IMG/VR virus record: IMGVR_UViG_3300030098_003801
Coordinates: 1 to 52,804 of that record
Length of the DNA: 52,804 bases
Reading direction: 5' to 3' (one strand)
Origin: a virus
Shown piece by piece: positions 1-52,804 of this stretch. Both the position numbers and the translations under genes were made by a program. The notes beneath the pieces were generated by a model. The model was not told the origin of the DNA. It did no database searches and saw nothing but the letters and a program-made list of their open reading frames with translations. Each line of letters begins with the position of its first letter. The stretch's first letter is position 1.

Positions 1-98
1 CATGTGGGACACCCCGTTTCGGGTCGATCTGGGTGCCTCGTGCAGGGTGTCTCGGACCCCTCTCCAACATGTGGTGGTCTCACCCCATCCTGATCAGG
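1..98. repeat. Left copy of the contig-terminal direct repeat
   Basis: These 98 bases are identical to 52705-52802; position 99 (A) differs from 52803 (G). The repeat means the contig closes into a circle, either because the molecule is circular or circularly permuted, or through assembler overlap. It lies in the non-coding control region, so no gene is cut by the contig ends. Confidence 0.9.
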
Positions 99-130
99 AG
101 GAGCCCGTCGCCCCGGCCAAGCTCACCTCA

Positions 131-197
131 CGAAAGCCGGCGTTCGCCCGTTCGCGACCACCCCCCATTTTCACGCGAAAGCTGGCGTTTGCCCGTT
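131..197 (+). repeat. Pair of imperfect 22-bp direct repeats
   Basis: Copy one is at 131-152 (CGAAAGCCGGCGTTCGCCCG followed by TT) and copy two at 176-197. They differ at two positions, both C to T, and their starts are 45 bp apart. Copy one contains the inverted repeat GGCG-TT-CGCC. Repeats of this size upstream of a phage early operon could be binding sites for a regulator or replication protein; that role is inferred. Confidence 0.6.
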
Positions 198-342
198 GAG
201 TTGGCTCCACGGTAGAACGCCGAATATCGAGGGGCCCCCGATCGCCGAGAGGCCCCCGAGGATCATGTCATGCAAGAGTTTACAACTTTTCTAAACCCGC
301 TGCTGGCCCGGCTCTACAGGCCCTCGCTCTGACCCGGCCCGT

Positions 343-361
343 TTGCCCCTACATCTAGAGT
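343..361 (+). promoter_or_regulatory. 19-bp element shared with 3781-3799
   Basis: The sequence TTGCCCCTACATCTAGAGT matches TTGCCCCCATATCTTGAGT at 3781-3799 in 16 of 19 positions. Both copies lie in non-coding DNA, 70-100 bp upstream of a start codon and upstream of a short leader hairpin. It may be a promoter (TTGCCC as a -35-like box) or an activator site. I do not see a good sigma-70 -10 box at the expected spacing. Confidence 0.4.
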
Positions 362-405
362 ATGCAAGAGAGCGTCCACATTCTGAATCTCTCTTCTTTT
401 CAACC

Positions 406-421
406 GGGTCGTACCAGACCC
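406..421 (+). promoter_or_regulatory. Leader hairpin before the first early gene
   Basis: GGGTC (406-410) pairs with GACCC (417-421) around the loop GTACCA. It stands in the leader of the 443-721 gene. Comparable 5-bp hairpins with CCA- or CAAA-containing loops stand before the genes at 3850, 4408 and 9644. Confidence 0.4.
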
Positions 422-442
422 ACCAGCCAAAGGACACACACC

Positions 443-721
443 ATGACATTCTTCGACCTTCCCTCCGCTCTCGACGCCTCCGACATCACCTTCGTGCAGG
501 CCACCGCCAACCTCACCCACGAGGACGGCCTCGGCACCACCGAGCACAGGCACCACGACCGGAACCCCTCGGACTCGCAGGAGTTCTGCACGGCGGCCGT
601 CCACATGAAGCTGCGCGACCTGCTCGACGGCATGTCTCTTGAGGAGGCTCTGGCCGAGTACAACCCGAAGGGCGACGACGAGGTCACCCTGCTTCTGGTG
701 AAGCTGATCACCCAGCCCTAG
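443..721 (+). CDS. Early protein of unknown function, 92 aa
   Basis: This is the first gene of the rightward arm. The ATG at 443 is chosen because AAAGGA stands just upstream; an in-frame ATG at 362 would add 27 residues with no ribosome site. The protein begins MTFFDLPSALDASDITFVQA, is acidic and soluble, and has no membrane segment or motif I recognise. The stop codon is followed after 6 nt by a UACG-tetraloop hairpin and then a hammerhead ribozyme, so its mRNA is predicted to end at 749. Position suggests an immediate-early host-interaction protein, but nothing in the sequence shows a function. Confidence 0.75.
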   Translation: MTFFDLPSALDASDITFVQATANLTHEDGLGTTEHRHHDRNPSDSQEFCTAAVHMKLRDLLDGMSLEEALAEYNPKGDDEVTLLLVKLITQP

Positions 722-727
722 CGGGCA

Positions 728-743
728 GCCCCCTACGGGGGGC
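728..743 (+). other. 3'-end UACG hairpin next to ribozyme 1
   Basis: GCCCCC (728-733) pairs with GGGGGC (738-743) around the UNCG-class tetraloop TACG. It begins 6 nt after the stop codon and ends 6 nt before the predicted cleavage site. No T-tract follows, so it does not look like an intrinsic terminator. CAGC at 726-729 could instead pair with GCTG (744-747), which is the 5' strand of ribozyme stem III. Confidence 0.75.
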
Positions 744-792
744 GCTGTCGTGGGGAAGCCCACCTGATGAGCCCGATGAAGGGCGAAACAGC
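744..792 (+). ncRNA. Hammerhead ribozyme 1 (open stem III)
   Basis: All core elements are in order. Stem III is GCTG (744-747) with CAGC (789-792), plus T748-A788. The cleavage triplet is GTC, cut after C749. Stem I is GTGGG (750-754) with CCCAC (759-763). The core CTGATGA is at 764-770, stem II is GCCC (771-774) with GGGC (781-784), and GAAA is at 785-788. Entry and exit are through stem III. Predicted products are an upstream RNA ending at C749 with a 2',3'-cyclic phosphate and a downstream mRNA starting at G750 with a 5'-OH, 61 nt before the ATG at 811. No invariant core base is missing. Confidence 0.93.
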
Positions 793-810
793 AACTAACG
801 AGAGGACGAC

Positions 811-1029
811 ATGGGACACACGGAACAATGGACGACGCGGCGGACGGCAGCATGGGTCATCGCCAAGCTGCGCGAGTACAAGGAAGAGGACATCGAGGAG
901 GCCTTCGGGTGCCCCGGCTGCACCATGCTCGACCTGCTCGGGTTTAACGCGAGGTCAGATGGCGACCTCGCCACCGCACGCCTCTGCGAACGCTGGTTCG
1001 CCAAGGTCACATCCGAGGAGGGCTGGTAG
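811..1029 (+). CDS. Early protein of unknown function, 72 aa
   Basis: The ATG at 811 follows GAGAGGACGAC, a good ribosome site. The protein begins MGHTEQWTTRRTAAWVIAKL, is partly helical and has two cysteines in FGCPGC; I recognise no family. The gene is bracketed by ribozymes 1 and 2, so the predicted mature message is a single-gene RNA of 307 nt (750-1056). Confidence 0.7.
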   Translation: MGHTEQWTTRRTAAWVIAKLREYKEEDIEEAFGCPGCTMLDLLGFNARSDGDLATARLCERWFAKVTSEEGW

Positions 1030-1036
1030 CCGCCAC

Positions 1037-1050
1037 GCCCCTTCGGGGGC
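1037..1050 (+). other. 3'-end UUCG hairpin next to ribozyme 2
   Basis: GCCCC (1037-1041) pairs with GGGGC (1046-1050) around the very stable tetraloop TTCG. It begins 7 nt after the stop codon and ends 6 nt before the predicted cleavage at 1056/1057. No T-tract follows. It would cap the 3' end of the processed upstream message. Confidence 0.78.
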
Positions 1051-1051
1051 A

Positions 1052-1103
1052 CCGTCCGAGGCTGACCCGCCTCGCTGATGAGACTCATGGAGAGTCGAAA
1101 CGG
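1052..1103 (+). ncRNA. Hammerhead ribozyme 2 (open stem III)
   Basis: Stem III is CCG (1052-1054) with CGG (1101-1103) plus T1055-A1100; cleavage falls after C1056 in GTC. Stem I is CGAGG (1057-1061) with CCTCG (1070-1074) and an 8-nt loop. The core CTGATGA is at 1075-1081. Stem II is GACTC (1082-1086) with GAGTC (1092-1096) and loop ATGGA. GAAA is at 1097-1100. All catalytic-core positions fit the hammerhead consensus. Stem III is the shortest of the four. Cleavage leaves a 66-nt leader before the ATG at 1123. Confidence 0.92.
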
Positions 1104-1122
1104 AACCACAGAGGAGACAGAC

Positions 1123-1473
1123 ATGAACATCGCATTCACCCGGCACGCATCCGAGCCCGGCATCACCATGACCTTCGACATCGAGACCGCAGTCCACACA
1201 TTGTGGGGGGGCGAGGGCGACGGCATCAAGAAGCTGCGCGCACTGGCCACCCTGCTTGACATCGAGATCCCGAAGGGACTCCGCACCATTCGCGAGGACA
1301 AATACTACTACGTCTACGACAACACCGGGGCGCTGGTTTTCTCGGACTACGATGACACCGTCAACGCCACACAAATGAAGGCCGCGTACATCGCCCACCT
1401 CATCGAGGAGCGCGCCAAGAAGCTCGAAGAAGATGAGCGCGAGGCCCGTTACGCACGTGCACACAACATCTAA
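1123..1473 (+). CDS. Early protein of unknown function, 116 aa
   Basis: The start at 1123 follows AGAGGAGACAGAC. An in-frame ATG at 1078 lies inside the ribozyme and is rejected. The protein begins MNIAFTRHASEPGITMTFDI, has a mixed middle with KYYYVYDNTGALVFSDYDDT, and ends in a charged helix (IEERAKKLEEDEREARYARA). I recognise no family. It is a single-gene unit between ribozymes 2 and 3, with a predicted processed RNA at 1057-1502. Confidence 0.72.
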   Translation: MNIAFTRHASEPGITMTFDIETAVHTLWGGEGDGIKKLRALATLLDIEIPKGLRTIREDKYYYVYDNTGALVFSDYDDTVNATQMKAAYIAHLIEERAKKLEEDEREARYARAHNI

Positions 1474-1480
1474 ACCCCTC

Positions 1481-1495
1481 GCCCCCTTCGGGGGC
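1481..1495 (+). other. 3'-end UUCG hairpin next to ribozyme 3
   Basis: GCCCC (1481-1485) pairs with GGGGC (1491-1495) around CTTCG, or C1486-G1491 closes a TTCG tetraloop. It begins 7 nt after the stop codon. The preceding CCCC (1475-1478) can extend it by pairing with GGGG (1497-1500), which is the 5' strand of ribozyme stem III, so hairpin extension and ribozyme folding compete. Confidence 0.75.
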
Positions 1496-1496
1496 A

Positions 1497-1551
1497 GGGG
1501 TCGTGGGCTGTACCGCCCGCCTGACGATGGCTCATGGAGAGCCGAAACCCC
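1497..1551 (+). ncRNA. Hammerhead ribozyme 3, with an extra core base
   Basis: Stem III is GGGG (1497-1500) with CCCC (1548-1551) plus T1501-A1547; cleavage would be after C1502. Stem I is GTGGGC (1503-1508) with GCCCGC (1515-1520), including one G-U pair. The core CTGACGA is at 1521-1527; C at the variable position 7 is permitted. Stem II is GGCTC (1529-1533) with GAGCC (1539-1543) and GAAA is at 1544-1547. T1528 is an extra base between the core and stem II and may slow or abolish activity. Loop II (ATGGA) is the same as in ribozyme 2, which suggests duplication. Confidence 0.8.
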
Positions 1552-1576
1552 GTCAGTCACAACCAGAGAGGACATC

Positions 1577-2338
1577 ATGACCAACAGCACCTTCGACATC
1601 ACGATCAACACCGCCGAGATGGGCCCCCTCACGATCCGTGAGCACGAGGACGACATCAAGCGGTCGAACTTCGACGAGGAGGCCGTGAGCGACGAGACAC
1701 TGGCCCTCGTCATGGCTGCGATGGCAGCGGCCAAGGCCACCGGCGAGAGCGTCACCATCAACACCAGCCCTGACCGTGGCGTCACCGTCGCGCCTGTCGC
1801 GCCCCTCTTCGACGAGGAGTGCATCGCTTGGAGCAAGGGGCATGCCGGACGCGGGCACCGCGTCGCGCAGAGCCACCGCGGAGAGGTCTTGCAGGACGTG
1901 CGCGCGGTCATGCCCACCCTCGTCTTCGAGCACACCGACTACGACGGCGTCGTGCGCCGCATCACGGTGGATGCCGAGGCCACCATCACCTCCCACGAAG
2001 GTGAGCGCCGCGAATACGTCTACCTTCGGAGGACCTTCACCGTCGAGCGTCAACTCAAAAGCGGGAAGTGGCATTCCCGTCGGAAGTGGACCCCCGCCAA
2101 CGCCTGCCCCATCCTCGATGTCGTCGAAGAGCACTGCTACGGCAGCGAGGACATTCTCTCCCTGCGCTGGAACTCTCTCTTCAATGCTTTCTACGACTTC
2201 AACAACGGCTACTTCGACGCCATCGCGAACGGCGTCAGCCAGATCGACAGGGACCACGCCTACGCTGTGCGCACCTCCCTCACTGGCTTGCGCGATCACC
2301 TCGACGGCGCGCTCGTCGAGTGGGAGGTGCAGGGCTGA
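1577..2338 (+). CDS. Early protein of unknown function, 253 aa
   Basis: The ATG at 1577 follows AGAGAGGACATC. The upstream in-frame extension runs through ribozyme 3 and is rejected. The protein begins MTNSTFDITINTAEMGPLTI. The N-terminal 80 residues are acidic with a helical stretch (ETLALVMAAMAAAKATGESV). Residues 80-250 look like a mixed alpha/beta domain rich in aromatic and charged residues. I recognise no family. It is the largest of the five ribozyme-separated proteins; its predicted processed message is 1503-2356. Confidence 0.75.
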   Translation: MTNSTFDITINTAEMGPLTIREHEDDIKRSNFDEEAVSDETLALVMAAMAAAKATGESVTINTSPDRGVTVAPVAPLFDEECIAWSKGHAGRGHRVAQSHRGEVLQDVRAVMPTLVFEHTDYDGVVRRITVDAEATITSHEGERREYVYLRRTFTVERQLKSGKWHSRRKWTPANACPILDVVEEHCYGSEDILSLRWNSLFNAFYDFNNGYFDAIANGVSQIDRDHAYAVRTSLTGLRDHLDGALVEWEVQG

Positions 2339-2343
2339 CGCCC

Positions 2344-2355
2344 ACCCTTCGGGGT
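2344..2355 (+). other. 3'-end UUCG hairpin that overlaps ribozyme 4
   Basis: ACCC (2344-2347) pairs with GGGT (2352-2355) around TTCG (2348-2351). It begins 5 nt after the stop codon. Its 3' arm consists of the bases ribozyme 4 needs for stem III (G2352-T2355), so the two structures are mutually exclusive. After cleavage at 2356/2357 the hairpin could form and cap the upstream message with one overhanging base. Confidence 0.75.
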
Positions 2356-2403
2356 CGGGCGCTGCTACGGCGCCCCTGACGAGTCCATCGAGGACGAAAC
2401 CCC
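2351..2403 (+). ncRNA. Hammerhead ribozyme 4 (open stem III)
   Basis: Stem III is GGGG (2351-2354) with CCCC (2400-2403) plus T2355-A2399; cleavage is after C2356 in GTC. Stem I is GGGCGC (2357-2362) with GCGCCC (2370-2375). The core CTGACGA is at 2376-2382. Stem II is GTCC (2383-2386) with GGAC (2392-2395) and loop ATCGA. GAAA is at 2396-2399. All conserved positions are intact. Cleavage leaves a 77-nt leader before the ATG at 2434. CGTCAG at 2403-2408 is complementary to CTGACG in the core (2376-2381), an alternative inactive pairing also present in ribozyme 3. Confidence 0.92.
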
Positions 2404-2433
2404 GTCAGCCATCAACCATTCGAGAGGAACAAC

Positions 2434-2976
2434 ATGACCAGAATCACATTCACCATTAGGGTTGACGGCAATATCGACTACCACTGGGCCCAGCGCATCC
2501 CCGACGGTGTGAACGCCCGCCTGTACGAGGACTTGAGCGACCTGATGCGCGGCTACGTCTACTCGCCCCAAGAGGTGGCGATCACCTACCCCACCACCTG
2601 CGGACCCAGCCCGCGCACCGTCGTTACCAGCAACCGACGCCACTCCCGTAAGCACCTCTCCGACATGACCGACGAGGTCTGGACCTGCGTGCAGCAGGCC
2701 CTCTCTGCTGGCCTGCGCCCCGCCGCGGCCGGCACGGATGGGGGCATGGTTGGGCCCGTGTCCTTCCTGCCCATCACGAATGGCGCCGCCGTCGTGCGCA
2801 TCCACGATCGGTATGATGCCGGTAATGTCGTCAGCTACATCGCCGCCAGCGAGGACGACTGCCGGTGCAACCTCTCCCGCGCCGCGTACCAGTGCGCACT
2901 GGAACAGGGCGACACCGTCACCATGGGCTGCGTCATCGCCGAGCCCGTGCGCAGCGCTCAGGGAGGTGCGGCATGA
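2434..2976 (+). CDS. Early protein of unknown function, 180 aa
   Basis: The ATG at 2434 follows GAGAGGAACAAC. The protein begins MTRITFTIRVDGNIDYHWAQ and appears mixed alpha/beta with several cysteines in the C-terminal half (DDCRCNL, YQCALEQG). No family recognised. Its message starts at ribozyme 4 but runs on, because the next genes overlap by ATGA. The C-terminal QGGAA is written by the GGAGGTG ribosome site of the next gene. Confidence 0.72.
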   Translation: MTRITFTIRVDGNIDYHWAQRIPDGVNARLYEDLSDLMRGYVYSPQEVAITYPTTCGPSPRTVVTSNRRHSRKHLSDMTDEVWTCVQQALSAGLRPAAAGTDGGMVGPVSFLPITNGAAVVRIHDRYDAGNVVSYIAASEDDCRCNLSRAAYQCALEQGDTVTMGCVIAEPVRSAQGGAA

Positions 2977-3095
2977 GAGACCCCTACTTCAGCGACGAGA
3001 CCGTCGCCGCCTTCGTCTTCATCTTCGGCACCCCGTGGCTGGCAGCCCTGACTGTGCTCACTGTGAGCCTGCTGCTCGAAGGGGGTGCAGCATGA
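2973..3095 (+). CDS. Small membrane protein, 40 aa
   Basis: The ATG overlaps the previous stop (ATGA), with GGGAGGTG upstream. The protein is a short acidic head followed by one hydrophobic helix (residues 10-35, with VAAFVFIFGTPWLAAL). Such one-pass mini-proteins are common in phage early regions. The function is unknown; a host-membrane effect is possible but not shown. Confidence 0.65.
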   Translation: MRDPYFSDETVAAFVFIFGTPWLAALTVLTVSLLLEGGAA

Positions 3096-3328
3096 GCCTG
3101 TACGGACACAGCTTCAACGACTTCAGAACCCAGACGAACAACGACATCGTCGAGGCGCACAGCGACAAGCCCGCGCACGAGTGCAGGGCCTGCCGAGGCC
3201 GCGGCTGGTGGCTGTCGGACTACGACACATGGGAGACGTGCCCCCTCCACTACACGGGGCAGCCAGACCCCGAGACTGCGATGGCGGATCACGAGGCGGC
3301 CGAGCGTGATCGGGGAGGTGACGCATGA
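3092..3328 (+). CDS. Small zinc-finger-like protein, 78 aa
   Basis: The ATG at 3092 overlaps the previous stop. The middle carries CRACRGRGWW and then CPLHY, a CxxCxGxG half-site like the DnaJ cysteine-rich repeat followed by CxxH, so one metal-binding unit is plausible. No other domain is visible. It is translationally coupled within the tiny-gene operon. Confidence 0.68.
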   Translation: MSLYGHSFNDFRTQTNNDIVEAHSDKPAHECRACRGRGWWLSDYDTWETCPLHYTGQPDPETAMADHEAAERDRGGDA

Positions 3329-3534
3329 AACCCACCTACCTGCACTACACCTTCCGCGTCCGCATTGACCACAAGGCTGACTTGGCCGAAGCCCTTGAGG
3401 CTGGCCAGCAAGCTATGGACACCGTGGCCACCGCCCTTGAGATGCACTGCATCGGCGTCGAGTCGAGCACCGAGGAAATCGAGCAGAGCCTCACCGTCGA
3501 GGCGCGCGACCTTCCCCACGGAGGTGACGCATGA
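3325..3534 (+). CDS. Small acidic protein of unknown function, 69 aa
   Basis: The ATG overlaps the previous stop (ATGA), with GGGGAGGTGACGC upstream. It begins MKPTYLHYTFRVRIDHKADL and reads as a strand-helix-strand fold of about one small domain. No family recognised. The ending GGDA reflects the next ribosome site. Confidence 0.65.
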   Translation: MKPTYLHYTFRVRIDHKADLAEALEAGQQAMDTVATALEMHCIGVESSTEEIEQSLTVEARDLPHGGDA

Positions 3535-3629
3535 GAGACCTACGCTACGAGGCCGCCGCTTGGCTCCTCGCGATCGTCTGCTGGGCAGTTACAATGTACT
3601 TCTATTCACAACTCGGAGGTGCAGCATGA
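3531..3629 (+). CDS. Small membrane protein, 32 aa
   Basis: A very short gene supported by ATGA overlaps at both ends and by GGAGGTGACGC before the start. The peptide has a charged N-terminus (MRDLRYE) and one hydrophobic helix (AAAWLLAIVCWAVTMYFY). Function unknown. Confidence 0.6.
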   Translation: MRDLRYEAAAWLLAIVCWAVTMYFYSQLGGAA

Positions 3630-3772
3630 GCAGGCGCAAGCGACAGGCCCCACCGAAGCGACGCAACGCCGTCGTGCAGGCCATGAAGTCACGCTCCGCC
3701 AAGGCGGGGTACCACACCGACAGGAAGAAGGAGGCCAAGCGGCGAGCCTGTCGCCAGAAGTACCGGGTGTGA
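3626..3772 (+). CDS. Small very basic protein, 48 aa
   Basis: The ATG at 3626 overlaps the previous stop, with GGAGGTGCAGC upstream. The protein starts MSRRKRQAPPKRRNAVVQAM; nearly 40 percent of residues are Lys or Arg. This suggests nucleic-acid binding, but no fold can be named. It is the last gene of the first coupled cluster. Confidence 0.62.
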   Translation: MSRRKRQAPPKRRNAVVQAMKSRSAKAGYHTDRKKEAKRRACRQKYRV

Positions 3773-3780
3773 TCATATTG

Positions 3781-3799
3781 TTGCCCCCATATCTTGAGT
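3781..3799 (+). promoter_or_regulatory. Second copy of the 19-bp element
   Basis: TTGCCCCCATATCTTGAGT matches the element at 343-361 in 16 of 19 bases. It starts 9 bases after the previous stop, in the first real gap after the coupled cluster. Its repeated position upstream of a new transcription segment suggests a promoter or activator site. Confidence 0.4.
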
Positions 3800-3815
3800 C
3801 AGTTAACCACGGTGT

Positions 3816-3836
3816 GCCGGCACCAAACCACCCGGC
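3816..3836 (+). promoter_or_regulatory. Leader hairpin with CAAACCA loop (copy A)
   Basis: GCCGG (3816-3820) pairs with CCGGC (3832-3836) around CACCAAACCAC. The ribosome site AGGAGGA follows at once and the ATG is at 3850. The hairpin at 4375-4393 has the same loop core (CAAACCA) with a different but still paired stem, so the pairing is conserved by compensating changes. Confidence 0.5.
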
Positions 3837-3849
3837 AGGAGGATACATC

Positions 3850-4191
3850 ATGAAGACGAACGACCTAGCCTACCTCACGCACAACGAGGACGAAGGCATC
3901 TGCATTCACGGCACCCACAAGCAGGGCACCCTGACCGGCATCACTTACAACCAACTGTACCTCGCCTTCGGGGGTCACATCTGGGTGGAGGGCCCCGATC
4001 AGGTGGACTGGTCATGGAACATTGAGTTCCCCTGCGGCACCGTGGCTACGGTGTACAACTGGAAGAACGGTCCCAACTACTGCGGCGCCGCTGGCATGAA
4101 CCGCTATCAGGTCACGACGTGGAACGTCGGGGGCAACAGCGCCGAAGCGTGGCACCTCGTCAAGGCTGCGCTCGAAGGAGGTGCAGCATGA
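3850..4191 (+). CDS. Unknown protein with Trp-rich domain, 113 aa
   Basis: The ATG at 3850 follows AGGAGGATACATC. The protein begins MKTNDLAYLTHNEDEGICIH and appears all-beta, with conserved-looking aromatic stretches (HIWVEGP, VDWSWNIEFP, TVATVYNWKNG, TTWNVGG). The look is that of a compact phage accessory domain, but I cannot name its family. It is coupled to the next gene by an ATGA overlap. Confidence 0.68.
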   Translation: MKTNDLAYLTHNEDEGICIHGTHKQGTLTGITYNQLYLAFGGHIWVEGPDQVDWSWNIEFPCGTVATVYNWKNGPNYCGAAGMNRYQVTTWNVGGNSAEAWHLVKAALEGGAA

Positions 4192-4316
4192 AAAGCATCG
4201 CCAAGTTCCTCGGACTCTGGGAGGCGATCGACTTCTGCGACGCCTACCACCACGGCAACCTTCGCATCGAGAAAGAACTCGACGGACGCTACCACGTCTA
4301 CGACATGGGGGCCTAG
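4188..4316 (+). CDS. Small protein of unknown function, 42 aa
   Basis: The ATG overlaps the previous stop and GGAGGTGCAGC precedes it. The protein begins MKSIAKFLGLWEAIDFCDAY. No motif is recognised. The hairpin region at 4335-4354 follows. Confidence 0.58.
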   Translation: MKSIAKFLGLWEAIDFCDAYHHGNLRIEKELDGRYHVYDMGA

Positions 4317-4334
4317 ACATTCTCTTGACAAACC

Positions 4335-4354
4335 TGCCCCTCGATCGGGGGGCA
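4335..4354 (+). other. Intergenic GC-rich hairpin
   Basis: TGCCCCTC (4335-4342) pairs with GGGGGGCA (4347-4354) around GATC. No T-tract follows, so it is not a typical intrinsic terminator. TTGACA (4325-4330) lies just before it, and GTAGACA at 4365-4371 resembles the origin octamer, although one such match could be chance. Confidence 0.5.
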
Positions 4355-4374
4355 CCACTGATTAGTAGACAGAT

Positions 4375-4393
4375 GCAGGAACAAACCACCTGC
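4375..4393 (+). promoter_or_regulatory. Leader hairpin with CAAACCA loop (copy B)
   Basis: GCAGG (4375-4379) pairs with CCTGC (4389-4393) around AACAAACCA. TTGGAGGA follows and the ATG is at 4408. Compared with copy A, the loop core and the distance to the ribosome site are kept while the stem sequence differs. Confidence 0.5.
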
Positions 4394-4407
4394 TTGGAGG
4401 ACATATC

Positions 4408-4662
4408 ATGAAGCCTACTTTTGAAGAAGTTTACGAGCACCTCGCGGACGCGGTTGACCCCGACGTGCTGGGCTACGCTGCGGACTGGCGCGCCTACGCC
4501 GACGCAGTGGAACGCTTCGTCGCCAAGGCTCGCGCCTTCGCTGACAAGCTGGAGTGCGGCGACTCGGATGTCGAGGAGCCCGCTGCGCCGCAGACCCCCG
4601 TGATGCCGCCGGCGCTCAACGTGCCGCTTCAAGATCAACCCGATGACTGGACCCTGTTCTAA
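4408..4662 (+). CDS. Small acidic protein with SSB-like tail, 84 aa
   Basis: The ATG at 4408 follows TTGGAGGACATATC. Residues 1-50 form an alpha-helical domain (EEVYEHLADAV, YADAVERFVAKARAFADKLE). A Pro-rich acidic linker then ends in DDWTLF. An acidic tail closing with an aromatic residue resembles the C-terminal peptide by which SSB proteins recruit partners; this is an analogy only. Confidence 0.66.
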   Translation: MKPTFEEVYEHLADAVDPDVLGYAADWRAYADAVERFVAKARAFADKLECGDSDVEEPAAPQTPVMPPALNVPLQDQPDDWTLF

Positions 4663-4672
4663 GGAGGACGAC

Positions 4673-5299
4673 ATGGAAGACTCAAAGTACAACGACGGAG
4701 GCATGAACCTCACCCGCGAGAGCGGGTGGGACATGACCCCGCAGGCATCCAAGTTCTTGCACGACCTGCTTCATGGCAGGCACGACGCATCTCTTGTGCG
4801 TGGCGGCGCTCGCCCCGGCAGGGAGATCGCTCGGGCGTACATCATCAGGGATAAGCGCACTGAGAATCCAGCGGGCGAAGTGCTCGTCACTCTGGATGTG
4901 TGCGTCGAGTACCAGAAGACGATCGCCCAACGCTTCCGCGGCACGGCGACTCGCGCGAACATCAGGGCCCACTTCGATGTCGAGGCATGGAAGGAGTGGG
5001 AGAACTTCAGCGACCCCTGCGAGCCCACCTTTGAGCTTGGCAGGTTGTGCGAGGAGGACCAGCTTACGGCGCTCACCGTGTTTGGAGTCAAGGAGGTACA
5101 CGCCTCTCTCTTCTTCGCCGAGGAGATGCCGAGGGGCAGCACGCGCTACGAGGTTCACGCTCGTCACGTTGACGGCGCCTTCCGTTTCTTCTTCAGCTAC
5201 GCGCACAACCAGCCAGCACCGGGCAAGCCAGTCGTGCCCCAAGTTCCAATCCCAACCCCCGTCGCCGTTGTTTCTGATGACGACGACCTGCCGTTCTAG
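4673..5299 (+). CDS. Early protein with SSB-like C-terminal tail, 208 aa
   Basis: The ATG at 4673 follows AAGGAGGACGAC; an in-frame upstream ATG at 4643 lies inside the preceding gene. The protein begins MEDSKYNDGGMNLTRESGWD. Residues 40-170 read as a beta-rich domain (EVLVTLDVCVEYQ, ASLFFAEEMP, FRFFFSYAH). A Pro-rich linker then ends in DDDDLPF, almost the canonical SSB tail. It may be a ssDNA-binding or replication-accessory protein; the core domain is not one I recognise. Confidence 0.65.
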   Translation: MEDSKYNDGGMNLTRESGWDMTPQASKFLHDLLHGRHDASLVRGGARPGREIARAYIIRDKRTENPAGEVLVTLDVCVEYQKTIAQRFRGTATRANIRAHFDVEAWKEWENFSDPCEPTFELGRLCEEDQLTALTVFGVKEVHASLFFAEEMPRGSTRYEVHARHVDGAFRFFFSYAHNQPAPGKPVVPQVPIPTPVAVVSDDDDLPF

Positions 5300-5307
5300 G
5301 AGGACGC

Positions 5308-5490
5308 ATGCTTACCGATGATCAGAGTGAGAAACTGGAGCGCGTCAGTCGCATGCTTTACGAAGTGTGCGAGGCGCTCCCCGATGTCAACCCCGCCGAA
5401 GTGGAGAAGGCTTTGGACCATGCGCACAGTGTGCTGCATGACATGCTGACCACTGACGCCATCGAGAGCACGAGGGAGGTGACGGCATGA
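5308..5490 (+). CDS. Small helical protein, 60 aa
   Basis: The ATG at 5308 follows TAGGAGGACGC. It begins MLTDDQSEKLERVSRMLYEV and is predicted to be entirely helical and acidic. No family recognised. It overlaps the next gene by ATGA. Confidence 0.6.
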   Translation: MLTDDQSEKLERVSRMLYEVCEALPDVNPAEVEKALDHAHSVLHDMLTTDAIESTREVTA

Positions 5491-5594
5491 TCTACCTCAC
5501 GGGCTTTGACTACATGCTCATGCTCACCGCCTGCTATTTCGGCGGCATGGGTGCAGTTCTTTTGATGCAAGCGCAGGAGAAAAGGGGGCGATAA
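5487..5594 (+). CDS. Small membrane protein, 35 aa
   Basis: A short gene supported by the ATGA overlap and by GGGAGGTGACGGC upstream. The peptide has one hydrophobic helix (YMLMLTACYFGGMGAVLLM) followed by a basic tail (EKRGR), the topology of a one-pass inner-membrane peptide. Function unknown. Confidence 0.58.
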   Translation: MIYLTGFDYMLMLTACYFGGMGAVLLMQAQEKRGR

Positions 5595-5698
5595 GAAAAC
5601 AAGAAAGTTTGTTGCGCATCTGCGCGCCCCTAAATACAGGGGTCATGATGGCGGAGGGAGCGGCCACAACGGTTCCCAACCACACTTGAGAGGACAGT
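5595..5698 (+). promoter_or_regulatory. Leader region before the DUF932 gene
   Basis: This 104-nt gap carries three possible hairpins: GCGC-ATCT-GCGC (5614-5625), CCCCT with AGGGG around AAATAC (5627-5642), and GGTT-CCC-AACC (5671-5681). The base after the second hairpin starts GTC, as in the ribozymes, but no CTGANGA or GAAA core follows, so it is not a hammerhead. GAGAGGACAG is the ribosome site. A promoter is likely somewhere here, but none is clear. Confidence 0.4.
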
Positions 5699-6670
5699 AT
5701 GTTTGACACTATTGACTACAACCACGAAGCCCCGGCACTCACTCTCGGCACCAAGGTTCCGACCGAGTCCGAGAACATTGTCGAGGCGCTCCTGTCTGCG
5801 GACATCCCATTCGACGCGCCCGTCAAGGTGCCGATGGCTTCCGTCCTACCCGACGGTGGCGTCCGGGTGATCCCCGACAGGTACAACCTGATGGATAGTC
5901 GCGGCCGCATCGTCGGTGAGAACGTGACCGACCGCTACACTCCCATCGGGTTCGGTGAGATGTTCGGAGTGGTGGACCACCTGCTGCACCAAGGCTTCTC
6001 CATTGACAGGGTGATCGACTTCAACGGGCGCCGGCTCTTCGTCAGCGTGGAGTTGACGCAGTACCAGTTTGACGTGACCGGGGACGGCGACCTCGTCACC
6101 CCGCACGCTTGGATCAGGGGCTCGCATGACAGTAGCTCTTCCACCGAGGTGTTCATCGCCCTCGGCCGTGGCTACTGCACGAACCAACTGGTCGCAACAA
6201 AGCAGATGGTCAAGCGAATGGGCCTGCCGCACATCTCCGTGCGCCACACACGCAGCGCGCCCGACCGCCTGCGGATGGCGGCGGAGTTGTTCTCCAACTG
6301 CGAGCGGATGATCATGAGCCAGAAGGAGATCATGCAGCGCTTCGCGGCCACCCCTTTCAGCGCCACCGCCTTCGCTGACTTGGTGGACAACCTGATCCCG
6401 CTGCCGGAGGAGCCACTTGAGGGTGAGTCCACCCGCGGCTACACGATGGCGGAGAACCGACGCGGCCTGCTCTTCGACCTGTACGAGTATGGGCGTGGCG
6501 CCCACTCTGGACGCGGCACCAAGTGGCAGGCGCTCAACGCTGTCACCGAGTACACCACCCACCACATCGCAACGCGCGGTGGGGACCGCGAGGAGAAGCT
6601 GTTCCTCGGCAGCATCGAAGGACCTGCCGCGAAACTCAACGAGCGGGCGATGGAGCTACTCAACGCATAG
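5699..6670 (+). CDS. DUF932 family protein, 323 aa
   Basis: The ATG at 5699 follows GAGAGGACAGT. The protein begins MFDTIDYNHEAPALTLGTKV and shows the DUF932 phage/plasmid pattern: DRYTPIGFGEMFGVVDHLL, then GRRLFVSVEL, then GSHDSSSSTEVFIALGR with GYCTNQL, then SVRHT. The family occurs widely in phages and plasmids and its function is not established. It is the last gene before an intrinsic terminator, suggesting its own transcription unit expressed at a high level. Confidence 0.85.
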   Translation: MFDTIDYNHEAPALTLGTKVPTESENIVEALLSADIPFDAPVKVPMASVLPDGGVRVIPDRYNLMDSRGRIVGENVTDRYTPIGFGEMFGVVDHLLHQGFSIDRVIDFNGRRLFVSVELTQYQFDVTGDGDLVTPHAWIRGSHDSSSSTEVFIALGRGYCTNQLVATKQMVKRMGLPHISVRHTRSAPDRLRMAAELFSNCERMIMSQKEIMQRFAATPFSATAFADLVDNLIPLPEEPLEGESTRGYTMAENRRGLLFDLYEYGRGAHSGRGTKWQALNAVTEYTTHHIATRGGDREEKLFLGSIEGPAAKLNERAMELLNA

Positions 6671-6677
6671 GACTTGA

Positions 6678-6703
6678 GGCCCCCTTCGGGGGGCCGCTTT
6701 CTT
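6678..6703 (+). terminator. Intrinsic terminator with UUCG loop
   Basis: GGCCCCC (6678-6684) pairs with GGGGGCC (6689-6695) around TTCG and is followed by GCTTTCTT. The stop codon is 7 nt upstream. It has the same form as the 3' hairpins at 728, 1037, 1481 and 2344 but, unlike them, is followed by a T-rich run instead of a ribozyme. Confidence 0.7.
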
Positions 6704-6714
6704 GGGAGGGAAGC

Positions 6715-6972
6715 ATGGGTGCGCATGACGAAGAGTACATCGAGAGGTTCCAAACTCGAGGCAGGAGGAAGGCGGTGCCTATCTATGAATACAAGTGCGA
6801 TGGTTGCGGGGATGTCTTCGAGGTGTTCGTCTCGATGGGTTGCCGGGACAAGCAGACGTGTCCTAACTGCGGGCACAAGGACTCGACGAAGATGGTGTCC
6901 GGCGGCTCGTTCGTTCTGAAGGGCGGCGGCTGGTACAAGGATGGGTACAGCAAGGGAGGAAGTGATGAGTGA
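6715..6972 (+). CDS. FmdB-type zinc ribbon protein, 85 aa
   Basis: The ATG at 6715 follows GGGAGGGAAGC. The FmdB-like unit starts about residue 22 with PIYEYKCDGCGDVFEVFVSM and continues with CPNCGHKDSTKM, giving a CxxC...CxxC zinc ribbon. It then has a Gly-rich basic tail (GGGWYKDGYSKGG). FmdB-type ribbons are found in phage and bacterial small proteins of mostly unknown role. A second member lies at 37612-38028. It overlaps the next gene by 8 nt. Confidence 0.75.
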   Translation: MGAHDEEYIERFQTRGRRKAVPIYEYKCDGCGDVFEVFVSMGCRDKQTCPNCGHKDSTKMVSGGSFVLKGGGWYKDGYSKGGSDE

Positions 6973-7153
6973 CGATGGGCTCTGCGGCACATGCGGTGAA
7001 TCAATCTTGGCGTGGCAAGAGATGTGTACTGACAAGTCAGGGGTTCGACACCACCCGAAGTGCCTGACCGGCAAGAGCGGGTTCATGCTGACAAAGGCCG
7101 AGCGGGAGCAGTGGCTACGAACACCCCACCATGAGGAAGACGATGCCTCGTAA
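6965..7153 (+). CDS. Small zinc-binding-like protein, 62 aa
   Basis: The ATG at 6965 follows GGAGGAAGTG inside the previous gene. It carries CGTCGE near the N-terminus, then a second cluster HHPKC, so one zinc site (CxxC...HxxxC) is plausible. The tail is acidic (HHEEDDAS). No named family. Confidence 0.62.
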   Translation: MSDDGLCGTCGESILAWQEMCTDKSGVRHHPKCLTGKSGFMLTKAEREQWLRTPHHEEDDAS

Positions 7154-7331
7154 GGAGCCGACGTGCTCCGACTGTTTGAACAAGGGCTACCTGTCCATCC
7201 TCGGCAGGCGGCATGAAGATGAGAGGAAGATCGTGCCATGCACATGCAGGCACGGGCGCCGCTTCCTTCGGATGTGGCGAGTGGAGTTGAGAAACCTAAG
7301 AGGCCTTGAGGGGCCGGGAGAAGAAGAATGA
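7143..7331 (+). CDS. Small zinc ribbon protein, 62 aa
   Basis: The ATG at 7143 is preferred to one at 7131 because GAGGAAGACG is spaced correctly for it. The protein has CSDC near residue 8 and CTC near residue 33 within a basic middle (RHGRRFLRMWRVELRNLR). This suggests a zinc ribbon with nucleic-acid contacts. It overlaps both neighbours. Confidence 0.6.
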   Translation: MPRKEPTCSDCLNKGYLSILGRRHEDERKIVPCTCRHGRRFLRMWRVELRNLRGLEGPGEEE

Positions 7332-7654
7332 AGTTCTATGCAGTAACTTGGGAAAAGCAGGAAGATGAGGACCGTGGCGAGTGGGGACCGAGGGGTCCGC
7401 GCATCCGCTTCTTTGAGTTCAGTGACCCGGCCATGAAGTTCATGGAGGGCCTCGCCTGCGGGGCTGACCCCAAGGGGACCGAGGTGGGCCACTACCTGTG
7501 CGAGTACGAGGTGCCCGACGAGGACTTGACTCGGGCCAACATCATCAAGATGTTGAATGACGCCGCTCGTCAGACCTGCGACGGTGACCTCAATACCATC
7601 CAAGATGGGTACGACGTGCCGATGGCTTCCATCATTGAGGGCATCCAATCATGA
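7328..7654 (+). CDS. Protein of unknown function, 108 aa
   Basis: The ATG overlaps the previous stop (ATGA). It begins MKFYAVTWEKQEDEDRGEWG and looks like a small alpha/beta domain (YLCEYEVPDEDLTRANIIKM). No family recognised. It overlaps the zinc ribbon gene downstream by ATGA. Confidence 0.65.
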   Translation: MKFYAVTWEKQEDEDRGEWGPRGPRIRFFEFSDPAMKFMEGLACGADPKGTEVGHYLCEYEVPDEDLTRANIIKMLNDAARQTCDGDLNTIQDGYDVPMASIIEGIQS

Positions 7655-7887
7655 GGTGTCCCGTATGCGGTTCGTCGAAGAACAAGGTTGTGGACTCTGT
7701 CAAGACCTACACCCGCAGCGCCGGCAAGAAGGGTTACATCTTGAGCCGGCTCGTGACCTCTCTTCGGATGGCAGACACGGGTGAGCTAGCTCGCAAGGGT
7801 GGCGTCGGGAGGCGTCGCCACTGCGAGCACTGCTCATCCTCCTTCATCACGCACGAAGAGGTTGCGCAGATCATGAGGACAAAATGA
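7651..7887 (+). CDS. NrdR-like zinc ribbon protein, 78 aa
   Basis: It starts MRCPVCGSSKNKVVDSVKTY and later has RRRHCEHCSSSFITHEE, matching the N-terminal zinc ribbon of the ribonucleotide reductase repressor NrdR (MRCPxC...DSR...RRRECxxCxxRFTTxE). It differs by an insertion of about 25 residues between the two halves and by lacking the ATP-cone domain. It could bind DNA as a regulator. The call as NrdR-like ribbon is firm; the role is not. Confidence 0.72.
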   Translation: MRCPVCGSSKNKVVDSVKTYTRSAGKKGYILSRLVTSLRMADTGELARKGGVGRRRHCEHCSSSFITHEEVAQIMRTK

Positions 7888-8126
7888 AAGTTGTAGATAG
7901 CCCCGGCATGCTTGAGCACCACACGATAGATGGGGTCATGGCCTCCATCTCTCTCGAACTAGAAGAGCCCCCGGACGCGGTAGATGCAGTGATGTACGCG
8001 ATCATGGGTGACATGTTCAACTTGACGATCACGATCCAAGACGGGGTCGTGGACGTGGAAGGCCACAAGAGAGACATCTGGTCATGGCTGTCGTTCTCTG
8101 CTTGGTGGTCTCTCGGTGAACCATGA
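7884..8126 (+). CDS. Small acidic protein of unknown function, 80 aa
   Basis: The ATG overlaps the previous stop by 4 nt. It begins MKVVDSPGMLEHHTIDGVMA, is acidic and ends with an aromatic stretch (WSWLSFSAWWSLGEP). No motif recognised. It overlaps the helicase gene by ATGA, so it may be co-expressed with it stoichiometrically. Confidence 0.62.
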   Translation: MKVVDSPGMLEHHTIDGVMASISLELEEPPDAVDAVMYAIMGDMFNLTITIQDGVVDVEGHKRDIWSWLSFSAWWSLGEP

Positions 8127-9565
8127 GGCTGCATCAGTGGGTGCTCGACGGGTTCCTCACCGAGTACCAGAACGAGGGCTGGGACTTTATGTTCCAGAGG
8201 GACGCCATCCTGTGGTGGGCCTGCGGCTCGGGTAAGACGCTGGCTGCATTGTTGTGGGCCTCGTCACAGGGTGAGCCCGGCAAGACGCTGGTGATCACGC
8301 GCGCCCCTGCTCGCCGCCAGTGGCAGCGGGAGGTGTCGCACTACACTACAGGCCACGCCGTCGTGGGTGAGGGCAGGACGCCCATGCCCCTCGAAGAGAT
8401 GCGTGATGCTGACATCCTGATCCTCTCGTGGGAAACCATGCCCTACTGGATCGATGCGGTGGAGGCGTGGCGCCGGACAGCGGGCCGTCTCTACGTAGTG
8501 TTTGACGAGCTACACAAGGGCAAGGCGTGGAAGCGGAAGAAGAAGTACCTCGGCCGTGACGGCAACGTGAAGTACCGCTCGGCGGAGAACCGCGCGGCGG
8601 CTGCCTGCGAGATCTCACGCATGGCGCACCGGCGCCTTGGCTTGACCGCGACCCTGATCAGGGATAGGGTCGGCGACCTGTGGGGTCAGGCTGACTTGGT
8701 ATCCCCTAACTTTCTAGGTTCTAACTGGGATTTCGTCCACCGCTACTGCGATGCCAAGCCCGGTAAGTTCGGCGGGCTCGACGTGTCCGGCCGCTCGAAT
8801 GAGGCGGAGTTGAAAGAGAAGCTAGCAAGAATAGTTCATGTGGTCTCGCGCGAGGAGATGGCGCGGAAGCTGCCCCCGAAGAGGCGTCAGCTTGTGTACC
8901 TCTCCAAGACAGATCAGGTTCGCCCCGCCGGGTTCGCTGCGGAGATGAAGAGGGCGGCGCGCAATGGAGCGCAGGCGCTCTTCGAGATGAGACTCTTGGA
9001 GGCGGCCAGCCGCAAGCGAAACTGGATCGCGGAGACTGTGTCCGATGCGGTGGGCGCAGGACAAAAGGTCTGCGTCTTCACCGGGCGACGCAAGGACTGC
9101 GAGGCTCTGGCCAAGTTGATCGGGAAGAAGGTCAAGGACGCTCCGCTCTGGACAGGGCACGGCGGTGACAGCACCCAGTACCGTGACGGCATCGTCGCCG
9201 AGTACGCAGCGCACGAAGGGGCGGCGGCATTCGTCGGCACCACCGATGCGTTCGGTGAGGCTATCGACGGCTTGCAGAATACGGACCTCGTGATCTTCGG
9301 GCTGCTACCTTGGACGCCGGGACAGATCACACAGGCGGAGGGGCGCTTCAGCAGGCACGGGTCGAAGCGGTCGGTACTGATCATGTACACTGTAGCGCAG
9401 GGCACGGTGGACGAACACGTCGCGGACGTACTACTGACCAAGCTCCAAGCGGTGGAGGCCGTGCTGGACGACAAGGAGTCCGGCGATGTGGCCAGCACCC
9501 TAGCTGGAGATCAAGACGAAGATTCGATCATCGCTTCTATACTCGCTGCCAGTGCGGGTTTATAA
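8123..9565 (+). CDS. SNF2-like superfamily 2 helicase, 480 aa
   Basis: The helicase motifs are in order: Walker A CGSGKT (34-39), motif Ia VITRAPARRQW, Walker B DELH (128-131), motif III LTAT (174-177), motif V GEAIDGLQN and motif VI QAEGRFSRHGS near residues 400-412. The arrangement, with DELH and QAEGRFSR, is that of phage SNF2-type DNA translocases. It probably remodels DNA during replication or recombination. It overlaps the upstream gene and ends before a new leader, so it closes this operon. Confidence 0.88.
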   Translation: MRLHQWVLDGFLTEYQNEGWDFMFQRDAILWWACGSGKTLAALLWASSQGEPGKTLVITRAPARRQWQREVSHYTTGHAVVGEGRTPMPLEEMRDADILILSWETMPYWIDAVEAWRRTAGRLYVVFDELHKGKAWKRKKKYLGRDGNVKYRSAENRAAAACEISRMAHRRLGLTATLIRDRVGDLWGQADLVSPNFLGSNWDFVHRYCDAKPGKFGGLDVSGRSNEAELKEKLARIVHVVSREEMARKLPPKRRQLVYLSKTDQVRPAGFAAEMKRAARNGAQALFEMRLLEAASRKRNWIAETVSDAVGAGQKVCVFTGRRKDCEALAKLIGKKVKDAPLWTGHGGDSTQYRDGIVAEYAAHEGAAAFVGTTDAFGEAIDGLQNTDLVIFGLLPWTPGQITQAEGRFSRHGSKRSVLIMYTVAQGTVDEHVADVLLTKLQAVEAVLDDKESGDVASTLAGDQDEDSIIASILAASAGL

Positions 9566-9579
9566 GTTTTTACATCTGG

Positions 9580-9625
9580 TTGACAACTGACCTGTTAAGC
9601 TATTCAAGTCAGCAACCAAACTGAC
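9580..9625 (+). promoter_or_regulatory. Possible promoter and leader hairpin (copy C)
   Basis: TTGACA at 9580-9585 is a perfect -35 hexamer, but the best -10 candidate (TATTCA at 9601) is only 15 nt away. GTCAG (9608-9612) pairs with CTGAC (9621-9625) around CAACCAAA, resembling the leader hairpins at 3816 and 4375. CTGAC at 9587-9591 can also pair with the same GTCAG. The next ATG is at 9644. Confidence 0.4.
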
Positions 9626-9643
9626 GCAACCATTGGAGAACAC

Positions 9644-10261
9644 ATGTCATACTGGGACTCTTCTTTTTCTCGTTACGGCGAACGCGGGCGGCGGCCCGAG
9701 GTTGGCAGCAAGTGGACGTACACGCTGACCGACCAAGTGAGCGGCAAGCCCTGCTCTCGGCAAATCGTCCTCACCTACGTGCCCGAGTCTAACGGCAGGC
9801 TCCGCTTCGATTACGTGAAGAGCCGCAAGGGCGCACCTGACTGGGGCACCATCTCCCTGATGAGTTGGTGTAGGCGGCGAGTCCGTGGACTCATCAAGCC
9901 CGTGCGCGCCAAGACCTCGCCCAAAGAGCGTGGCCCCCGCAAGCCAACGAAGGGGCAGATGATTCAGTTTTGCCGCGATGCGGTGTGGGAGAAAATGGGC
10001 AGCGGCCCTTGGTCCTTTGAGTTCGCGGCCTACCGGGACGAGGCTCACAATCAGGACGCGGCGGTCGCTGGCGGATACAATGACTCAATCGCGAGCGACA
10101 TCCTTGAGTGGTCTTCTCTTCGGGAGTACGTCGCTCCGGGCCGGGTCATCGACGTGTTCATCTACAGGCGGTATGGTCAGTACGAGCGGCAGTTGTGGGA
10201 CCACTGTCTCATCACCCTGCCAACAGAGCGGGCCGCCTACGAAGCGGGAGGTGCAGCATGA
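9644..10261 (+). CDS. Protein of unknown function, 205 aa
   Basis: The ATG at 9644 follows TTGGAGAACAC. The protein begins MSYWDSSFSRYGERGRRPEV. It has a basic middle (residues 75-105, with KTSPKERGPRKPTKGQM) and a C-terminal alpha/beta part (DVFIYRRYGQYERQLWDHC). The basic segment suggests nucleic-acid contact. No family recognised. The C-terminal AGGAA is set by the overlapping ribosome site of the next gene. Confidence 0.65.
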   Translation: MSYWDSSFSRYGERGRRPEVGSKWTYTLTDQVSGKPCSRQIVLTYVPESNGRLRFDYVKSRKGAPDWGTISLMSWCRRRVRGLIKPVRAKTSPKERGPRKPTKGQMIQFCRDAVWEKMGSGPWSFEFAAYRDEAHNQDAAVAGGYNDSIASDILEWSSLREYVAPGRVIDVFIYRRYGQYERQLWDHCLITLPTERAAYEAGGAA

Positions 10262-10467
10262 CACTCGAAGAACGCATCGCAGAAGTGAAGAGGCTTCTGC
10301 AACCGATGGACATCCCGCTGTTCCGTCGAGACGTGAGCCGCCCCGCCAACGTGCGCTGGCTGATCCGAAACCTCGCCGCCCGCAACAACAAGCGGGTTGC
10401 GTTCAAGGCCGTCGTTCGCGAACTGGTTCTGTTGGACAAAGCCTTTCGCATGTGGGGGGAGGTATGA
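10258..10467 (+). CDS. Small basic helical protein, 69 aa
   Basis: The ATG overlaps the previous stop and GGAGGTGCAGC precedes it. It begins MTLEERIAEVKRLLQPMDIP and is helical and basic. A helix-turn-helix-like fold is possible but not demonstrable by eye. It overlaps the next gene by ATGA. Confidence 0.62.
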   Translation: MTLEERIAEVKRLLQPMDIPLFRRDVSRPANVRWLIRNLAARNNKRVAFKAVVRELVLLDKAFRMWGEV

Positions 10468-10646
10468 GACTCGCAGACTTCTGGGCCGAGTGCCACTACT
10501 GCGGAGAGTTCATTGAGTACGATCAGGACCGCTCATCACCACTGGAGCCCGAGTGCCCCACCTGCGAGGGGCCCGGCTCGTACTCCGTGGTCGGCAAGGA
10601 CGGGAAGCCGGAGCCGATGGAGGACGCATGCAGTACAGCTACTTAG
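10464..10646 (+). CDS. Small zinc ribbon protein, 60 aa
   Basis: The ATG at 10464 follows GGGGAGGT. The protein has CHYCGEF near residue 10 and CPTCEGPG near residue 32, a standard CxxC...CxxC zinc ribbon, and an acidic C-terminus. It overlaps the nuclease gene by 19 nt, which couples the two. Confidence 0.68.
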   Translation: MRLADFWAECHYCGEFIEYDQDRSSPLEPECPTCEGPGSYSVVGKDGKPEPMEDACSTAT

Positions 10647-11464
10647 ACACGGGTCCCTCTCGTGCAGGCTGGCATCGTCTGGCCAACGTGCTTCGGTGCC
10701 CCCGCCACTACGCCTTCAACAAGGAGCGGGAGCTTCCCCCCACGGACGCGCTCGTGCGCGGCACGCTGATGCACGTCGCCCTTGCCCACCACTACGCCAA
10801 CATCCAGTGCGCGCAGCAGGACGAGGAGCCCTCGTACCTCACCCCCGAGAACGCGGTGGCCCACTGCGTGGCGCTGGCCGACAGCCCCCTGTACGACAAG
10901 TGGCACGACAGGACCGTCGAGGTCTACCATCAGTACACTGCGATGTATCCTCTGCCGAGTTGGCACATCCTCTCCGTCGAGAAGGAAGTGGAGACGCAGG
11001 TGCTCGACCCGCACATGGACAACACGGAGAGGGCGTATGACTACACGGCGCGCATCGACTTGATCGTGGAGCACCACGACAAGGTGTACTTCGTAGACCA
11101 CAAGACGAGCTTCGCCATCCTTCACCGCACGCACAACAAGTACGCCCTGTCCGGCCAGTTCCTCGGCCAGCAGATGATCGGGCGTGAGATGTACGGTGAC
11201 CAGTTTGGGGGCGTCATCCTGAACCTCATCGGGTGGAACGACAGGAAGCCTGTTTCTTCGTTCAAGCGGAAGGTTCTGCCTTATGCAGAAAAGTCTGTTG
11301 CGCGGTTCCCCGAGACGGTTAGACTTGCCGAGCGGATGATAGGTCAGTTCAGTGGGCGCAGCGCCTTCGACTGGCCGGGGAGTCATCAAGAGCACTCGTG
11401 CCAAACCACGTTCGGTGAGTGCCGTTTCTTTCAGACCTGCAAACGAGGAGGACACTATGAGTAA
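10628..11464 (+). CDS. Cas4/RecB-type PD-(D/E)XK nuclease, 278 aa
   Basis: The ATG at 10628 follows GAGGACGC. Catalytic motifs are visible: RGTLMH (44-49), D144 in ARIDLI, DHK in VDHKTS (157-159) and Q177 in GQFLGQQ. Cysteines at 24, 258, 265 and 271 (RCPRHY; CQT...ECRFFQTCK) match the split four-cysteine Fe-S cluster of Cas4/AddB-type nucleases. The likely role is DNA end processing in recombination or replication, alongside the RecA-fold ATPase and SSB-like protein immediately downstream. Confidence 0.85.
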   Translation: MQYSYLDTGPSRAGWHRLANVLRCPRHYAFNKERELPPTDALVRGTLMHVALAHHYANIQCAQQDEEPSYLTPENAVAHCVALADSPLYDKWHDRTVEVYHQYTAMYPLPSWHILSVEKEVETQVLDPHMDNTERAYDYTARIDLIVEHHDKVYFVDHKTSFAILHRTHNKYALSGQFLGQQMIGREMYGDQFGGVILNLIGWNDRKPVSSFKRKVLPYAEKSVARFPETVRLAERMIGQFSGRSAFDWPGSHQEHSCQTTFGECRFFQTCKRGGHYE

Positions 11465-12386
11465 GACGAAGGGTAAAGACCTGCCGAAGGTGTTCGGCAT
11501 TATCTACGCACCGCCCAAGAAGGGGAAGACGCTTGGCCTGATCAAGTCATTCCCCAACGCGCTGGTGGTCACGTCGGTGGGGGGAACATCCTGCTGCGAC
11601 TACATCGGGCACGAGCCTGACACATGGGAGCTTTCGCCCGGCGTCACCGTGGACAAGATCACCGATGTCGTTCATCGCGCATCGAAGAAGTACGACGCGA
11701 TCATCATCGACGACTTCAGCCTGATCGCCGATGCGGAACTGATTCACATCCAGAGCAACCCGCGCAACGCTGGCTTCAAGGCATTCGATGTTTTGATCAA
11801 GACCATGTACAAGCTGCGCGACGGGGTGCGGAACGCGGACTGCCACACCTTCCTCGTCATGCACGAGACGCCGCCGCGCGAAGTCACCCGCGACAACAAG
11901 ACTGTGTTCATCCCCGGACACCCATCGATTACCGGCTGGAAACTGCCCGAGAAAATCCCGGCGATGTCTGACTTTGTGGTCCGCATCAAGTACGACAAGG
12001 ACGCCATCAGCAACTGGCCTTACGTCTACCAGTCCGCCCCCGACCCAAACTTCATCACGGGCAGTCGGCTCTCGATGATGCCCGCCTTCTCTCCCACCAA
12101 CATCAGGGAGATCATGATTGCGACAGGCTATGACCTGCCCCGACCCAAGGGGCTGGAGTGGCTCGACGAGTTGGCCGAGAAGGTTTGTCAGGGGATCATC
12201 AAGGCGGAGGCGAAGGACCGCCGGTCGGTTAAGAAGTGGTTGCAGGCCAACGGGCCTAGCATCTCAACCAAGTACGAGGACAAAGATCCAAGACACGTTC
12301 GCTGGGCAGTCAGCGACGGCATTGATAGGGCGGCACTCCGTCGCCACAAGACCAACCTGTTGGACGATTTTTTCGCCAACTTTTAG
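11457..12386 (+). CDS. RecA-fold ATPase, Sak4-like, 309 aa
   Basis: The ATG at 11457 follows CGAGGAGGACACT. A P-loop YAPPKKGKT lies at residues 17-25 and a Walker B AIIIDDFSL at 81-90, followed by a RecA-like core. Short phage ATPases of this kind (AAA_24/Sak4-like) assist single-strand annealing or act as recombination mediators. Placement between a Cas4-like nuclease and an SSB-like protein supports a recombination or replication cassette. Assignment to Sak4 rather than another RecA-fold subgroup needs a profile search. Confidence 0.75.
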   Translation: MSKTKGKDLPKVFGIIYAPPKKGKTLGLIKSFPNALVVTSVGGTSCCDYIGHEPDTWELSPGVTVDKITDVVHRASKKYDAIIIDDFSLIADAELIHIQSNPRNAGFKAFDVLIKTMYKLRDGVRNADCHTFLVMHETPPREVTRDNKTVFIPGHPSITGWKLPEKIPAMSDFVVRIKYDKDAISNWPYVYQSAPDPNFITGSRLSMMPAFSPTNIREIMIATGYDLPRPKGLEWLDELAEKVCQGIIKAEAKDRRSVKKWLQANGPSISTKYEDKDPRHVRWAVSDGIDRAALRRHKTNLLDDFFANF

Positions 12387-12400
12387 TAGAGGGAGAAGAC

Positions 12401-12901
12401 ATGGTTACGTTTCGTATTGATAAGAGTGAGAGTTTGCAGGGTGGCAAGTTGAGCACCCGAGGCATCTACCGTATGCGGCTTGACATGCTGCGCGCGGACA
12501 AGAGCAGGGCCGGCAACTACATGGCAACGTGGAAGGCTGTCGTCGCCGACGGCCCCGAGAAGGGCCGCGTGTGCTACGGTCAGCTTATGTGCGCCGACGC
12601 CTCCGGCCAGCCCTACCCTTGGGCGGGTCGCTTGTGGATGTCGTTCCTCGAGTCTCTCGGCTACAGCCGTGAGGAGGCTGGCGACCTGTTGGACGACGGC
12701 TTCGATTGGGACAGCATTGAGTCTTGGGGCCGGGACAACATCGTCAACAAGGAGGGATGGATCGAGTTCACCCCTCCTGTGGGCGAGGGTTCCTTTGCCG
12801 AGACGGAGTGGTTGCGTGAGAGCGAGGCCGAATCCCGCCAGTCGATTGCTGCCGAAGCAGCCTCGGCTCGCGCGAACCTCGACGCTGACGTGCCGTTCTA
12901 A
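12401..12901 (+). CDS. Probable ssDNA-binding protein, 166 aa
   Basis: The ATG at 12401 follows AGAGGGAGAAGAC. The protein begins MVTFRIDKSESLQGGKLSTR. Residues 1-85 look like a beta-barrel with exposed basic and aromatic residues (YRMRLDMLRADKSRAGNYMA). It ends LDADVPF, close to the DDDIPF tail of SSB. The layout fits phage DUF669/SSB-like proteins. Its position after the recombination ATPase and before the polymerase supports ssDNA binding. Confidence 0.68.
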   Translation: MVTFRIDKSESLQGGKLSTRGIYRMRLDMLRADKSRAGNYMATWKAVVADGPEKGRVCYGQLMCADASGQPYPWAGRLWMSFLESLGYSREEAGDLLDDGFDWDSIESWGRDNIVNKEGWIEFTPPVGEGSFAETEWLRESEAESRQSIAAEAASARANLDADVPF

Positions 12902-12996
12902 TGACTTTGGGGCGTCCCAATCCCGGCCACGTCTGTGTCCTCACGTCGTCGGGTAAGGTTCGTGGTTGCTCCTGCGGGGCGTCCCATCACCCTTAG
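12901..12996 (+). CDS. Mini-protein with Cys/His cluster, 31 aa
   Basis: The ATG overlaps the previous stop in TAATG, the usual sign of coupling. The peptide is MTLGRPNPGHVCVLTSSGKV followed by RGCSCGASHHP. The clustered HxC and CxC...HH could bind one metal ion. It could also be spurious, because part of it encodes one copy of the repeat GGGTAAGGTTC (12954-12964, again at 13018). Confidence 0.45.
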   Translation: MTLGRPNPGHVCVLTSSGKVRGCSCGASHHP

Positions 12997-13073
12997 GGGG
13001 GCACTTCAGAATCAGAGGGTAAGGTTCTCCAGCGAGCCCTTTGAGGTAGGTTGAGGCCGCGAAGTGTCCCCCT
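12995..13073 (+). ncRNA. Structured leader RNA before the polymerase operon
   Basis: A 13-bp stem pairs 12995-13007 with 13061-13073 (AGGGGGGCACTTC with GAAGTGTCCCCCT, including one G-U pair). The 53-nt interior can form AGAGGG (13014-13019) with CCCTTT (13037-13042) and AATC (13010-13013) with GGTT (13049-13052). The ribosome site TTTGGAG begins 5 nt after the stem. It could be a regulatory leader, an RNase III target or an unknown RNA element. I do not recognise a known riboswitch. Confidence 0.5.
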
Positions 13074-13089
13074 TTCCTTTGGAGATATG

Positions 13090-13281
13090 ATGAACTGTTG
13101 GCATTGTAATACCGAGTTGATTTGGGGTGGCGACCACGAGGCGGAGGACAGCGACTTCTACAGCATGGTCACCAACCTGTCCTGCCCCAAGTGTAGCTCG
13201 CTGGTGCTGGTGTACTCTGGCATCGAGGAGAAGATGCCGCCTGCGAGGATTGAACTGGCGGGGGACACGGATGGGGTTTGA
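13090..13281 (+). CDS. Small zinc ribbon protein, 63 aa
   Basis: Two adjacent ATGs stand at 13087 and 13090; the second has the better distance from TTTGGAG. The protein begins MNCWHCNTELIWGGDHEAED and continues with CPKCSSLVLVYSG, a CxxC...CxxC zinc ribbon. It overlaps the polymerase start by 11 nt, suggesting co-translation. Confidence 0.68.
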   Translation: MNCWHCNTELIWGGDHEAEDSDFYSMVTNLSCPKCSSLVLVYSGIEEKMPPARIELAGDTDGV

Positions 13282-15727
13282 CAGGGCCAACTGCAAGCGG
13301 TGTCCGCTTCGCAAATACTGGCAGGCCGAGGGCAAGTGGGAGAGGGTTGACTTCCTGAACAACGGCTCGGATGTTCTGGTGCTGGGTGACGCCCCCTCGA
13401 AGCAGGCGTCTGTTCTCGGCAGGGCGTGGGCCGATGAGCATGGCGTGGCCATGAAGGACGCACTCGAGTCTGCGGGCGCCAAGGCGCACGGCGTGGACTA
13501 TGGGTATGTGGTGGGGTGTCGCTGGCCGAAGGACGACCCTCGCATGTTCATGCAGCTACTCAAGAAGAGGAACCGCGCGTTGACCGCTTCGGGTAAGCCC
13601 GTGGAGCTATCGCCGACGGAGGCGTGCCGGGGTCACGTGGAGGAAGAGATGGCCCGGTACAAGACGGTGATCACCTGCGGACCAATCGCGACCAAGTCAG
13701 TGCTTCCGGGCAACCCCTCGTTGGAGGCCGTCAGGGGTGGCCCCACGGCGTCCGGTGACCTCAAGGTACTGCCGACCTACCATCCGTCACAGGTCGCCGT
13801 ACAGAGGCATCTGACGCCCGTATTGCACAGCGATGTGCAGAAGGCCATGCGCCACCACCGGGGCAGGCTGCGCTGGGTGGACCCGGTAGTGCGCTACAAC
13901 CCGCCGCCCGATGTGGTGCGTGAGTTCTTTGACGACGCGCGCAAGAACGAATGGGTGCTGACCTACGACGTGGAGACCGACGGCGTGGACGCCTTGAACT
14001 GCGAGCTTCGCTGCATAGGGATCGGCACGGACAACGAGGTTCTGATACTGGGCTTCTTGAGTATCGACGGAGTGTCAAGATTCTACTCGCCAGAGGATGA
14101 GCGAGAGATTAAACGCCTGCTCCGTGAGGTGTTCAATGATGATTCGGTTCGTATTGCCGGTCACAATGCAGGTTACTTTGATCGTCTGGTGTGTGAGTCT
14201 CATGGGCTAGGCACGCCCACCTCTCTGATCGACACCATTCTGCTGCACAAGCTGGGCGCGTCCGAGTACCGCCACAGCCTTGGCTTCGTAGGCTCTATGC
14301 TTACAGACGTTCCTGCGTGGAAGGCGGACCACGCTGGGGTGACCGCTCGGACAGACGAGGAGCTTCACGAGTATTGCGCTACGGATGTGGCCGTGACCTC
14401 CCGTATCATCCAGCCCCTTCTGGAGATGGTGTACGAGCGGAAGCAGACTCATCTGATCGATAAGGACTTGCAGCTTCAGAACCTCTGCGCAGGCATGCGT
14501 CGTATGGGGATGCGCATTGACGAGGGGACGCGCGCTCTTCACGAGGAGGAGCAGGCCGAGATAGCCTACGAGTGGCGCAGCGAGTTGGCCCACATTGAGC
14601 CAGACCTCAACCCCAACTCCCCGACGCAGCTACGGCGCCTGCTGTTCGACCGCTGGGGCCTGCCGCCTCACGAGTACACCCTGTCAGGCGAGCCCTCCAC
14701 CAGCGCCGCATCACTGCGGGCTCTCTCTATCAACCCCTTGGCAAGCGAAGAGCAGCAGGAGTTTCTTCACGCACTCCGCTTCTATCGTCGCGCCGAGAAG
14801 CTACTGTCCACCTACATTAGAAAGTTTGCCCCCGACGCTGGCGTCGTAAAGGATGGCTATGTTTACCCCGACTACAACTCGCACGGAACAGTTACTGGAA
14901 GGCTATCGTCCTCTAACCCAAACTTTCAGAACATACCTTTCAACCTACGGGATATGTTCATCCCTCCAGAAGGCTGCGTCTTTGTGGGTGCAGACTACGA
15001 CCAGCTTGAACTCCGATTCGCAGCGGCCTTGGCTGGAGCCCAGCACTACCTCGACGCCTTCGAGAAGAAAGAGATCGACCCCCACAACCTTACCGCGGAC
15101 CTCATGTTCGGAGAAGCGTTTTGGAAAGCGGAAGGAGCGCCGGATACCAAGATGGGCAAAGGCAAGGGCCAGTTCAAGCAACTCCGCAACCTCGCCAAGA
15201 CCATCTGCTTCGCGTCGCTGTACGGAGCCTCCGCCCCGAAAGTCCACGAAATCATCGGGCGGGCGGAAGACGAAGAAGGAAACATGCTTTACGCGCACTA
15301 CGACCTGCGGCAGATCAGACTGCTGCATCGTCGATGGAAAGCGGAAGCCCCGGAGTTTGAAGCGTGGTGGAAAGAAACCATGAAGCAGTTCTCCGAAGTG
15401 GGGTACGTCGAGGAGCGCGTGTGGATGCGCCGGCGCTACTTCGCAGAGGAGGACTACAACGCCATCCTCAACTTCGGGGTGCAGGCTGGAGGCTTCGCCG
15501 TGGTGGCGATGTCGATGCTCGAGTTGGTGGAGCGCATTCCGTTTGACTTCGACAACAAGGTAGGTCTGGTCAATCAGCTACACGATGCGGTGCTCCTGTC
15601 GGTCCCCGAAGAGCGGGCCGAAGAGGTCAAGGAGATTGTTGACGAGACCCTGACCCGCAGGGTCGACGGGCTTGAGGTTACCTTCACCGCCGAAGCGGAG
15701 ATAGGAACAACTTGGAAAGATGTCTAG
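13271..15727 (+). CDS. Uracil-DNA glycosylase/DNA polymerase A fusion, 818 aa
   Basis: The start is ATG 13271. Residues 1-200 resemble a family-4 uracil-DNA glycosylase: four Fe-S-type cysteines (C8, C11, C83, C119), GDAPSK (39-44) and HPS (171-173). Residues 228-385 are a DnaQ-like 3'-5' exonuclease with DVE (233-235), D304 in GHNAGYFD and YCATD (368-372). The polymerase shows TVTGRLSSSNPNFQNIP, motif A DYDQLELRF (D575), motif B with R639, K643, F647 and Y651, and motif C LHDA (H771, D772). F647 corresponds to E. coli Phe762. The usual Glu after the motif C Asp is Ala. It is probably the replicative polymerase. Confidence 0.88.
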   Translation: MGFDRANCKRCPLRKYWQAEGKWERVDFLNNGSDVLVLGDAPSKQASVLGRAWADEHGVAMKDALESAGAKAHGVDYGYVVGCRWPKDDPRMFMQLLKKRNRALTASGKPVELSPTEACRGHVEEEMARYKTVITCGPIATKSVLPGNPSLEAVRGGPTASGDLKVLPTYHPSQVAVQRHLTPVLHSDVQKAMRHHRGRLRWVDPVVRYNPPPDVVREFFDDARKNEWVLTYDVETDGVDALNCELRCIGIGTDNEVLILGFLSIDGVSRFYSPEDEREIKRLLREVFNDDSVRIAGHNAGYFDRLVCESHGLGTPTSLIDTILLHKLGASEYRHSLGFVGSMLTDVPAWKADHAGVTARTDEELHEYCATDVAVTSRIIQPLLEMVYERKQTHLIDKDLQLQNLCAGMRRMGMRIDEGTRALHEEEQAEIAYEWRSELAHIEPDLNPNSPTQLRRLLFDRWGLPPHEYTLSGEPSTSAASLRALSINPLASEEQQEFLHALRFYRRAEKLLSTYIRKFAPDAGVVKDGYVYPDYNSHGTVTGRLSSSNPNFQNIPFNLRDMFIPPEGCVFVGADYDQLELRFAAALAGAQHYLDAFEKKEIDPHNLTADLMFGEAFWKAEGAPDTKMGKGKGQFKQLRNLAKTICFASLYGASAPKVHEIIGRAEDEEGNMLYAHYDLRQIRLLHRRWKAEAPEFEAWWKETMKQFSEVGYVEERVWMRRRYFAEEDYNAILNFGVQAGGFAVVAMSMLELVERIPFDFDNKVGLVNQLHDAVLLSVPEERAEEVKEIVDETLTRRVDGLEVTFTAEAEIGTTWKDV

Positions 15728-15736
15728 GGAGAACAG

Positions 15737-15931
15737 ATGAACAGGCGAAAGCAAGAGCGAGTACTCGAGTCTATTCCTGCGGGCGGGTGGTACACCACTC
15801 GTGAGCTAGCAGACTTCAGCGGCTACGGGACGCTGACCTTGGCCTACTGGCTGCGCAAGCTGGTGGACTCGGGGCAGGTCAGCCACAAGAAGATCCGTTC
15901 GACGCGGGAGAATCTATGGCGCGTCGCCTAG
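15737..15931 (+). CDS. Small winged-helix-like protein, 64 aa
   Basis: The ATG at 15737 follows AGGGAGAACAG. It begins MNRRKQERVLESIPAGGWYT; TTRELADFSGYGTLTLAYWL with RKLVDSGQVSHKKI has the helix-turn-helix-strand pattern of a winged helix. A DNA-binding regulator or replication accessory is likely. It overlaps the next gene by 16 nt. Confidence 0.65.
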   Translation: MNRRKQERVLESIPAGGWYTTRELADFSGYGTLTLAYWLRKLVDSGQVSHKKIRSTRENLWRVA

Positions 15932-16095
15932 TGTGGGAGAAGGAGGGCACCGAGTGCCCGAAGTGCAAGGAGCCCCGGACGTGGCACTGGGGCATCATGG
16001 ACACCATCGTTGACGCTGGGCCGCAGGGAGGTTGGGCGTGCAAGTGCAAACATGGGGGCTGGATATGGCCCCGAGAAGTGAGGGAGGACAAGTGA
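15916..16095 (+). CDS. Small zinc ribbon protein, 59 aa
   Basis: The protein begins MARRLVWEKEGTECPKCKEP. CPKC (14-17) and CKC (42-44), with a conserved-looking WACKCKHGGWIW, form a ribbon-like metal site. The start lies within the preceding gene and the stop overlaps the next start (GTGA), typical of this operon. Confidence 0.6.
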   Translation: MARRLVWEKEGTECPKCKEPRTWHWGIMDTIVDAGPQGGWACKCKHGGWIWPREVREDK

Positions 16096-17093
16096 TAAAC
16101 GAAATACATTCTAGTGTGAAGGGCAAGATTGACCTAAGCCTTCACTCACCGTACAACCTGATCATCGGCCGCAACGGTTCGGGCAAGAGCGCCATCATGC
16201 ACTCCATCGAACTGGCTGCCTTCGACACCGCCTTCGATGCGGCGGGCAAAGATGTGAAGCAGAAGAGCGCGCTCGAACGCCTAGCCCCGAGGGGCAGGGA
16301 GTTGTACTCGACCTTGGATGTGGACGGCGAGGAGGTCTCGTGGGGTGACCGCAGCGACCGCTTCGACAACGTCGTCGCTATGGCGATGCGCGCCATGACC
16401 GGCAGTGGCGCCGCGCTCATCGAGTTTCTGTTGGAGCATCTCGACGATGACGACCACCCGATTGACCTCGACATCCCCGGCTGGCAGGCTCGCGTCAAGC
16501 ACCACGGCTCGTACCGTAAGGCCCTGCTGGAGATGTCGCGCGCCGTGTCCTCCGCCATCCGCAGCCACCAGTCTAGGCTGCGCGAGTTGAAGGTGGTGCA
16601 GAGCTTCTTCGATGAGCACTACGACACCTCGCAGCTTCCTCTGGGAGTGATGAACGACAAGTCGGGGCTCGAGGACGACATCCGGCACGCCAAGGAGTTG
16701 AAGCAGCAGATTGACGCCGAGGCGCTGAAGTTTGTTCGGGGCTCCTTTGCTTCTGTAGAGGCGCACATCAACAGGTACCTGCCCGAAGAGATGGGCCGCG
16801 CAGAGTTCTGCGACATCTCGGACAAGGAGTTTCGCCTGTCTCTCAACGGCACGGCGGTGATCCCCTCGGGCGTAGAGACTGTCGCGCTCGCAGTGGCGCT
16901 AGCTGGAGCCCTGTTGAGTGGGCCCCGCGCGCTGTTCCTTCTGCCCGATAGGGCCTATGACCCGGTGACTTTGGGGTGGCTTATGCGCGCCCTTAGAAAT
17001 GTGGAGTGCGCGGGTGCATTCGTGCAGACGACCGTGTTACCGGAGGGCTATGACTTTATGTCCCTTGGGTGGGACTTGGTGAGGGTGTCATGA
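16092..17093 (+). CDS. Minimal SMC/RecF-like ATPase, 333 aa
   Basis: The GTG at 16092 is chosen because AGGGAGGACAA precedes it and it overlaps the previous stop by GTGA. Residues 19-33 hold NLIIGRNGSGKS, an ABC-type Walker A. A middle helical section (about 120-240) takes the place of a long coiled coil. Near the C-terminus come SGVETVALAVALAGALL, in the signature position, and ALFLLPDRAYDP in the Walker B position, without the usual DE. It may act with a nuclease in recombination. The degenerate Walker B argues for caution about ATPase activity. Confidence 0.68.
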   Translation: MINEIHSSVKGKIDLSLHSPYNLIIGRNGSGKSAIMHSIELAAFDTAFDAAGKDVKQKSALERLAPRGRELYSTLDVDGEEVSWGDRSDRFDNVVAMAMRAMTGSGAALIEFLLEHLDDDDHPIDLDIPGWQARVKHHGSYRKALLEMSRAVSSAIRSHQSRLRELKVVQSFFDEHYDTSQLPLGVMNDKSGLEDDIRHAKELKQQIDAEALKFVRGSFASVEAHINRYLPEEMGRAEFCDISDKEFRLSLNGTAVIPSGVETVALAVALAGALLSGPRALFLLPDRAYDPVTLGWLMRALRNVECAGAFVQTTVLPEGYDFMSLGWDLVRVS

Positions 17094-17677
17094 AAGTTTG
17101 TCCCGTTGGTTTGCATCCTGCGGAGGTCGGGAGCACCCGTCTTCGCGCTCGGATCCTTCAGGCCCTGCCGGTGTGGTGGGGATACAAGTACGGCCACAAG
17201 GTGGACTACCCGCCTCACATCCCCGGCATCCCGAGCACGCTTATCCGCACGGGGACGAGAGAGATCGACTGCTCCACCTTCACCTACGGGCTGCTAGCGA
17301 CCGTCTACCCCAAAGCAGACTGGGGCTTTGAGAGGTACAAGAAGTGGCAGATGTGGGGCAGAGATGACCTGTACGGCCCCCTGACCACAGCCGATGAGCT
17401 TGGCATCACCACCCAAGGCCGGGGCAATGGGTGGTATCTCTATCAGAAGTGGGAGAAGCCTTGGGAGGGCGGCCACTCTTTCCTCGCGCTGAAGCGTGGA
17501 GACCTGCTTTTGGTTCTCGAGGCCACCACGCTGTCGTCGATGTCGGGCGTGATCTGGCGCAACATCTGCAAGGTTGGAGAGGTCGATAGCTTCGACATCT
17601 TGCCTTCGGAGTGGTCGGGCACCGAGGAGCAGATCCTCGATGGCGCCGAGTTCCGTTGCGTCAGACTACGGGGATGA
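17090..17677 (+). CDS. NlpC/P60-like peptidase, candidate endolysin, 195 aa
   Basis: The ATG at 17090 overlaps the previous stop. REIDCSTFTYGLLA puts Cys61 at the start of a helix, as in NlpC/P60 cysteine peptidases, and GGHSFLALKRGD supplies the likely His129. No signal peptide is visible. As the last gene of the rightward arm it may be the lysis enzyme cutting peptidoglycan stem peptides. No second muralytic domain is seen. Its last 12 bases overlap the end of the convergent gene on the opposite strand. Confidence 0.6.
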   Translation: MKVCPVGLHPAEVGSTRLRARILQALPVWWGYKYGHKVDYPPHIPGIPSTLIRTGTREIDCSTFTYGLLATVYPKADWGFERYKKWQMWGRDDLYGPLTTADELGITTQGRGNGWYLYQKWEKPWEGGHSFLALKRGDLLLVLEATTLSSMSGVIWRNICKVGEVDSFDILPSEWSGTEEQILDGAEFRCVRLRG

Positions 17678-18040
17678 GCCGTACAGCAGGGCGATGTCAA
17701 CGGCACTGGATGTCGCTGACGGGGTGCCCGTGTTGGCCTGCGTAGTCGTCACGATGTACGAGAAGTAGCCAATCTCCGTGCCCGCGGGGAACATGAAGTG
17801 CTGCTTCGTCGATGCCTCTGCCTTGAGGGTCATCATCGGTGCGTTGCTGGCGTGGGCCGGCGATGCTGCGTTGTACACCTTGACGTAGGTAGCCGCGCTG
17901 TTGGCAGTGTTGTCTACCTCAATCTGGTAGGCAGTCACAGCAGTGTCTGACAGCGGGTTGTTCACGGCGCTCGCGTTGGAGATCGTCGCAGTGTATACGC
18001 TGCCGCCGATGGGATTAAGAAGGGGTTGAATCTGCGCCAT
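17666..18040 (-). CDS. Small beta-rich virion protein, 124 aa
   Basis: This is the last gene of the leftward arm. It begins MAQIQPLLNPIGGSVYTATI and is rich in Ser, Thr, Ala and beta-branched residues, with a repeated strand pattern (YQIEVDNTANSAATYVKVYN, FPAGTEIGYFSYIVTTT). Length and layout resemble the next gene (18049-18426), so the two are probably paralogues. A surface or fibre-type virion protein is likely. Confidence 0.65.
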   Translation of the reverse strand: MAQIQPLLNPIGGSVYTATISNASAVNNPLSDTAVTAYQIEVDNTANSAATYVKVYNAASPAHASNAPMMTLKAEASTKQHFMFPAGTEIGYFSYIVTTTQANTGTPSATSSAVDIALLYGSSP

Positions 18041-18048
18041 CAGTTACC

Positions 18049-18426
18049 TCACTTAAAAACCATCTGAATGCTTAGGGTGCGCGCCGGGCTGCTGCCGGCG
18101 GCAGTGCCGCCAGTGTTGCTCGCGTTGTACCCCAAGCCGTTTGAAATCGTCAGCCCATCGGGGAAGTGGAAGATCTCCGTGGCCCCGTAGGTGATTGGAA
18201 AGATGAAGTCTGGCAGCGTTGTGCCGACGGTGACCTGCTCCTTGGTGTCAAAGAGCTTCAGGTAGTCGAAGCTGCCCGACGATGCGCCGCCGCTGCTCGA
18301 AACGTACAAGAAGTAAAGCTTGCCGCTTGTGCCGAAGGCGTCGCTGACCGCAGTGGTGCTGGTCAACGAATCTACAAGCTGGCTGTAGTCTACCCGAGTA
18401 GACTGTTTATTGACTGTGGCGGCCAT
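18049..18426 (-). CDS. Small beta-rich virion protein, 125 aa
   Basis: It begins MAATVNKQSTRVDYSQLVDS. Strand-rich segments (KLYFLYVSSSGG, SFDYLKLFDTKEQVTVG, EIFHFPDGLTISNGLGYNAS) parallel those of the 124-aa neighbour, suggesting a duplicated fold. No catalytic motif. It probably decorates the tail or capsid. Confidence 0.63.
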   Translation of the reverse strand: MAATVNKQSTRVDYSQLVDSLTSTTAVSDAFGTSGKLYFLYVSSSGGASSGSFDYLKLFDTKEQVTVGTTLPDFIFPITYGATEIFHFPDGLTISNGLGYNASNTGGTAAGSSPARTLSIQMVFK

Positions 18427-18429
18427 CTA

Positions 18430-18612
18430 TCACCCCATGATCTCGTCAAGGTATGAACTAATCTCTTCCAAAAGAACTGCGATGATCACGTCCCGCTCAC
18501 GGTCGCTGATCTTGCCATCGTCCGACAAAGCGCCAGTAACCTCGCGGCCAACCCGAAGGATGCGCGAAGCAAGTGCGAAGATGTTGAATCCCTTCTTACC
18601 TTTCTTTCCCAT
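18430..18612 (-). CDS. Small basic helical protein, 60 aa
   Basis: The start MGKKGKKGFNIFALASRILR at 18612 follows CGGAGAACGAC; the longer frame upstream lies in the metallophosphoesterase gene. The N-terminus is basic and the C-terminus helical and acidic (SDRERDVIIAVLLEEISSYL). A short membrane-associated helix is possible. Function unknown. Confidence 0.58.
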   Translation of the reverse strand: MGKKGKKGFNIFALASRILRVGREVTGALSDDGKISDRERDVIIAVLLEEISSYLDEIMG

Positions 18613-19768
18613 GTCGTTCTCCGATAATCTGTTTCCAGCCGGTCTCAAAAGCAATGCGCTCGAAGGGGTCATGTCCCTCAAAGACTTGGCCGTCCCATAC
18701 GATCCGGCCATTAGTGATTGGAAGTAACTGCATATGAACATCATTCGTGTTCTCGTCAAGTATAGCTAGTCCGACCGCTTGTTGCCAGTCGGGAGTTAAA
18801 GAAACACCCGGTGTCGGCCCCGGAACGCGCACAAGACATCCGGGGCTTAGGCAGGTCACAGTCTGCGGACCGTTGGGACCGTGAAAGGTTTTCTGCACCA
18901 TCTCTACTTTGTGGATGTGGCCGTAGACTTCAGACCACCTCGAGCTTTTCGCGATGGCTGTCGCCGTGCTTCCGGCCCCGGACCTGACCTTGGTGCCGTG
19001 GGTAACCCTGACCGGAGAGTTCGATTCTGGCCACAGCCACCAGTCCGCACCGTAGGGTCCGATGTAGTCGATGTCTAGCTTGTCAAGGTGGAGCAGCCTG
19101 TTGAGGCTCAACACTGGGTCGTGCTCCAGAGCCGGGGCCACGCCCGCAGCCTCGGGCAGCAACTCGACGACCGCCTTGTCGATACGCTCTTCGTGATTGC
19201 CGGCCATGTACAGCACCTTGCTGGAGGGTGTGGCACTTCGCAGGTCAGCCAGCCACCAGTGAAGCTCGTCGATGCTCGGCTGCGTCGTCTGGCGGTACTC
19301 CGGCTTGCGGGGGAAGCGGGTACTCCACGGGGCTAGGTCGAGCATATCGCCCAGCAAAACTACGTTCTCGGGACGCATGTGTTTCGCCAAAGATATGACG
19401 GCATCCATCGCAACCCTATCGTGCATGGGCTCGAGGTACGTGTACCTATCTCTCCAGCAAAAGCCTAGCTGCAAATCAGGTATGAACAGCGTAGTGCGCA
19501 TGCCAGAGATGCGGGGCGCCATGCTCTCGATGCGGGGGATCACCCTCGCTGGGTGCGCAGGCTGCCGGTCAGGCTCAAGCTTGCGCTCAAGGTTAGCCTT
19601 CACCTGATACAGGGTGATCGTCTCTTCGCCGCCCTTGACGCTTTGTTCCCATGAGTTGCAGCGCCACGATGCGACGCGCCACTTCTTAGTGTCCACATTC
19701 GCGTGCTTCAGCAACTGCTTCAGCGTCTTCACGCGCCTCCCCTGCGCGCTTACGGTTACCTCTTCCAT
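18596..19768 (-). CDS. Calcineurin-like metallophosphoesterase, 390 aa
   Basis: Residues 1-65 form an N-terminal domain (VASWRCNSWEQSVKGG). The phosphoesterase core starts about residue 94: IPDLQLGF, VVLLGDMLDL (GDxxD), MAGNHEER, RVTHGTK and YGHIHK. These are the five metal-binding motifs of the superfamily, except that the first is DxQ rather than DxH. The substrate could be nucleic acid or a nucleotide. Location among virion genes is unusual for a metabolic enzyme and may mean late expression or packaging. Confidence 0.82.
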   Translation of the reverse strand: MEEVTVSAQGRRVKTLKQLLKHANVDTKKWRVASWRCNSWEQSVKGGEETITLYQVKANLERKLEPDRQPAHPARVIPRIESMAPRISGMRTTLFIPDLQLGFCWRDRYTYLEPMHDRVAMDAVISLAKHMRPENVVLLGDMLDLAPWSTRFPRKPEYRQTTQPSIDELHWWLADLRSATPSSKVLYMAGNHEERIDKAVVELLPEAAGVAPALEHDPVLSLNRLLHLDKLDIDYIGPYGADWWLWPESNSPVRVTHGTKVRSGAGSTATAIAKSSRWSEVYGHIHKVEMVQKTFHGPNGPQTVTCLSPGCLVRVPGPTPGVSLTPDWQQAVGLAILDENTNDVHMQLLPITNGRIVWDGQVFEGHDPFERIAFETGWKQIIGERHGKER

Positions 19769-20374
19769 CTACGGAACGGTGGCTCCGGCGAGCAGCGCCT
19801 CGATGTCATCCAACTCGTCACGCTGTAGCACCCTAGTTGGGCCGCCCTTCCCGCCGGTTGGCACCTTGGGCTTAGGGGTTGCCGCCGGCACTTCCGCTTC
19901 TCCGGCCGCCCTCTGCGCTCCGGCAAGGTTGATGTTGGTAAGGGCATCAACCAAGCCCGCGCTGGGTGCGCCGCTGGGTGCGGGGGCTGCTCCCCCGGCG
20001 TCTTTGGGCTTGGTCACAAGCTTTCTGACGGTCTCGTCAAACATGCTCTTGCCCTCTTTGTTCTTGACAGACCGAAGCGCGGCCACCTTTTTCGCGGTGT
20101 CCCCCTCTGGCTGACAGGCTTTCGTAGCCGGATTGTACACATAGCCTGCGGGGCACTTTTCCCCTCCCCTGCCGGGGATGTCGTCTTCCTGTGTTTGCGA
20201 GTATGCGCCCAAGCCACCGCCAAGCAAGCCTATAAGGCCGCCAATCAACGCGCCGGCTCCCGCAGTGAGGGGACCGCCCGCCGCGGTTATGGCCGCCCCA
20301 GTCTGCGCTCCGGCGGCGGCGCCGCTAAGACCGCCTGTTGCCGCGCCCGCTCCTACCTTCGCCGCGTCTGACAT
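19769..20374 (-). CDS. Gly/Ala-rich membrane-active virion protein, 201 aa
   Basis: It begins MSDAAKVGAGAATGGLSGAA, and residues 10-60 are a long Gly/Ala zipper with GALIGGLIGLLGGGLGAY, typical of membrane-inserting helices. CPAGYVYNPATKACQ follows, then a charged, Pro-rich C-terminal half. It may be a small ejection or pore-forming protein. The start is one base from the next gene's 5' boundary, so expression is tightly coupled. Confidence 0.6.
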   Translation of the reverse strand: MSDAAKVGAGAATGGLSGAAAGAQTGAAITAAGGPLTAGAGALIGGLIGLLGGGLGAYSQTQEDDIPGRGGEKCPAGYVYNPATKACQPEGDTAKKVAALRSVKNKEGKSMFDETVRKLVTKPKDAGGAAPAPSGAPSAGLVDALTNINLAGAQRAAGEAEVPAATPKPKVPTGGKGGPTRVLQRDELDDIEALLAGATVP

Positions 20375-20385
20375 CCCGCCTCCGA

Positions 20386-20952
20386 CTAGGCTACAGGCTC
20401 AATCTCGAAACGAACCTTGCAGAAGATTGTCACCCCCGGAGCCATGTTGGCGTCTCCGATCCAAGTGAAAAAAATGGTTCCCGTTCCCGCCACAGGCCCC
20501 AGTGTGTCGCCGGAAATATCGTAGAAGACACCCGAGGGTCCGCCGCCTGATGCGCCTGATGAGGATGAGCCAGTTTTCTGGCCGGGAGCAAAATCTAAGG
20601 CGGGAGCCCAAGCGTAGACACTGCTGCCGATCTCTAGGTTACCACCGTACTGGTCCGCATCGCCGGGGTTCAGCGCGGATTGGGCAAAAATCGTTTGGGC
20701 GTCAGCAGAAGTAAGGCGCGTAGTTCCCGCGCCAGCCCCCGCAGCGCACGCGGTGTGGAGATAAACGCCACTAGCATTCTGGGTTAGCCCGAAGGCGCTC
20801 GACCGCCCCCAGAGCAGAGAAACCCGATGGATAAAGCCGCGAGTCGGTACCGTGACCGCAACCGTAACCATGTCCCCTTGTGCGTTGGGAACGTCGTCGG
20901 TCGCGATTGTGGCCTCGGCAATAACCCGAGAGGTCTGTGTTGAGCGTGGCAT
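20386..20952 (-). CDS. Beta-rich virion protein, 188 aa
   Basis: It begins MPRSTQTSRVIAEATIATDD. It is rich in beta-strand sequences (GFIHRVSLLWG, GTIFFTWIGDANM, VTIFCKVRFEIEP) with a central Ser/Gly linker (GSSSSGASGGGPSG). It resembles fibre or decoration proteins; no named family. Confidence 0.62.
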   Translation of the reverse strand: MPRSTQTSRVIAEATIATDDVPNAQGDMVTVAVTVPTRGFIHRVSLLWGRSSAFGLTQNASGVYLHTACAAGAGAGTTRLTSADAQTIFAQSALNPGDADQYGGNLEIGSSVYAWAPALDFAPGQKTGSSSSGASGGGPSGVFYDISGDTLGPVAGTGTIFFTWIGDANMAPGVTIFCKVRFEIEPVA

Positions 20953-20962
20953 TCAGCCCCCC

Positions 20963-21427
20963 TTATTCAAGGACCGGGGCGTCGTTGGTAAACAGGACCG
21001 CACCATCACCCGAAGCGGCGCCCGTGGCGTTGGTGACGACGGTTCCGATGGCGCGCACAACAGTGCTTGCGCCACTCGGCTTGGTAAGAGTCATTGCCCC
21101 CGCCGTTGCCGCGGAGAGGTACACCTCATTGCCCGCGCCGCCGGTCGCGACATCGTTGTTGAGCCCGGTCACCAGCTTCCAAGGAAGAACCACGCCGTAC
21201 CCGTTATTGGGGATCGCGTGCTTTGTGATGTGAAGCCTTCCCGCTGCCGTGCTGGCCTGAGTCGCGTCAGCCTTTGCGATGGTCACAAACGGCCCCGTGC
21301 TGCCGGAGGCGTACACAACAGTATCGGCCGCGATTTCCGCACCGGAGTTGTTGAGGACTTTGACGCCCTCTGCATAGTTGAAGTCGCGGCCTGCTTTGAT
21401 GAGGCGCTGCTTGAGATTGCCAGCCAT
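20963..21427 (-). CDS. Decoration/fibre-like protein, 154 aa
   Basis: It begins MAGNLKQRLIKAGRDFNYAE. The layout (a short helix, then strand-rich repeats with AADTVVYASGSTGPFVTIAK and GVVLPWKLVTGLNN) is similar to the 163-aa capsid-adjacent protein at 34766-35257. Both may be trimeric surface decorations. A 50-nt gap precedes the start, with no clear promoter. Confidence 0.6.
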   Translation of the reverse strand: MAGNLKQRLIKAGRDFNYAEGVKVLNNSGAEIAADTVVYASGSTGPFVTIAKADATQASTAAGRLHITKHAIPNNGYGVVLPWKLVTGLNNDVATGGAGNEVYLSAATAGAMTLTKPSGASTVVRAIGTVVTNATGAASGDGAVLFTNDAPVLE

Positions 21428-21477
21428 TTAGTGTCTCCTATAGACTATCCAAAGCGGATGTAGAGTGTATAAAGGGA

Positions 21478-21783
21478 TTAAGGAACTATGTCAAGGGCCG
21501 CAGGTGAAGCCGCAGCCGGGTGCAGCGCCATTGTGGCAAGCTGCATGGTGTCGTGTCCTAAGAGTCCGCCGAGAATAACAAGTCCCAGCAGAAGTGTTTG
21601 GGGGTTCTTGAGCGCGCTGGCCCAGTTTGTCTGGCTCTGCTTACACATCTCCGTAAGCTGCGCCTCAATGCGGTCGAGCGTCTTGACAGAGTGCTTCTGC
21701 TCGTTCTGAACGATGGCGAGAGTCTCGCGAATGCCGACAACCTGATCTTCTAAAGCCGTTACTCTGTGGTCTAGGTCGGACAT
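21478..21783 (-). CDS. Coiled-coil/membrane protein, possible holin, 101 aa
   Basis: Residues 1-50 form an acidic coiled coil (LDHRVTALEDQVVGIRETLA). A hydrophobic helix follows (PQTLLLGLVILGGLLG, about residues 60-80). This is the layout of XhlA-type proteins that act with holins. It overlaps the giant virion gene's stop (TAATG). Lysis or membrane attachment is inferred only from topology. Confidence 0.6.
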   Translation of the reverse strand: MSDLDHRVTALEDQVVGIRETLAIVQNEQKHSVKTLDRIEAQLTEMCKQSQTNWASALKNPQTLLLGLVILGGLLGHDTMQLATMALHPAAASPAALDIVP

Positions 21784-24700
21784 TATTCTGATTCCTCTTT
21801 CTTTTCTGCCTTGTAGTCTGATTCCGCAAGGTCGCTTCGGCCCTGCATGGCGGCCTTGCGGCGCTTATGCGTATACTGGGCCTGCTGGAGTTCCCAGCTT
21901 ATGTTTCGAGTAGGGTTAAACATGTTGATGTATGTAACCTTTGCTAACTCATCCGCAGCCGCAATGCGAATGCCCGCGGGCCCGGTATCTTTATACTTAT
22001 CAAAGTCGATGCCCAACTCTTCAATCTTCAGGGGGAATCCGGGCTCGTAAACTTGTTGCTTGACCTTGACCTCTTCGGGCGTCAAGGGCATCTCCCCGAA
22101 GATTGTTGTTAGCAACAGGCCCGCGTACTCGGTTTCTTTTCCAGCCCAAGCGAGGGGGTCAAATAGTCCGTTGACAACAAACGGGCTGCTGGACACGTAC
22201 TTTTCTCCTCTCTTCTCCATAAGCCCTTCGAGCCCGAACATGCGAATGAAGGCCACCTCGCTCTCCTTCAAGGTGCGCGTTTCCTTTTTGCGGGGCACGT
22301 AAACACCGAAAGCCTGCTTAACGGTACTCCCTAAAATCGACTGATGCGTGGGGAACAGGGTGTCAAGAAACGCTCCCGAAAGGTCTCTCTTTGCCTGCGT
22401 GCTATTGAAGTGGAGGTCTCCCACAAAAGCCGCCGCAAGGCCCCCAATGATAGTCTTCTGCATCAGGGCAAACGTGTTCATGTTCTGCGCTACCGCCCAC
22501 GGGGCCCCGTGTCCGATGCTGAACGCGGTAGGCGTTGACCCCTCCTCTATCATACGGCGCTGCTGGTCTAGTGAGAGGGCCCCGCGCTGCGTCAGCATTA
22601 CATTGGTCAGATAGTCAGGCGTCTTGTAAATGCCCGGCCGTTTTTCAAGCGGGGGCTCCGCGCCCTCCAGTGTCATCACCACCTTGCCCGCCACATCCTG
22701 ACGGGGCCGCAAGATTGTTTCCATATGGAACAGCGCGCGCGCTCGCTTGTACCTTGTGCCAAACACCATTTTGTTGGTCAGGTGTCTGGCAAGTTGCCGG
22801 TCGAAACTAAGAAAGTTCACCGCGTCATTCAATAGCGCGTTCTTCTTGTAAGTGTAGAAGGCCGACCACTGCGTAAGCACCGCCGCCTCAAAGGGGCTCG
22901 TACTAAGGGTGTAGTCGAAGATGCTACTATTCATGGCGTCAGTAGCTTTGGATGTGTCCATTCCCTTGTTGAAGCGGAGGTGCATAAAGAGCATCAGCTT
23001 CTGCCTCCGAGTTGCAACAGCAGAGGTGGTGCGCAGGATGTCGAACCAATCTCGGTAAAGTTGCGCAGGGGTCGCTCCCTTCCGAGAGGCGCCAAGAGCG
23101 GGGATCATTCCCCTAAACTCTTGGTCTGCGGCGATGCGTAGTTCGCGCAAAGATTCGGAGCGAAGGTAGTCTTCGTTGACACCCGCTCTTCGCGCCTCCC
23201 GCATAAACTCACGAGGGTTGATGGTGAATGCCTCACCCCTTGAGTTGAAGTAGGTTCTTGTTTCATTCACGCCAGAGAGCACATCATCTAAGACCGCATT
23301 GTACTGCGACCCAAAGATGGTGGGCTCCGGCACTCCCGGCAGCTTGCCTGTAACTTTTGATGCGGCGGCGGTGGTCGAGCGTGCGACATCCTGCACCATC
23401 GGCCCGATCATAGGGACCCACCCCAAAGTTCCGTACATTGACAGTTGCGCGGCTTCCCTGTAGCCCACCTGAATGGCCATTCGCTCAAAGTCGCCCTGCG
23501 CATTGGTTAGGAAGAAGGCGACGGAGCGCAGCCCGCTGATACCAAACAACACGCTCTGCTTCCACCAACTAAGCGCGCCCCTAAAGGTTTGTCCGATGGC
23601 GGCCGCGAGAGGGTTGGTCGCCCTTTTTCCTGAAAGGGTAATGTCCAGTTTTTTGGCATTGTTCGCCAACTCTTTTGCCCACGCCCCCAACTCGACTTTG
23701 GGGATGATCCTCGGGTTGCCCGCCTCGTCATAGGAGTGCAGGACAAAGCGAACGTATCTATCTCGGGGCCGCAGCCAATCTAGTACGTTCTTTCCGGGGA
23801 TGTCCACGTCGCGCATCAAGTTCAAGCCATACACTAGATACCCGTCGATTAAGTCGAGGGTGCTTAGCTCGGCGCCAAACCTTGAAAGATCATCAAGGTT
23901 GTAAACCGACGTTTCACCAAACACATCCATGACCGTGACGACTGTGCGCTTGCCCTTCTTTTCGATCTTTAGAACCTCTAAACTAAGCGGAAACTCTGTT
24001 GCCTCCGCCGACTCAAGACCAAACTGCGGCCCTCGAGTTGCGCCCTCCACATCTTCAAACGCTCCTCTTGTCTTTTCCAGCCCCTCGCCTTCAACAGGCT
24101 TTCCTGCCAGCACGCGACGAACAGGGTCGATGCCCCTGTCTGGCGCTCCCTCCCACCGTTGGTCCGATCGAAGAACAACCCGGTCCCCTACCTCGATCGT
24201 CTCTCTTCGGGGCAGCACGCTCTTGCCCTCCGCCCCCGCCTCGGGCCTTCCAATCCGACTCTCCATTGCCCGCAAGTTGCGGATGCCGACATTGGGGCCG
24301 GCAAAGTTCGCCGCACGCTTAGCAAACTCAAACTCGGTCGCGCCGCCCACAATGTTGTCAAGCATTAGCCCAAACGTCTTGTTCTCCACAGTAAGAACTG
24401 CACCCGGCAAATCGTCGATGGGGCCGCGAGTAAACTTGCCTACGCCATTTTTTATCAAAGAATCGATGGCGCCATTTGCGAGCATTCTCAACCTTTCTTC
24501 CGGGTCGGCAGTCCGCAAGATGGCCTGTGAGTTTGTAATCGTCTCGTCTGCCTTCGAGGGTTTGTTGAGCCAGCGGCCGAACGTGACAGTTGCATTTCCA
24601 ACCCTTTTCGCCGGGCCCGCGTCTACCGCTTCTCGCACAAACGATGCTACAAACGCGAACATGCTTTCGGATTTTTCGCTGTATATTTTGGTAAGTTCTT

Positions 24701-27700
24701 CGGATTCCAAACCCTTTTTAGGCTTAACAAATGTGCGCCCCACGTCAGCCCAGCCTTCGATGGCAAGGTTGAGGATGTTTTGATTCAGGTCTCCGCCGAG
24801 TTGATTGCTGCCAATATCGACGTTCTTCCGCGGCCCGCCCAGCTCAATGCGATTTTGCGTACCAACAAACTCAACAGCCTTGGCCTTAGCGAGCGGGGCC
24901 CCTGACTCGGCCTTGCCGGAGAAGTGCTTGGCAATCATGCCGAGGTCGCCCATCCAAGCGGAGGCTTCTCTCGCGGTGCCGTTGCCGATTTCTTGGAGCC
25001 TCGCCGCAAAGCGTCCGCCCAAAACGCCCACCCGAGTTGTGGCTAGGCCGGACATCTCTACAAGGTCCGCCACAAGCCGCAGCCCCTGCTGTGTGATAAA
25101 GAGGGGGTCAGTAAAAAACTCCGCCAAACTTCCGTACTTACCGCCCGACGTGAGGTACTTGTTTTTCATTTGGGAGAAAGAGTTCCAGATCTGCCTGTAG
25201 CCCCGGAGTTGGGCCTCCCCGCTTTCCGCCAAAGCCAAGAAGCTCATCGCGATGCGGCGCCCGGCATCGCCGCTGCCCGCAAGCACTGCGAGCGGGTCAG
25301 AAGTTTTAGTGGCTATCTCTAGCAGCGCCGCGGTTTTCTCGGGCTCTGCCGCCATGATTTCCCCTGTGACCTTCCCCCCTTGGTAGAACAGTTCTTTCGC
25401 AAGGCGCTGCCCCTCGGGTGTAGTCAATGTCTCGGCCGCGCCTCTAAGGGCGCTGGCGGTTTCTTGCATCGCCTCTAGTAAGTCATTGGTTCCAGTAAGG
25501 AGGCTGCTTCGGGGCGGTCCCTCTGCGAGAACCTCCGAAAGCCTCTCCGATATTTTCAGCTTATTCTCGGCCTCGACAAGCGCGCCCGTTGCGGCTCGCA
25601 CTTGATCGTCGGCTGACTTGAGGTTTGTTTGGATAACATCGACAATCTTGGCCCAGTCGGCACTGCCTGCCGCCGCCCTTGCGGCCGTTGGAAACTGGTC
25701 TGCATATTCCGCAGCAAGAGCAACAAAACGCCTAAGCTCGCCGAGTGCTAAGAGATTTCCTAAAAACGCATCCTTCGCTACCGACTTCCACCCTACACCC
25801 TTTAATCGGCCAGTAGCCCCGTCGAGCCAATCCTCACCCTTGGCCGGTGTGCCTTTGAGGGTTGTGATAATCTCCTCGACCGCGGCTAGCCCGGCGGCTT
25901 GGTCTTCAGGGGTAACTCTTACTTTCCGAGATTTTTGGGCCTCCTCGACTTTGGAAATCAAATCGCGCAAGCGTGTGGTGGGAGGACCCCCTTTGGTCGC
26001 CGCAACAGTAACGTCTCCCGCTGCGGCCTCAAGGATATTGTTGATCGTCTGCTCGTCTGTAGACAGGTCCGAGTTGCGCAACAGCTTCCGCAACTTTTCA
26101 AGCCTATCGGACTGTGCCTTGAGAAGGTCTGCGCGCCTAACCCCTGTGCTCCTTAAAGGGGGCTCCGACGCGATCTTGTTTGTTTTGTTGCGGAGTGTTT
26201 TTATCGCGGCAGCGTCCCCTTCAGCCGCGCGCGCCAAAGTCGCGGCATCCGTCAGCGGGTCCAGCGCCGGGCTTCCGGCGGCCCATCCCCTAAAGGTGCC
26301 CACATCGCCCTTCAAGGGCTTGCTAGCGGTCGGCGCTCCCTCGAGTCCGGCGAGCACTTTCGCCTGCTCCGTGACGACATCCTCTTTAAGGGTCGCGTCA
26401 ATGGCGCGCTGCCCCAACCGAATCTCGGCGGCCGCCTCCTCCACCTCCGCAGACTTGAGAACCACTTGCGCATCGACAGCCAAAACCCCAGAGACTTTTT
26501 TCTCGGCGGCAGTCTGTGCGTCGGCAAGACCGTCCATCGCCTTATTCAGCGTTTCTTTGGATTTTTCAACTCTCTCCGCCGCCGCTACGTAGGCCCTGTT
26601 TTCTGCGGCGACAACATCCGCGATGTCTTCCGCACCCCTTCCGTTAAGCTTTCGTGCGCCCGAGTCTGCCACTTGCGCGGCGACCCACGAAAAGACGCCG
26701 GTTCCATCAGATTGTTTGAGCGCCTCAATCCTATTCAATAGGTCTTCCGCATCGGCCGCTCCCGCAAAAGCCTCATCAAGCTTGGTCGCCGCTTTCGTGA
26801 TGCGGCCCATAATCCTTGCGGCTCTGGGCACCCTTCCCCCAATGTAGCTACCCGCAATCCCAAGAACCCCCACCGAAGCAAACGATCCTTGCAGCGCATC
26901 AGGCTCAATCAGCATAGCGGCAAGCCGCGGCGAGCCCCCGCGCAACCCGGCAAGTACGGGACTAATCTCGTGCAACTCGGGGTAAAATATCCTTCCGGCG
27001 TAAACCAGCATGTTCCCCGCGGGGTCATAGTTGGTCGCCAGCGCAAGTGCTAGCTGGTCCGGGTCTTGGGCGATCTCTCCGGCCCGCTTCAAGACATAGG
27101 CCTTCCGCCCCTCCTTCGGGTCTTCTCCATTGTTGAGGAGCAGCCAGTCTTTGTACGCCTGCCAGTACGGCGCCGCCTGAAAAGTTGTGGGGGCGACGCG
27201 CATCAAGTCGTCCACCGCACGAGTCGGGCCGGCTTCGGCAAGCTGCTCCTTGTCCAGTGCGCCAAGGAGAAACTCAAGGCCACCCTCATCTGCAATGTCT
27301 TTTTCGTACCCTTCCGGGCCGGTAACCTTGCCCTCAATGGCCCGGACGGGCAGCGAGAGGGCGCCCACTTGCCGGGCATACGGCACTTCGCCGACCCCTC
27401 CGTAGGTCTGGCCCTCTAGGTAATCGACAAGAGAGTCGGAGTTTGAACTAAATACATACTGGCCTGCAAGCTCTGCGCGGATCCTCGCGATTTCCTCTGC
27501 AACAATACTTTGAACCTTGTCTTTTACGACCCGCCCCACCACCTCTGCGTATTCTTCCGGGGTGTCGGCCACGGAGCGCGGAACATCGAGGATTGAGCTA
27601 CCCTCTCTGTACGCCTTCATGGCGTCTTCTCTAACCTCCGCATTTGAACGGCCGCCCGTCACTTCGCTCTTTGCCGACAACTTAGTATTTTCGGCCACAG

Positions 27701-28673
27701 TATCTAAGTTGATGGAGTTTTTGCCTTGGATATTGGCGCCAACGGTAGGGTCAACAAAAATAGGGACTGAAATAACCGGGATCGGAATCTCTTGTCCCAA
27801 CTCGTTTGCTTGAGGCCTGTACAGGTCTCGTATCTTCCGTTGCAGCATTGCGGGAGTTTTGGTTCGGCCGTCTTCGTTGATGTACTTCCTATTCAACTCG
27901 GTATCAAGGGCTCCACGGCTGGGCATAAGCCACGATGTCGGGCTGATCCCCGCCATCAACACCGTTTTCTGGGGGCTGGGTGGAAGCCTGTCTGCCAGCT
28001 TCTTGTCGAGGTCTGTGCCCGTAATGGGAACCTGTACACTCTTTCCGGTTGTTTCATCGTAAGCCCGGACGATAGCGATGACCTCGGCGTCCCGCATCTC
28101 CTCCGCTAGTCCTCTGTCTACTTGAGCGTCTAGTGCGGCATCATTGGCAAAGTTCGCACCGATCATCTTGCCCGAGCGGTACGAGCCATCAAGGATGCGG
28201 CGGTATGCAGAGTCCCACACGCTTTGAAAGATGAGGGGGTCAACTTCGGGGTTATTCTTTATGGCCCTGTCGCGAGCGGCGGAGATGTGCTTAATAGCGC
28301 TTTTTTGCCACAACTCGACATCTGGCCGCATCTTCACTTCGGGGTCGGTGCGGGGAAGAAAGTCCTCTGCGGGAATGCTAGTGCCATAGCGCTCTCGATC
28401 AGGAGCATAAAACTGGTGAGACTCGATAAACTCATCCATTTCCACGAAGTCTGCGTCGGGCTGCGAGTCCATCTCGCGCTGCATCGACTGAATGGCGAGC
28501 ACCTCCGGCCTGATTACGATGGGAGGGGCGGCAGGGATGTTTGACAGGCCGGCGGCGGTCGGGTCAAACTGCGCGCTGGCCTCCTCCTCCTCTTGGCCCT
28601 CTTCGATTTCAGCAAGCTCGGCATCGGAAGAGGCGGCAACCTTGGACCCTTTTAGCACATCGGTCTTAGACAT
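21783..28673 (-). CDS. Giant virion protein, probably ejected, 2296 aa
   Basis: The ATG at 28673 follows TAGGAGCCCCC. This one gene fills 13 percent of the genome. The N-terminus is acidic and low-complexity. Residues about 640-1100 are mostly Ala/Glu/Lys coiled coil. The C-terminal third has hydrophobic and basic helices and FDYTLSTSPFEAAVLTQWSA with FYTYKKN, a pattern seen in the C-terminal regions of very large phage proteins thought to be ejected or to carry polyvalent-protein modules. I see no protease, transglycosylase or polymerase motif. It sits where podoviruses encode internal core proteins. Confidence 0.7.
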   Translation of the reverse strand: MSKTDVLKGSKVAASSDAELAEIEEGQEEEEASAQFDPTAAGLSNIPAAPPIVIRPEVLAIQSMQREMDSQPDADFVEMDEFIESHQFYAPDRERYGTSIPAEDFLPRTDPEVKMRPDVELWQKSAIKHISAARDRAIKNNPEVDPLIFQSVWDSAYRRILDGSYRSGKMIGANFANDAALDAQVDRGLAEEMRDAEVIAIVRAYDETTGKSVQVPITGTDLDKKLADRLPPSPQKTVLMAGISPTSWLMPSRGALDTELNRKYINEDGRTKTPAMLQRKIRDLYRPQANELGQEIPIPVISVPIFVDPTVGANIQGKNSINLDTVAENTKLSAKSEVTGGRSNAEVREDAMKAYREGSSILDVPRSVADTPEEYAEVVGRVVKDKVQSIVAEEIARIRAELAGQYVFSSNSDSLVDYLEGQTYGGVGEVPYARQVGALSLPVRAIEGKVTGPEGYEKDIADEGGLEFLLGALDKEQLAEAGPTRAVDDLMRVAPTTFQAAPYWQAYKDWLLLNNGEDPKEGRKAYVLKRAGEIAQDPDQLALALATNYDPAGNMLVYAGRIFYPELHEISPVLAGLRGGSPRLAAMLIEPDALQGSFASVGVLGIAGSYIGGRVPRAARIMGRITKAATKLDEAFAGAADAEDLLNRIEALKQSDGTGVFSWVAAQVADSGARKLNGRGAEDIADVVAAENRAYVAAAERVEKSKETLNKAMDGLADAQTAAEKKVSGVLAVDAQVVLKSAEVEEAAAEIRLGQRAIDATLKEDVVTEQAKVLAGLEGAPTASKPLKGDVGTFRGWAAGSPALDPLTDAATLARAAEGDAAAIKTLRNKTNKIASEPPLRSTGVRRADLLKAQSDRLEKLRKLLRNSDLSTDEQTINNILEAAAGDVTVAATKGGPPTTRLRDLISKVEEAQKSRKVRVTPEDQAAGLAAVEEIITTLKGTPAKGEDWLDGATGRLKGVGWKSVAKDAFLGNLLALGELRRFVALAAEYADQFPTAARAAAGSADWAKIVDVIQTNLKSADDQVRAATGALVEAENKLKISERLSEVLAEGPPRSSLLTGTNDLLEAMQETASALRGAAETLTTPEGQRLAKELFYQGGKVTGEIMAAEPEKTAALLEIATKTSDPLAVLAGSGDAGRRIAMSFLALAESGEAQLRGYRQIWNSFSQMKNKYLTSGGKYGSLAEFFTDPLFITQQGLRLVADLVEMSGLATTRVGVLGGRFAARLQEIGNGTAREASAWMGDLGMIAKHFSGKAESGAPLAKAKAVEFVGTQNRIELGGPRKNVDIGSNQLGGDLNQNILNLAIEGWADVGRTFVKPKKGLESEELTKIYSEKSESMFAFVASFVREAVDAGPAKRVGNATVTFGRWLNKPSKADETITNSQAILRTADPEERLRMLANGAIDSLIKNGVGKFTRGPIDDLPGAVLTVENKTFGLMLDNIVGGATEFEFAKRAANFAGPNVGIRNLRAMESRIGRPEAGAEGKSVLPRRETIEVGDRVVLRSDQRWEGAPDRGIDPVRRVLAGKPVEGEGLEKTRGAFEDVEGATRGPQFGLESAEATEFPLSLEVLKIEKKGKRTVVTVMDVFGETSVYNLDDLSRFGAELSTLDLIDGYLVYGLNLMRDVDIPGKNVLDWLRPRDRYVRFVLHSYDEAGNPRIIPKVELGAWAKELANNAKKLDITLSGKRATNPLAAAIGQTFRGALSWWKQSVLFGISGLRSVAFFLTNAQGDFERMAIQVGYREAAQLSMYGTLGWVPMIGPMVQDVARSTTAAASKVTGKLPGVPEPTIFGSQYNAVLDDVLSGVNETRTYFNSRGEAFTINPREFMREARRAGVNEDYLRSESLRELRIAADQEFRGMIPALGASRKGATPAQLYRDWFDILRTTSAVATRRQKLMLFMHLRFNKGMDTSKATDAMNSSIFDYTLSTSPFEAAVLTQWSAFYTYKKNALLNDAVNFLSFDRQLARHLTNKMVFGTRYKRARALFHMETILRPRQDVAGKVVMTLEGAEPPLEKRPGIYKTPDYLTNVMLTQRGALSLDQQRRMIEEGSTPTAFSIGHGAPWAVAQNMNTFALMQKTIIGGLAAAFVGDLHFNSTQAKRDLSGAFLDTLFPTHQSILGSTVKQAFGVYVPRKKETRTLKESEVAFIRMFGLEGLMEKRGEKYVSSSPFVVNGLFDPLAWAGKETEYAGLLLTTIFGEMPLTPEEVKVKQQVYEPGFPLKIEELGIDFDKYKDTGPAGIRIAAADELAKVTYINMFNPTRNISWELQQAQYTHKRRKAAMQGRSDLAESDYKAEKKEESE

Positions 28674-28681
28674 GGGGGCTC

Positions 28682-29515
28682 CTAAGTTGCGTCAGCGTGC
28701 AGGGGAAGTGCCGTCAGATTGGCCTTGGAATAGGTAAATCCGCTCTCAAACATCGGAAAAAACCCATCCAGCGGGCCCACGTAAAGAGGGGACGGGTCTG
28801 CAACAAGGCGAACCTTAATCAACTTATCCCCGTCGGGGATGTCCGAGGCTTTGATTACGGTGCGGATGGCCACGTCCTGATGGGTTCGGTTATCCCTGTT
28901 GGCGGATTCATTGCCCGTATTGAGTCCCGTGTAGTTAGGGGCGTCGATGGCGATGGTCACTCGCGGAGAGAGAGAGCGGCGAGTGCGCCTAAGAATAATG
29001 GTGTCCGAAGTCGTTTCAATCTCAATATAGAACTTTCCCCAGCAGACATCTTCATTTGGGCAATCGCGCGCCCTTTCGCGGTCTGCGAGCGACGAGCCGC
29101 CCCCAGTCGCAGGCAGGCCCCTGTCCGCGTCTTCGTTCCAGCGCACATTAAACTCCTCCACCACAACATTTGCCAACACTATGACTGCGCCGACATTTTG
29201 CTGGTCTTCTCTCATTCCTATTTCAAAAGCGGAGTCTCCGAAGTCAACCTCACACACCACCGTCGGGGACGTAATAGAAACTGTGGAGGAAAAGTCGCCG
29301 TTCCTCTCTGTCGTAATGCTGGGCAGCGTGTCCGCCGTCACCTCTGAACTGTGGATCATGCGCGGCACAAGGTTGTGCCGAAAGCAGCCTAACGCAAAAG
29401 ACTCGGTGTCCAGCGTGTTCAGGCCCACGTCGGGGCCCGTGAGAGGAGCGAACCTGTCCTGTAGTTCGTTTGCGTTAAAAGCGGTGCCCGTTTTAAGGTA
29501 CTTATATTCCGACAT
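28682..29515 (-). CDS. Fibre-like virion protein, 277 aa
   Basis: It begins MSEYKYLKTGTAFNANELQD. The N-terminal pattern (NANELQDRFAPL...LNTLDTESF) parallels the N-termini of 29515-30261 and 42234-42965 and may be a shared attachment segment. The rest is beta-rich (FYIEIETTSDTIILRRT, VTIAIDAPNYTG). It is likely part of the tail or capsid fibres. Confidence 0.62.
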   Translation of the reverse strand: MSEYKYLKTGTAFNANELQDRFAPLTGPDVGLNTLDTESFALGCFRHNLVPRMIHSSEVTADTLPSITTERNGDFSSTVSITSPTVVCEVDFGDSAFEIGMREDQQNVGAVIVLANVVVEEFNVRWNEDADRGLPATGGGSSLADRERARDCPNEDVCWGKFYIEIETTSDTIILRRTRRSLSPRVTIAIDAPNYTGLNTGNESANRDNRTHQDVAIRTVIKASDIPDGDKLIKVRLVADPSPLYVGPLDGFFPMFESGFTYSKANLTALPLHADAT

Positions 29516-30261
29516 CAGCGGCGCATCTCCAAGGCAAAGATTTCGCGGGAAGAAATGGAAGCCCGAGGGACGCCCTCCGACGCCCAGTTGTACCCCCGGA
29601 CGCTCATTACGGTCAGTTCGAGCTTGTGGGGGCCCGGAGAGAGTTCGAGCATCGCATCAACCACCACCGGCAAGCGCGCCCCGGAGAGCCCGCCGCCGCC
29701 GTAGGGTGTGGCCTGCGCAGCTATGAGGCTGGGGTTCTTTTTTGCCGCCCTATTTTCGGGTCCGCGGAAGAAGTCGGTTTGGGGGTCACCGCTTCCCAGC
29801 AGCGAGTCGTAGATCACTGTGCCGTCAAGTTTTAGTGCCACCAAAAAGCCGAAGCCTTTCTGAAACTTCTCCAGAGAACTTCTGCTTGTACCGTAGGTGG
29901 CCATGATCTGAAATGATGCGCAGAGCCACGTCATCGCCCCTCGAGACACGAACTCCAACACGGCCCCGTCAGAGTCAAAAGTCTGCCACCCATCGGTCTG
30001 CTGAATCCTCAACCAATCAGAGTTAACGGGCGAGGTCACTTCGTTAGACACCGCCTTTGAACTTGTGTGCAGGCGAAATGCGGCCCCGGCGTCGAGTTGA
30101 AGCCGAGAAAGGGGAACCTCTCCACCCTCTTCGCTATTGAAGTTATGTTCATTCAGGGTGCCTGAGATTTCGCTGACAACACTCAACAAGTTGTCGTTGA
30201 TTGGGTCAATGTCTACCACATAGCCGGAGCGGATGTCGAACTTCGGGTACTTCCACGCCAT
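29515..30261 (-). CDS. Fibre-like virion protein, 248 aa
   Basis: It begins MAWKYPKFDIRSGYVVDIDP, and the segment DPINDNLLSVVSEISGTLNE resembles the proposed attachment segment of its neighbour. The C-terminal half is a jelly-roll-like sequence ending LTVMSVRGYNWASEG...IFALEMRR. It overlaps the next gene by one base. A host-recognition role is inferred. Confidence 0.62.
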   Translation of the reverse strand: MAWKYPKFDIRSGYVVDIDPINDNLLSVVSEISGTLNEHNFNSEEGGEVPLSRLQLDAGAAFRLHTSSKAVSNEVTSPVNSDWLRIQQTDGWQTFDSDGAVLEFVSRGAMTWLCASFQIMATYGTSRSSLEKFQKGFGFLVALKLDGTVIYDSLLGSGDPQTDFFRGPENRAAKKNPSLIAAQATPYGGGGLSGARLPVVVDAMLELSPGPHKLELTVMSVRGYNWASEGVPRASISSREIFALEMRR

Positions 30262-30263
30262 GT

Positions 30264-32630
30264 TTACCTCGTTGGTAGCTGTGCATTTCCGAATGTGCGG
30301 GGACTGGCATCGAATGAAAGCCCAATAAACTCCCAGAAGCCCGTGCCCCTGATGCGTAGTTTAACCACTTCGGCGGAAGGAAGATAGATTTGAGCCCGAG
30401 TCCAGTATGGGCGTCGGCGTCGAAACTTAGCCTCCGGGTCGCCGAGGGCCGCATCGCCCCAGAGAGGGGGCGGGTCAACGGTGCTGTACCGGGCGACCTG
30501 CACGGTCTCCACGACATCCTCCCGCCAGTCCCGCATGACCTCGATGTTGACCGCAGAGTTTTCAGTTTCCCGAAACCACAGGTAGGCAGTAGGGATTGTT
30601 TCTTTCTTCTTAGAGTTAATCCCCTCCATCCATACGGTTTCAATCACAGCCTCTCTCGCGTCGGCAACCGCGCGGATAGCCCCATCTTCCCGCGAGGGGG
30701 GATGGTCAAGAAGGTAGACCCCGTCGCTCCCCGTCTGCCCCGTGATGCTCCCGGCGCCAAGCATGTAGTTCCGATGGTCATCTGTGAGGCACACGTCGCG
30801 GGGAGAAAAATCGGTGCGCGTCCGCCACTTTCCGCCAGTCATTACAAGACAGAGGTTGTTCTCTTTGGACCCGTCAGTTGAAACCCAGCAGCGGTACTCG
30901 CCCGTGTGCCGGTCATACGCCGAGCACGCCTGCTTGAGTCTCGACAAGGTGAAGCGCTTAAATAGGCGGTTCAGAGGGGCGGAGGCAAAAGAGATGGTCT
31001 GCCCGTCAAAAGAGTAAAACCCGTTGCTGCCCAACCAGACCACGCTCCCATCACCCATCGTCTGGATGGAGTTGGGGGCAACGCAGCCCACCTCTTGCGA
31101 TAACGGTGCCGCGGCAAAGTCATCACCCCTATCGAGAGCCGTGATCAAAAACGTGCTGGAGGAGGTGAATGCGAGGAGTCCGCGAGGGGAGCGCCACATG
31201 CCAGTGATCTCCCCACCAGTCGCGTCGGGGAAGATAACGTCGCCAGCTTGAAAGGTGCCCCACGCGCCGGGCTGGGAGAACCGGATCAGCCCCTCATTAT
31301 CCACCTCATTCGCAATAAAGAGGCGACCAAACGCGGCGCGGCAGAGGCGAAACTGCGGGACAGGAATAATGTCCAGCATTTTACTGCCAAGATACCCGTC
31401 AGACATGTTGTCTGGGTACATCGTGGATACGTTGTCCTGTAGTGTGGCAAACGTAGAGAACGTGGCGGACGTGTTCTGCGGAACTGTGTAGTAGTTGCCG
31501 TCACCCGAGTTGATCAGGTCTTTAGTCCGGTACAGGTTGCGGCCGACACAATGGTCTGGTCCTGTAGGGATCCCCGTCCAAGCGATCTGAAACTTGAGGT
31601 GCTCCGGGGACATCGAAGGATTGTCAGCCGGATCGGTAATATCGGCCTTGCCCCGAACCTCTATAAGCGTACCCTGTCTGGAGCAGGCTACGGGGGCGCT
31701 TGGCTCTGATGCGGCGGAAAGGTTTCCAAATACATCGATGTACTGCACTCTCGCGCGCCACTCTCCGGCGTCGAGCATGCCATCTTTGAACTTGGCGTTA
31801 CCGGTTCCCGCAATGTAATCGTTGACGGTTCCGATTCGCGACTTGCCAAAGCCATGCTCCATGCCCGAAGGGTTGAACTGCTTCCTGCACGCCCAGAGAC
31901 CTGTGTGTGCGTAGCCTGTATCGTTGGTCCCCGACACATCACCAGAAAGGTTGATTCCGCCTACCGAATCCTCCGGCCCGAGGCACTGCGGCGAGGCTGG
32001 CTTCTCGGCAAAACCTAGAGGGGCGATGATGTGGCCGTCATAAAAGTAAGCCCGGCCCTCTTGTGGGACGATAACAACGCCGTTGCCCATAGTCTCAAAC
32101 TGCGTAGGAAACCGGGGGCTGTCATCATCCTCTAGCTCGGCCGCCAACCCATGGGGGCCTGCCGGGTTGGAAAGTAGGCGGCGCCAGTCACGCTTCCATC
32201 CGCGAAACTCCCACAACTCATTGCCCGTATGTAGTAGAAGCACATCGCGCTCGCCGTTCTGAAGCAGCGCGTGATGGATGCCGTGCTGAAGCTTCCCGTA
32301 GACAGGGTCGGCAGGATTACATACAGACAGAGAGGTTCCGAAGAAAAACTTTTCGCTTGCGTAGGCAAAGTTCTTCGCCGATCGAGGCTGCTGCCCAGCG
32401 ACCCCTTCTGGGGTAGCGCCCGGACCCGTTTCGAGCCCAAAGATTGTATTCTTCGCGGGGACATAAGTAGCCGGGCCCCAAACGGTGCGCAGCGTACCCT
32501 CTTCGAGACCATACATGTTGGTGATCTCTTGGGCGATGTCGTTCGATAGGATTAGGCCATCATCTTGCCCACGCAGAAATAGCGCAGAGCCGGAGCCCGA
32601 AACCTCGCGACGCTTGCGCAGGTAGGCCAT
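30264..32630 (-). CDS. Beta-propeller tail protein, nozzle-like, 788 aa
   Basis: Repeated four-strand blades are visible from about residue 80 to 600 (GRAYFYDGHIIAPLG, GRLFIANEVDNEGLIRFSQP, GLLAFTSSSTFLITAL, GSVVWLGSNGFYSFDG). The pattern matches the propeller seen in podovirus tail nozzle or hub proteins such as T7 gp12-like proteins. It lies downstream of the portal and capsid genes and before the fibres, as expected for the tail tube end. Confidence 0.68.
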   Translation of the reverse strand: MAYLRKRREVSGSGSALFLRGQDDGLILSNDIAQEITNMYGLEEGTLRTVWGPATYVPAKNTIFGLETGPGATPEGVAGQQPRSAKNFAYASEKFFFGTSLSVCNPADPVYGKLQHGIHHALLQNGERDVLLLHTGNELWEFRGWKRDWRRLLSNPAGPHGLAAELEDDDSPRFPTQFETMGNGVVIVPQEGRAYFYDGHIIAPLGFAEKPASPQCLGPEDSVGGINLSGDVSGTNDTGYAHTGLWACRKQFNPSGMEHGFGKSRIGTVNDYIAGTGNAKFKDGMLDAGEWRARVQYIDVFGNLSAASEPSAPVACSRQGTLIEVRGKADITDPADNPSMSPEHLKFQIAWTGIPTGPDHCVGRNLYRTKDLINSGDGNYYTVPQNTSATFSTFATLQDNVSTMYPDNMSDGYLGSKMLDIIPVPQFRLCRAAFGRLFIANEVDNEGLIRFSQPGAWGTFQAGDVIFPDATGGEITGMWRSPRGLLAFTSSSTFLITALDRGDDFAAAPLSQEVGCVAPNSIQTMGDGSVVWLGSNGFYSFDGQTISFASAPLNRLFKRFTLSRLKQACSAYDRHTGEYRCWVSTDGSKENNLCLVMTGGKWRTRTDFSPRDVCLTDDHRNYMLGAGSITGQTGSDGVYLLDHPPSREDGAIRAVADAREAVIETVWMEGINSKKKETIPTAYLWFRETENSAVNIEVMRDWREDVVETVQVARYSTVDPPPLWGDAALGDPEAKFRRRRPYWTRAQIYLPSAEVVKLRIRGTGFWEFIGLSFDASPRTFGNAQLPTR

Positions 32631-32633
32631 CGG

Positions 32634-32870
32634 TCAGCCCTTCTTCTTTGGGCGTCCCACGCTTGGAGAGGCCGGACGACCGATCAGCCTAAACTGTTCC
32701 CATCGCTCGGAGCCGCCTTGAACCAACTCGGGAGCAAAGCCCGTGGCCAGCATCGTACCAGACTGCTCTCCACTCGGCTTCGTCGTAATGGACACAAGGG
32801 TGCCCTGCATGACTCTGTTAGCCGAATCCGTCCACTCGTATACGCCACCGCAAATCATAGGTGTGCTCAT
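32634..32870 (-). CDS. Small virion-associated protein, 78 aa
   Basis: The start MSTPMICGGVYEWTDSANRV at 32870 is chosen because GGAGG stands 9 nt upstream; a longer frame would overlap the neighbour. The fold appears beta-rich with a basic Pro-rich tail (GRPASPSVGRPKKKG). It overlaps the preceding gene by 4 nt. Function unknown. Confidence 0.6.
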   Translation of the reverse strand: MSTPMICGGVYEWTDSANRVMQGTLVSITTKPSGEQSGTMLATGFAPELVQGGSERWEQFRLIGRPASPSVGRPKKKG

Positions 32871-34762
32871 TCTACAACGCCTCCCAAGTCGTCTGTTGAC
32901 AGTCTGCGGTTCCACCTGCGGTTCGTGCGAACTCCGGTGGCCCGTGTCATTGACCGTAACACAGGAACAGAGGGAGGGCGAAGGTCGCCGTATCTTTTTG
33001 AGAGCGTGAGCAGAAGCTCGGTGTAGCGTGCGGCGCTGTACTCGGACCTTCCTGTTTGGCCCATGTTCTCGTACAGGTACACCATCGCTTTCTCGATGAG
33101 CACATTGACAGCCTCGGCGTGAACCAAGGGCGCATCACGGTCATCTTCCAGCTTCGTCGGGCGCGTTACGGCGCGGATGTCAATCGCGTAACGTCTGTCC
33201 GGCTTCGGGTAAAACTGCATCGTCTGGTAGCCGTGGATGTCCCGAAGGCGGCGACTGTAATCAGGAAGAAACTCTCCGTTGTCGTACCAAACACTCTTGT
33301 TCGAGCTATCGGCCCGGAACTCCGAGAGCAGGTAGAACGAGTCCGCGCTATCCAACTGCGCGTGCTGGAGCCCGTCTACAGCGTTGGGCAGGCGGTCGTA
33401 GTCTGCCAAGTTCACATCGACCCGGCGCCGATAGATGCGGATGTAGATGCCGCTTTGGTCTAGGGACTGCCGGCTGACTCCCGTGCTCTTGATCATGTAG
33501 CCCAGAGCGTAAGTGATGTTAGGGAGCGAGAGCTTGATGGCGGAGAAGTCATCCCCAACCTTGACGTTCGTCATAGCGTTTGATGCCGAAGAGGGCGGCG
33601 ACTCAAAGCGGGGCGTCCTGAAGCGGTTGCGTGAGGACGAGTCTCCTGAAGCCACGCTGCTGGTAGCGGGGTTCGAGGGGAACGTCGTGGCCTCTGTGAT
33701 GTCCAGTGGGCGGCCGAAGCCCTCCCAGTGTCCCAAGCCCGGAAGCTCGAACTCTACATCCCGCTTGCCCCAAGTGTAGGTGACCTTGTACTCAAAGGTT
33801 CCGACCGGCTCTGGGCCCAGCCAAGAAACATCCACGCTCGTGGTCGAGGGGTTCGACTCGAGGGGCGTCGAGGTTGGCTCATCTCCCCGAGTGTCAATCT
33901 GGATGTAGTTGTTGTCGTATGTCGAGCGCCCCTCGGGCTTATTCTGGGCTGTTGAGCCCTCTCGAGAGATGCTTACAGTTTCAAGGTTTTTGTTTGTCAG
34001 GGCGGCCGAGGCTACTGGAGCCACGCTGGGGCCCTGCATGTGAACGTGCTGCCTGCGGAAAATGACCCGAGGAATGCCGCTCGTGATTTGCGAAGGAGGA
34101 CCGTCAAGCTGGAGGGCCTCCGCCTCCTGCTGGCCCACCACTTCGAGGGGATAGTTGTTGGTGTTATCCCTAAGCCGCGCGGAGTTTAGTTGGATCAGGT
34201 CATCGGGCAGAGAGTAGGCGTCAGTAAAGATGCGGTACTTAAAGCCTTTAATGCCGTCGTCGTCAGGGCTTAGGCCATCACCAAAGGTGTCGGTGTCCCA
34301 CGGGCGAACCAGTGTCATGTGGTACGTGCCCGAGTTGTTCCAGACCGAGCGGATCTGGTTGCGAATGAGTGTCCCGTCATGGGCGGTGATTTCAATCATA
34401 CGGCCGTCCCATGAGCGGTCGTACTTCCACACATTCAGCTTAGTCGGCGATGCCGTAGCCTGCGCATGGGTGAACGTCGCCTCCCAAGTCCAAGGGTCTC
34501 GGCTTGTAGGCGACAGTGGGAGGGTGTTTGTGCCCGACAACTGGATGCGGTCAGGAACACCTGTGAGCCCCCCTAGCGACTCGACATCTGGCTCGGTCGC
34601 TAGGTGGACTTTGGACTCAAAGAAGAGAAACGGAGCTTCCAAGGCCAACTGATTGTAGGCCCGGTTAATGAAGCCGTTAACGCGAGATGTCGCTTCAGGG
34701 GACTGGGTTGGAGCCCAATCCGCCTGAGCGAACATCGCGTTCCGAATCTCCTTGAGATTCAT
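32867..34762 (-). CDS. Head-tail/neck-type structural protein, 631 aa
   Basis: It begins MNLKEIRNAMFAQADWAPTQ, with SRVNGFINRAYNQLALEAPF forming a helical N-terminus like that of podovirus head-tail adaptors. The middle (residues 70-480) is beta-rich, and the C-terminus returns to helices (AVNVLIEKAMVYLYENMGQ). The position between capsid and propeller genes supports a connector or tail tube role. The exact family is not recognised. Confidence 0.6.
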   Translation of the reverse strand: MNLKEIRNAMFAQADWAPTQSPEATSRVNGFINRAYNQLALEAPFLFFESKVHLATEPDVESLGGLTGVPDRIQLSGTNTLPLSPTSRDPWTWEATFTHAQATASPTKLNVWKYDRSWDGRMIEITAHDGTLIRNQIRSVWNNSGTYHMTLVRPWDTDTFGDGLSPDDDGIKGFKYRIFTDAYSLPDDLIQLNSARLRDNTNNYPLEVVGQQEAEALQLDGPPSQITSGIPRVIFRRQHVHMQGPSVAPVASAALTNKNLETVSISREGSTAQNKPEGRSTYDNNYIQIDTRGDEPTSTPLESNPSTTSVDVSWLGPEPVGTFEYKVTYTWGKRDVEFELPGLGHWEGFGRPLDITEATTFPSNPATSSVASGDSSSRNRFRTPRFESPPSSASNAMTNVKVGDDFSAIKLSLPNITYALGYMIKSTGVSRQSLDQSGIYIRIYRRRVDVNLADYDRLPNAVDGLQHAQLDSADSFYLLSEFRADSSNKSVWYDNGEFLPDYSRRLRDIHGYQTMQFYPKPDRRYAIDIRAVTRPTKLEDDRDAPLVHAEAVNVLIEKAMVYLYENMGQTGRSEYSAARYTELLLTLSKRYGDLRPPSVPVLRSMTRATGVRTNRRWNRRLSTDDLGGVVE

Positions 34763-34765
34763 CTA

Positions 34766-35257
34766 CTAGCCCGTGCAATAGATCATTGCGGTACCATAGT
34801 TGCCACCGCCGATCGTGGCGTCAGTCGCCCCGAGCGTCAACTGGTGACCAATGTTGGCCCCGACCAGAGCATCCGAGTTCATGGCGTTGTCTGTAGCAAT
34901 ACCCGATCCTGCGGACGTGATCTGCGCACCCACTGCCGGGGCAGAGGTAGAACTGGTTGAGATGATTGGGCAGTAACCCTTAGCGAGAACAAACCCGTAA
35001 GAACCACTTGCGATAGTCACTTGTGCGACTCCGAAGGTCTTGTTCGCTTCCAAGTTAGCGGCGGTAACCACTCCCAAGTAAGGCGTAACCCCAGACTGGC
35101 CCACAATCTCACCCGGAGCCACGGCCCCTGCGGTTTTAATGTAGACGTACTCGGCAACCCCGTTGTCCCCTTGGGGAACTGTGAGGCGGAAGCCCAGAGG
35201 GGCCTGCTGCGTAGTGGTGACTGTGGTATGCGAAATACCTGCTGCTGTGAAACCCAT
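34766..35257 (-). CDS. Capsid decoration-like protein, 163 aa
   Basis: It begins MGFTAAGISHTTVTTTQQAP. It is Gly/Ala/Thr-rich and beta-structured (GYCPIISTSSTSAPAVGAQI, LTLGATDATIGGGNYGTAMI). It lies directly downstream of the major capsid gene, the usual place for a decoration or head-stabilising protein. Similar composition and layout appear in 20963-21427. Confidence 0.66.
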   Translation of the reverse strand: MGFTAAGISHTTVTTTQQAPLGFRLTVPQGDNGVAEYVYIKTAGAVAPGEIVGQSGVTPYLGVVTAANLEANKTFGVAQVTIASGSYGFVLAKGYCPIISTSSTSAPAVGAQITSAGSGIATDNAMNSDALVGANIGHQLTLGATDATIGGGNYGTAMIYCTG

Positions 35258-35267
35258 GAGATCCTCC

Positions 35268-36353
35268 TTATGGGGTGCCGGCGCCGGTGACGACGAAGTT
35301 GGAGCGAAGCTGCGTGGTGTGAATGCCCATCATGAGCACCAACTCGTAGCGGAAGATGTCTTGGTCGGGGATACGGAACGGTCCACGGAGAGCGAAGTCG
35401 CCCTTCGTTTCCACGTTGGCATCGTGGCCAAGAGTGAACAGGTGCCAAGTCGGAGTCTTGAGACCGTAGATGATCCCGTCCTGACCGGCGGTGATGTCAC
35501 CAGCGGTGAACTTCGTGCTGGTCACGTCGATGGCGTCATCGAGGTAGAAGTCAGCATCGAGGAACTTCACGCCCTGACGAACCAGAGGCGGAGCCTTGTC
35601 ACCTTCAACCTTGACCACGCGGACCTGATCGTCCAAGTCGTCGATGTAGTTGAGGTAAGAAGCCTCATCACCAATCATCAGGTCAACAGGACCAGCGGTC
35701 TTGCCCTGACGCGAAGCGGCGAAGTACGCCTTACGCATCTGGCTGCGACCGTTCACTGCGAACGACGAGATGTCTTGGTACTGGTTGTTCCAACCTGCGA
35801 TGGGAGTTGCGGCGCCGGAGCAGCCAAGCCCGTGGACGGTGTGGGGCGAAGAAGCCGACAACTGAAGGATGCCGTCGCGAGCCGTTCCATCAGGAGTGAA
35901 GCTGGCGTTGCCGTTCAGAGTGGCGAAGCCGCCGACCTGACTGCCGTCGCCGGTGCCAAGCTGACGAGAGATCCGCTCGTGGAAGTCGGACAGAGCCAAC
36001 TCGGGGTAGTGCTGAAGGATGCGAGCGAGGTCCATCTCGCCGTTGGCCTCGGCCAAGTCCTTGCCGGGCACGTCGAACGCATAGATGAGACGCGGAGCAA
36101 CCACGTTTCCTCGGTGTGCATTCTGCGAGCGCCCACCTGCGATAACCTCGGATCCGGTATCGACTTGCGTCACAGTACCGGGACCGTCGGTCACGACAGC
36201 GAACTCACGCTTCGGGCCCTTCAGAGCATCGCGGGACAGGTTCCCGTTCTGCATAACTTTTTCCATCAGGGGATGGAACTTGACAAACATTTCGCTGTAG
36301 GACGGCATCAACTCATTAAGCGCCGTCGCTAGAACGTCTGGTGAAATAGCCAT
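35268..36353 (-). CDS. Major capsid protein, 361 aa
   Basis: It begins MAISPDVLATALNELMPSYS. It has an HK97-type composition: an N-terminal helix, an extended E-loop-like stretch (GTVTQVDTGSEVIAGGRSQN), a long helix (MDLARILQHYPELALSDFHE) and a beta-rich P-domain (VDLMIGDEASYLNYIDDLDD). Size, the upstream scaffold and the downstream decoration protein support the call. No Lys-Asn crosslink can be judged. Confidence 0.78.
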   Translation of the reverse strand: MAISPDVLATALNELMPSYSEMFVKFHPLMEKVMQNGNLSRDALKGPKREFAVVTDGPGTVTQVDTGSEVIAGGRSQNAHRGNVVAPRLIYAFDVPGKDLAEANGEMDLARILQHYPELALSDFHERISRQLGTGDGSQVGGFATLNGNASFTPDGTARDGILQLSASSPHTVHGLGCSGAATPIAGWNNQYQDISSFAVNGRSQMRKAYFAASRQGKTAGPVDLMIGDEASYLNYIDDLDDQVRVVKVEGDKAPPLVRQGVKFLDADFYLDDAIDVTSTKFTAGDITAGQDGIIYGLKTPTWHLFTLGHDANVETKGDFALRGPFRIPDQDIFRYELVLMMGIHTTQLRSNFVVTGAGTP

Positions 36354-37240
36354 TAGGCTCTCCTCTTCGTTTTGTTCAAAGCATTACGCGCAACATGAGA
36401 TCTCCAGTCCTTCAAGGACATTGCGCCAGTATCCGTCGTTTCAACCTGCTCCGGGGAGCGGCTGGGGGTTGTGGCCCCCGACGTGATCTTAGCGCCCGGC
36501 CTCGGCTGGGGTGTCCGCATCTTCGTACCGCGCGCAAGCTTGAGCGCATACGAATCAGGAACACCATCGGCCTTGGCCTCTTTTGCAATCTTGAGCGCAG
36601 ACTCGGGAAGGCGCGAAGCTTCCGCCGCTGTCTCAAGATCCCAGCCCTCTTCGAGCAGGTCCGCAAACTTAGTAGAAAGCTCATCATTGTTGAACACATC
36701 GGCGTTCGACTCTTGAAATGCTTTCGCATAACGGTCGGCCTCTGCCTCAATCGACTGATTTACGCTCTCTACAAATCGTTGGCTTTCAGATTCCAGAGAC
36801 TGATACCTAGTCTCCAGAGACTGATGCTTCTCCTCCCACTCTTTGATCTGGTCGGCGTATTGCGCCACCCTTGGATCTTCTCTCCCTGCGATCAGCGCCT
36901 CGTAAAGGTTGTGCTGATCTTCAATCTGGCGCTTCTGCGCCTCCATCGCAGCTTGATGCCGCGTTCCGTAATGCGAGCTAAACCGCTCGCCCCAAGAGCG
37001 CATTTGCTCTGGAAGCGTTTCGTGACCGCCATCCCACGAGTCCCACTCAAAATCATCGGCAGAGGGGAAAGAGACGGGAGCCGCTTCGTCCGGCCCCGTG
37101 TCGTCGGAGAGGGAGGGCTCCGAAGGGGCAGATGCCTCATCGGAGGCGGTATCAACCGGAGCCGCTTCAACAGAAGCATCAACTGCCTCGGGTGCCGGGG
37201 CGTCGGCCCCCGCCTCAAGACTTTCCTCTTGCTCAATCAT
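36353..37240 (-). CDS. Scaffolding protein, 295 aa
   Basis: The first 70 residues are strongly acidic and low-complexity (MIEQEESLEAGADAPAPEAV). Residues 95-190 form a coiled coil (HQAAMEAQKRQIEDQ, IKEWEEKHQSLETRYQSLES). The end is basic (DWRSHVARNALNKTKRRA). This acidic-coil-basic layout between portal and capsid genes is that of phage scaffolds, whose basic end binds the capsid protein. The start overlaps the preceding stop. Confidence 0.78.
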   Translation of the reverse strand: MIEQEESLEAGADAPAPEAVDASVEAAPVDTASDEASAPSEPSLSDDTGPDEAAPVSFPSADDFEWDSWDGGHETLPEQMRSWGERFSSHYGTRHQAAMEAQKRQIEDQHNLYEALIAGREDPRVAQYADQIKEWEEKHQSLETRYQSLESESQRFVESVNQSIEAEADRYAKAFQESNADVFNNDELSTKFADLLEEGWDLETAAEASRLPESALKIAKEAKADGVPDSYALKLARGTKMRTPQPRPGAKITSGATTPSRSPEQVETTDTGAMSLKDWRSHVARNALNKTKRRA

Positions 37241-37593
37241 TAAGCCTCCCCTTTGTCATCCTTCGGCAGCGCCTTGCGGGCCGCGACCATAGTCATCCTA
37301 CGGACTTTCATGCGGGGATTCTCGTTCTCGCTGGGAGGCGCCATGCCCGGCGGCATAAGCTCCTCCATCATGGCCATAGGGTCATCCGAAGAACCCTCTG
37401 CCTCCCCCTCTTCTCCTTCAGCCTCATCTTCCGCAGCCCCCTCCTCTTCGGAGTACAGGCCCTCGTCGTCGCCCATGCCGGGGTCGGTAACGGTCACGCC
37501 GTAACCGCACTCAGCCATAAGCTCCTCCAACTCCGCAAAGTTGTCGGGCGGGTCTTCATTGAGCTTGCGGATCAACTTGTCTTGTGCTGGCAT
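37240..37593 (-). CDS. Acidic protein of the head cluster, 117 aa
   Basis: It begins MPAQDKLIRKLNEDPPDNFA; residues 40-70 are nearly all Glu, Asp, Gly and Ala. A Met/Pro-rich section (MAMMEELMPPGMAPP) precedes a basic end. It may be a scaffold accessory or a DNA-mimicking acidic protein. No family recognised. Confidence 0.6.
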   Translation of the reverse strand: MPAQDKLIRKLNEDPPDNFAELEELMAECGYGVTVTDPGMGDDEGLYSEEEGAAEDEAEGEEGEAEGSSDDPMAMMEELMPPGMAPPSENENPRMKVRRMTMVAARKALPKDDKGEA

Positions 37594-37611
37594 AGGAACC
37601 TCATGTTGTCT

Positions 37612-38028
37612 TTAGTGGACATATATTTTCTTGTCAACCTTACCGGCCAGTTTATCCCTTTCTTTTTTCCGGCGCGCTTTTTTGTCGGCCAAGTCTCGGT
37701 AGCCACCCTTGCGCGCTCTGGCCTCCGCTTTTTCGGCAACTTTGTCACGGTGCTTCCGCCAAGCCGCGGAGTCGGAGGAGAGGATCTCACAGTCAGGATT
37801 CTCCCGCTGGTACTGACGCCACTCCGCGCCTGACTCAAACGTGCGCCCAACCTGCTCAACCACCAAGGGCTTCGAGGGCATCGGGCCAACCAAGGCCACC
37901 TCGCTGATCACCGTGGTCATCACCGCGGAGCACTCTGGGCAGGTTGTTGTCCCGTGCTCGGACAGCGGCACGTAGATGTCATGAAAGTAACCACACCCAT
38001 CCGGGCACTTAAAATCGTACACAGGCAT
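37612..38028 (-). CDS. FmdB-type zinc ribbon protein, 138 aa
   Basis: The ATG at 38028 follows AGGGAGATATGTG. The N-terminus MPVYDFKCPDGCGYFHDIYV and then TTCPECSAVMTTVIS make the FmdB-like ribbon, with three residues inside the first cysteine pair (CPDGC). The C-terminal half is a very basic helix (AWRKHRDKVAEKAEARARKG). It is the second FmdB-type protein of this phage (the first is at 6715-6972), here inside the head-gene cluster. Confidence 0.74.
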   Translation of the reverse strand: MPVYDFKCPDGCGYFHDIYVPLSEHGTTTCPECSAVMTTVISEVALVGPMPSKPLVVEQVGRTFESGAEWRQYQRENPDCEILSSDSAAWRKHRDKVAEKAEARARKGGYRDLADKKARRKKERDKLAGKVDKKIYVH

Positions 38029-38141
38029 CACATATCTCCCTGACCGTTGTCCTTCTTCTTCCTTTTGTTATCAAGAAAGATGAAGGTGCGACGCAAAACT
38101 TCGCTCACCACGCCTACCAGAAACTTCACCGGAATACGCAT
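38028..38141 (-). CDS. Small basic protein, 37 aa
   Basis: A short gene filling the gap after the portal gene. The ATG at 38141 follows AGAGGCATTT, and the stop overlaps the FmdB-type start. The peptide MRIPVKFLVGVVSEVLRRTF continues with a Lys-rich end. One amphipathic or short membrane helix is possible. Function unknown. Confidence 0.55.
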   Translation of the reverse strand: MRIPVKFLVGVVSEVLRRTFIFLDNKRKKKDNGQGDM

Positions 38142-38149
38142 AAATGCCT

Positions 38150-39973
38150 CTACTTAACCGGAAGGCCCGGACCGCCGGCGGGTAGCGGCATGGGTGGGGG
38201 TTCTTCTACGCCGGGGGGAAGGCCGCCAGTAACGACGCTATCCGCGCCCGGTGCTGCTGTGGGCGGAGCGCCCGGCATCACTGGTGGCATGCCCGGAGCC
38301 ATACCGGGTGGCATGCCCGGCATCATGCCCGGAGGTGGTGCGGCGCCGGGAGGTGGTGCGGGAGGCGTGTCCTGCACCACATCCTGCATCCCGAGTAGGT
38401 CGAGTAGCTTAATGATAAGCTTTTCTTTGTTGACATTCGGAGCCTCGAGAAGAAGGGGCAGATACTGCTGAAACTTCTGAAGCTGAATGAGCTTGTGGTT
38501 CTCGGTGGGGGAGTAAGGAAGTGCGTCGTAATCAAAGTCCAGAGGATTCTCTGTGGGGTCACGCTCCGGCCGCAGCATCAGGCTCTCTCGGGACGCCTTC
38601 ATGACTTCCTTGCTTCCGGTCAAGCGGATGGGCAGCGTCGTGTCAGGGTCGAGAAACTCTTCGTACAGCCCGATGATGTTCTCCGCGACGGAGTTAACGA
38701 CATCCTCTACCTGCTTGATCCTGCGTCCGTTGCGTGTGCGCGTCGCCGTGTCTGCGAGCGCAACCTCCGTCGCAACATCGGCCACACCAACAACACCACG
38801 GCTGTATTGTGGAATGCCCAGTATAAACTCAATAACTTGATTACAGCGGGCTCGCATTTCGGAAAACGAGGGGGAGAAGGATGGAACGGGGGTCTGTCCA
38901 ACGATGTCTCCTAGCGGCGCGTTTGCCTTGCCTTGGATCGCCACCATTGTGCCCGGTTGATTGGCGTCCTGAAGCGCGGTCATGATCGCTTCGGGGTTGT
39001 CCGCGAGAGAGGTGTTGACAAGCATGACCGGAGTGGACGTGTGTGCATGCCACAACTCAAGTGTGTCAATCTCGTTTAGGCGCTGCTGAAGAGACTGCAC
39101 CAACTTCACATCGGAGAGGCCGGCGAGGTCGGTCATGTTCTCGTTGAACGTCAGGTGGATAAATGGGTTGCGGATGTAGCGATACGGCAACTCGCCTTCA
39201 AAGAGAGGCTCCTCCACATCGTCAAGGAAGTGGTAGTACCTTCCCTCACCCTGAAAGTCGTAGACTTCGTACACGGTGACCCATTTGTACACGTCGCGAG
39301 AGGCTTCGTTGACATAGCTCTTGTCCCGCGACTGGTCCTTTAAGAAGCTTGGGTAGCCCCCGAAGACGGCCTTGTCAGACACCTTCTTGTTGTACATCGC
39401 GCCCTTGCGCCCCTGCTTCTTTGTCCGGGCCGTAAACTCGGCGCGCGTTAGAACAGTTACCTCAACAAGGTAGCGGATGTCGCGGAACTTGGCCGCAGAC
39501 ATATCGAAGAAGACAAAGCGGGGGTCAACAGCGAACACCTCTGGGGAGTTCTTCCTGAAGTTCCACACTACTTTGAGGAATGCCCGGCCGCAGATAGACG
39601 TGCTGGTCGATGTCTTCCACAGCAGGGAGTGCAGGTTGTTACGGCGGAAGGTGTCGTTGATCAGCGCCTCGCGAAACTTCGCCGCGCCTTTGAGCTTTTC
39701 CCGGCGAGCGGTCACGGTGACCTGTGGGTTCTGCGGGCAGATGTTGGCGATCATCGTGTCGATAAAGGCATACGGATAGTTGGTCTCGAAGTTGACATCC
39801 TCCGCCGCATTGGATGTGCCGACCGGCCCGGAGCCTGTGGGGCCGGGGTTCGACTGATGCCAATACTCGGACATGTACCACGAGCGCCATCGGTCCCAGT
39901 CCTGCCTCTCCGAGCGGGACTTAGAGCGATGGGTCCGAATGATCCCTTGGACCTGCTTTCCTGTAAGTGCCAT
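38150..39973 (-). CDS. Portal protein, 607 aa
   Basis: It begins MALTGKQVQGIIRTHRSKSR. The order of segments fits podovirus portals: a helical N-terminus with DWDRWRSWYMSEYW, a clip/stem region (FIDTMIANICPQNPQVTVTA), then NPFIHLTFNENMTDLAGLSD and a long crown helix (TRTRNGRRIKQVEDVVNSVA). Residues 530-600 are a Pro/Gly/Met-rich low-complexity tail (PPGMMPGMPPGMAPGMPPVM). It sits downstream of terminase and upstream of scaffold and capsid. It forms the dodecameric DNA channel of the head. Confidence 0.8.
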   Translation of the reverse strand: MALTGKQVQGIIRTHRSKSRSERQDWDRWRSWYMSEYWHQSNPGPTGSGPVGTSNAAEDVNFETNYPYAFIDTMIANICPQNPQVTVTARREKLKGAAKFREALINDTFRRNNLHSLLWKTSTSTSICGRAFLKVVWNFRKNSPEVFAVDPRFVFFDMSAAKFRDIRYLVEVTVLTRAEFTARTKKQGRKGAMYNKKVSDKAVFGGYPSFLKDQSRDKSYVNEASRDVYKWVTVYEVYDFQGEGRYYHFLDDVEEPLFEGELPYRYIRNPFIHLTFNENMTDLAGLSDVKLVQSLQQRLNEIDTLELWHAHTSTPVMLVNTSLADNPEAIMTALQDANQPGTMVAIQGKANAPLGDIVGQTPVPSFSPSFSEMRARCNQVIEFILGIPQYSRGVVGVADVATEVALADTATRTRNGRRIKQVEDVVNSVAENIIGLYEEFLDPDTTLPIRLTGSKEVMKASRESLMLRPERDPTENPLDFDYDALPYSPTENHKLIQLQKFQQYLPLLLEAPNVNKEKLIIKLLDLLGMQDVVQDTPPAPPPGAAPPPGMMPGMPPGMAPGMPPVMPGAPPTAAPGADSVVTGGLPPGVEEPPPMPLPAGGPGLPVK

Positions 39974-39988
39974 GACTAGCGTGTCTCC

Positions 39989-41623
39989 CTATTTGTAACT
40001 GGGCAAAAAGCCCCTGACTCTTTTCCTGCGCTCTTCTCTTCGACTTTTAATCTGTGCGCCGCCTTCTTTGCCGGCCCCGGCGGTCGTGGTCCCTGTGACC
40101 TTGATGTCGGGGGTTTCACCGTCATCGCCTTGGTCTACGTCACTATCTACGCCGGCGTCGCCCGACCCGCCTTGAGCATCCCCTGCGAGCTTGGCGGATT
40201 TTGGAAGCAGCTTCTTTGTAGGCTCGGTCAAAACTTGTTGAGTAGATAGCTCAAGCGCCTCTTCTTGCCTTTTACGATTTTCGGAAGCAATAGCTTTGAT
40301 TTCGTCGTCTGTTTTGCCGGGCCTTTCACGCTTCATTCGTTCATTGGTCTGGATGTAGCGAGCGTAATCTTTGGGGCTAAGCCCTTTCTTTTTCATGTCC
40401 TCAAGAAACGCCTTGTTGCTTGTTAAGGGGCTGAAGTCTCCCTCTCCAAGCATGCGGTCCATAGCCCACTCGATTTCGCTGACGGTCTCAAGGTCGCGTA
40501 GTTCAGCCTCTTGCTGCGTCTGGCCGTACACTTTGTCGAAGGTGTCGCGAACAGTCCACTCACGCGTGACCATCTCGCCCTTATCGTTCTGCGCAAACTG
40601 GATCTCTTGCTGCTGCTCTGGGGTGAGGTTCTCGAGAGCCAGCGTCCGCATGGTTCCCTGTAGGCTGGGCATGCTTTCCAGCCTGTCCAGAGCCGCTGTT
40701 GCTCGGCGTGACGCCTCCTCTGGCGTTATGCCCGAGGCGATTAGCGCCTGCTGCTCTTGGGAGAGGCGGTCAGGACTCGGCTTGAGCGTGCCTCCAGAGA
40801 CCATCTCATTTTTAACGTGGGGGTAGGTGTTGGACGGGTCCACCGACCCTGCGGGAGGGGCGGTCAGCCGCTCGTCTATGATTTCATCAACCTGTGACTG
40901 CCTAAGATTGACTGGGATGTTTGCCCCTTCTCCTTGGGTGGTTTCTGCACCTGTAACCCGAACACGCTGCTCCCCCTGTTCGCCAGCAGAAACCGTCTTC
41001 GCCTCACCCAGAAGATGATTTATCCAATATGCATAACGGTCAAGCGCGTATTCAGTCTCAAGGCCAGCCATTGTTTCCTGCATGCTTTGCTGTGTCGAGC
41101 CGCCCCGGCTAACGAGCCTAAGATAGCGCGCGGCCGCCTTTCTTGCCGCGAGGTCTTCGTCCTCTACGCTTCCGCCGCCCCCGAGAAGAAAATCTCGCAG
41201 GTCTTTCTCTCGCTGAACTTCCAGCTTCGCCCGCTCAATCTCTTCGTTGTCTTCGTCCGAAAGGCTGGCCTGCGCAACCGTCGCAAGCTGGTTCACATAT
41301 TCAGCGTACTTATCGCCGTACATGTTGCGGTACACAAACGGGTCTTGGCTCGCCATCTCTCTGGCTTGTGCGCGCTCCGCGGCGCTGCGCGCTTCGCGCT
41401 GCTCCCGAAGCCCCGGACCTAGAGGCACGCCGGCGTACATGCGTAGGCCCTTGCCCAGCATGTCGAAGATAGTCTCGCGCGCACGAGCGCCCACCGCCTT
41501 TCGGCGCCGCTGGTCTACTTGAAAATCAAAGATGAACTTCTCTTCTTCAGGGCTTAGCGCCTCACCTGTAGACTGCTTGTCCAAGATTGTCCGAAGCTGC
41601 TCACGCTCTGCTTTGGTCGCCAT
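39989..41623 (-). CDS. Coiled-coil virion protein, 544 aa
   Basis: It begins MATKAEREQLRTILDKQSTG. Almost the whole sequence is helical and charged (AERAQAREMASQDPF, NEEIERAKLEVQREKDLRDF, RMKRERPGKTDDEIKAIASE). The C-terminus is acidic and then basic. No enzymatic motif is visible. Placement before the portal suggests an internal head or core protein. Confidence 0.58.
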   Translation of the reverse strand: MATKAEREQLRTILDKQSTGEALSPEEEKFIFDFQVDQRRRKAVGARARETIFDMLGKGLRMYAGVPLGPGLREQREARSAAERAQAREMASQDPFVYRNMYGDKYAEYVNQLATVAQASLSDEDNEEIERAKLEVQREKDLRDFLLGGGGSVEDEDLAARKAAARYLRLVSRGGSTQQSMQETMAGLETEYALDRYAYWINHLLGEAKTVSAGEQGEQRVRVTGAETTQGEGANIPVNLRQSQVDEIIDERLTAPPAGSVDPSNTYPHVKNEMVSGGTLKPSPDRLSQEQQALIASGITPEEASRRATAALDRLESMPSLQGTMRTLALENLTPEQQQEIQFAQNDKGEMVTREWTVRDTFDKVYGQTQQEAELRDLETVSEIEWAMDRMLGEGDFSPLTSNKAFLEDMKKKGLSPKDYARYIQTNERMKRERPGKTDDEIKAIASENRKRQEEALELSTQQVLTEPTKKLLPKSAKLAGDAQGGSGDAGVDSDVDQGDDGETPDIKVTGTTTAGAGKEGGAQIKSRREERRKRVRGFLPSYK

Positions 41624-41632
41624 CCTTGCCCC

Positions 41633-42226
41633 CTATACCGTGCCGGCTTCGTCTGTGCCCTCGGCCGCCAGTGCGGCCAGTGCTCGACTCATGCGTTCCG
41701 CATCACCAGAAGAGGCCGGGGCGGCCGTGCCCATGAAGCCCGCCTCTACCTGCGCCTGTTTCCCTGCAACCGCCTGCCCCACGGTTTGGGCGATGGCGGC
41801 CCGGTCTGCTGCCGTTGCGAGGTCCGCCTGCTTTGCGCCGGCGACGTAAGCGTCAGCGGCCATCGGGCCCTGACCACGCATTTCCGCAAGCCCGAGGGTC
41901 TGCCGAAGTTGGTCTGCCGAGGCTTGCCGGGCGGCCTGCGCGGCTCGCATTTGCGCGTCAATCTGCGCCTGCCCAACCCCTGAAGCCTTAAAAGGGTTCT
42001 CTTCAAACTCGCGCAGAGCCTCCGCCGATCGCGCGGCGGCAATCTTCTCGCGGTCCTTTGTGCCGTACTCCGCCTTCAAACGCGCGTCTTCCGCCGCGAC
42101 GCCCTTGCCCTTTGCCTCTTTTCGCTTCGCCTTTTCCTTGAGGCGGGCCTCGCGCCAACTCCCCTCTTCGTCGTAAGCGTCTCTTACTGTGCCTCTAAAA
42201 CGAAACGGATCCCAATCCCAGCCCAT
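41633..42226 (-). CDS. Ala-rich coiled-coil virion protein, 197 aa
   Basis: It begins MGWDWDPFRFRGTVRDAYDE, then a Lys/Glu-rich helix (RLKEKAKRKEAKGKGVAAED) and an Ala/Gln-rich helical C-terminus (QMRAAQAARQASADQLRQTL). It may be a small internal head protein. No family recognised. Confidence 0.58.
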   Translation of the reverse strand: MGWDWDPFRFRGTVRDAYDEEGSWREARLKEKAKRKEAKGKGVAAEDARLKAEYGTKDREKIAAARSAEALREFEENPFKASGVGQAQIDAQMRAAQAARQASADQLRQTLGLAEMRGQGPMAADAYVAGAKQADLATAADRAAIAQTVGQAVAGKQAQVEAGFMGTAAPASSGDAERMSRALAALAAEGTDEAGTV

Positions 42227-42233
42227 ATTAACC

Positions 42234-42965
42234 TCAGTCGTTCTTGGCTTTGAAGAACATATACTTCATGGAGCGAGCGCGCACTCTCGCCTGCGGAACA
42301 TTTTCCCCCTGTATAACGCGAAGCGAGGCAGAGTGAAATCCTTTGTCCAAAGGCTCGATGACCCACTTGTGCCCCGACCAGTACCTGCTCTTGTAACGGT
42401 CTCTTAGGTAAGAGGAGGCTGCATTGTTTCCCGCGGACGCATCGGAGTAGAACATCGTGCGCCCTACCCGGCGGACATTGCATGCGTTGTTTTTTATTCC
42501 ATCAATAAAGAGGCGGATGTGAGTTTGTCCATCCGCGTCGTGGATCTTTGAGTCGCTAGTCCACGTCACCTGCCACGTTAAAAGAACGTAAGCCTTAAAG
42601 GGAAGGTGGAAGGTGATGGAGGCTCCGGGGATCGGGGCAAACATTCTTCCACTCGCATCTTCAGGGTCGGAAGATCCGAGATAGAACCCGTCAACGGCTG
42701 TCTCGTCGGGGCCGGCGGAATCGTGCTCGTACACGGTATTCGTGAAATAGTCTAGGCTGCAAGTGCCCGCGACCATTCCGCCACCAGACACCGAGCGGCG
42801 CTGAAGGTACGGGTGGGTGACGCTGCGATTATCCAAAAGCTCAAGGTTCGAGGATTCTACTCGCCCGTTAAGAACGTCCGTGGATAGGTCATAGATGGCG
42901 TCGAACACATCTTCGCCCGTTGGCTTTAGGCCATCGGTAAAAATAGGGGGCGTCACTTTAGCCAA
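42234..42965 (-). CDS. Fibre-like virion protein, TTG start, 243 aa
   Basis: The start codon is TTG at 42965, with GAGG spaced 6 nt upstream; no ATG fits. The protein begins M(L)AKVTPPIFTDGLKPTGEDV. The segment EDVFDAIYDLSTDVLNGRVE resembles the putative attachment segment of the fibre proteins at 28682 and 29515. The C-terminal half is jelly-roll-like (YVLLTWQVTWTSDSKIHD, RLFIDGIKNNACNV). It lies oddly among head genes, so it may be a head fibre. Confidence 0.6.
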   Translation of the reverse strand: MAKVTPPIFTDGLKPTGEDVFDAIYDLSTDVLNGRVESSNLELLDNRSVTHPYLQRRSVSGGGMVAGTCSLDYFTNTVYEHDSAGPDETAVDGFYLGSSDPEDASGRMFAPIPGASITFHLPFKAYVLLTWQVTWTSDSKIHDADGQTHIRLFIDGIKNNACNVRRVGRTMFYSDASAGNNAASSYLRDRYKSRYWSGHKWVIEPLDKGFHSASLRVIQGENVPQARVRARSMKYMFFKAKND

Positions 42966-42967
42966 AA

Positions 42968-43156
42968 CTAACCTCGAGTAGTTTGTTTGTATTGCACGAG
43001 GTCAGGATTGGCAATCTCTTCCCCCAACTCCTCATCGTTAATATCCCTAAGCGTGGAGCCCGATTTGCCAAGTCGTCGAGCGTGCAGATCTTTGACAAGC
43101 TTCTGCGTTTTAGCCGCAGATGCGGTGCTTCGTTTCTGCGCGTCGGTCTCCGGCAT
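42968..43156 (-). CDS. Small charged protein, 62 aa
   Basis: Two consecutive ATGs overlap the terminase stop. The second, at 43156, is 5 nt from AAGGAGG and is preferred. The protein begins MPETDAQKRSTASAAKTQKL and is hydrophilic and helical. Function unknown. Confidence 0.55.
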   Translation of the reverse strand: MPETDAQKRSTASAAKTQKLVKDLHARRLGKSGSTLRDINDEELGEEIANPDLVQYKQTTRG

Positions 43157-44859
43157 CATCGCCTCCTTGAGGGATAGCGGCTTCTGCGCCACTTTGTTTT
43201 TGTAGATTCATTCGCGCTTTTCTTGCGGAAAGCTTCTACCTCGGAGTAACTCATGTCCCTAAAAAGAACTACGTTTTCCATGCCCTCCGGTTTGTCGTTC
43301 TTGTATCGGCGGGGACAGTTTCGAGCGGCAAGGCATGCGATCTGAAGAGCGGAGATCTTGTCCCAGTGGTGACGCTCTCTGCGCTTGCCCGTCTTGCCGG
43401 AGTGCAGCATCTCGGAGAGGGCGCTGCGCTCTGTCCGCTTGTCCTCTCGGTAGGAGCCTAGCTGGCCGACCGTGTCTTCATCCCGTAAGATAAGCTCGTC
43501 CTTGAGCGCATCTTGCAGATAAGACAGCATCATAGTGACTGACTTTGCAGTGGCAGCGATCCCCGGCTTGTAAGCTTTTTCGTAATAGAGGTTTGGATAG
43601 CCAAGCTCTTCAAGTAGAGCCAGAGTAGCAACGCCAACGCCATTACTCTCAACAGCCACAAGCGCGTTGTTGTACTTCTTACCGACCTCATTGATCTTCT
43701 TAGCAAAGACAACGGGGTCTGTAACGCCGCCATACGTTGCGACTTGAGTCCACTCTCCATCGTACACCTTTAGCACCTGAAAGGCAGCGTGATCGCGCGC
43801 AGCATAACCCGCCGGGTCAACTCCGATAGCATAAACAGCGCCGCCCTCTGGTTGCTCATATTCCATGTAGGGAGCCTTCCAAGGTACAAGCAGGCTCTCT
43901 TGATGCTTCTTCAGCAGGGACGAGTGGAAGACCGAGCCGACCGATGCGATCCAGCAACTGATGTCGTCGAAGGGGTAGTAGACGCGGAACAGGTCCGGGT
44001 TGCGCCGGATCTCTGCGTCGGTCTCAATCATCAGGCGGCGAAACTGTAGGTTGTCCTCTTTGAGTCCGAGGTGCCCGTACTTCTCCATTAGCTTCATCTC
44101 TTCAAGAGTAAGCTTCTGGCCTTTCGGCCACGGGCGTCGATTGAGAACCCCATCCCAAAAAGGAAAGAACGCATAGGCCCAGCGGCCGCGACCCTGCTTG
44201 GCGTCACGGCAGTGGTCACGCCACCACTCCGCCGAGGGCTCGTTCATCGGTGCTGGTGTAGACTCGAGCAGAACTTGAGAGTGGTCCCTGTTGATCATCG
44301 AGGGGTAGATCATAGAGAACTGGTGGCCCGCGTTGCGCCAGTAGGGAAGCTCCGACCCGTGGAAGGAGTCAGGCGACTGACCGATACCAACGGCCCCCGA
44401 CTCACCAGACAGGACACGCATCTTGCCGCCATGCTGGAAAGTCAACTGGCGCACCTCTCGGTTAGGCACCGTTGCGGAGCGGACGACTTCTGGCCACCTG
44501 CTGTGGGTCAAGTGGATACGTCGGTGAAGGTACTCGGCGCGGTCACGATTATCTGCAATACAGACGTGGTCATGGCCCGGAGTGTAAGCTGCCTTCACGT
44601 AGCCACAGAGTTCCGATGTGAGGCTTTTGCCCGCCTGCCTATACCCGAGTAGGGTCAGCCACTTTGTCTGGCCCAGAGCGGTCTCTGGTGGGTCCGAGTA
44701 GTAGGACACCACTGTTTCTTGAAGGCGGTCGGTGATCGCAAACGGGTCGAAGGTCTCCTCCTGTCCCGTCTTCTGGTCGATAATCTTCGCGTATGCCCGC
44801 AGACTAATAGCAGGGTCACACAGTGCCTCAAGCGCCTCACCCTCGAGGGGCAGGCTCAC
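43156..44859 (-). CDS. terL: Terminase large subunit, 567 aa
   Basis: The start is GTG at 44859, overlapping the previous stop by GTGA. Residues 72-79 hold the Walker A variant GYRQAGKS. A coupling motif VLLESTPAP follows near 196. The RNase-H-like nuclease has acidic residues D348 (GVDPAG), E404 (VAVESNG) and D500 (HHWDKIS). This is the motor that packages DNA into the head through the portal. The length is normal for the family. Confidence 0.9.
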   Translation of the reverse strand: MSLPLEGEALEALCDPAISLRAYAKIIDQKTGQEETFDPFAITDRLQETVVSYYSDPPETALGQTKWLTLLGYRQAGKSLTSELCGYVKAAYTPGHDHVCIADNRDRAEYLHRRIHLTHSRWPEVVRSATVPNREVRQLTFQHGGKMRVLSGESGAVGIGQSPDSFHGSELPYWRNAGHQFSMIYPSMINRDHSQVLLESTPAPMNEPSAEWWRDHCRDAKQGRGRWAYAFFPFWDGVLNRRPWPKGQKLTLEEMKLMEKYGHLGLKEDNLQFRRLMIETDAEIRRNPDLFRVYYPFDDISCWIASVGSVFHSSLLKKHQESLLVPWKAPYMEYEQPEGGAVYAIGVDPAGYAARDHAAFQVLKVYDGEWTQVATYGGVTDPVVFAKKINEVGKKYNNALVAVESNGVGVATLALLEELGYPNLYYEKAYKPGIAATAKSVTMMLSYLQDALKDELILRDEDTVGQLGSYREDKRTERSALSEMLHSGKTGKRRERHHWDKISALQIACLAARNCPRRYKNDKPEGMENVVLFRDMSYSEVEAFRKKSANESTKTKWRRSRYPSRRR

Positions 44860-45059
44860 TTCTCCATCGCCTTCATGGCGGCCATCTCCCTAAGCTGCTC
44901 TGGCGATAAAGGCTGATCCTCCATGCCGGCAGTATTTCTCGCCACAAGCTCTTCAAGGGTAGGGATAGGGATCCCCTCACTGGCCAACGTCGAGATGTTG
45001 GCGTCAAGCTTTACAATCATGGCCTCGGCCAAGGCCTGCTCTACAGAACTAATCTTCAT
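44856..45059 (-). CDS. Small protein next to terminase, 67 aa
   Basis: The start MKISSVEQALAEAMIVKLDA at 45059 follows AGGAGGATACCA; the longer frame upstream lies in the previous gene. It is helical and ends with a Met/Glu-rich helix. Position just before terL could suggest a packaging accessory, but it is too short for a usual small terminase. Confidence 0.58.
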   Translation of the reverse strand: MKISSVEQALAEAMIVKLDANISTLASEGIPIPTLEELVARNTAGMEDQPLSPEQLREMAAMKAMEK

Positions 45060-48000
45060 TGGTATCCTCCTTTTGTTTCTTCTTAGATTTCTTCTTTGCA
45101 AGCCTTTCGGCCTTCAACTGTTTCGCCAGATCTCCCTCACCCGGTTTAGCTCGGGTGCGAGGAGAGCGCACAGACTCCATTGCCTTGCGCGCCTTTTGCT
45201 CTCCATGAGCCACGGGGTAGCCCTTGCCGCCGGGCGACACCTTTGTGCCGGCGTATCCATTAGGAGTTAAAAAGCGGTAGTTTGGAAGATCTCGAACAAA
45301 CTTCGCGGCTCCCTCGGAGAGCTTACCGCTGGCTGCTCCAACGCCCAGCGTGCGATACAGCCGCTGCTCGTAGAACCACAGCAAAGCTTGGACTTGAAAG
45401 TCCTCAAACCCAGTAGCCTTGGCGATATTAGAGTAGATGCCTTCCGCAAATCTTTGTGAGTTAACAGCTTGTTTTACGATGTTGGGTGTTGCGTCGCCCG
45501 CAAGAAATACATTCCCATCTTTTTGCATAAGCCTGCCATAGCCGACGCGAGATAAGGCTTGGCGAGACATCCACACATCATAGGTCACGCCCGGAACGCC
45601 CATTAGGTTTCCGCCGTAAGTTCCGATCTTGGGACCATTGCCGTACAAGTTTGGCATAATCGTGCCGATAGGCACCTTGTGGGTTGGTCCTTGATGGTCG
45701 GGGGAGTAAAAGCCAGATTTTTGACGGGCCTCACGAATGCCGCGCTTGCTGTTTAGTTCGAGAAGCTCTCTTGCTGCGCCGTCAAGCCCAAGCTTGCGGA
45801 TACGGCTGTTGTAAAGAGCGAGGCCCTTCTGCACGGTTGACCCCCGCGTTCCGTAGCCCGCAAGCATTCCATCTTTTAAGGAGAAGGGGTTGCGCCCCGT
45901 CATGAAACCTTTTTGCGTTAACTCGGCGTAACTGGCAAGGGCGAACCTTCCGTTCTCGATCGGAGTTACACCGTTAGAGGTATAGCTTGCGATGTTCAGC
46001 AGCGTCATCCGATGAACTTCGCTCGTTTTTAGTTCAGGGAAGATTTCAGAAGATATTCTTAGAAACTCTCGGACATCGTCGGTATACCACTGCAAGAACT
46101 CTTTTGTGTCAGCGAGTTGGCTGACAAACTCTTCCATCAGTTGGTTCTGGGCGACCATAGCAGTCAGGGGGTCATCAACATCCAGCGGGCCTGTTGCCCC
46201 CGTGCTTTTTTTGAAGCGGTCATCCAGAAAAGAAAGAACGTCGTTGTTTTGGATCTTGGTCCCTTCTGGGACGTAAGGCTTTCCAGTGGCATCAAGGATG
46301 TTGTGTAGATTTTTATCTTCGCTAATGGTCTTGAGTGTGAACGAGGCCCGAGACCTTTTCAGGATCTCTGGCGCCGCCAGATTGATAGCCACAAGAGGTG
46401 CGGGTGGAGTTTGGACATTTGGGTACTGGTCGAGGATGTCTTGAGCAACCTCTTCCCCACGCTTAAAGCGGCTGCGCACCATTTTTTCTTGGAAGGCCCG
46501 TATCTCCTCTACTTCTTGGGGCTTGAGTCTGTACTGCTTGGCAAGTCCTTTTGTATCCTCTGGAGAAACTCGTCGAGTGACTCTGTCGAGGACTTGTGAA
46601 ATAGCTTCATATTCCGGCGTGGTTGCGCCTTGGAGGATTTCTTCGCCAAACTCCACCTCTAGGTCAGGGGTTTTAATCTCATCAAATGTATCCAAATGGA
46701 AGACAGCATCTTGGTCGCCGTTCTTAGCCAACCTTGCGGCCAGCAGCCGGCCCGCGGGAGTGTTCGGCGCCACAATAGAAACATCAAGAACGTACTTGTT
46801 TGTCTCGCCGTCAAACCACGCGCCCAAGTGGACGCCGTCAACGTCAAGCAGGTCTTCCATTGTCTGCACATAAGCTTTGAGGGTGTCAGAGGTAAACTCT
46901 TCTGGGGCAAGACGCAACTCTGTCGCCTTAAAGGGAGCAACGCTGTAACCAGTCTTCTCTGCGGTTTTTTTGCTCATGTCGTAAGTGACGCCGCCATTTT
47001 CTCGAATGGTTTCGGCAAGCTCTCTTGTCTCTTCTGGGGAGAGATTGTACCTGCGACTTTGAGCAAAGCGGCGCACAGCATCAGGAAGCTCAAGGGTGGC
47101 AATGTCTACCGCCCGCTGGTCTTTGGCCAGCCCGACATCGAGTTCTGCGCGCCGAGCGATCTCTTCGCCCTGCTGGACCGCATCGTCCACGTCAGAAAGC
47201 CCGCGTACATTTCGCGAAACGGGCGCCTCCTGAACCGGAAGAATGCCGGAGAGGTAAGTGGGCTTGTCTGCGGTGGCTGTGGTTTCGGCGGCCTCACGGG
47301 CAGCGGCCGGAGAAGATTCTGCCTGCGCTCTGCGCTTTGCGATGTCAGCGAGATTCTGGTCAATGTAACTTTGACGAACCCTAAGCCTCTGCGGGTCCTC
47401 CAAGATGGGCATGCCCTCGCCGCTCTCAACCCGAAGCCTTGCTTGCGAGGGAGAGTAGCCTAGCTCCTCTAAAGCGCGCAAAACTTCGTCGCCCTGCCCC
47501 GTGCGCAAGACATCTAATGCGGCGTCGGAGATCTCTTCGGCACCCTCGACGGCTTGTTCTGCGCCTTCTTTCGCGGCTTTGGTTCCGGCTTTCGCCGCCT
47601 CTGCCGCCGCCTCGGCCGCCTCATCTGCCGCTTTCGCTGCTTTGCCGCCGGGGATAAAGGCGGCGGCCGCAAGGACCGCGCCAGTGCGGCGCTGCGCAGG
47701 GGTGAGATTAGGATTGTCGTCCATCGCCTGTACGACCAAGTCGTACACTCCGCCAGCTACTGACGCGGGGTAGGCCACAATCTCCGCAGGAAGTGTTGGG
47801 CGTTCTTTGACGGCCCTCACAGCGCCGCCAACCACATCCGCGCCAAGGTCCATCTGTCCGAAGGGGGCGGTGGTAAGGTCACCTGTGTACCCAATGCCTT
47901 GTTCTGATGCACGCTCTTCAGCGGCAGTGGGTTTGCGGATCTCGGTCTTGCCGGTTGTGCTGCCCCCGCCTACTGTCCGGGTTTTGCCCAACGTAATCCC

Positions 48001-48303
48001 TAACTCTTTTGCAAGCGCCCGCTGCCGAGCGTCAGCCTGATCTTGCAGCACAAGCCTTTTGTCTTCAGTAGAAAGCTGGTCAAAAGGGGCGTAGTGCGGC
48101 GCCTTTGCATAAGCTAAGGACCGGTCATACTCGGCCTGTTGACGACCCTCTTCGGAAGCCGCAAACTCAGCTTCCTCCGCCGCTTCTTTTGCGGCCCGGT
48201 CTTGGGCCGACCGCCGCTGTAGCTCAAGCTCGACCGCAGAAGGTCCCGGTTCTTTTAGGCCCCACCGCTCGAGTAGCTCACTAATGTTCTTAGGAGCCGA
48301 CAT
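45049..48303 (-). CDS. Large virion-associated or ejected protein, 1084 aa
   Basis: It begins MSAPKNISELLERWGLKEPG. Residues 1-120 are charged helix and 150-260 an Ala-rich hydrophobic segment (VLAAAAFIPGGKAAKAADEA). The C-terminal third contains NLYGNGPKIGTYGGNLMGVP with VTYDVWMSRQ, which resembles a GPK...NL.G...VT.D.WM.R motif I associate with large phage accessory proteins. The end is very basic. It may be delivered with the DNA. The motif assignment is from memory and needs a profile search. Confidence 0.6.
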   Translation of the reverse strand: MSAPKNISELLERWGLKEPGPSAVELELQRRSAQDRAAKEAAEEAEFAASEEGRQQAEYDRSLAYAKAPHYAPFDQLSTEDKRLVLQDQADARQRALAKELGITLGKTRTVGGGSTTGKTEIRKPTAAEERASEQGIGYTGDLTTAPFGQMDLGADVVGGAVRAVKERPTLPAEIVAYPASVAGGVYDLVVQAMDDNPNLTPAQRRTGAVLAAAAFIPGGKAAKAADEAAEAAAEAAKAGTKAAKEGAEQAVEGAEEISDAALDVLRTGQGDEVLRALEELGYSPSQARLRVESGEGMPILEDPQRLRVRQSYIDQNLADIAKRRAQAESSPAAAREAAETTATADKPTYLSGILPVQEAPVSRNVRGLSDVDDAVQQGEEIARRAELDVGLAKDQRAVDIATLELPDAVRRFAQSRRYNLSPEETRELAETIRENGGVTYDMSKKTAEKTGYSVAPFKATELRLAPEEFTSDTLKAYVQTMEDLLDVDGVHLGAWFDGETNKYVLDVSIVAPNTPAGRLLAARLAKNGDQDAVFHLDTFDEIKTPDLEVEFGEEILQGATTPEYEAISQVLDRVTRRVSPEDTKGLAKQYRLKPQEVEEIRAFQEKMVRSRFKRGEEVAQDILDQYPNVQTPPAPLVAINLAAPEILKRSRASFTLKTISEDKNLHNILDATGKPYVPEGTKIQNNDVLSFLDDRFKKSTGATGPLDVDDPLTAMVAQNQLMEEFVSQLADTKEFLQWYTDDVREFLRISSEIFPELKTSEVHRMTLLNIASYTSNGVTPIENGRFALASYAELTQKGFMTGRNPFSLKDGMLAGYGTRGSTVQKGLALYNSRIRKLGLDGAARELLELNSKRGIREARQKSGFYSPDHQGPTHKVPIGTIMPNLYGNGPKIGTYGGNLMGVPGVTYDVWMSRQALSRVGYGRLMQKDGNVFLAGDATPNIVKQAVNSQRFAEGIYSNIAKATGFEDFQVQALLWFYEQRLYRTLGVGAASGKLSEGAAKFVRDLPNYRFLTPNGYAGTKVSPGGKGYPVAHGEQKARKAMESVRSPRTRAKPGEGDLAKQLKAERLAKKKSKKKQKEDTNED

Positions 48304-48306
48304 GAC

Positions 48307-48894
48307 TCACCGTTCCTTGGCTTGGTCCACGGCCTTTTTCTGCGCAGCCGCAAGCGAATCGCGCATTCTCTCGGTGGCCTCTTCGGTTGTCTCGACAGGA
48401 CCGGGCTTGGCGCCTGCGCCCATTCCGTCCATGCGCATAAGCTTTTTTGCCTTGATTTCTGGAAGATCCGCTTCGTAAGTGTCGTACATCTCCTGCAAGC
48501 GTTTAAGCTCTGGAGACCTCGGGATAACTCTGCGGGCGATTTCCTCAAGAGAGGGCATGTCGGCGCCCTCTGGAGGCTCTTGGATCTCCGGCCCCTCGCC
48601 CGTCTGCTCATACGTGCGCTCAAGGTTCTCTGACATCTCTTGGAGCGCCTCTTCGTCCGTGTTGATGAGCCCGGAGTCTTTGCGCATGATACCTTGTAGG
48701 TCTTTCTTCCGATCAACTTCAAGCTTCGCCGGAGGGCTCATGCCTGCGGCAGCCTCCATCGCTTCGCCAAGGTCGGCGTCTTCCTCTGCGGCAACGGCGG
48801 CCTCTTCGGGGGACATGGTTGCGCGGGCTCGAGCAACAAGCTCTAGCAAAAGCGCCTGCTCTTCAGCGGTCAGTGGGACGGGAGCGTCAGCCAT
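48307..48894 (-). CDS. Acidic coiled-coil protein, 195 aa
   Basis: The start MADAPVPLTAEEQALLLELV at 48894 follows TGGAGGCCAAAA; the longer frame would need a TTG start. It is strongly acidic in the first 130 residues and helical throughout (EEAAVAAEEDADLGEAMEAA). No family recognised. It may act as a chaperone or scaffold for the large protein encoded next. Confidence 0.58.
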   Translation of the reverse strand: MADAPVPLTAEEQALLLELVARARATMSPEEAAVAAEEDADLGEAMEAAAGMSPPAKLEVDRKKDLQGIMRKDSGLINTDEEALQEMSENLERTYEQTGEGPEIQEPPEGADMPSLEEIARRVIPRSPELKRLQEMYDTYEADLPEIKAKKLMRMDGMGAGAKPGPVETTEEATERMRDSLAAAQKKAVDQAKER

Positions 48895-49315
48895 TTTTGG
48901 CCTCCAAAACAACGGGAGTTCGAGTTTCCTCTAGCTCATCTGCATTAAAGTAATCGCCCCGCAACTTCTTCGTTTCTCGCTTAACCTGCACAAGTGCGGT
49001 CACGATGTCGGAATAAGTATCCTGCGGGGAGTCCGAGGTAGTGTTCTTCGCAGCAATAACAGTAAAGTTCATCTCGTGCCACGCGCGAAGTTCTTTGGCG
49101 ATGGCGGGGGTGATCCTCCCCTCCATCAGGGCGGCCATGATCTTGCAGCCGAAGCTGACTAGGTCATCGTAAGTTTTGACAGGATGCCCGGAGATAAAGT
49201 CTGCGACCTCTTTCCGCTTATCCTTTGGAACCAGCATCAACCACTGCGCGTAGTCCCCTCCGCCGCCCTCTGCCGGACGGCCTCTGCCCTGATTGCTTCG
49301 AGTGCGGTTGGCCAT
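48887..49315 (-). CDS. Possible small terminase subunit, 142 aa
   Basis: The ATG at 49315 follows CAGGAGCTTGTTG. The protein begins MANRTRSNQGRGRPAEGGGG, a basic disordered N-terminus. A helical domain follows (YDDLVSFGCKIMAALMEGRI, AIAKELRAWHEMNF), and the C-terminus is charged. Size and position before the packaging genes fit a small terminase, but no helix-turn-helix is certain. Low confidence in function. Confidence 0.45.
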   Translation of the reverse strand: MANRTRSNQGRGRPAEGGGGDYAQWLMLVPKDKRKEVADFISGHPVKTYDDLVSFGCKIMAALMEGRITPAIAKELRAWHEMNFTVIAAKNTTSDSPQDTYSDIVTALVQVKRETKKLRGDYFNADELEETRTPVVLEAKNG

Positions 49316-49358
49316 CAACAAGCTCCTGTCTGATTATTAAGGTGGCGAAGGGTATCGG

Positions 49359-51860
49359 TCAAGCTTCTACGTCCGGCCAGTTAAGCTTTGAGGCGATCAC
49401 GCTGGCCGGCGATTCGGCGGAGCGCGTGAGATGCGCGAGGGTAATGCCCTTCCACACGCGAATAGATTTCCTCTGCCCGTTGAATGTTGTCTTGGTGACA
49501 ACGCTCTTGAAGTCTCGCTCGGACAACTGGCGACAGAAGAGAGAGTAGCTCTGCGGCCGCTGCTTCATGTCCTCGCACCACTCGGCGTAGTCCATGTAAA
49601 GCTGCTTCTTGGGAACCGACCTGTGCTTCCCAAAGACGCACCGCTCCTCCATATATTCGGAGAGCACATCCATCTCTTCACGGTACTCATCGGTGGCCAT
49701 CGTGACTTTCTGGGGCGGCTTCAGCCCGTTCTTCTGCCACAATAAGCAGCCTTCAACCAGCCTATTCAAGATACCCGGTGCTTCTTTCTTCAGCTTCTCA
49801 ATCAGGTGCGGGTCTTTTTTGTCGGCGGGGATCTTCCTCTTCCAAGGGATGCGGAGCACCCTTCGCCAGATCCCCTCATCGTTACCCTTGATGATCGGGC
49901 GATGGTTGGCGGCGATGCAGAGTTTGTGCGTCGGCATGAACTGGTAAAAGTCCTGACGCATCTTCCTTGCGCGAACCGGGTCACTTCCGGTCAACTGCTT
50001 GATCAGCACCTCGGCAAAGGGCTTGCCCTTCTCAACCTCTGCGTTAGCCACGAATCGCGCGCCCTCTAGGTCCGCAACCTCGGTAGGGTGTGACTCATTC
50101 TTCTTTGCCATCAGCAGTCCCGGCGCACCCTGAATGGCGTATTCTCCGAGAATGTGCATTAAAACTAGCAAAGCAGTGGTCTTGCCGTTTCCGCCCGTCC
50201 CCTCCATGAAGAGAAGAACTTGCTCTGTGACCAGACCCGTAAGGCAATAGCCGAAGAAACGATGGAGGAACTCGACGACTTCCTCGTCCTCCTCCATCAC
50301 ATACATAATGAACTCATCCCAGAGGGGGCACTTCGCGTCCACGTCCCATTCGACTGGGCTGATTTTTGTCATCAGGTCGGTCCTGTCGTGTGCACATAGT
50401 TTCCCTGTACGAAGGTCGATGGTTCCGTTAGCCACATTGAATAGCCACGGGTCAGCGTCAAGGCGGTCTGCGGGGATGCAAACCTCTTGCTCCGTCGAGG
50501 CGGTGGACACAAGAGAGTTTAGTGAGCCCCAGCTTTCGCTCCGCAGCGCATGGCGCTGGATGGCGCGACGCTCCCGGCGGTCGGTCTCCGCGTTGGCCTG
50601 TGCAAAGATGAGCGCCACAGTGGCCTTGGCATATCGGTGAATCACGCTGTTGACATCCCGCTCCCACCGGGCCCCGTCAAAAATATACCAAGAGTTTCTA
50701 GTGGGGCAGTAGCGGATGTCCGTCCCGAAAGAGGCGACCATCCTCTTTGCGTTGCCGAGGTCGGTCAAGTTGAAGTGCGCGGAGGACGAGGGCTCCAGAG
50801 GCCCGTGGTGGTGCCCGTCGTCGTCACCGCCACCGTTACCGAAATCTTCTCCGGCAAGCTCCTGTAGGCGACGCCAGCCTAGACTACGGTCATCCTCGTC
50901 CCTGCCGTGACCCCTACAGTTCTTGTGCAGACATCCGGCGGCAATCGCTCCGCTGTTAAACTGCACGATGTAGGCGCTGCGGTCAGTGTGCGATGCGTCC
51001 CACGGGCAAACATCAAACACCCACCGACGACCTTTGCCCTGCCAGTTTTCCGGCCCCTCTGCTGCGGGAAAATGATTTGCGACCCACAAATCCAGCCGAG
51101 CCTGATCCCCGCTAGATAGGGTATCACGCTTATTCTCCTTCGGAGAATCAGCAAGTAGCTCTTGCAGTTGCTGCTGCTGGACAGCTTTTTCCGGCAGATG
51201 GCCCGGAATGACGTGCGCCATCGGCCAAGGCTCGAGGCCCTTTCTTGCATATGTACCATAAACCTTCCATATGCGGGAAGGGTTGTAGACGGACTGGTCC
51301 ACAACGGCCACCCCGTCTTTATTAAAGCGGAAGGCTAAGAAATCGAGGAAGCGTTTGTGGTCCTGCGGGGTCAATCCCTCGCAGTCGTACATGAGATGGT
51401 AGCCGTTGCCCGAGTCTGCGAACAATGGCGCGGGCCATCCGCGCGAATCCAAGAATGTCCGCACCTTGCTCACCACCGACAGGGCACTTTCGCGCTGATC
51501 CTGCGTACTCGAGGTGTTTGCCGGGCGACATGGGTCAATATCCACTAAAATCCAGCGAATCTCCGCCACATCGGCGTCAGATGCCGCAGATCCGCGCCGA
51601 GCCACGCCCAATGTGTTGCGATTGCCCGGATGTAGGTCTGGATTCAGGGGGTTCGGGGTGAAGTAGACCCCTCTGGCCCCTTCATTGCACAGATACTCTG
51701 CTGCCTCCGCCAATAGGTCGTGGTCATCAAAGAATCCGTTGAGATTCCGGTAGCCTTCGTCCGTCTCGACCCCAAGTGCCCGCAGTTCCACTAGTTGTCC
51801 GGGGCGCAGTACCTTCTCGAAACCGCTTCTGATGCGGTCTCGCTTCGTTGTGTCCGTCAT
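49359..51860 (-). CDS. P4-alpha-like primase-helicase, 833 aa
   Basis: The ATG at 51860 follows TAGGAGGGGAC. Residues 100-205 form an AEP-type primase: DIDP (107-110), SGNGYH (150-155) and DQSVYNPSRIWKVYGT (188-203). A Cys/His cluster lies near 285-318 (FDVCPWDASH, CLHKNCRGHG). The C-terminal half is a D5/P4-type superfamily 3 helicase with EGTGGNGKTT (553-562), ARFVANAEVE (601-610), IAANHRP (649-655) and an arginine region GIWRRVLRIPW. It would recognise the origin, unwind it and prime replication. The nearby iteron cluster is the obvious candidate target. Confidence 0.88.
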   Translation of the reverse strand: MTDTTKRDRIRSGFEKVLRPGQLVELRALGVETDEGYRNLNGFFDDHDLLAEAAEYLCNEGARGVYFTPNPLNPDLHPGNRNTLGVARRGSAASDADVAEIRWILVDIDPCRPANTSSTQDQRESALSVVSKVRTFLDSRGWPAPLFADSGNGYHLMYDCEGLTPQDHKRFLDFLAFRFNKDGVAVVDQSVYNPSRIWKVYGTYARKGLEPWPMAHVIPGHLPEKAVQQQQLQELLADSPKENKRDTLSSGDQARLDLWVANHFPAAEGPENWQGKGRRWVFDVCPWDASHTDRSAYIVQFNSGAIAAGCLHKNCRGHGRDEDDRSLGWRRLQELAGEDFGNGGGDDDGHHHGPLEPSSSAHFNLTDLGNAKRMVASFGTDIRYCPTRNSWYIFDGARWERDVNSVIHRYAKATVALIFAQANAETDRRERRAIQRHALRSESWGSLNSLVSTASTEQEVCIPADRLDADPWLFNVANGTIDLRTGKLCAHDRTDLMTKISPVEWDVDAKCPLWDEFIMYVMEEDEEVVEFLHRFFGYCLTGLVTEQVLLFMEGTGGNGKTTALLVLMHILGEYAIQGAPGLLMAKKNESHPTEVADLEGARFVANAEVEKGKPFAEVLIKQLTGSDPVRARKMRQDFYQFMPTHKLCIAANHRPIIKGNDEGIWRRVLRIPWKRKIPADKKDPHLIEKLKKEAPGILNRLVEGCLLWQKNGLKPPQKVTMATDEYREEMDVLSEYMEERCVFGKHRSVPKKQLYMDYAEWCEDMKQRPQSYSLFCRQLSERDFKSVVTKTTFNGQRKSIRVWKGITLAHLTRSAESPASVIASKLNWPDVEA

Positions 51861-51868
51861 GTCCCCTC

Positions 51869-52087
51869 CTAGAACAGCGCGTCAGATGATTGAATCTGCT
51901 CGAACTCCTCATCGTCGAAGCGCGTATTACGCAGCAACTCCGTGATCGCCAGTTCTGGTATCCTAAGTTGCCGCCCCACGCGATAAGCCCGTAGCTGCTG
52001 CGAGCGGATAAGCCGCTGAACCGTCCTTGAGCTTACGCGCAGGCGCTGCGCAACCTCGACGACGGACAAAAGTACATTCGATGACAT
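51869..52087 (-). CDS. Helix-turn-helix excisionase-like protein, 72 aa
   Basis: The ATG at 52087 follows AAGGAGGGAGC. VVEVAQRLRVSSRTVQRLIR with AYRVGRQLRIPELAITE is a MerR/excisionase-type (HTH_17) DNA-binding domain. The C-terminus is acidic (RFDDEEFEQIQSSDALF). It is the first gene of the leftward arm and faces the control region, so it may repress or organise the nearby iterons. No integrase is present, so an excisionase role is unlikely. Confidence 0.78.
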   Translation of the reverse strand: MSSNVLLSVVEVAQRLRVSSRTVQRLIRSQQLRAYRVGRQLRIPELAITELLRNTRFDDEEFEQIQSSDALF

Positions 52088-52171
52088 GCTCCCTCCTTGC
52101 CTGCCCTAAGTAACATAGCCGCCGTAAGCGTGCAAGGGGTGACAGGAAACGACATAGGCGACACGCCTCGG

Positions 52172-52470
52172 TGTCTACACTTGTCTACGTTTTGGTGTAG
52201 ACACGGTATTGGGCCTTGAAGCTGACCTTTGCCGAGGTGTCTACAGTGTCTACGCTTTTTTCCCTATTATAAGCTGGAGAACGTAATTTGGGGTGTACCA
52301 TATAGGGGGGTGTATCCATATGAATAGGGTACTTTTCCTTAGAGTGGAATGTATACCGTAGACAGCGTAGACATCGTAGACATATGGCCATAACAAAGGA
52401 TTAAGCTGGGATAATCTGTCTACACTTTGCCTCGACAGGGTGTAGACAAAGTGTAGACAAAGTGTAGACA
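52172..52470. repeat. Cluster of twelve octamer iterons, candidate origin
   Basis: TGTAGACA or CGTAGACA occurs on the + strand at 52196, 52357, 52366, 52375, 52441, 52452 and 52463, and its complement (TGTCTACA or CGTAGACA read in reverse) at 52172, 52182, 52238, 52247 and 52417. Two triplets are evenly spaced, by 9 bp (52357-52382) and by 11 bp (52441-52470). By analogy with phage P4, whose alpha protein binds short iterons at the origin, these may be sites for the primase-helicase; the helix-turn-helix protein is the alternative binder. Confidence 0.72.
52265..52272 (-). promoter_or_regulatory. Possible promoter -10 core
   Basis: The minus strand reads TATAAT at 52271-52266, inside the near-palindrome TATTATAA, and the plus strand reads TATTAT. 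It is the only strong -10-like hexamer in the control region and sits among the iterons. No good -35 hexamer is found at 16-18 nt on either strand, so it may instead be the AT-rich melting site. Confidence 0.3.
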
Positions 52471-52704
52471 AGAAAATGTCAAAAACCGCTGTCGTGTTGA
52501 GTCAGTAACCCAGTAATACATGCTGCTCGGCGAAAACCGGGGATGGTCCGTCGCGCCCCCCGCCTGCGTCGGCACCCCTTTCTGCGCGTCGCGCCCCCCT
52601 CGCGGCACCATCCTCTCGGGGCCCAGAACCCCCTCTCACGACCCCTCTCAAGCGGTGGGGGTTGACCCTCGTGGGGAGCTACCGGCCGGACCTCGTCACC
52701 CCCT

Positions 52705-52802
52705 CATGTGGGACACCCCGTTTCGGGTCGATCTGGGTGCCTCGTGCAGGGTGTCTCGGACCCCTCTCCAACATGTGGTGGTCTCACCCCATCCTGATCA
52801 GG
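52705..52802. repeat. Right copy of the contig-terminal direct repeat
   Basis: Identical to 1-98. The next bases diverge (52803 is G, position 99 is A). This overlap shows that the contig represents one genome length plus 98-100 redundant bases. Confidence 0.9.
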
Positions 52803-52804
52803 GG

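Follow-up and report, generated by a model that had tools for sequence, protein, structure and literature searches.

Four type III hammerhead ribozyme motifs (HH1-HH4) occupy the first four intergenic regions of the rightward operon in the viral DNA analysed here (the window, 52,804 nt), and each is preceded by a hairpin. The best reading is that this early operon quite probably undergoes co-transcriptional self-processing into single-gene mRNAs with structured ends. The same four motifs were found in a related phage (G005, DNA polymerase 90% identical), in the same order and at the same places.

Anatomy and detection of the hammerheads

A sequence-only reading had placed a hammerhead in each of the four regions, and all were recovered there with a structural descriptor and with the Rfam model RF00008 (Hammerhead_3). 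HH1 (744-792), HH2 (1052-1103), HH3 (1497-1551) and HH4 (2350-2404) are co-oriented on the + strand within 1.7 kb, with an ORF on either side of each and predicted cuts after 749, 1056, 1502 and 2356, respectively. Written in the order stem III, cut (^), stem I, core, stem II, GAA and stem III, with loops in parentheses, HH1 is GCUGU C^ GUGGG(GAAG)CCCAC CUGAUGA GCCC(GAUGAA)GGGC GAA ACAGC; HH2 is CCGU C^ CGAGGC(UGACCC)GCCUCG CUGAUGA GACUC(AUGGA)GAGUC GAA ACGG; HH3 is GGGGU C^ GUGGGC(UGUACC)GCCCGC CUGACGA+U GGCUC(AUGGA)GAGCC GAA ACCCC; and HH4 is CGGGGU C^ GGGCGC(UGCUACG)GCGCCC CUGACGA GUCC(AUCGA)GGAC GAA ACCCCG.

The type III core was complete in all four (C3 U4 G5 A6 N7 G8 A9 ... G12 A13 A14, the A15.1-U16.1 pair and H17 at the cut), and the extra core base that the earlier reading had noticed in one motif was located as a U after A9 in HH3. 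In published tests, a single insertion at a different core site (after A6) reduced hammerhead activity. The core was surrounded by three helices without mismatch (stems I of 5-6, II of 4-5 and III of 4-6 bp), stem III being open. When each motif was folded alone, the minimum-energy structure was the three-stem form for HH1, HH3 and HH4; that of HH2 was a mis-pairing extending stem I, not the hammerhead. The hexamer CGUCAG, complementary to the core CUGACG, adjoins stem III in HH3 and HH4 and could inhibit ribozyme folding there; as a general feature such a core complement was rejected, being confined to the HH3/HH4 lineage.

Both strands of the window were searched with type III and type I descriptors, and only HH1-HH4 were returned. 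The chance rate was 0.025 type III matches per shuffled window (200 dinucleotide shuffles), and 2000 shuffles of positions 301-2600 gave zero descriptor matches. In bacterial genomes the same DNA pattern gave 69 matches, one of which passed the descriptor, which thus tells ribozymes from chance. Pattern matches L010, L011, L012 and others were rejected as hammerheads, since they arose by chance and were without the helices.

All four motifs matched RF00008 at significant E-values (HH1, 40.5 bits, E 1.5e-6; HH2, 37.2 bits, E 3e-7, and HH3, 21.1 bits, E 0.011, each alone in a 91-nt search; HH4, 39.9 bits, E 2.2e-6), and all four fell below the 48.5-bit gathering cut-off, which is a curated filter setting and not a property of the ribozyme. 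A default Rfam scan therefore reports none of them and annotation misses the array. Array members of other phages likewise scored under this cut-off, by which whole arrays in phage genomes are overlooked.

Of 27 distinct loop I/loop II pairs from across the phages, 22 were complementary, where shuffled pairs gave 11.6 (p about 1e-5). The complementary pairs in the window are CC/GG in HH2 and HH3 and CG/CG in HH4; the HH1 pair is of another kind (GAAG/GAUGAA), and the covariation, which covers the class of HH2-HH4, points to a loop I-loop II tertiary contact in that class. Anatomy, conservation of the array in the related phage and covariation support the identification of the motifs as type III hammerheads, their predicted cut sites, and the self-processing into gene-length mRNAs expected in the earlier reading.

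Intergenic hairpins and proposed processing

The operon begins with four ORFs seen in translation, P1 (443..721, 92 aa; G005 homologue at the corresponding position, 61% identical), P2 (811..1029, 72 aa; homologue 81% identical), P3 (1123..1473, 116 aa; homologue located after HH4, with an unrelated gene X in this slot) and P4 (1577..2338, 253 aa; homologue 51% identical), followed by P5 (2434..2976, 180 aa; homologue 76% identical over 144 aa), beyond which no gene is set off by a ribozyme; all are on the + strand. No family was found for P1-P5 in PHROGs or Pfam, and no match was obtained by blastn of 1-4200 against INPHARED phages.

The hairpins, also on the + strand, were located from sequence (H1, H2 and H4) and folding (H1 and H3). 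H1 (728..743, 6 bp, UACG loop of the UNCG type) abuts HH1 stem III and has a UUCG hairpin as its G005 counterpart; H2 (1037..1050, 5 bp, UUCG loop) is conserved in G005, as is the inner hairpin of H3 (1481..1495, 6 bp, UUC loop), and H4 (2344..2355, ACCC-UUCG-GGGU) is identical there. The hairpin preceding each ribozyme, the most informative feature of the region, was absent from the sequence-only reading. H1-H4 were ruled out as intrinsic terminators because none has a U-run after the hairpin; a terminator scan detected none of them, and the same scan did detect a UUCG terminator-like site behind the gene ending at 6670.

For a survey of this feature, phage hammerheads were gathered without reference to hairpins, with the remaining stop codons in those loci as the control. 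The 45 nt before the cut folded at -14.6 kcal/mol, compared with -8.1 after other stop codons (p 1.5e-16). After removal of similar copies, z was below -2 in 53% of the phage hammerheads, and in 36 of 79 the best hairpin stopped short of the cut by 5-6 nt, which matches the length of stem III. Stop-to-cut distances clustered at 26-44 nt across the survey and were 28, 27, 29 and 18 nt for HH1-HH4. Base pairing between stem III and sequence lying 5' of the hairpin was rejected as a general release switch, being real but minor (25 of 104 at 5 bp or more, about 11 expected); within the window it was seen for HH3 only, where CCCCU ending at 1479 is complementary to 1496-1500, a strand of stem III, and could form an outer pairing not conserved in G005.

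Each intergenic module would run from stop codon through stable hairpin, type III hammerhead and ribosome-binding site to start codon, and the gene order suggests a single transcript spanning HH1-HH4. During transcription of the early operon the hammerheads would fold, held by the loop I-loop II contact, and cut after GUC. Since a hairpin lies before each cut, the upstream mRNA would finish with that hairpin and then the short strand of stem III, bearing a terminal 2',3'-cyclic phosphate, and the downstream mRNA would start with a 5'-OH and the stem I hairpin from its first nucleotide. The products would carry P1 (to 749), P2 (750-1056), P3 (1057-1502), P4 (1503-2356) and P5 onward (2357-). 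Structured ends, in which the hairpin would be protective, could thus be given to every mRNA without a promoter or terminator for each gene; genes would be swappable between modules, and each mRNA, once cut in the cell, would be translated and decay independently. Evasion of host enzymes through the 5'-OH and cyclic-phosphate ends, a putative benefit, is chemically plausible.

A broader claim, slightly more likely than not, is that the phage type III hammerhead is the cutting half of a two-part 3'-end element, its other half being a hairpin that adjoins stem III at a constant distance downstream of the stop codon. In phages unrelated to one another, such an element would take the place of a terminator by means of a ribozyme, capping both new mRNA ends and allowing gene-by-gene exchange. 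It is rather unlikely that the hammerheads are active and the hairpin serves the ribozyme instead of the mRNA end, by stacking on stem III or shielding the ribozyme from a terminating ribosome and so making folding fast and reliable. That role would suit a hairpin lying next to stem III at a constant 5-6 nt from the cut, and a ribosome at the stop codon would fit into the 26-44 nt between stop and cut. However, the 3' arm of H4 is part of HH4 stem III, so that the two are mutually exclusive and would compete, in G005 as in the window; moreover, type I phage hammerheads close the upstream mRNA with a hairpin formed by stem III itself, which suggests that the need shared by both types is a structured 3' end.

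Conservation of the array and exchange of genes

The search for the array in related phages, proposed with the sequence-only reading, was answered by G005, in which all four hammerheads are kept. Predicted cuts are spaced 307, 574 and 860 nt apart in G005 and 307, 446 and 854 nt in the window. HH3 is identical in the two phages; HH2 and HH4 differ in stems and loops, yet their loops still pair, and in HH2 the differences extend to stems I and II and to the two loops, with the ribozyme intact. Identity was 87-95% in the ribozyme spacers and 74-86% in P1, P4 and P5, P3 being replaced by an unrelated gene; P2 (93%) was the only gene as conserved as the spacers. Judged from these two genomes, the array is a fixed frame kept while a gene between ribozymes is exchanged. 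In a remoter relative, whose polymerase is 83% identical, the early small genes run without any hammerhead, and the array is thus dispensable in the wider family. No relative of the window phage DNA polymerase was found in bacterial genomes.

The movement of P3, which lies between HH2 and HH3 in the window and after HH4 in G005, where gene X fills its slot, together with spacer conservation exceeding that of most genes, would also be expected if the modules were mainly recombination joints, conserved between non-homologous cassettes for early-gene exchange, with self-cleavage secondary or decaying. This is distinctly unlikely, as pure recombination sites need no CUGANGA, GAAA, three helices or covarying loops, and HH2 has stayed a ribozyme through the changes listed above. 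It is highly improbable that the products are partly joined into RNA circles, the P4 RNA closing by the reverse hammerhead reaction or an RtcB-type ligase through interchangeable HH3 and HH4 stem III strands: HH3 ACCCCG does pair with HH4 CGGGGU over 6 bp in both phages, and neighbours were compatible somewhat more often than expected (22 of 36, expectation 17.5; p 0.015), but HH1/HH2 and HH2/HH3 are incompatible, leaving HH3-HH4 as the only such pair in the window, the enrichment may stem from module duplication, and circular or spliced products were sought by Perreault et al. (PMC3088659) and none seen. That the motifs are inactive relics or chance look-alikes, as the scores under the gathering cut-off, the additional core base of HH3 and the hammerhead-free relative might suggest, is scarcely credible given the empty shuffles, the descriptor's rejection of nearly all bacterial pattern matches, and cores and stems intact in two diverged phages with covarying loops.

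Comparison with known systems

The sequence-only reading had taken such a series to be no described system, and this did not hold: clusters of phage hammerheads, together with their proposed part in mRNA processing, had been described by 2011, when one triple array was shown to be active both in vitro and in E. coli (Perreault et al., 2011; PMC3088659), and arrays are common in IMG/VR, where 48 of 117 sampled loci had at least two hammerheads and unrelated phages carried up to seven. The window array is a real example of this phage habit, and fits the 2011 definition of a cluster (at least two hammerheads flanking genes of one transcription unit). What seems to be new is the module, in that type III hammerheads of phages usually have a strong hairpin 5-6 nt before the cut, with 26-44 nt from stop codon to cut; the main text of PMC3088659 makes no mention of a hairpin preceding hammerheads. 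PMC6155905 counts the role of hammerheads in phages and bacteria among the open questions of the field, and the set stop-to-cut distance, a hairpin that would cap the new 3' end and an array fixed through gene replacement make one answer directly testable. If true, it would provide a protein-free route from one early transcript to mRNAs that are each stable on their own, and multi-gene expression could be designed on the same plan.

With the prophage clusters (the Agrobacterium tumefaciens ardA triple array, Azorhizobium caulinodans and Clostridium scindens; PMC3088659) the window shares several hammerheads per phage operon that flank single genes, the proposed processing to gene-length mRNAs, and gene identities that are not constant. 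It differs in having four consecutive type III motifs, one per spacer and each behind a UNCG-type hairpin, in one extra core U, and in positions conserved across gene replacement. The HHphage variant of the haloarchaeal viruses HF1/HF2 (Perreault et al., 2011) likewise lies just upstream of an early-gene start codon in a lytic virus, but is a single variant ribozyme without an array. The RF00008 members of satellite RNAs, viroids and retrozymes have the same core, three helices, open stem III and loop I-loop II contact; the window motifs differ from them in their sub-gathering scores, a longer stem I loop, and a setting in a DNA phage operon rather than a replicating RNA circle.

Hammerhead ribozymes between the early genes

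Five small genes on the + strand, P1-P5 (443..721, 811..1029, 1123..1473, 1577..2338 and 2434..2976), are set apart in this 52.8-kb IMG/VR virus record by four type III hammerheads, HH1-HH4 (744-792, 1052-1103, 1497-1551 and 2350-2404, + strand), as the sequence-only reading had stated. The descriptor demanded CUGANGA, GAA together with A15.1-U16.1, any base but G at the cut, and three helices, each of 3 bp or more; with both strands of the window scanned, it matched HH1-HH4 and no further type III or type I hammerhead. By chance, 0.025 type III matches were expected per shuffled window, and 2000 shuffles of the array region gave none. Cuts are predicted after 749, 1056, 1502 and 2356. In the Rfam Hammerhead_3 search proposed by that reading all four were matched, but all under the gathering score, so that a standard annotation run reports nothing.

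HH3 carries one additional U after A9, and the same additional base was seen in HH4 of the related phage G005 (IMGVR_UViG_3300025141_000127) and in other phages. One extra base at this place was present in ten distinct type III hammerheads of the gathered set (U in 8 of the 10), a recurrence that argues for tolerance rather than decay. Loop contacts were analyzed in hammerheads with a loop I of at least 5 bases beginning UG or UA, a class that includes HH2, HH3 and HH4. The 3' bases of loop I were usually complementary to loop II (CC/GG, CU/AG, CG/CG, GC/GC, UAUC/GAUA and others), in 22 of 27 distinct loop pairs against 11.6 with shuffled partners (p about 1e-5). Since loop-I pseudoknots were noted in hammerheads of all three types (Perreault et al., 2011; PMC3088659), this complementarity backs function and not a new kind of contact.

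P1-P5 were searched against PHROG and Pfam and matched no family of either; farther along the rightward operon, most genes directly adjoin their neighbours. Upstream of the operon, CGAGRGGCCCCCGA occurs twice, 18 nt apart (228-259), with a similar stretch in G005; the pair is possibly an operator or origin element. A D5_N/DUF5906 domain protein (primase-helicase-like) is encoded at 49359-51860 on the - strand, distant from the + strand replication genes. Among the best matches listed, deposited phages have DNA polymerases with only about 22-28% identity to that of the window, and no relative of the window polymerase was found in the bacterial genomes searched.

The hairpin before the cut

On the 5' side of each of HH1-HH4 stands a GC-rich hairpin, whose loop is UACG at HH1 and UUCG or UUC at HH2-HH4, and the cut lies 28, 27, 29 and 18 nt, respectively, from the stop codon. 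The hairpin directly abuts stem III at HH1 and is separated from it by a single A at HH2 and HH3. At HH4 (ACCC-UUCG-GGGU) the GGGGU also serves stem III, and hairpin and stem III are therefore mutually exclusive. A reading of the four hairpins as intrinsic terminators was rejected, since all lack the U-run and none was picked up by a terminator scan. The DUF932 gene (within 5699-6695) ends in a terminator-like UUCG hairpin at 6678-6695 whose U-rich tail the hairpins before the ribozymes lack.

Because the first collection scans had UUCG in their pattern, a second, independent set of hammerheads was gathered with a hairpin-free pattern. In these hammerheads the 45 nt leading up to the cut were much more stable than shuffled sequence and than sequence taken 100 nt upstream (p 5e-13), and stop-to-cut distances clustered at 26-44 nt. 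Their fold energy was -14.6 kcal/mol, against -8.1 kcal/mol for stretches of 45 nt that follow the other stop codons in those loci (p 1.5e-16). Of the 81 hammerheads left once similar copies had been removed, 53% had z below -2; in 36 of 79 the cut lay 5 or 6 nt beyond the end of the best hairpin. Where phage hammerheads are of type I, the preceding ORF mostly has its stop codon inside or beside stem I, and the closed stem III hairpin terminates one base before the cut; in the fetched loci, 39 of 47 such stop codons lay in the interval -10 to +3 relative to core C3. With a hairpin before the cut in type III and a closed stem III in type I, the upstream mRNA would thus end in a hairpin in both types, a rule of which no published statement was found in the part of the literature covered. 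A UUCG-hammerhead DNA pattern gave 69 matches in bacterial genomes, only one of them a structured hammerhead (L331 3287, - strand, a planctomycete MAG contig).

The array in related phages

IMGVR_UViG_3300030329_004038, whose P1-P4 are 100% identical to those of the window, is essentially the same phage and supplies no independent evidence. G005, with a polymerase 90% identical, is an independent comparison, and the search in related phages proposed by the sequence-only reading recovered four hammerheads there in the same order (L139, G005:20000-30000, - strand). HH1 differs by one base (N7), HH2 in stems and loops, and HH4 in stem II, loops and core length; HH3 is identical. Between HH2 and HH3, P3 (window 1123-1473) is replaced in G005 by an unrelated gene, X (159 aa), and the P3 homologue is located after HH4. 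Spacer identities are 94, 87, 95 and 92%, and gene identities 81% (P1), 93% (P2), 74% (P4) and 86% (P5). The ribozyme frame was thus retained while genes moved. In a further phage, G021 (polymerase 83% identical), the early-gene spacers are short and hammerheads are absent from among the early genes; the array was therefore gained or lost inside this phage group.

CGUCAG at the stem III edge of HH3 and HH4 (1551-1556 and 2403-2408), present also in G005 and at locus L140, is complementary to their own core CUGACG; such pairing could give the RNA another fold ahead of cleavage or trap the product afterwards.

Proposed transcript processing and known arrays

Hammerhead cleavage leaves 2',3'-cyclic phosphate and 5'-OH ends. 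At the sequence level, the ribozymes are intact and lie at conserved places, loops covary, and the hairpin and its spacing are seen. Cleavage would divide the operon transcript into separate mRNAs, with a hairpin at the end of each upstream piece and stem I from the first base of each downstream piece; such ends are predicted to resist exonucleases and enzymes requiring a 5' phosphate. Loop contacts permit hammerhead cleavage at low cellular Mg2+ (PMC6155905). Once cut, the early mRNAs would decay and be translated independently of one another, and genes could be exchanged freely.

The series had been taken for an undescribed one, incorrectly, as clustered phage hammerheads were reported by Perreault et al. 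(2011; PMC3088659). Like the window array, their prophage clusters comprise several hammerheads flanking genes; the same processing was proposed, and a triple array was active in vitro and in E. coli. Among the matches listed, the descriptor found at least two hammerheads in 48 of 117 loci, with a few weak matches perhaps due to chance, and the largest array was one of seven. The seven lie on the same strand of a phage contig (L213 1738-9979, - strand) within a span of 8.3 kb, six being type I and one type III; L239 holds a comparable array of six. Given the published clusters and the frequency of such loci, the window array represents a known phenomenon in well-preserved form, to which it adds the hairpin-hammerhead module of fixed spacing, the frame kept through gene change and the recurrent extra core U.
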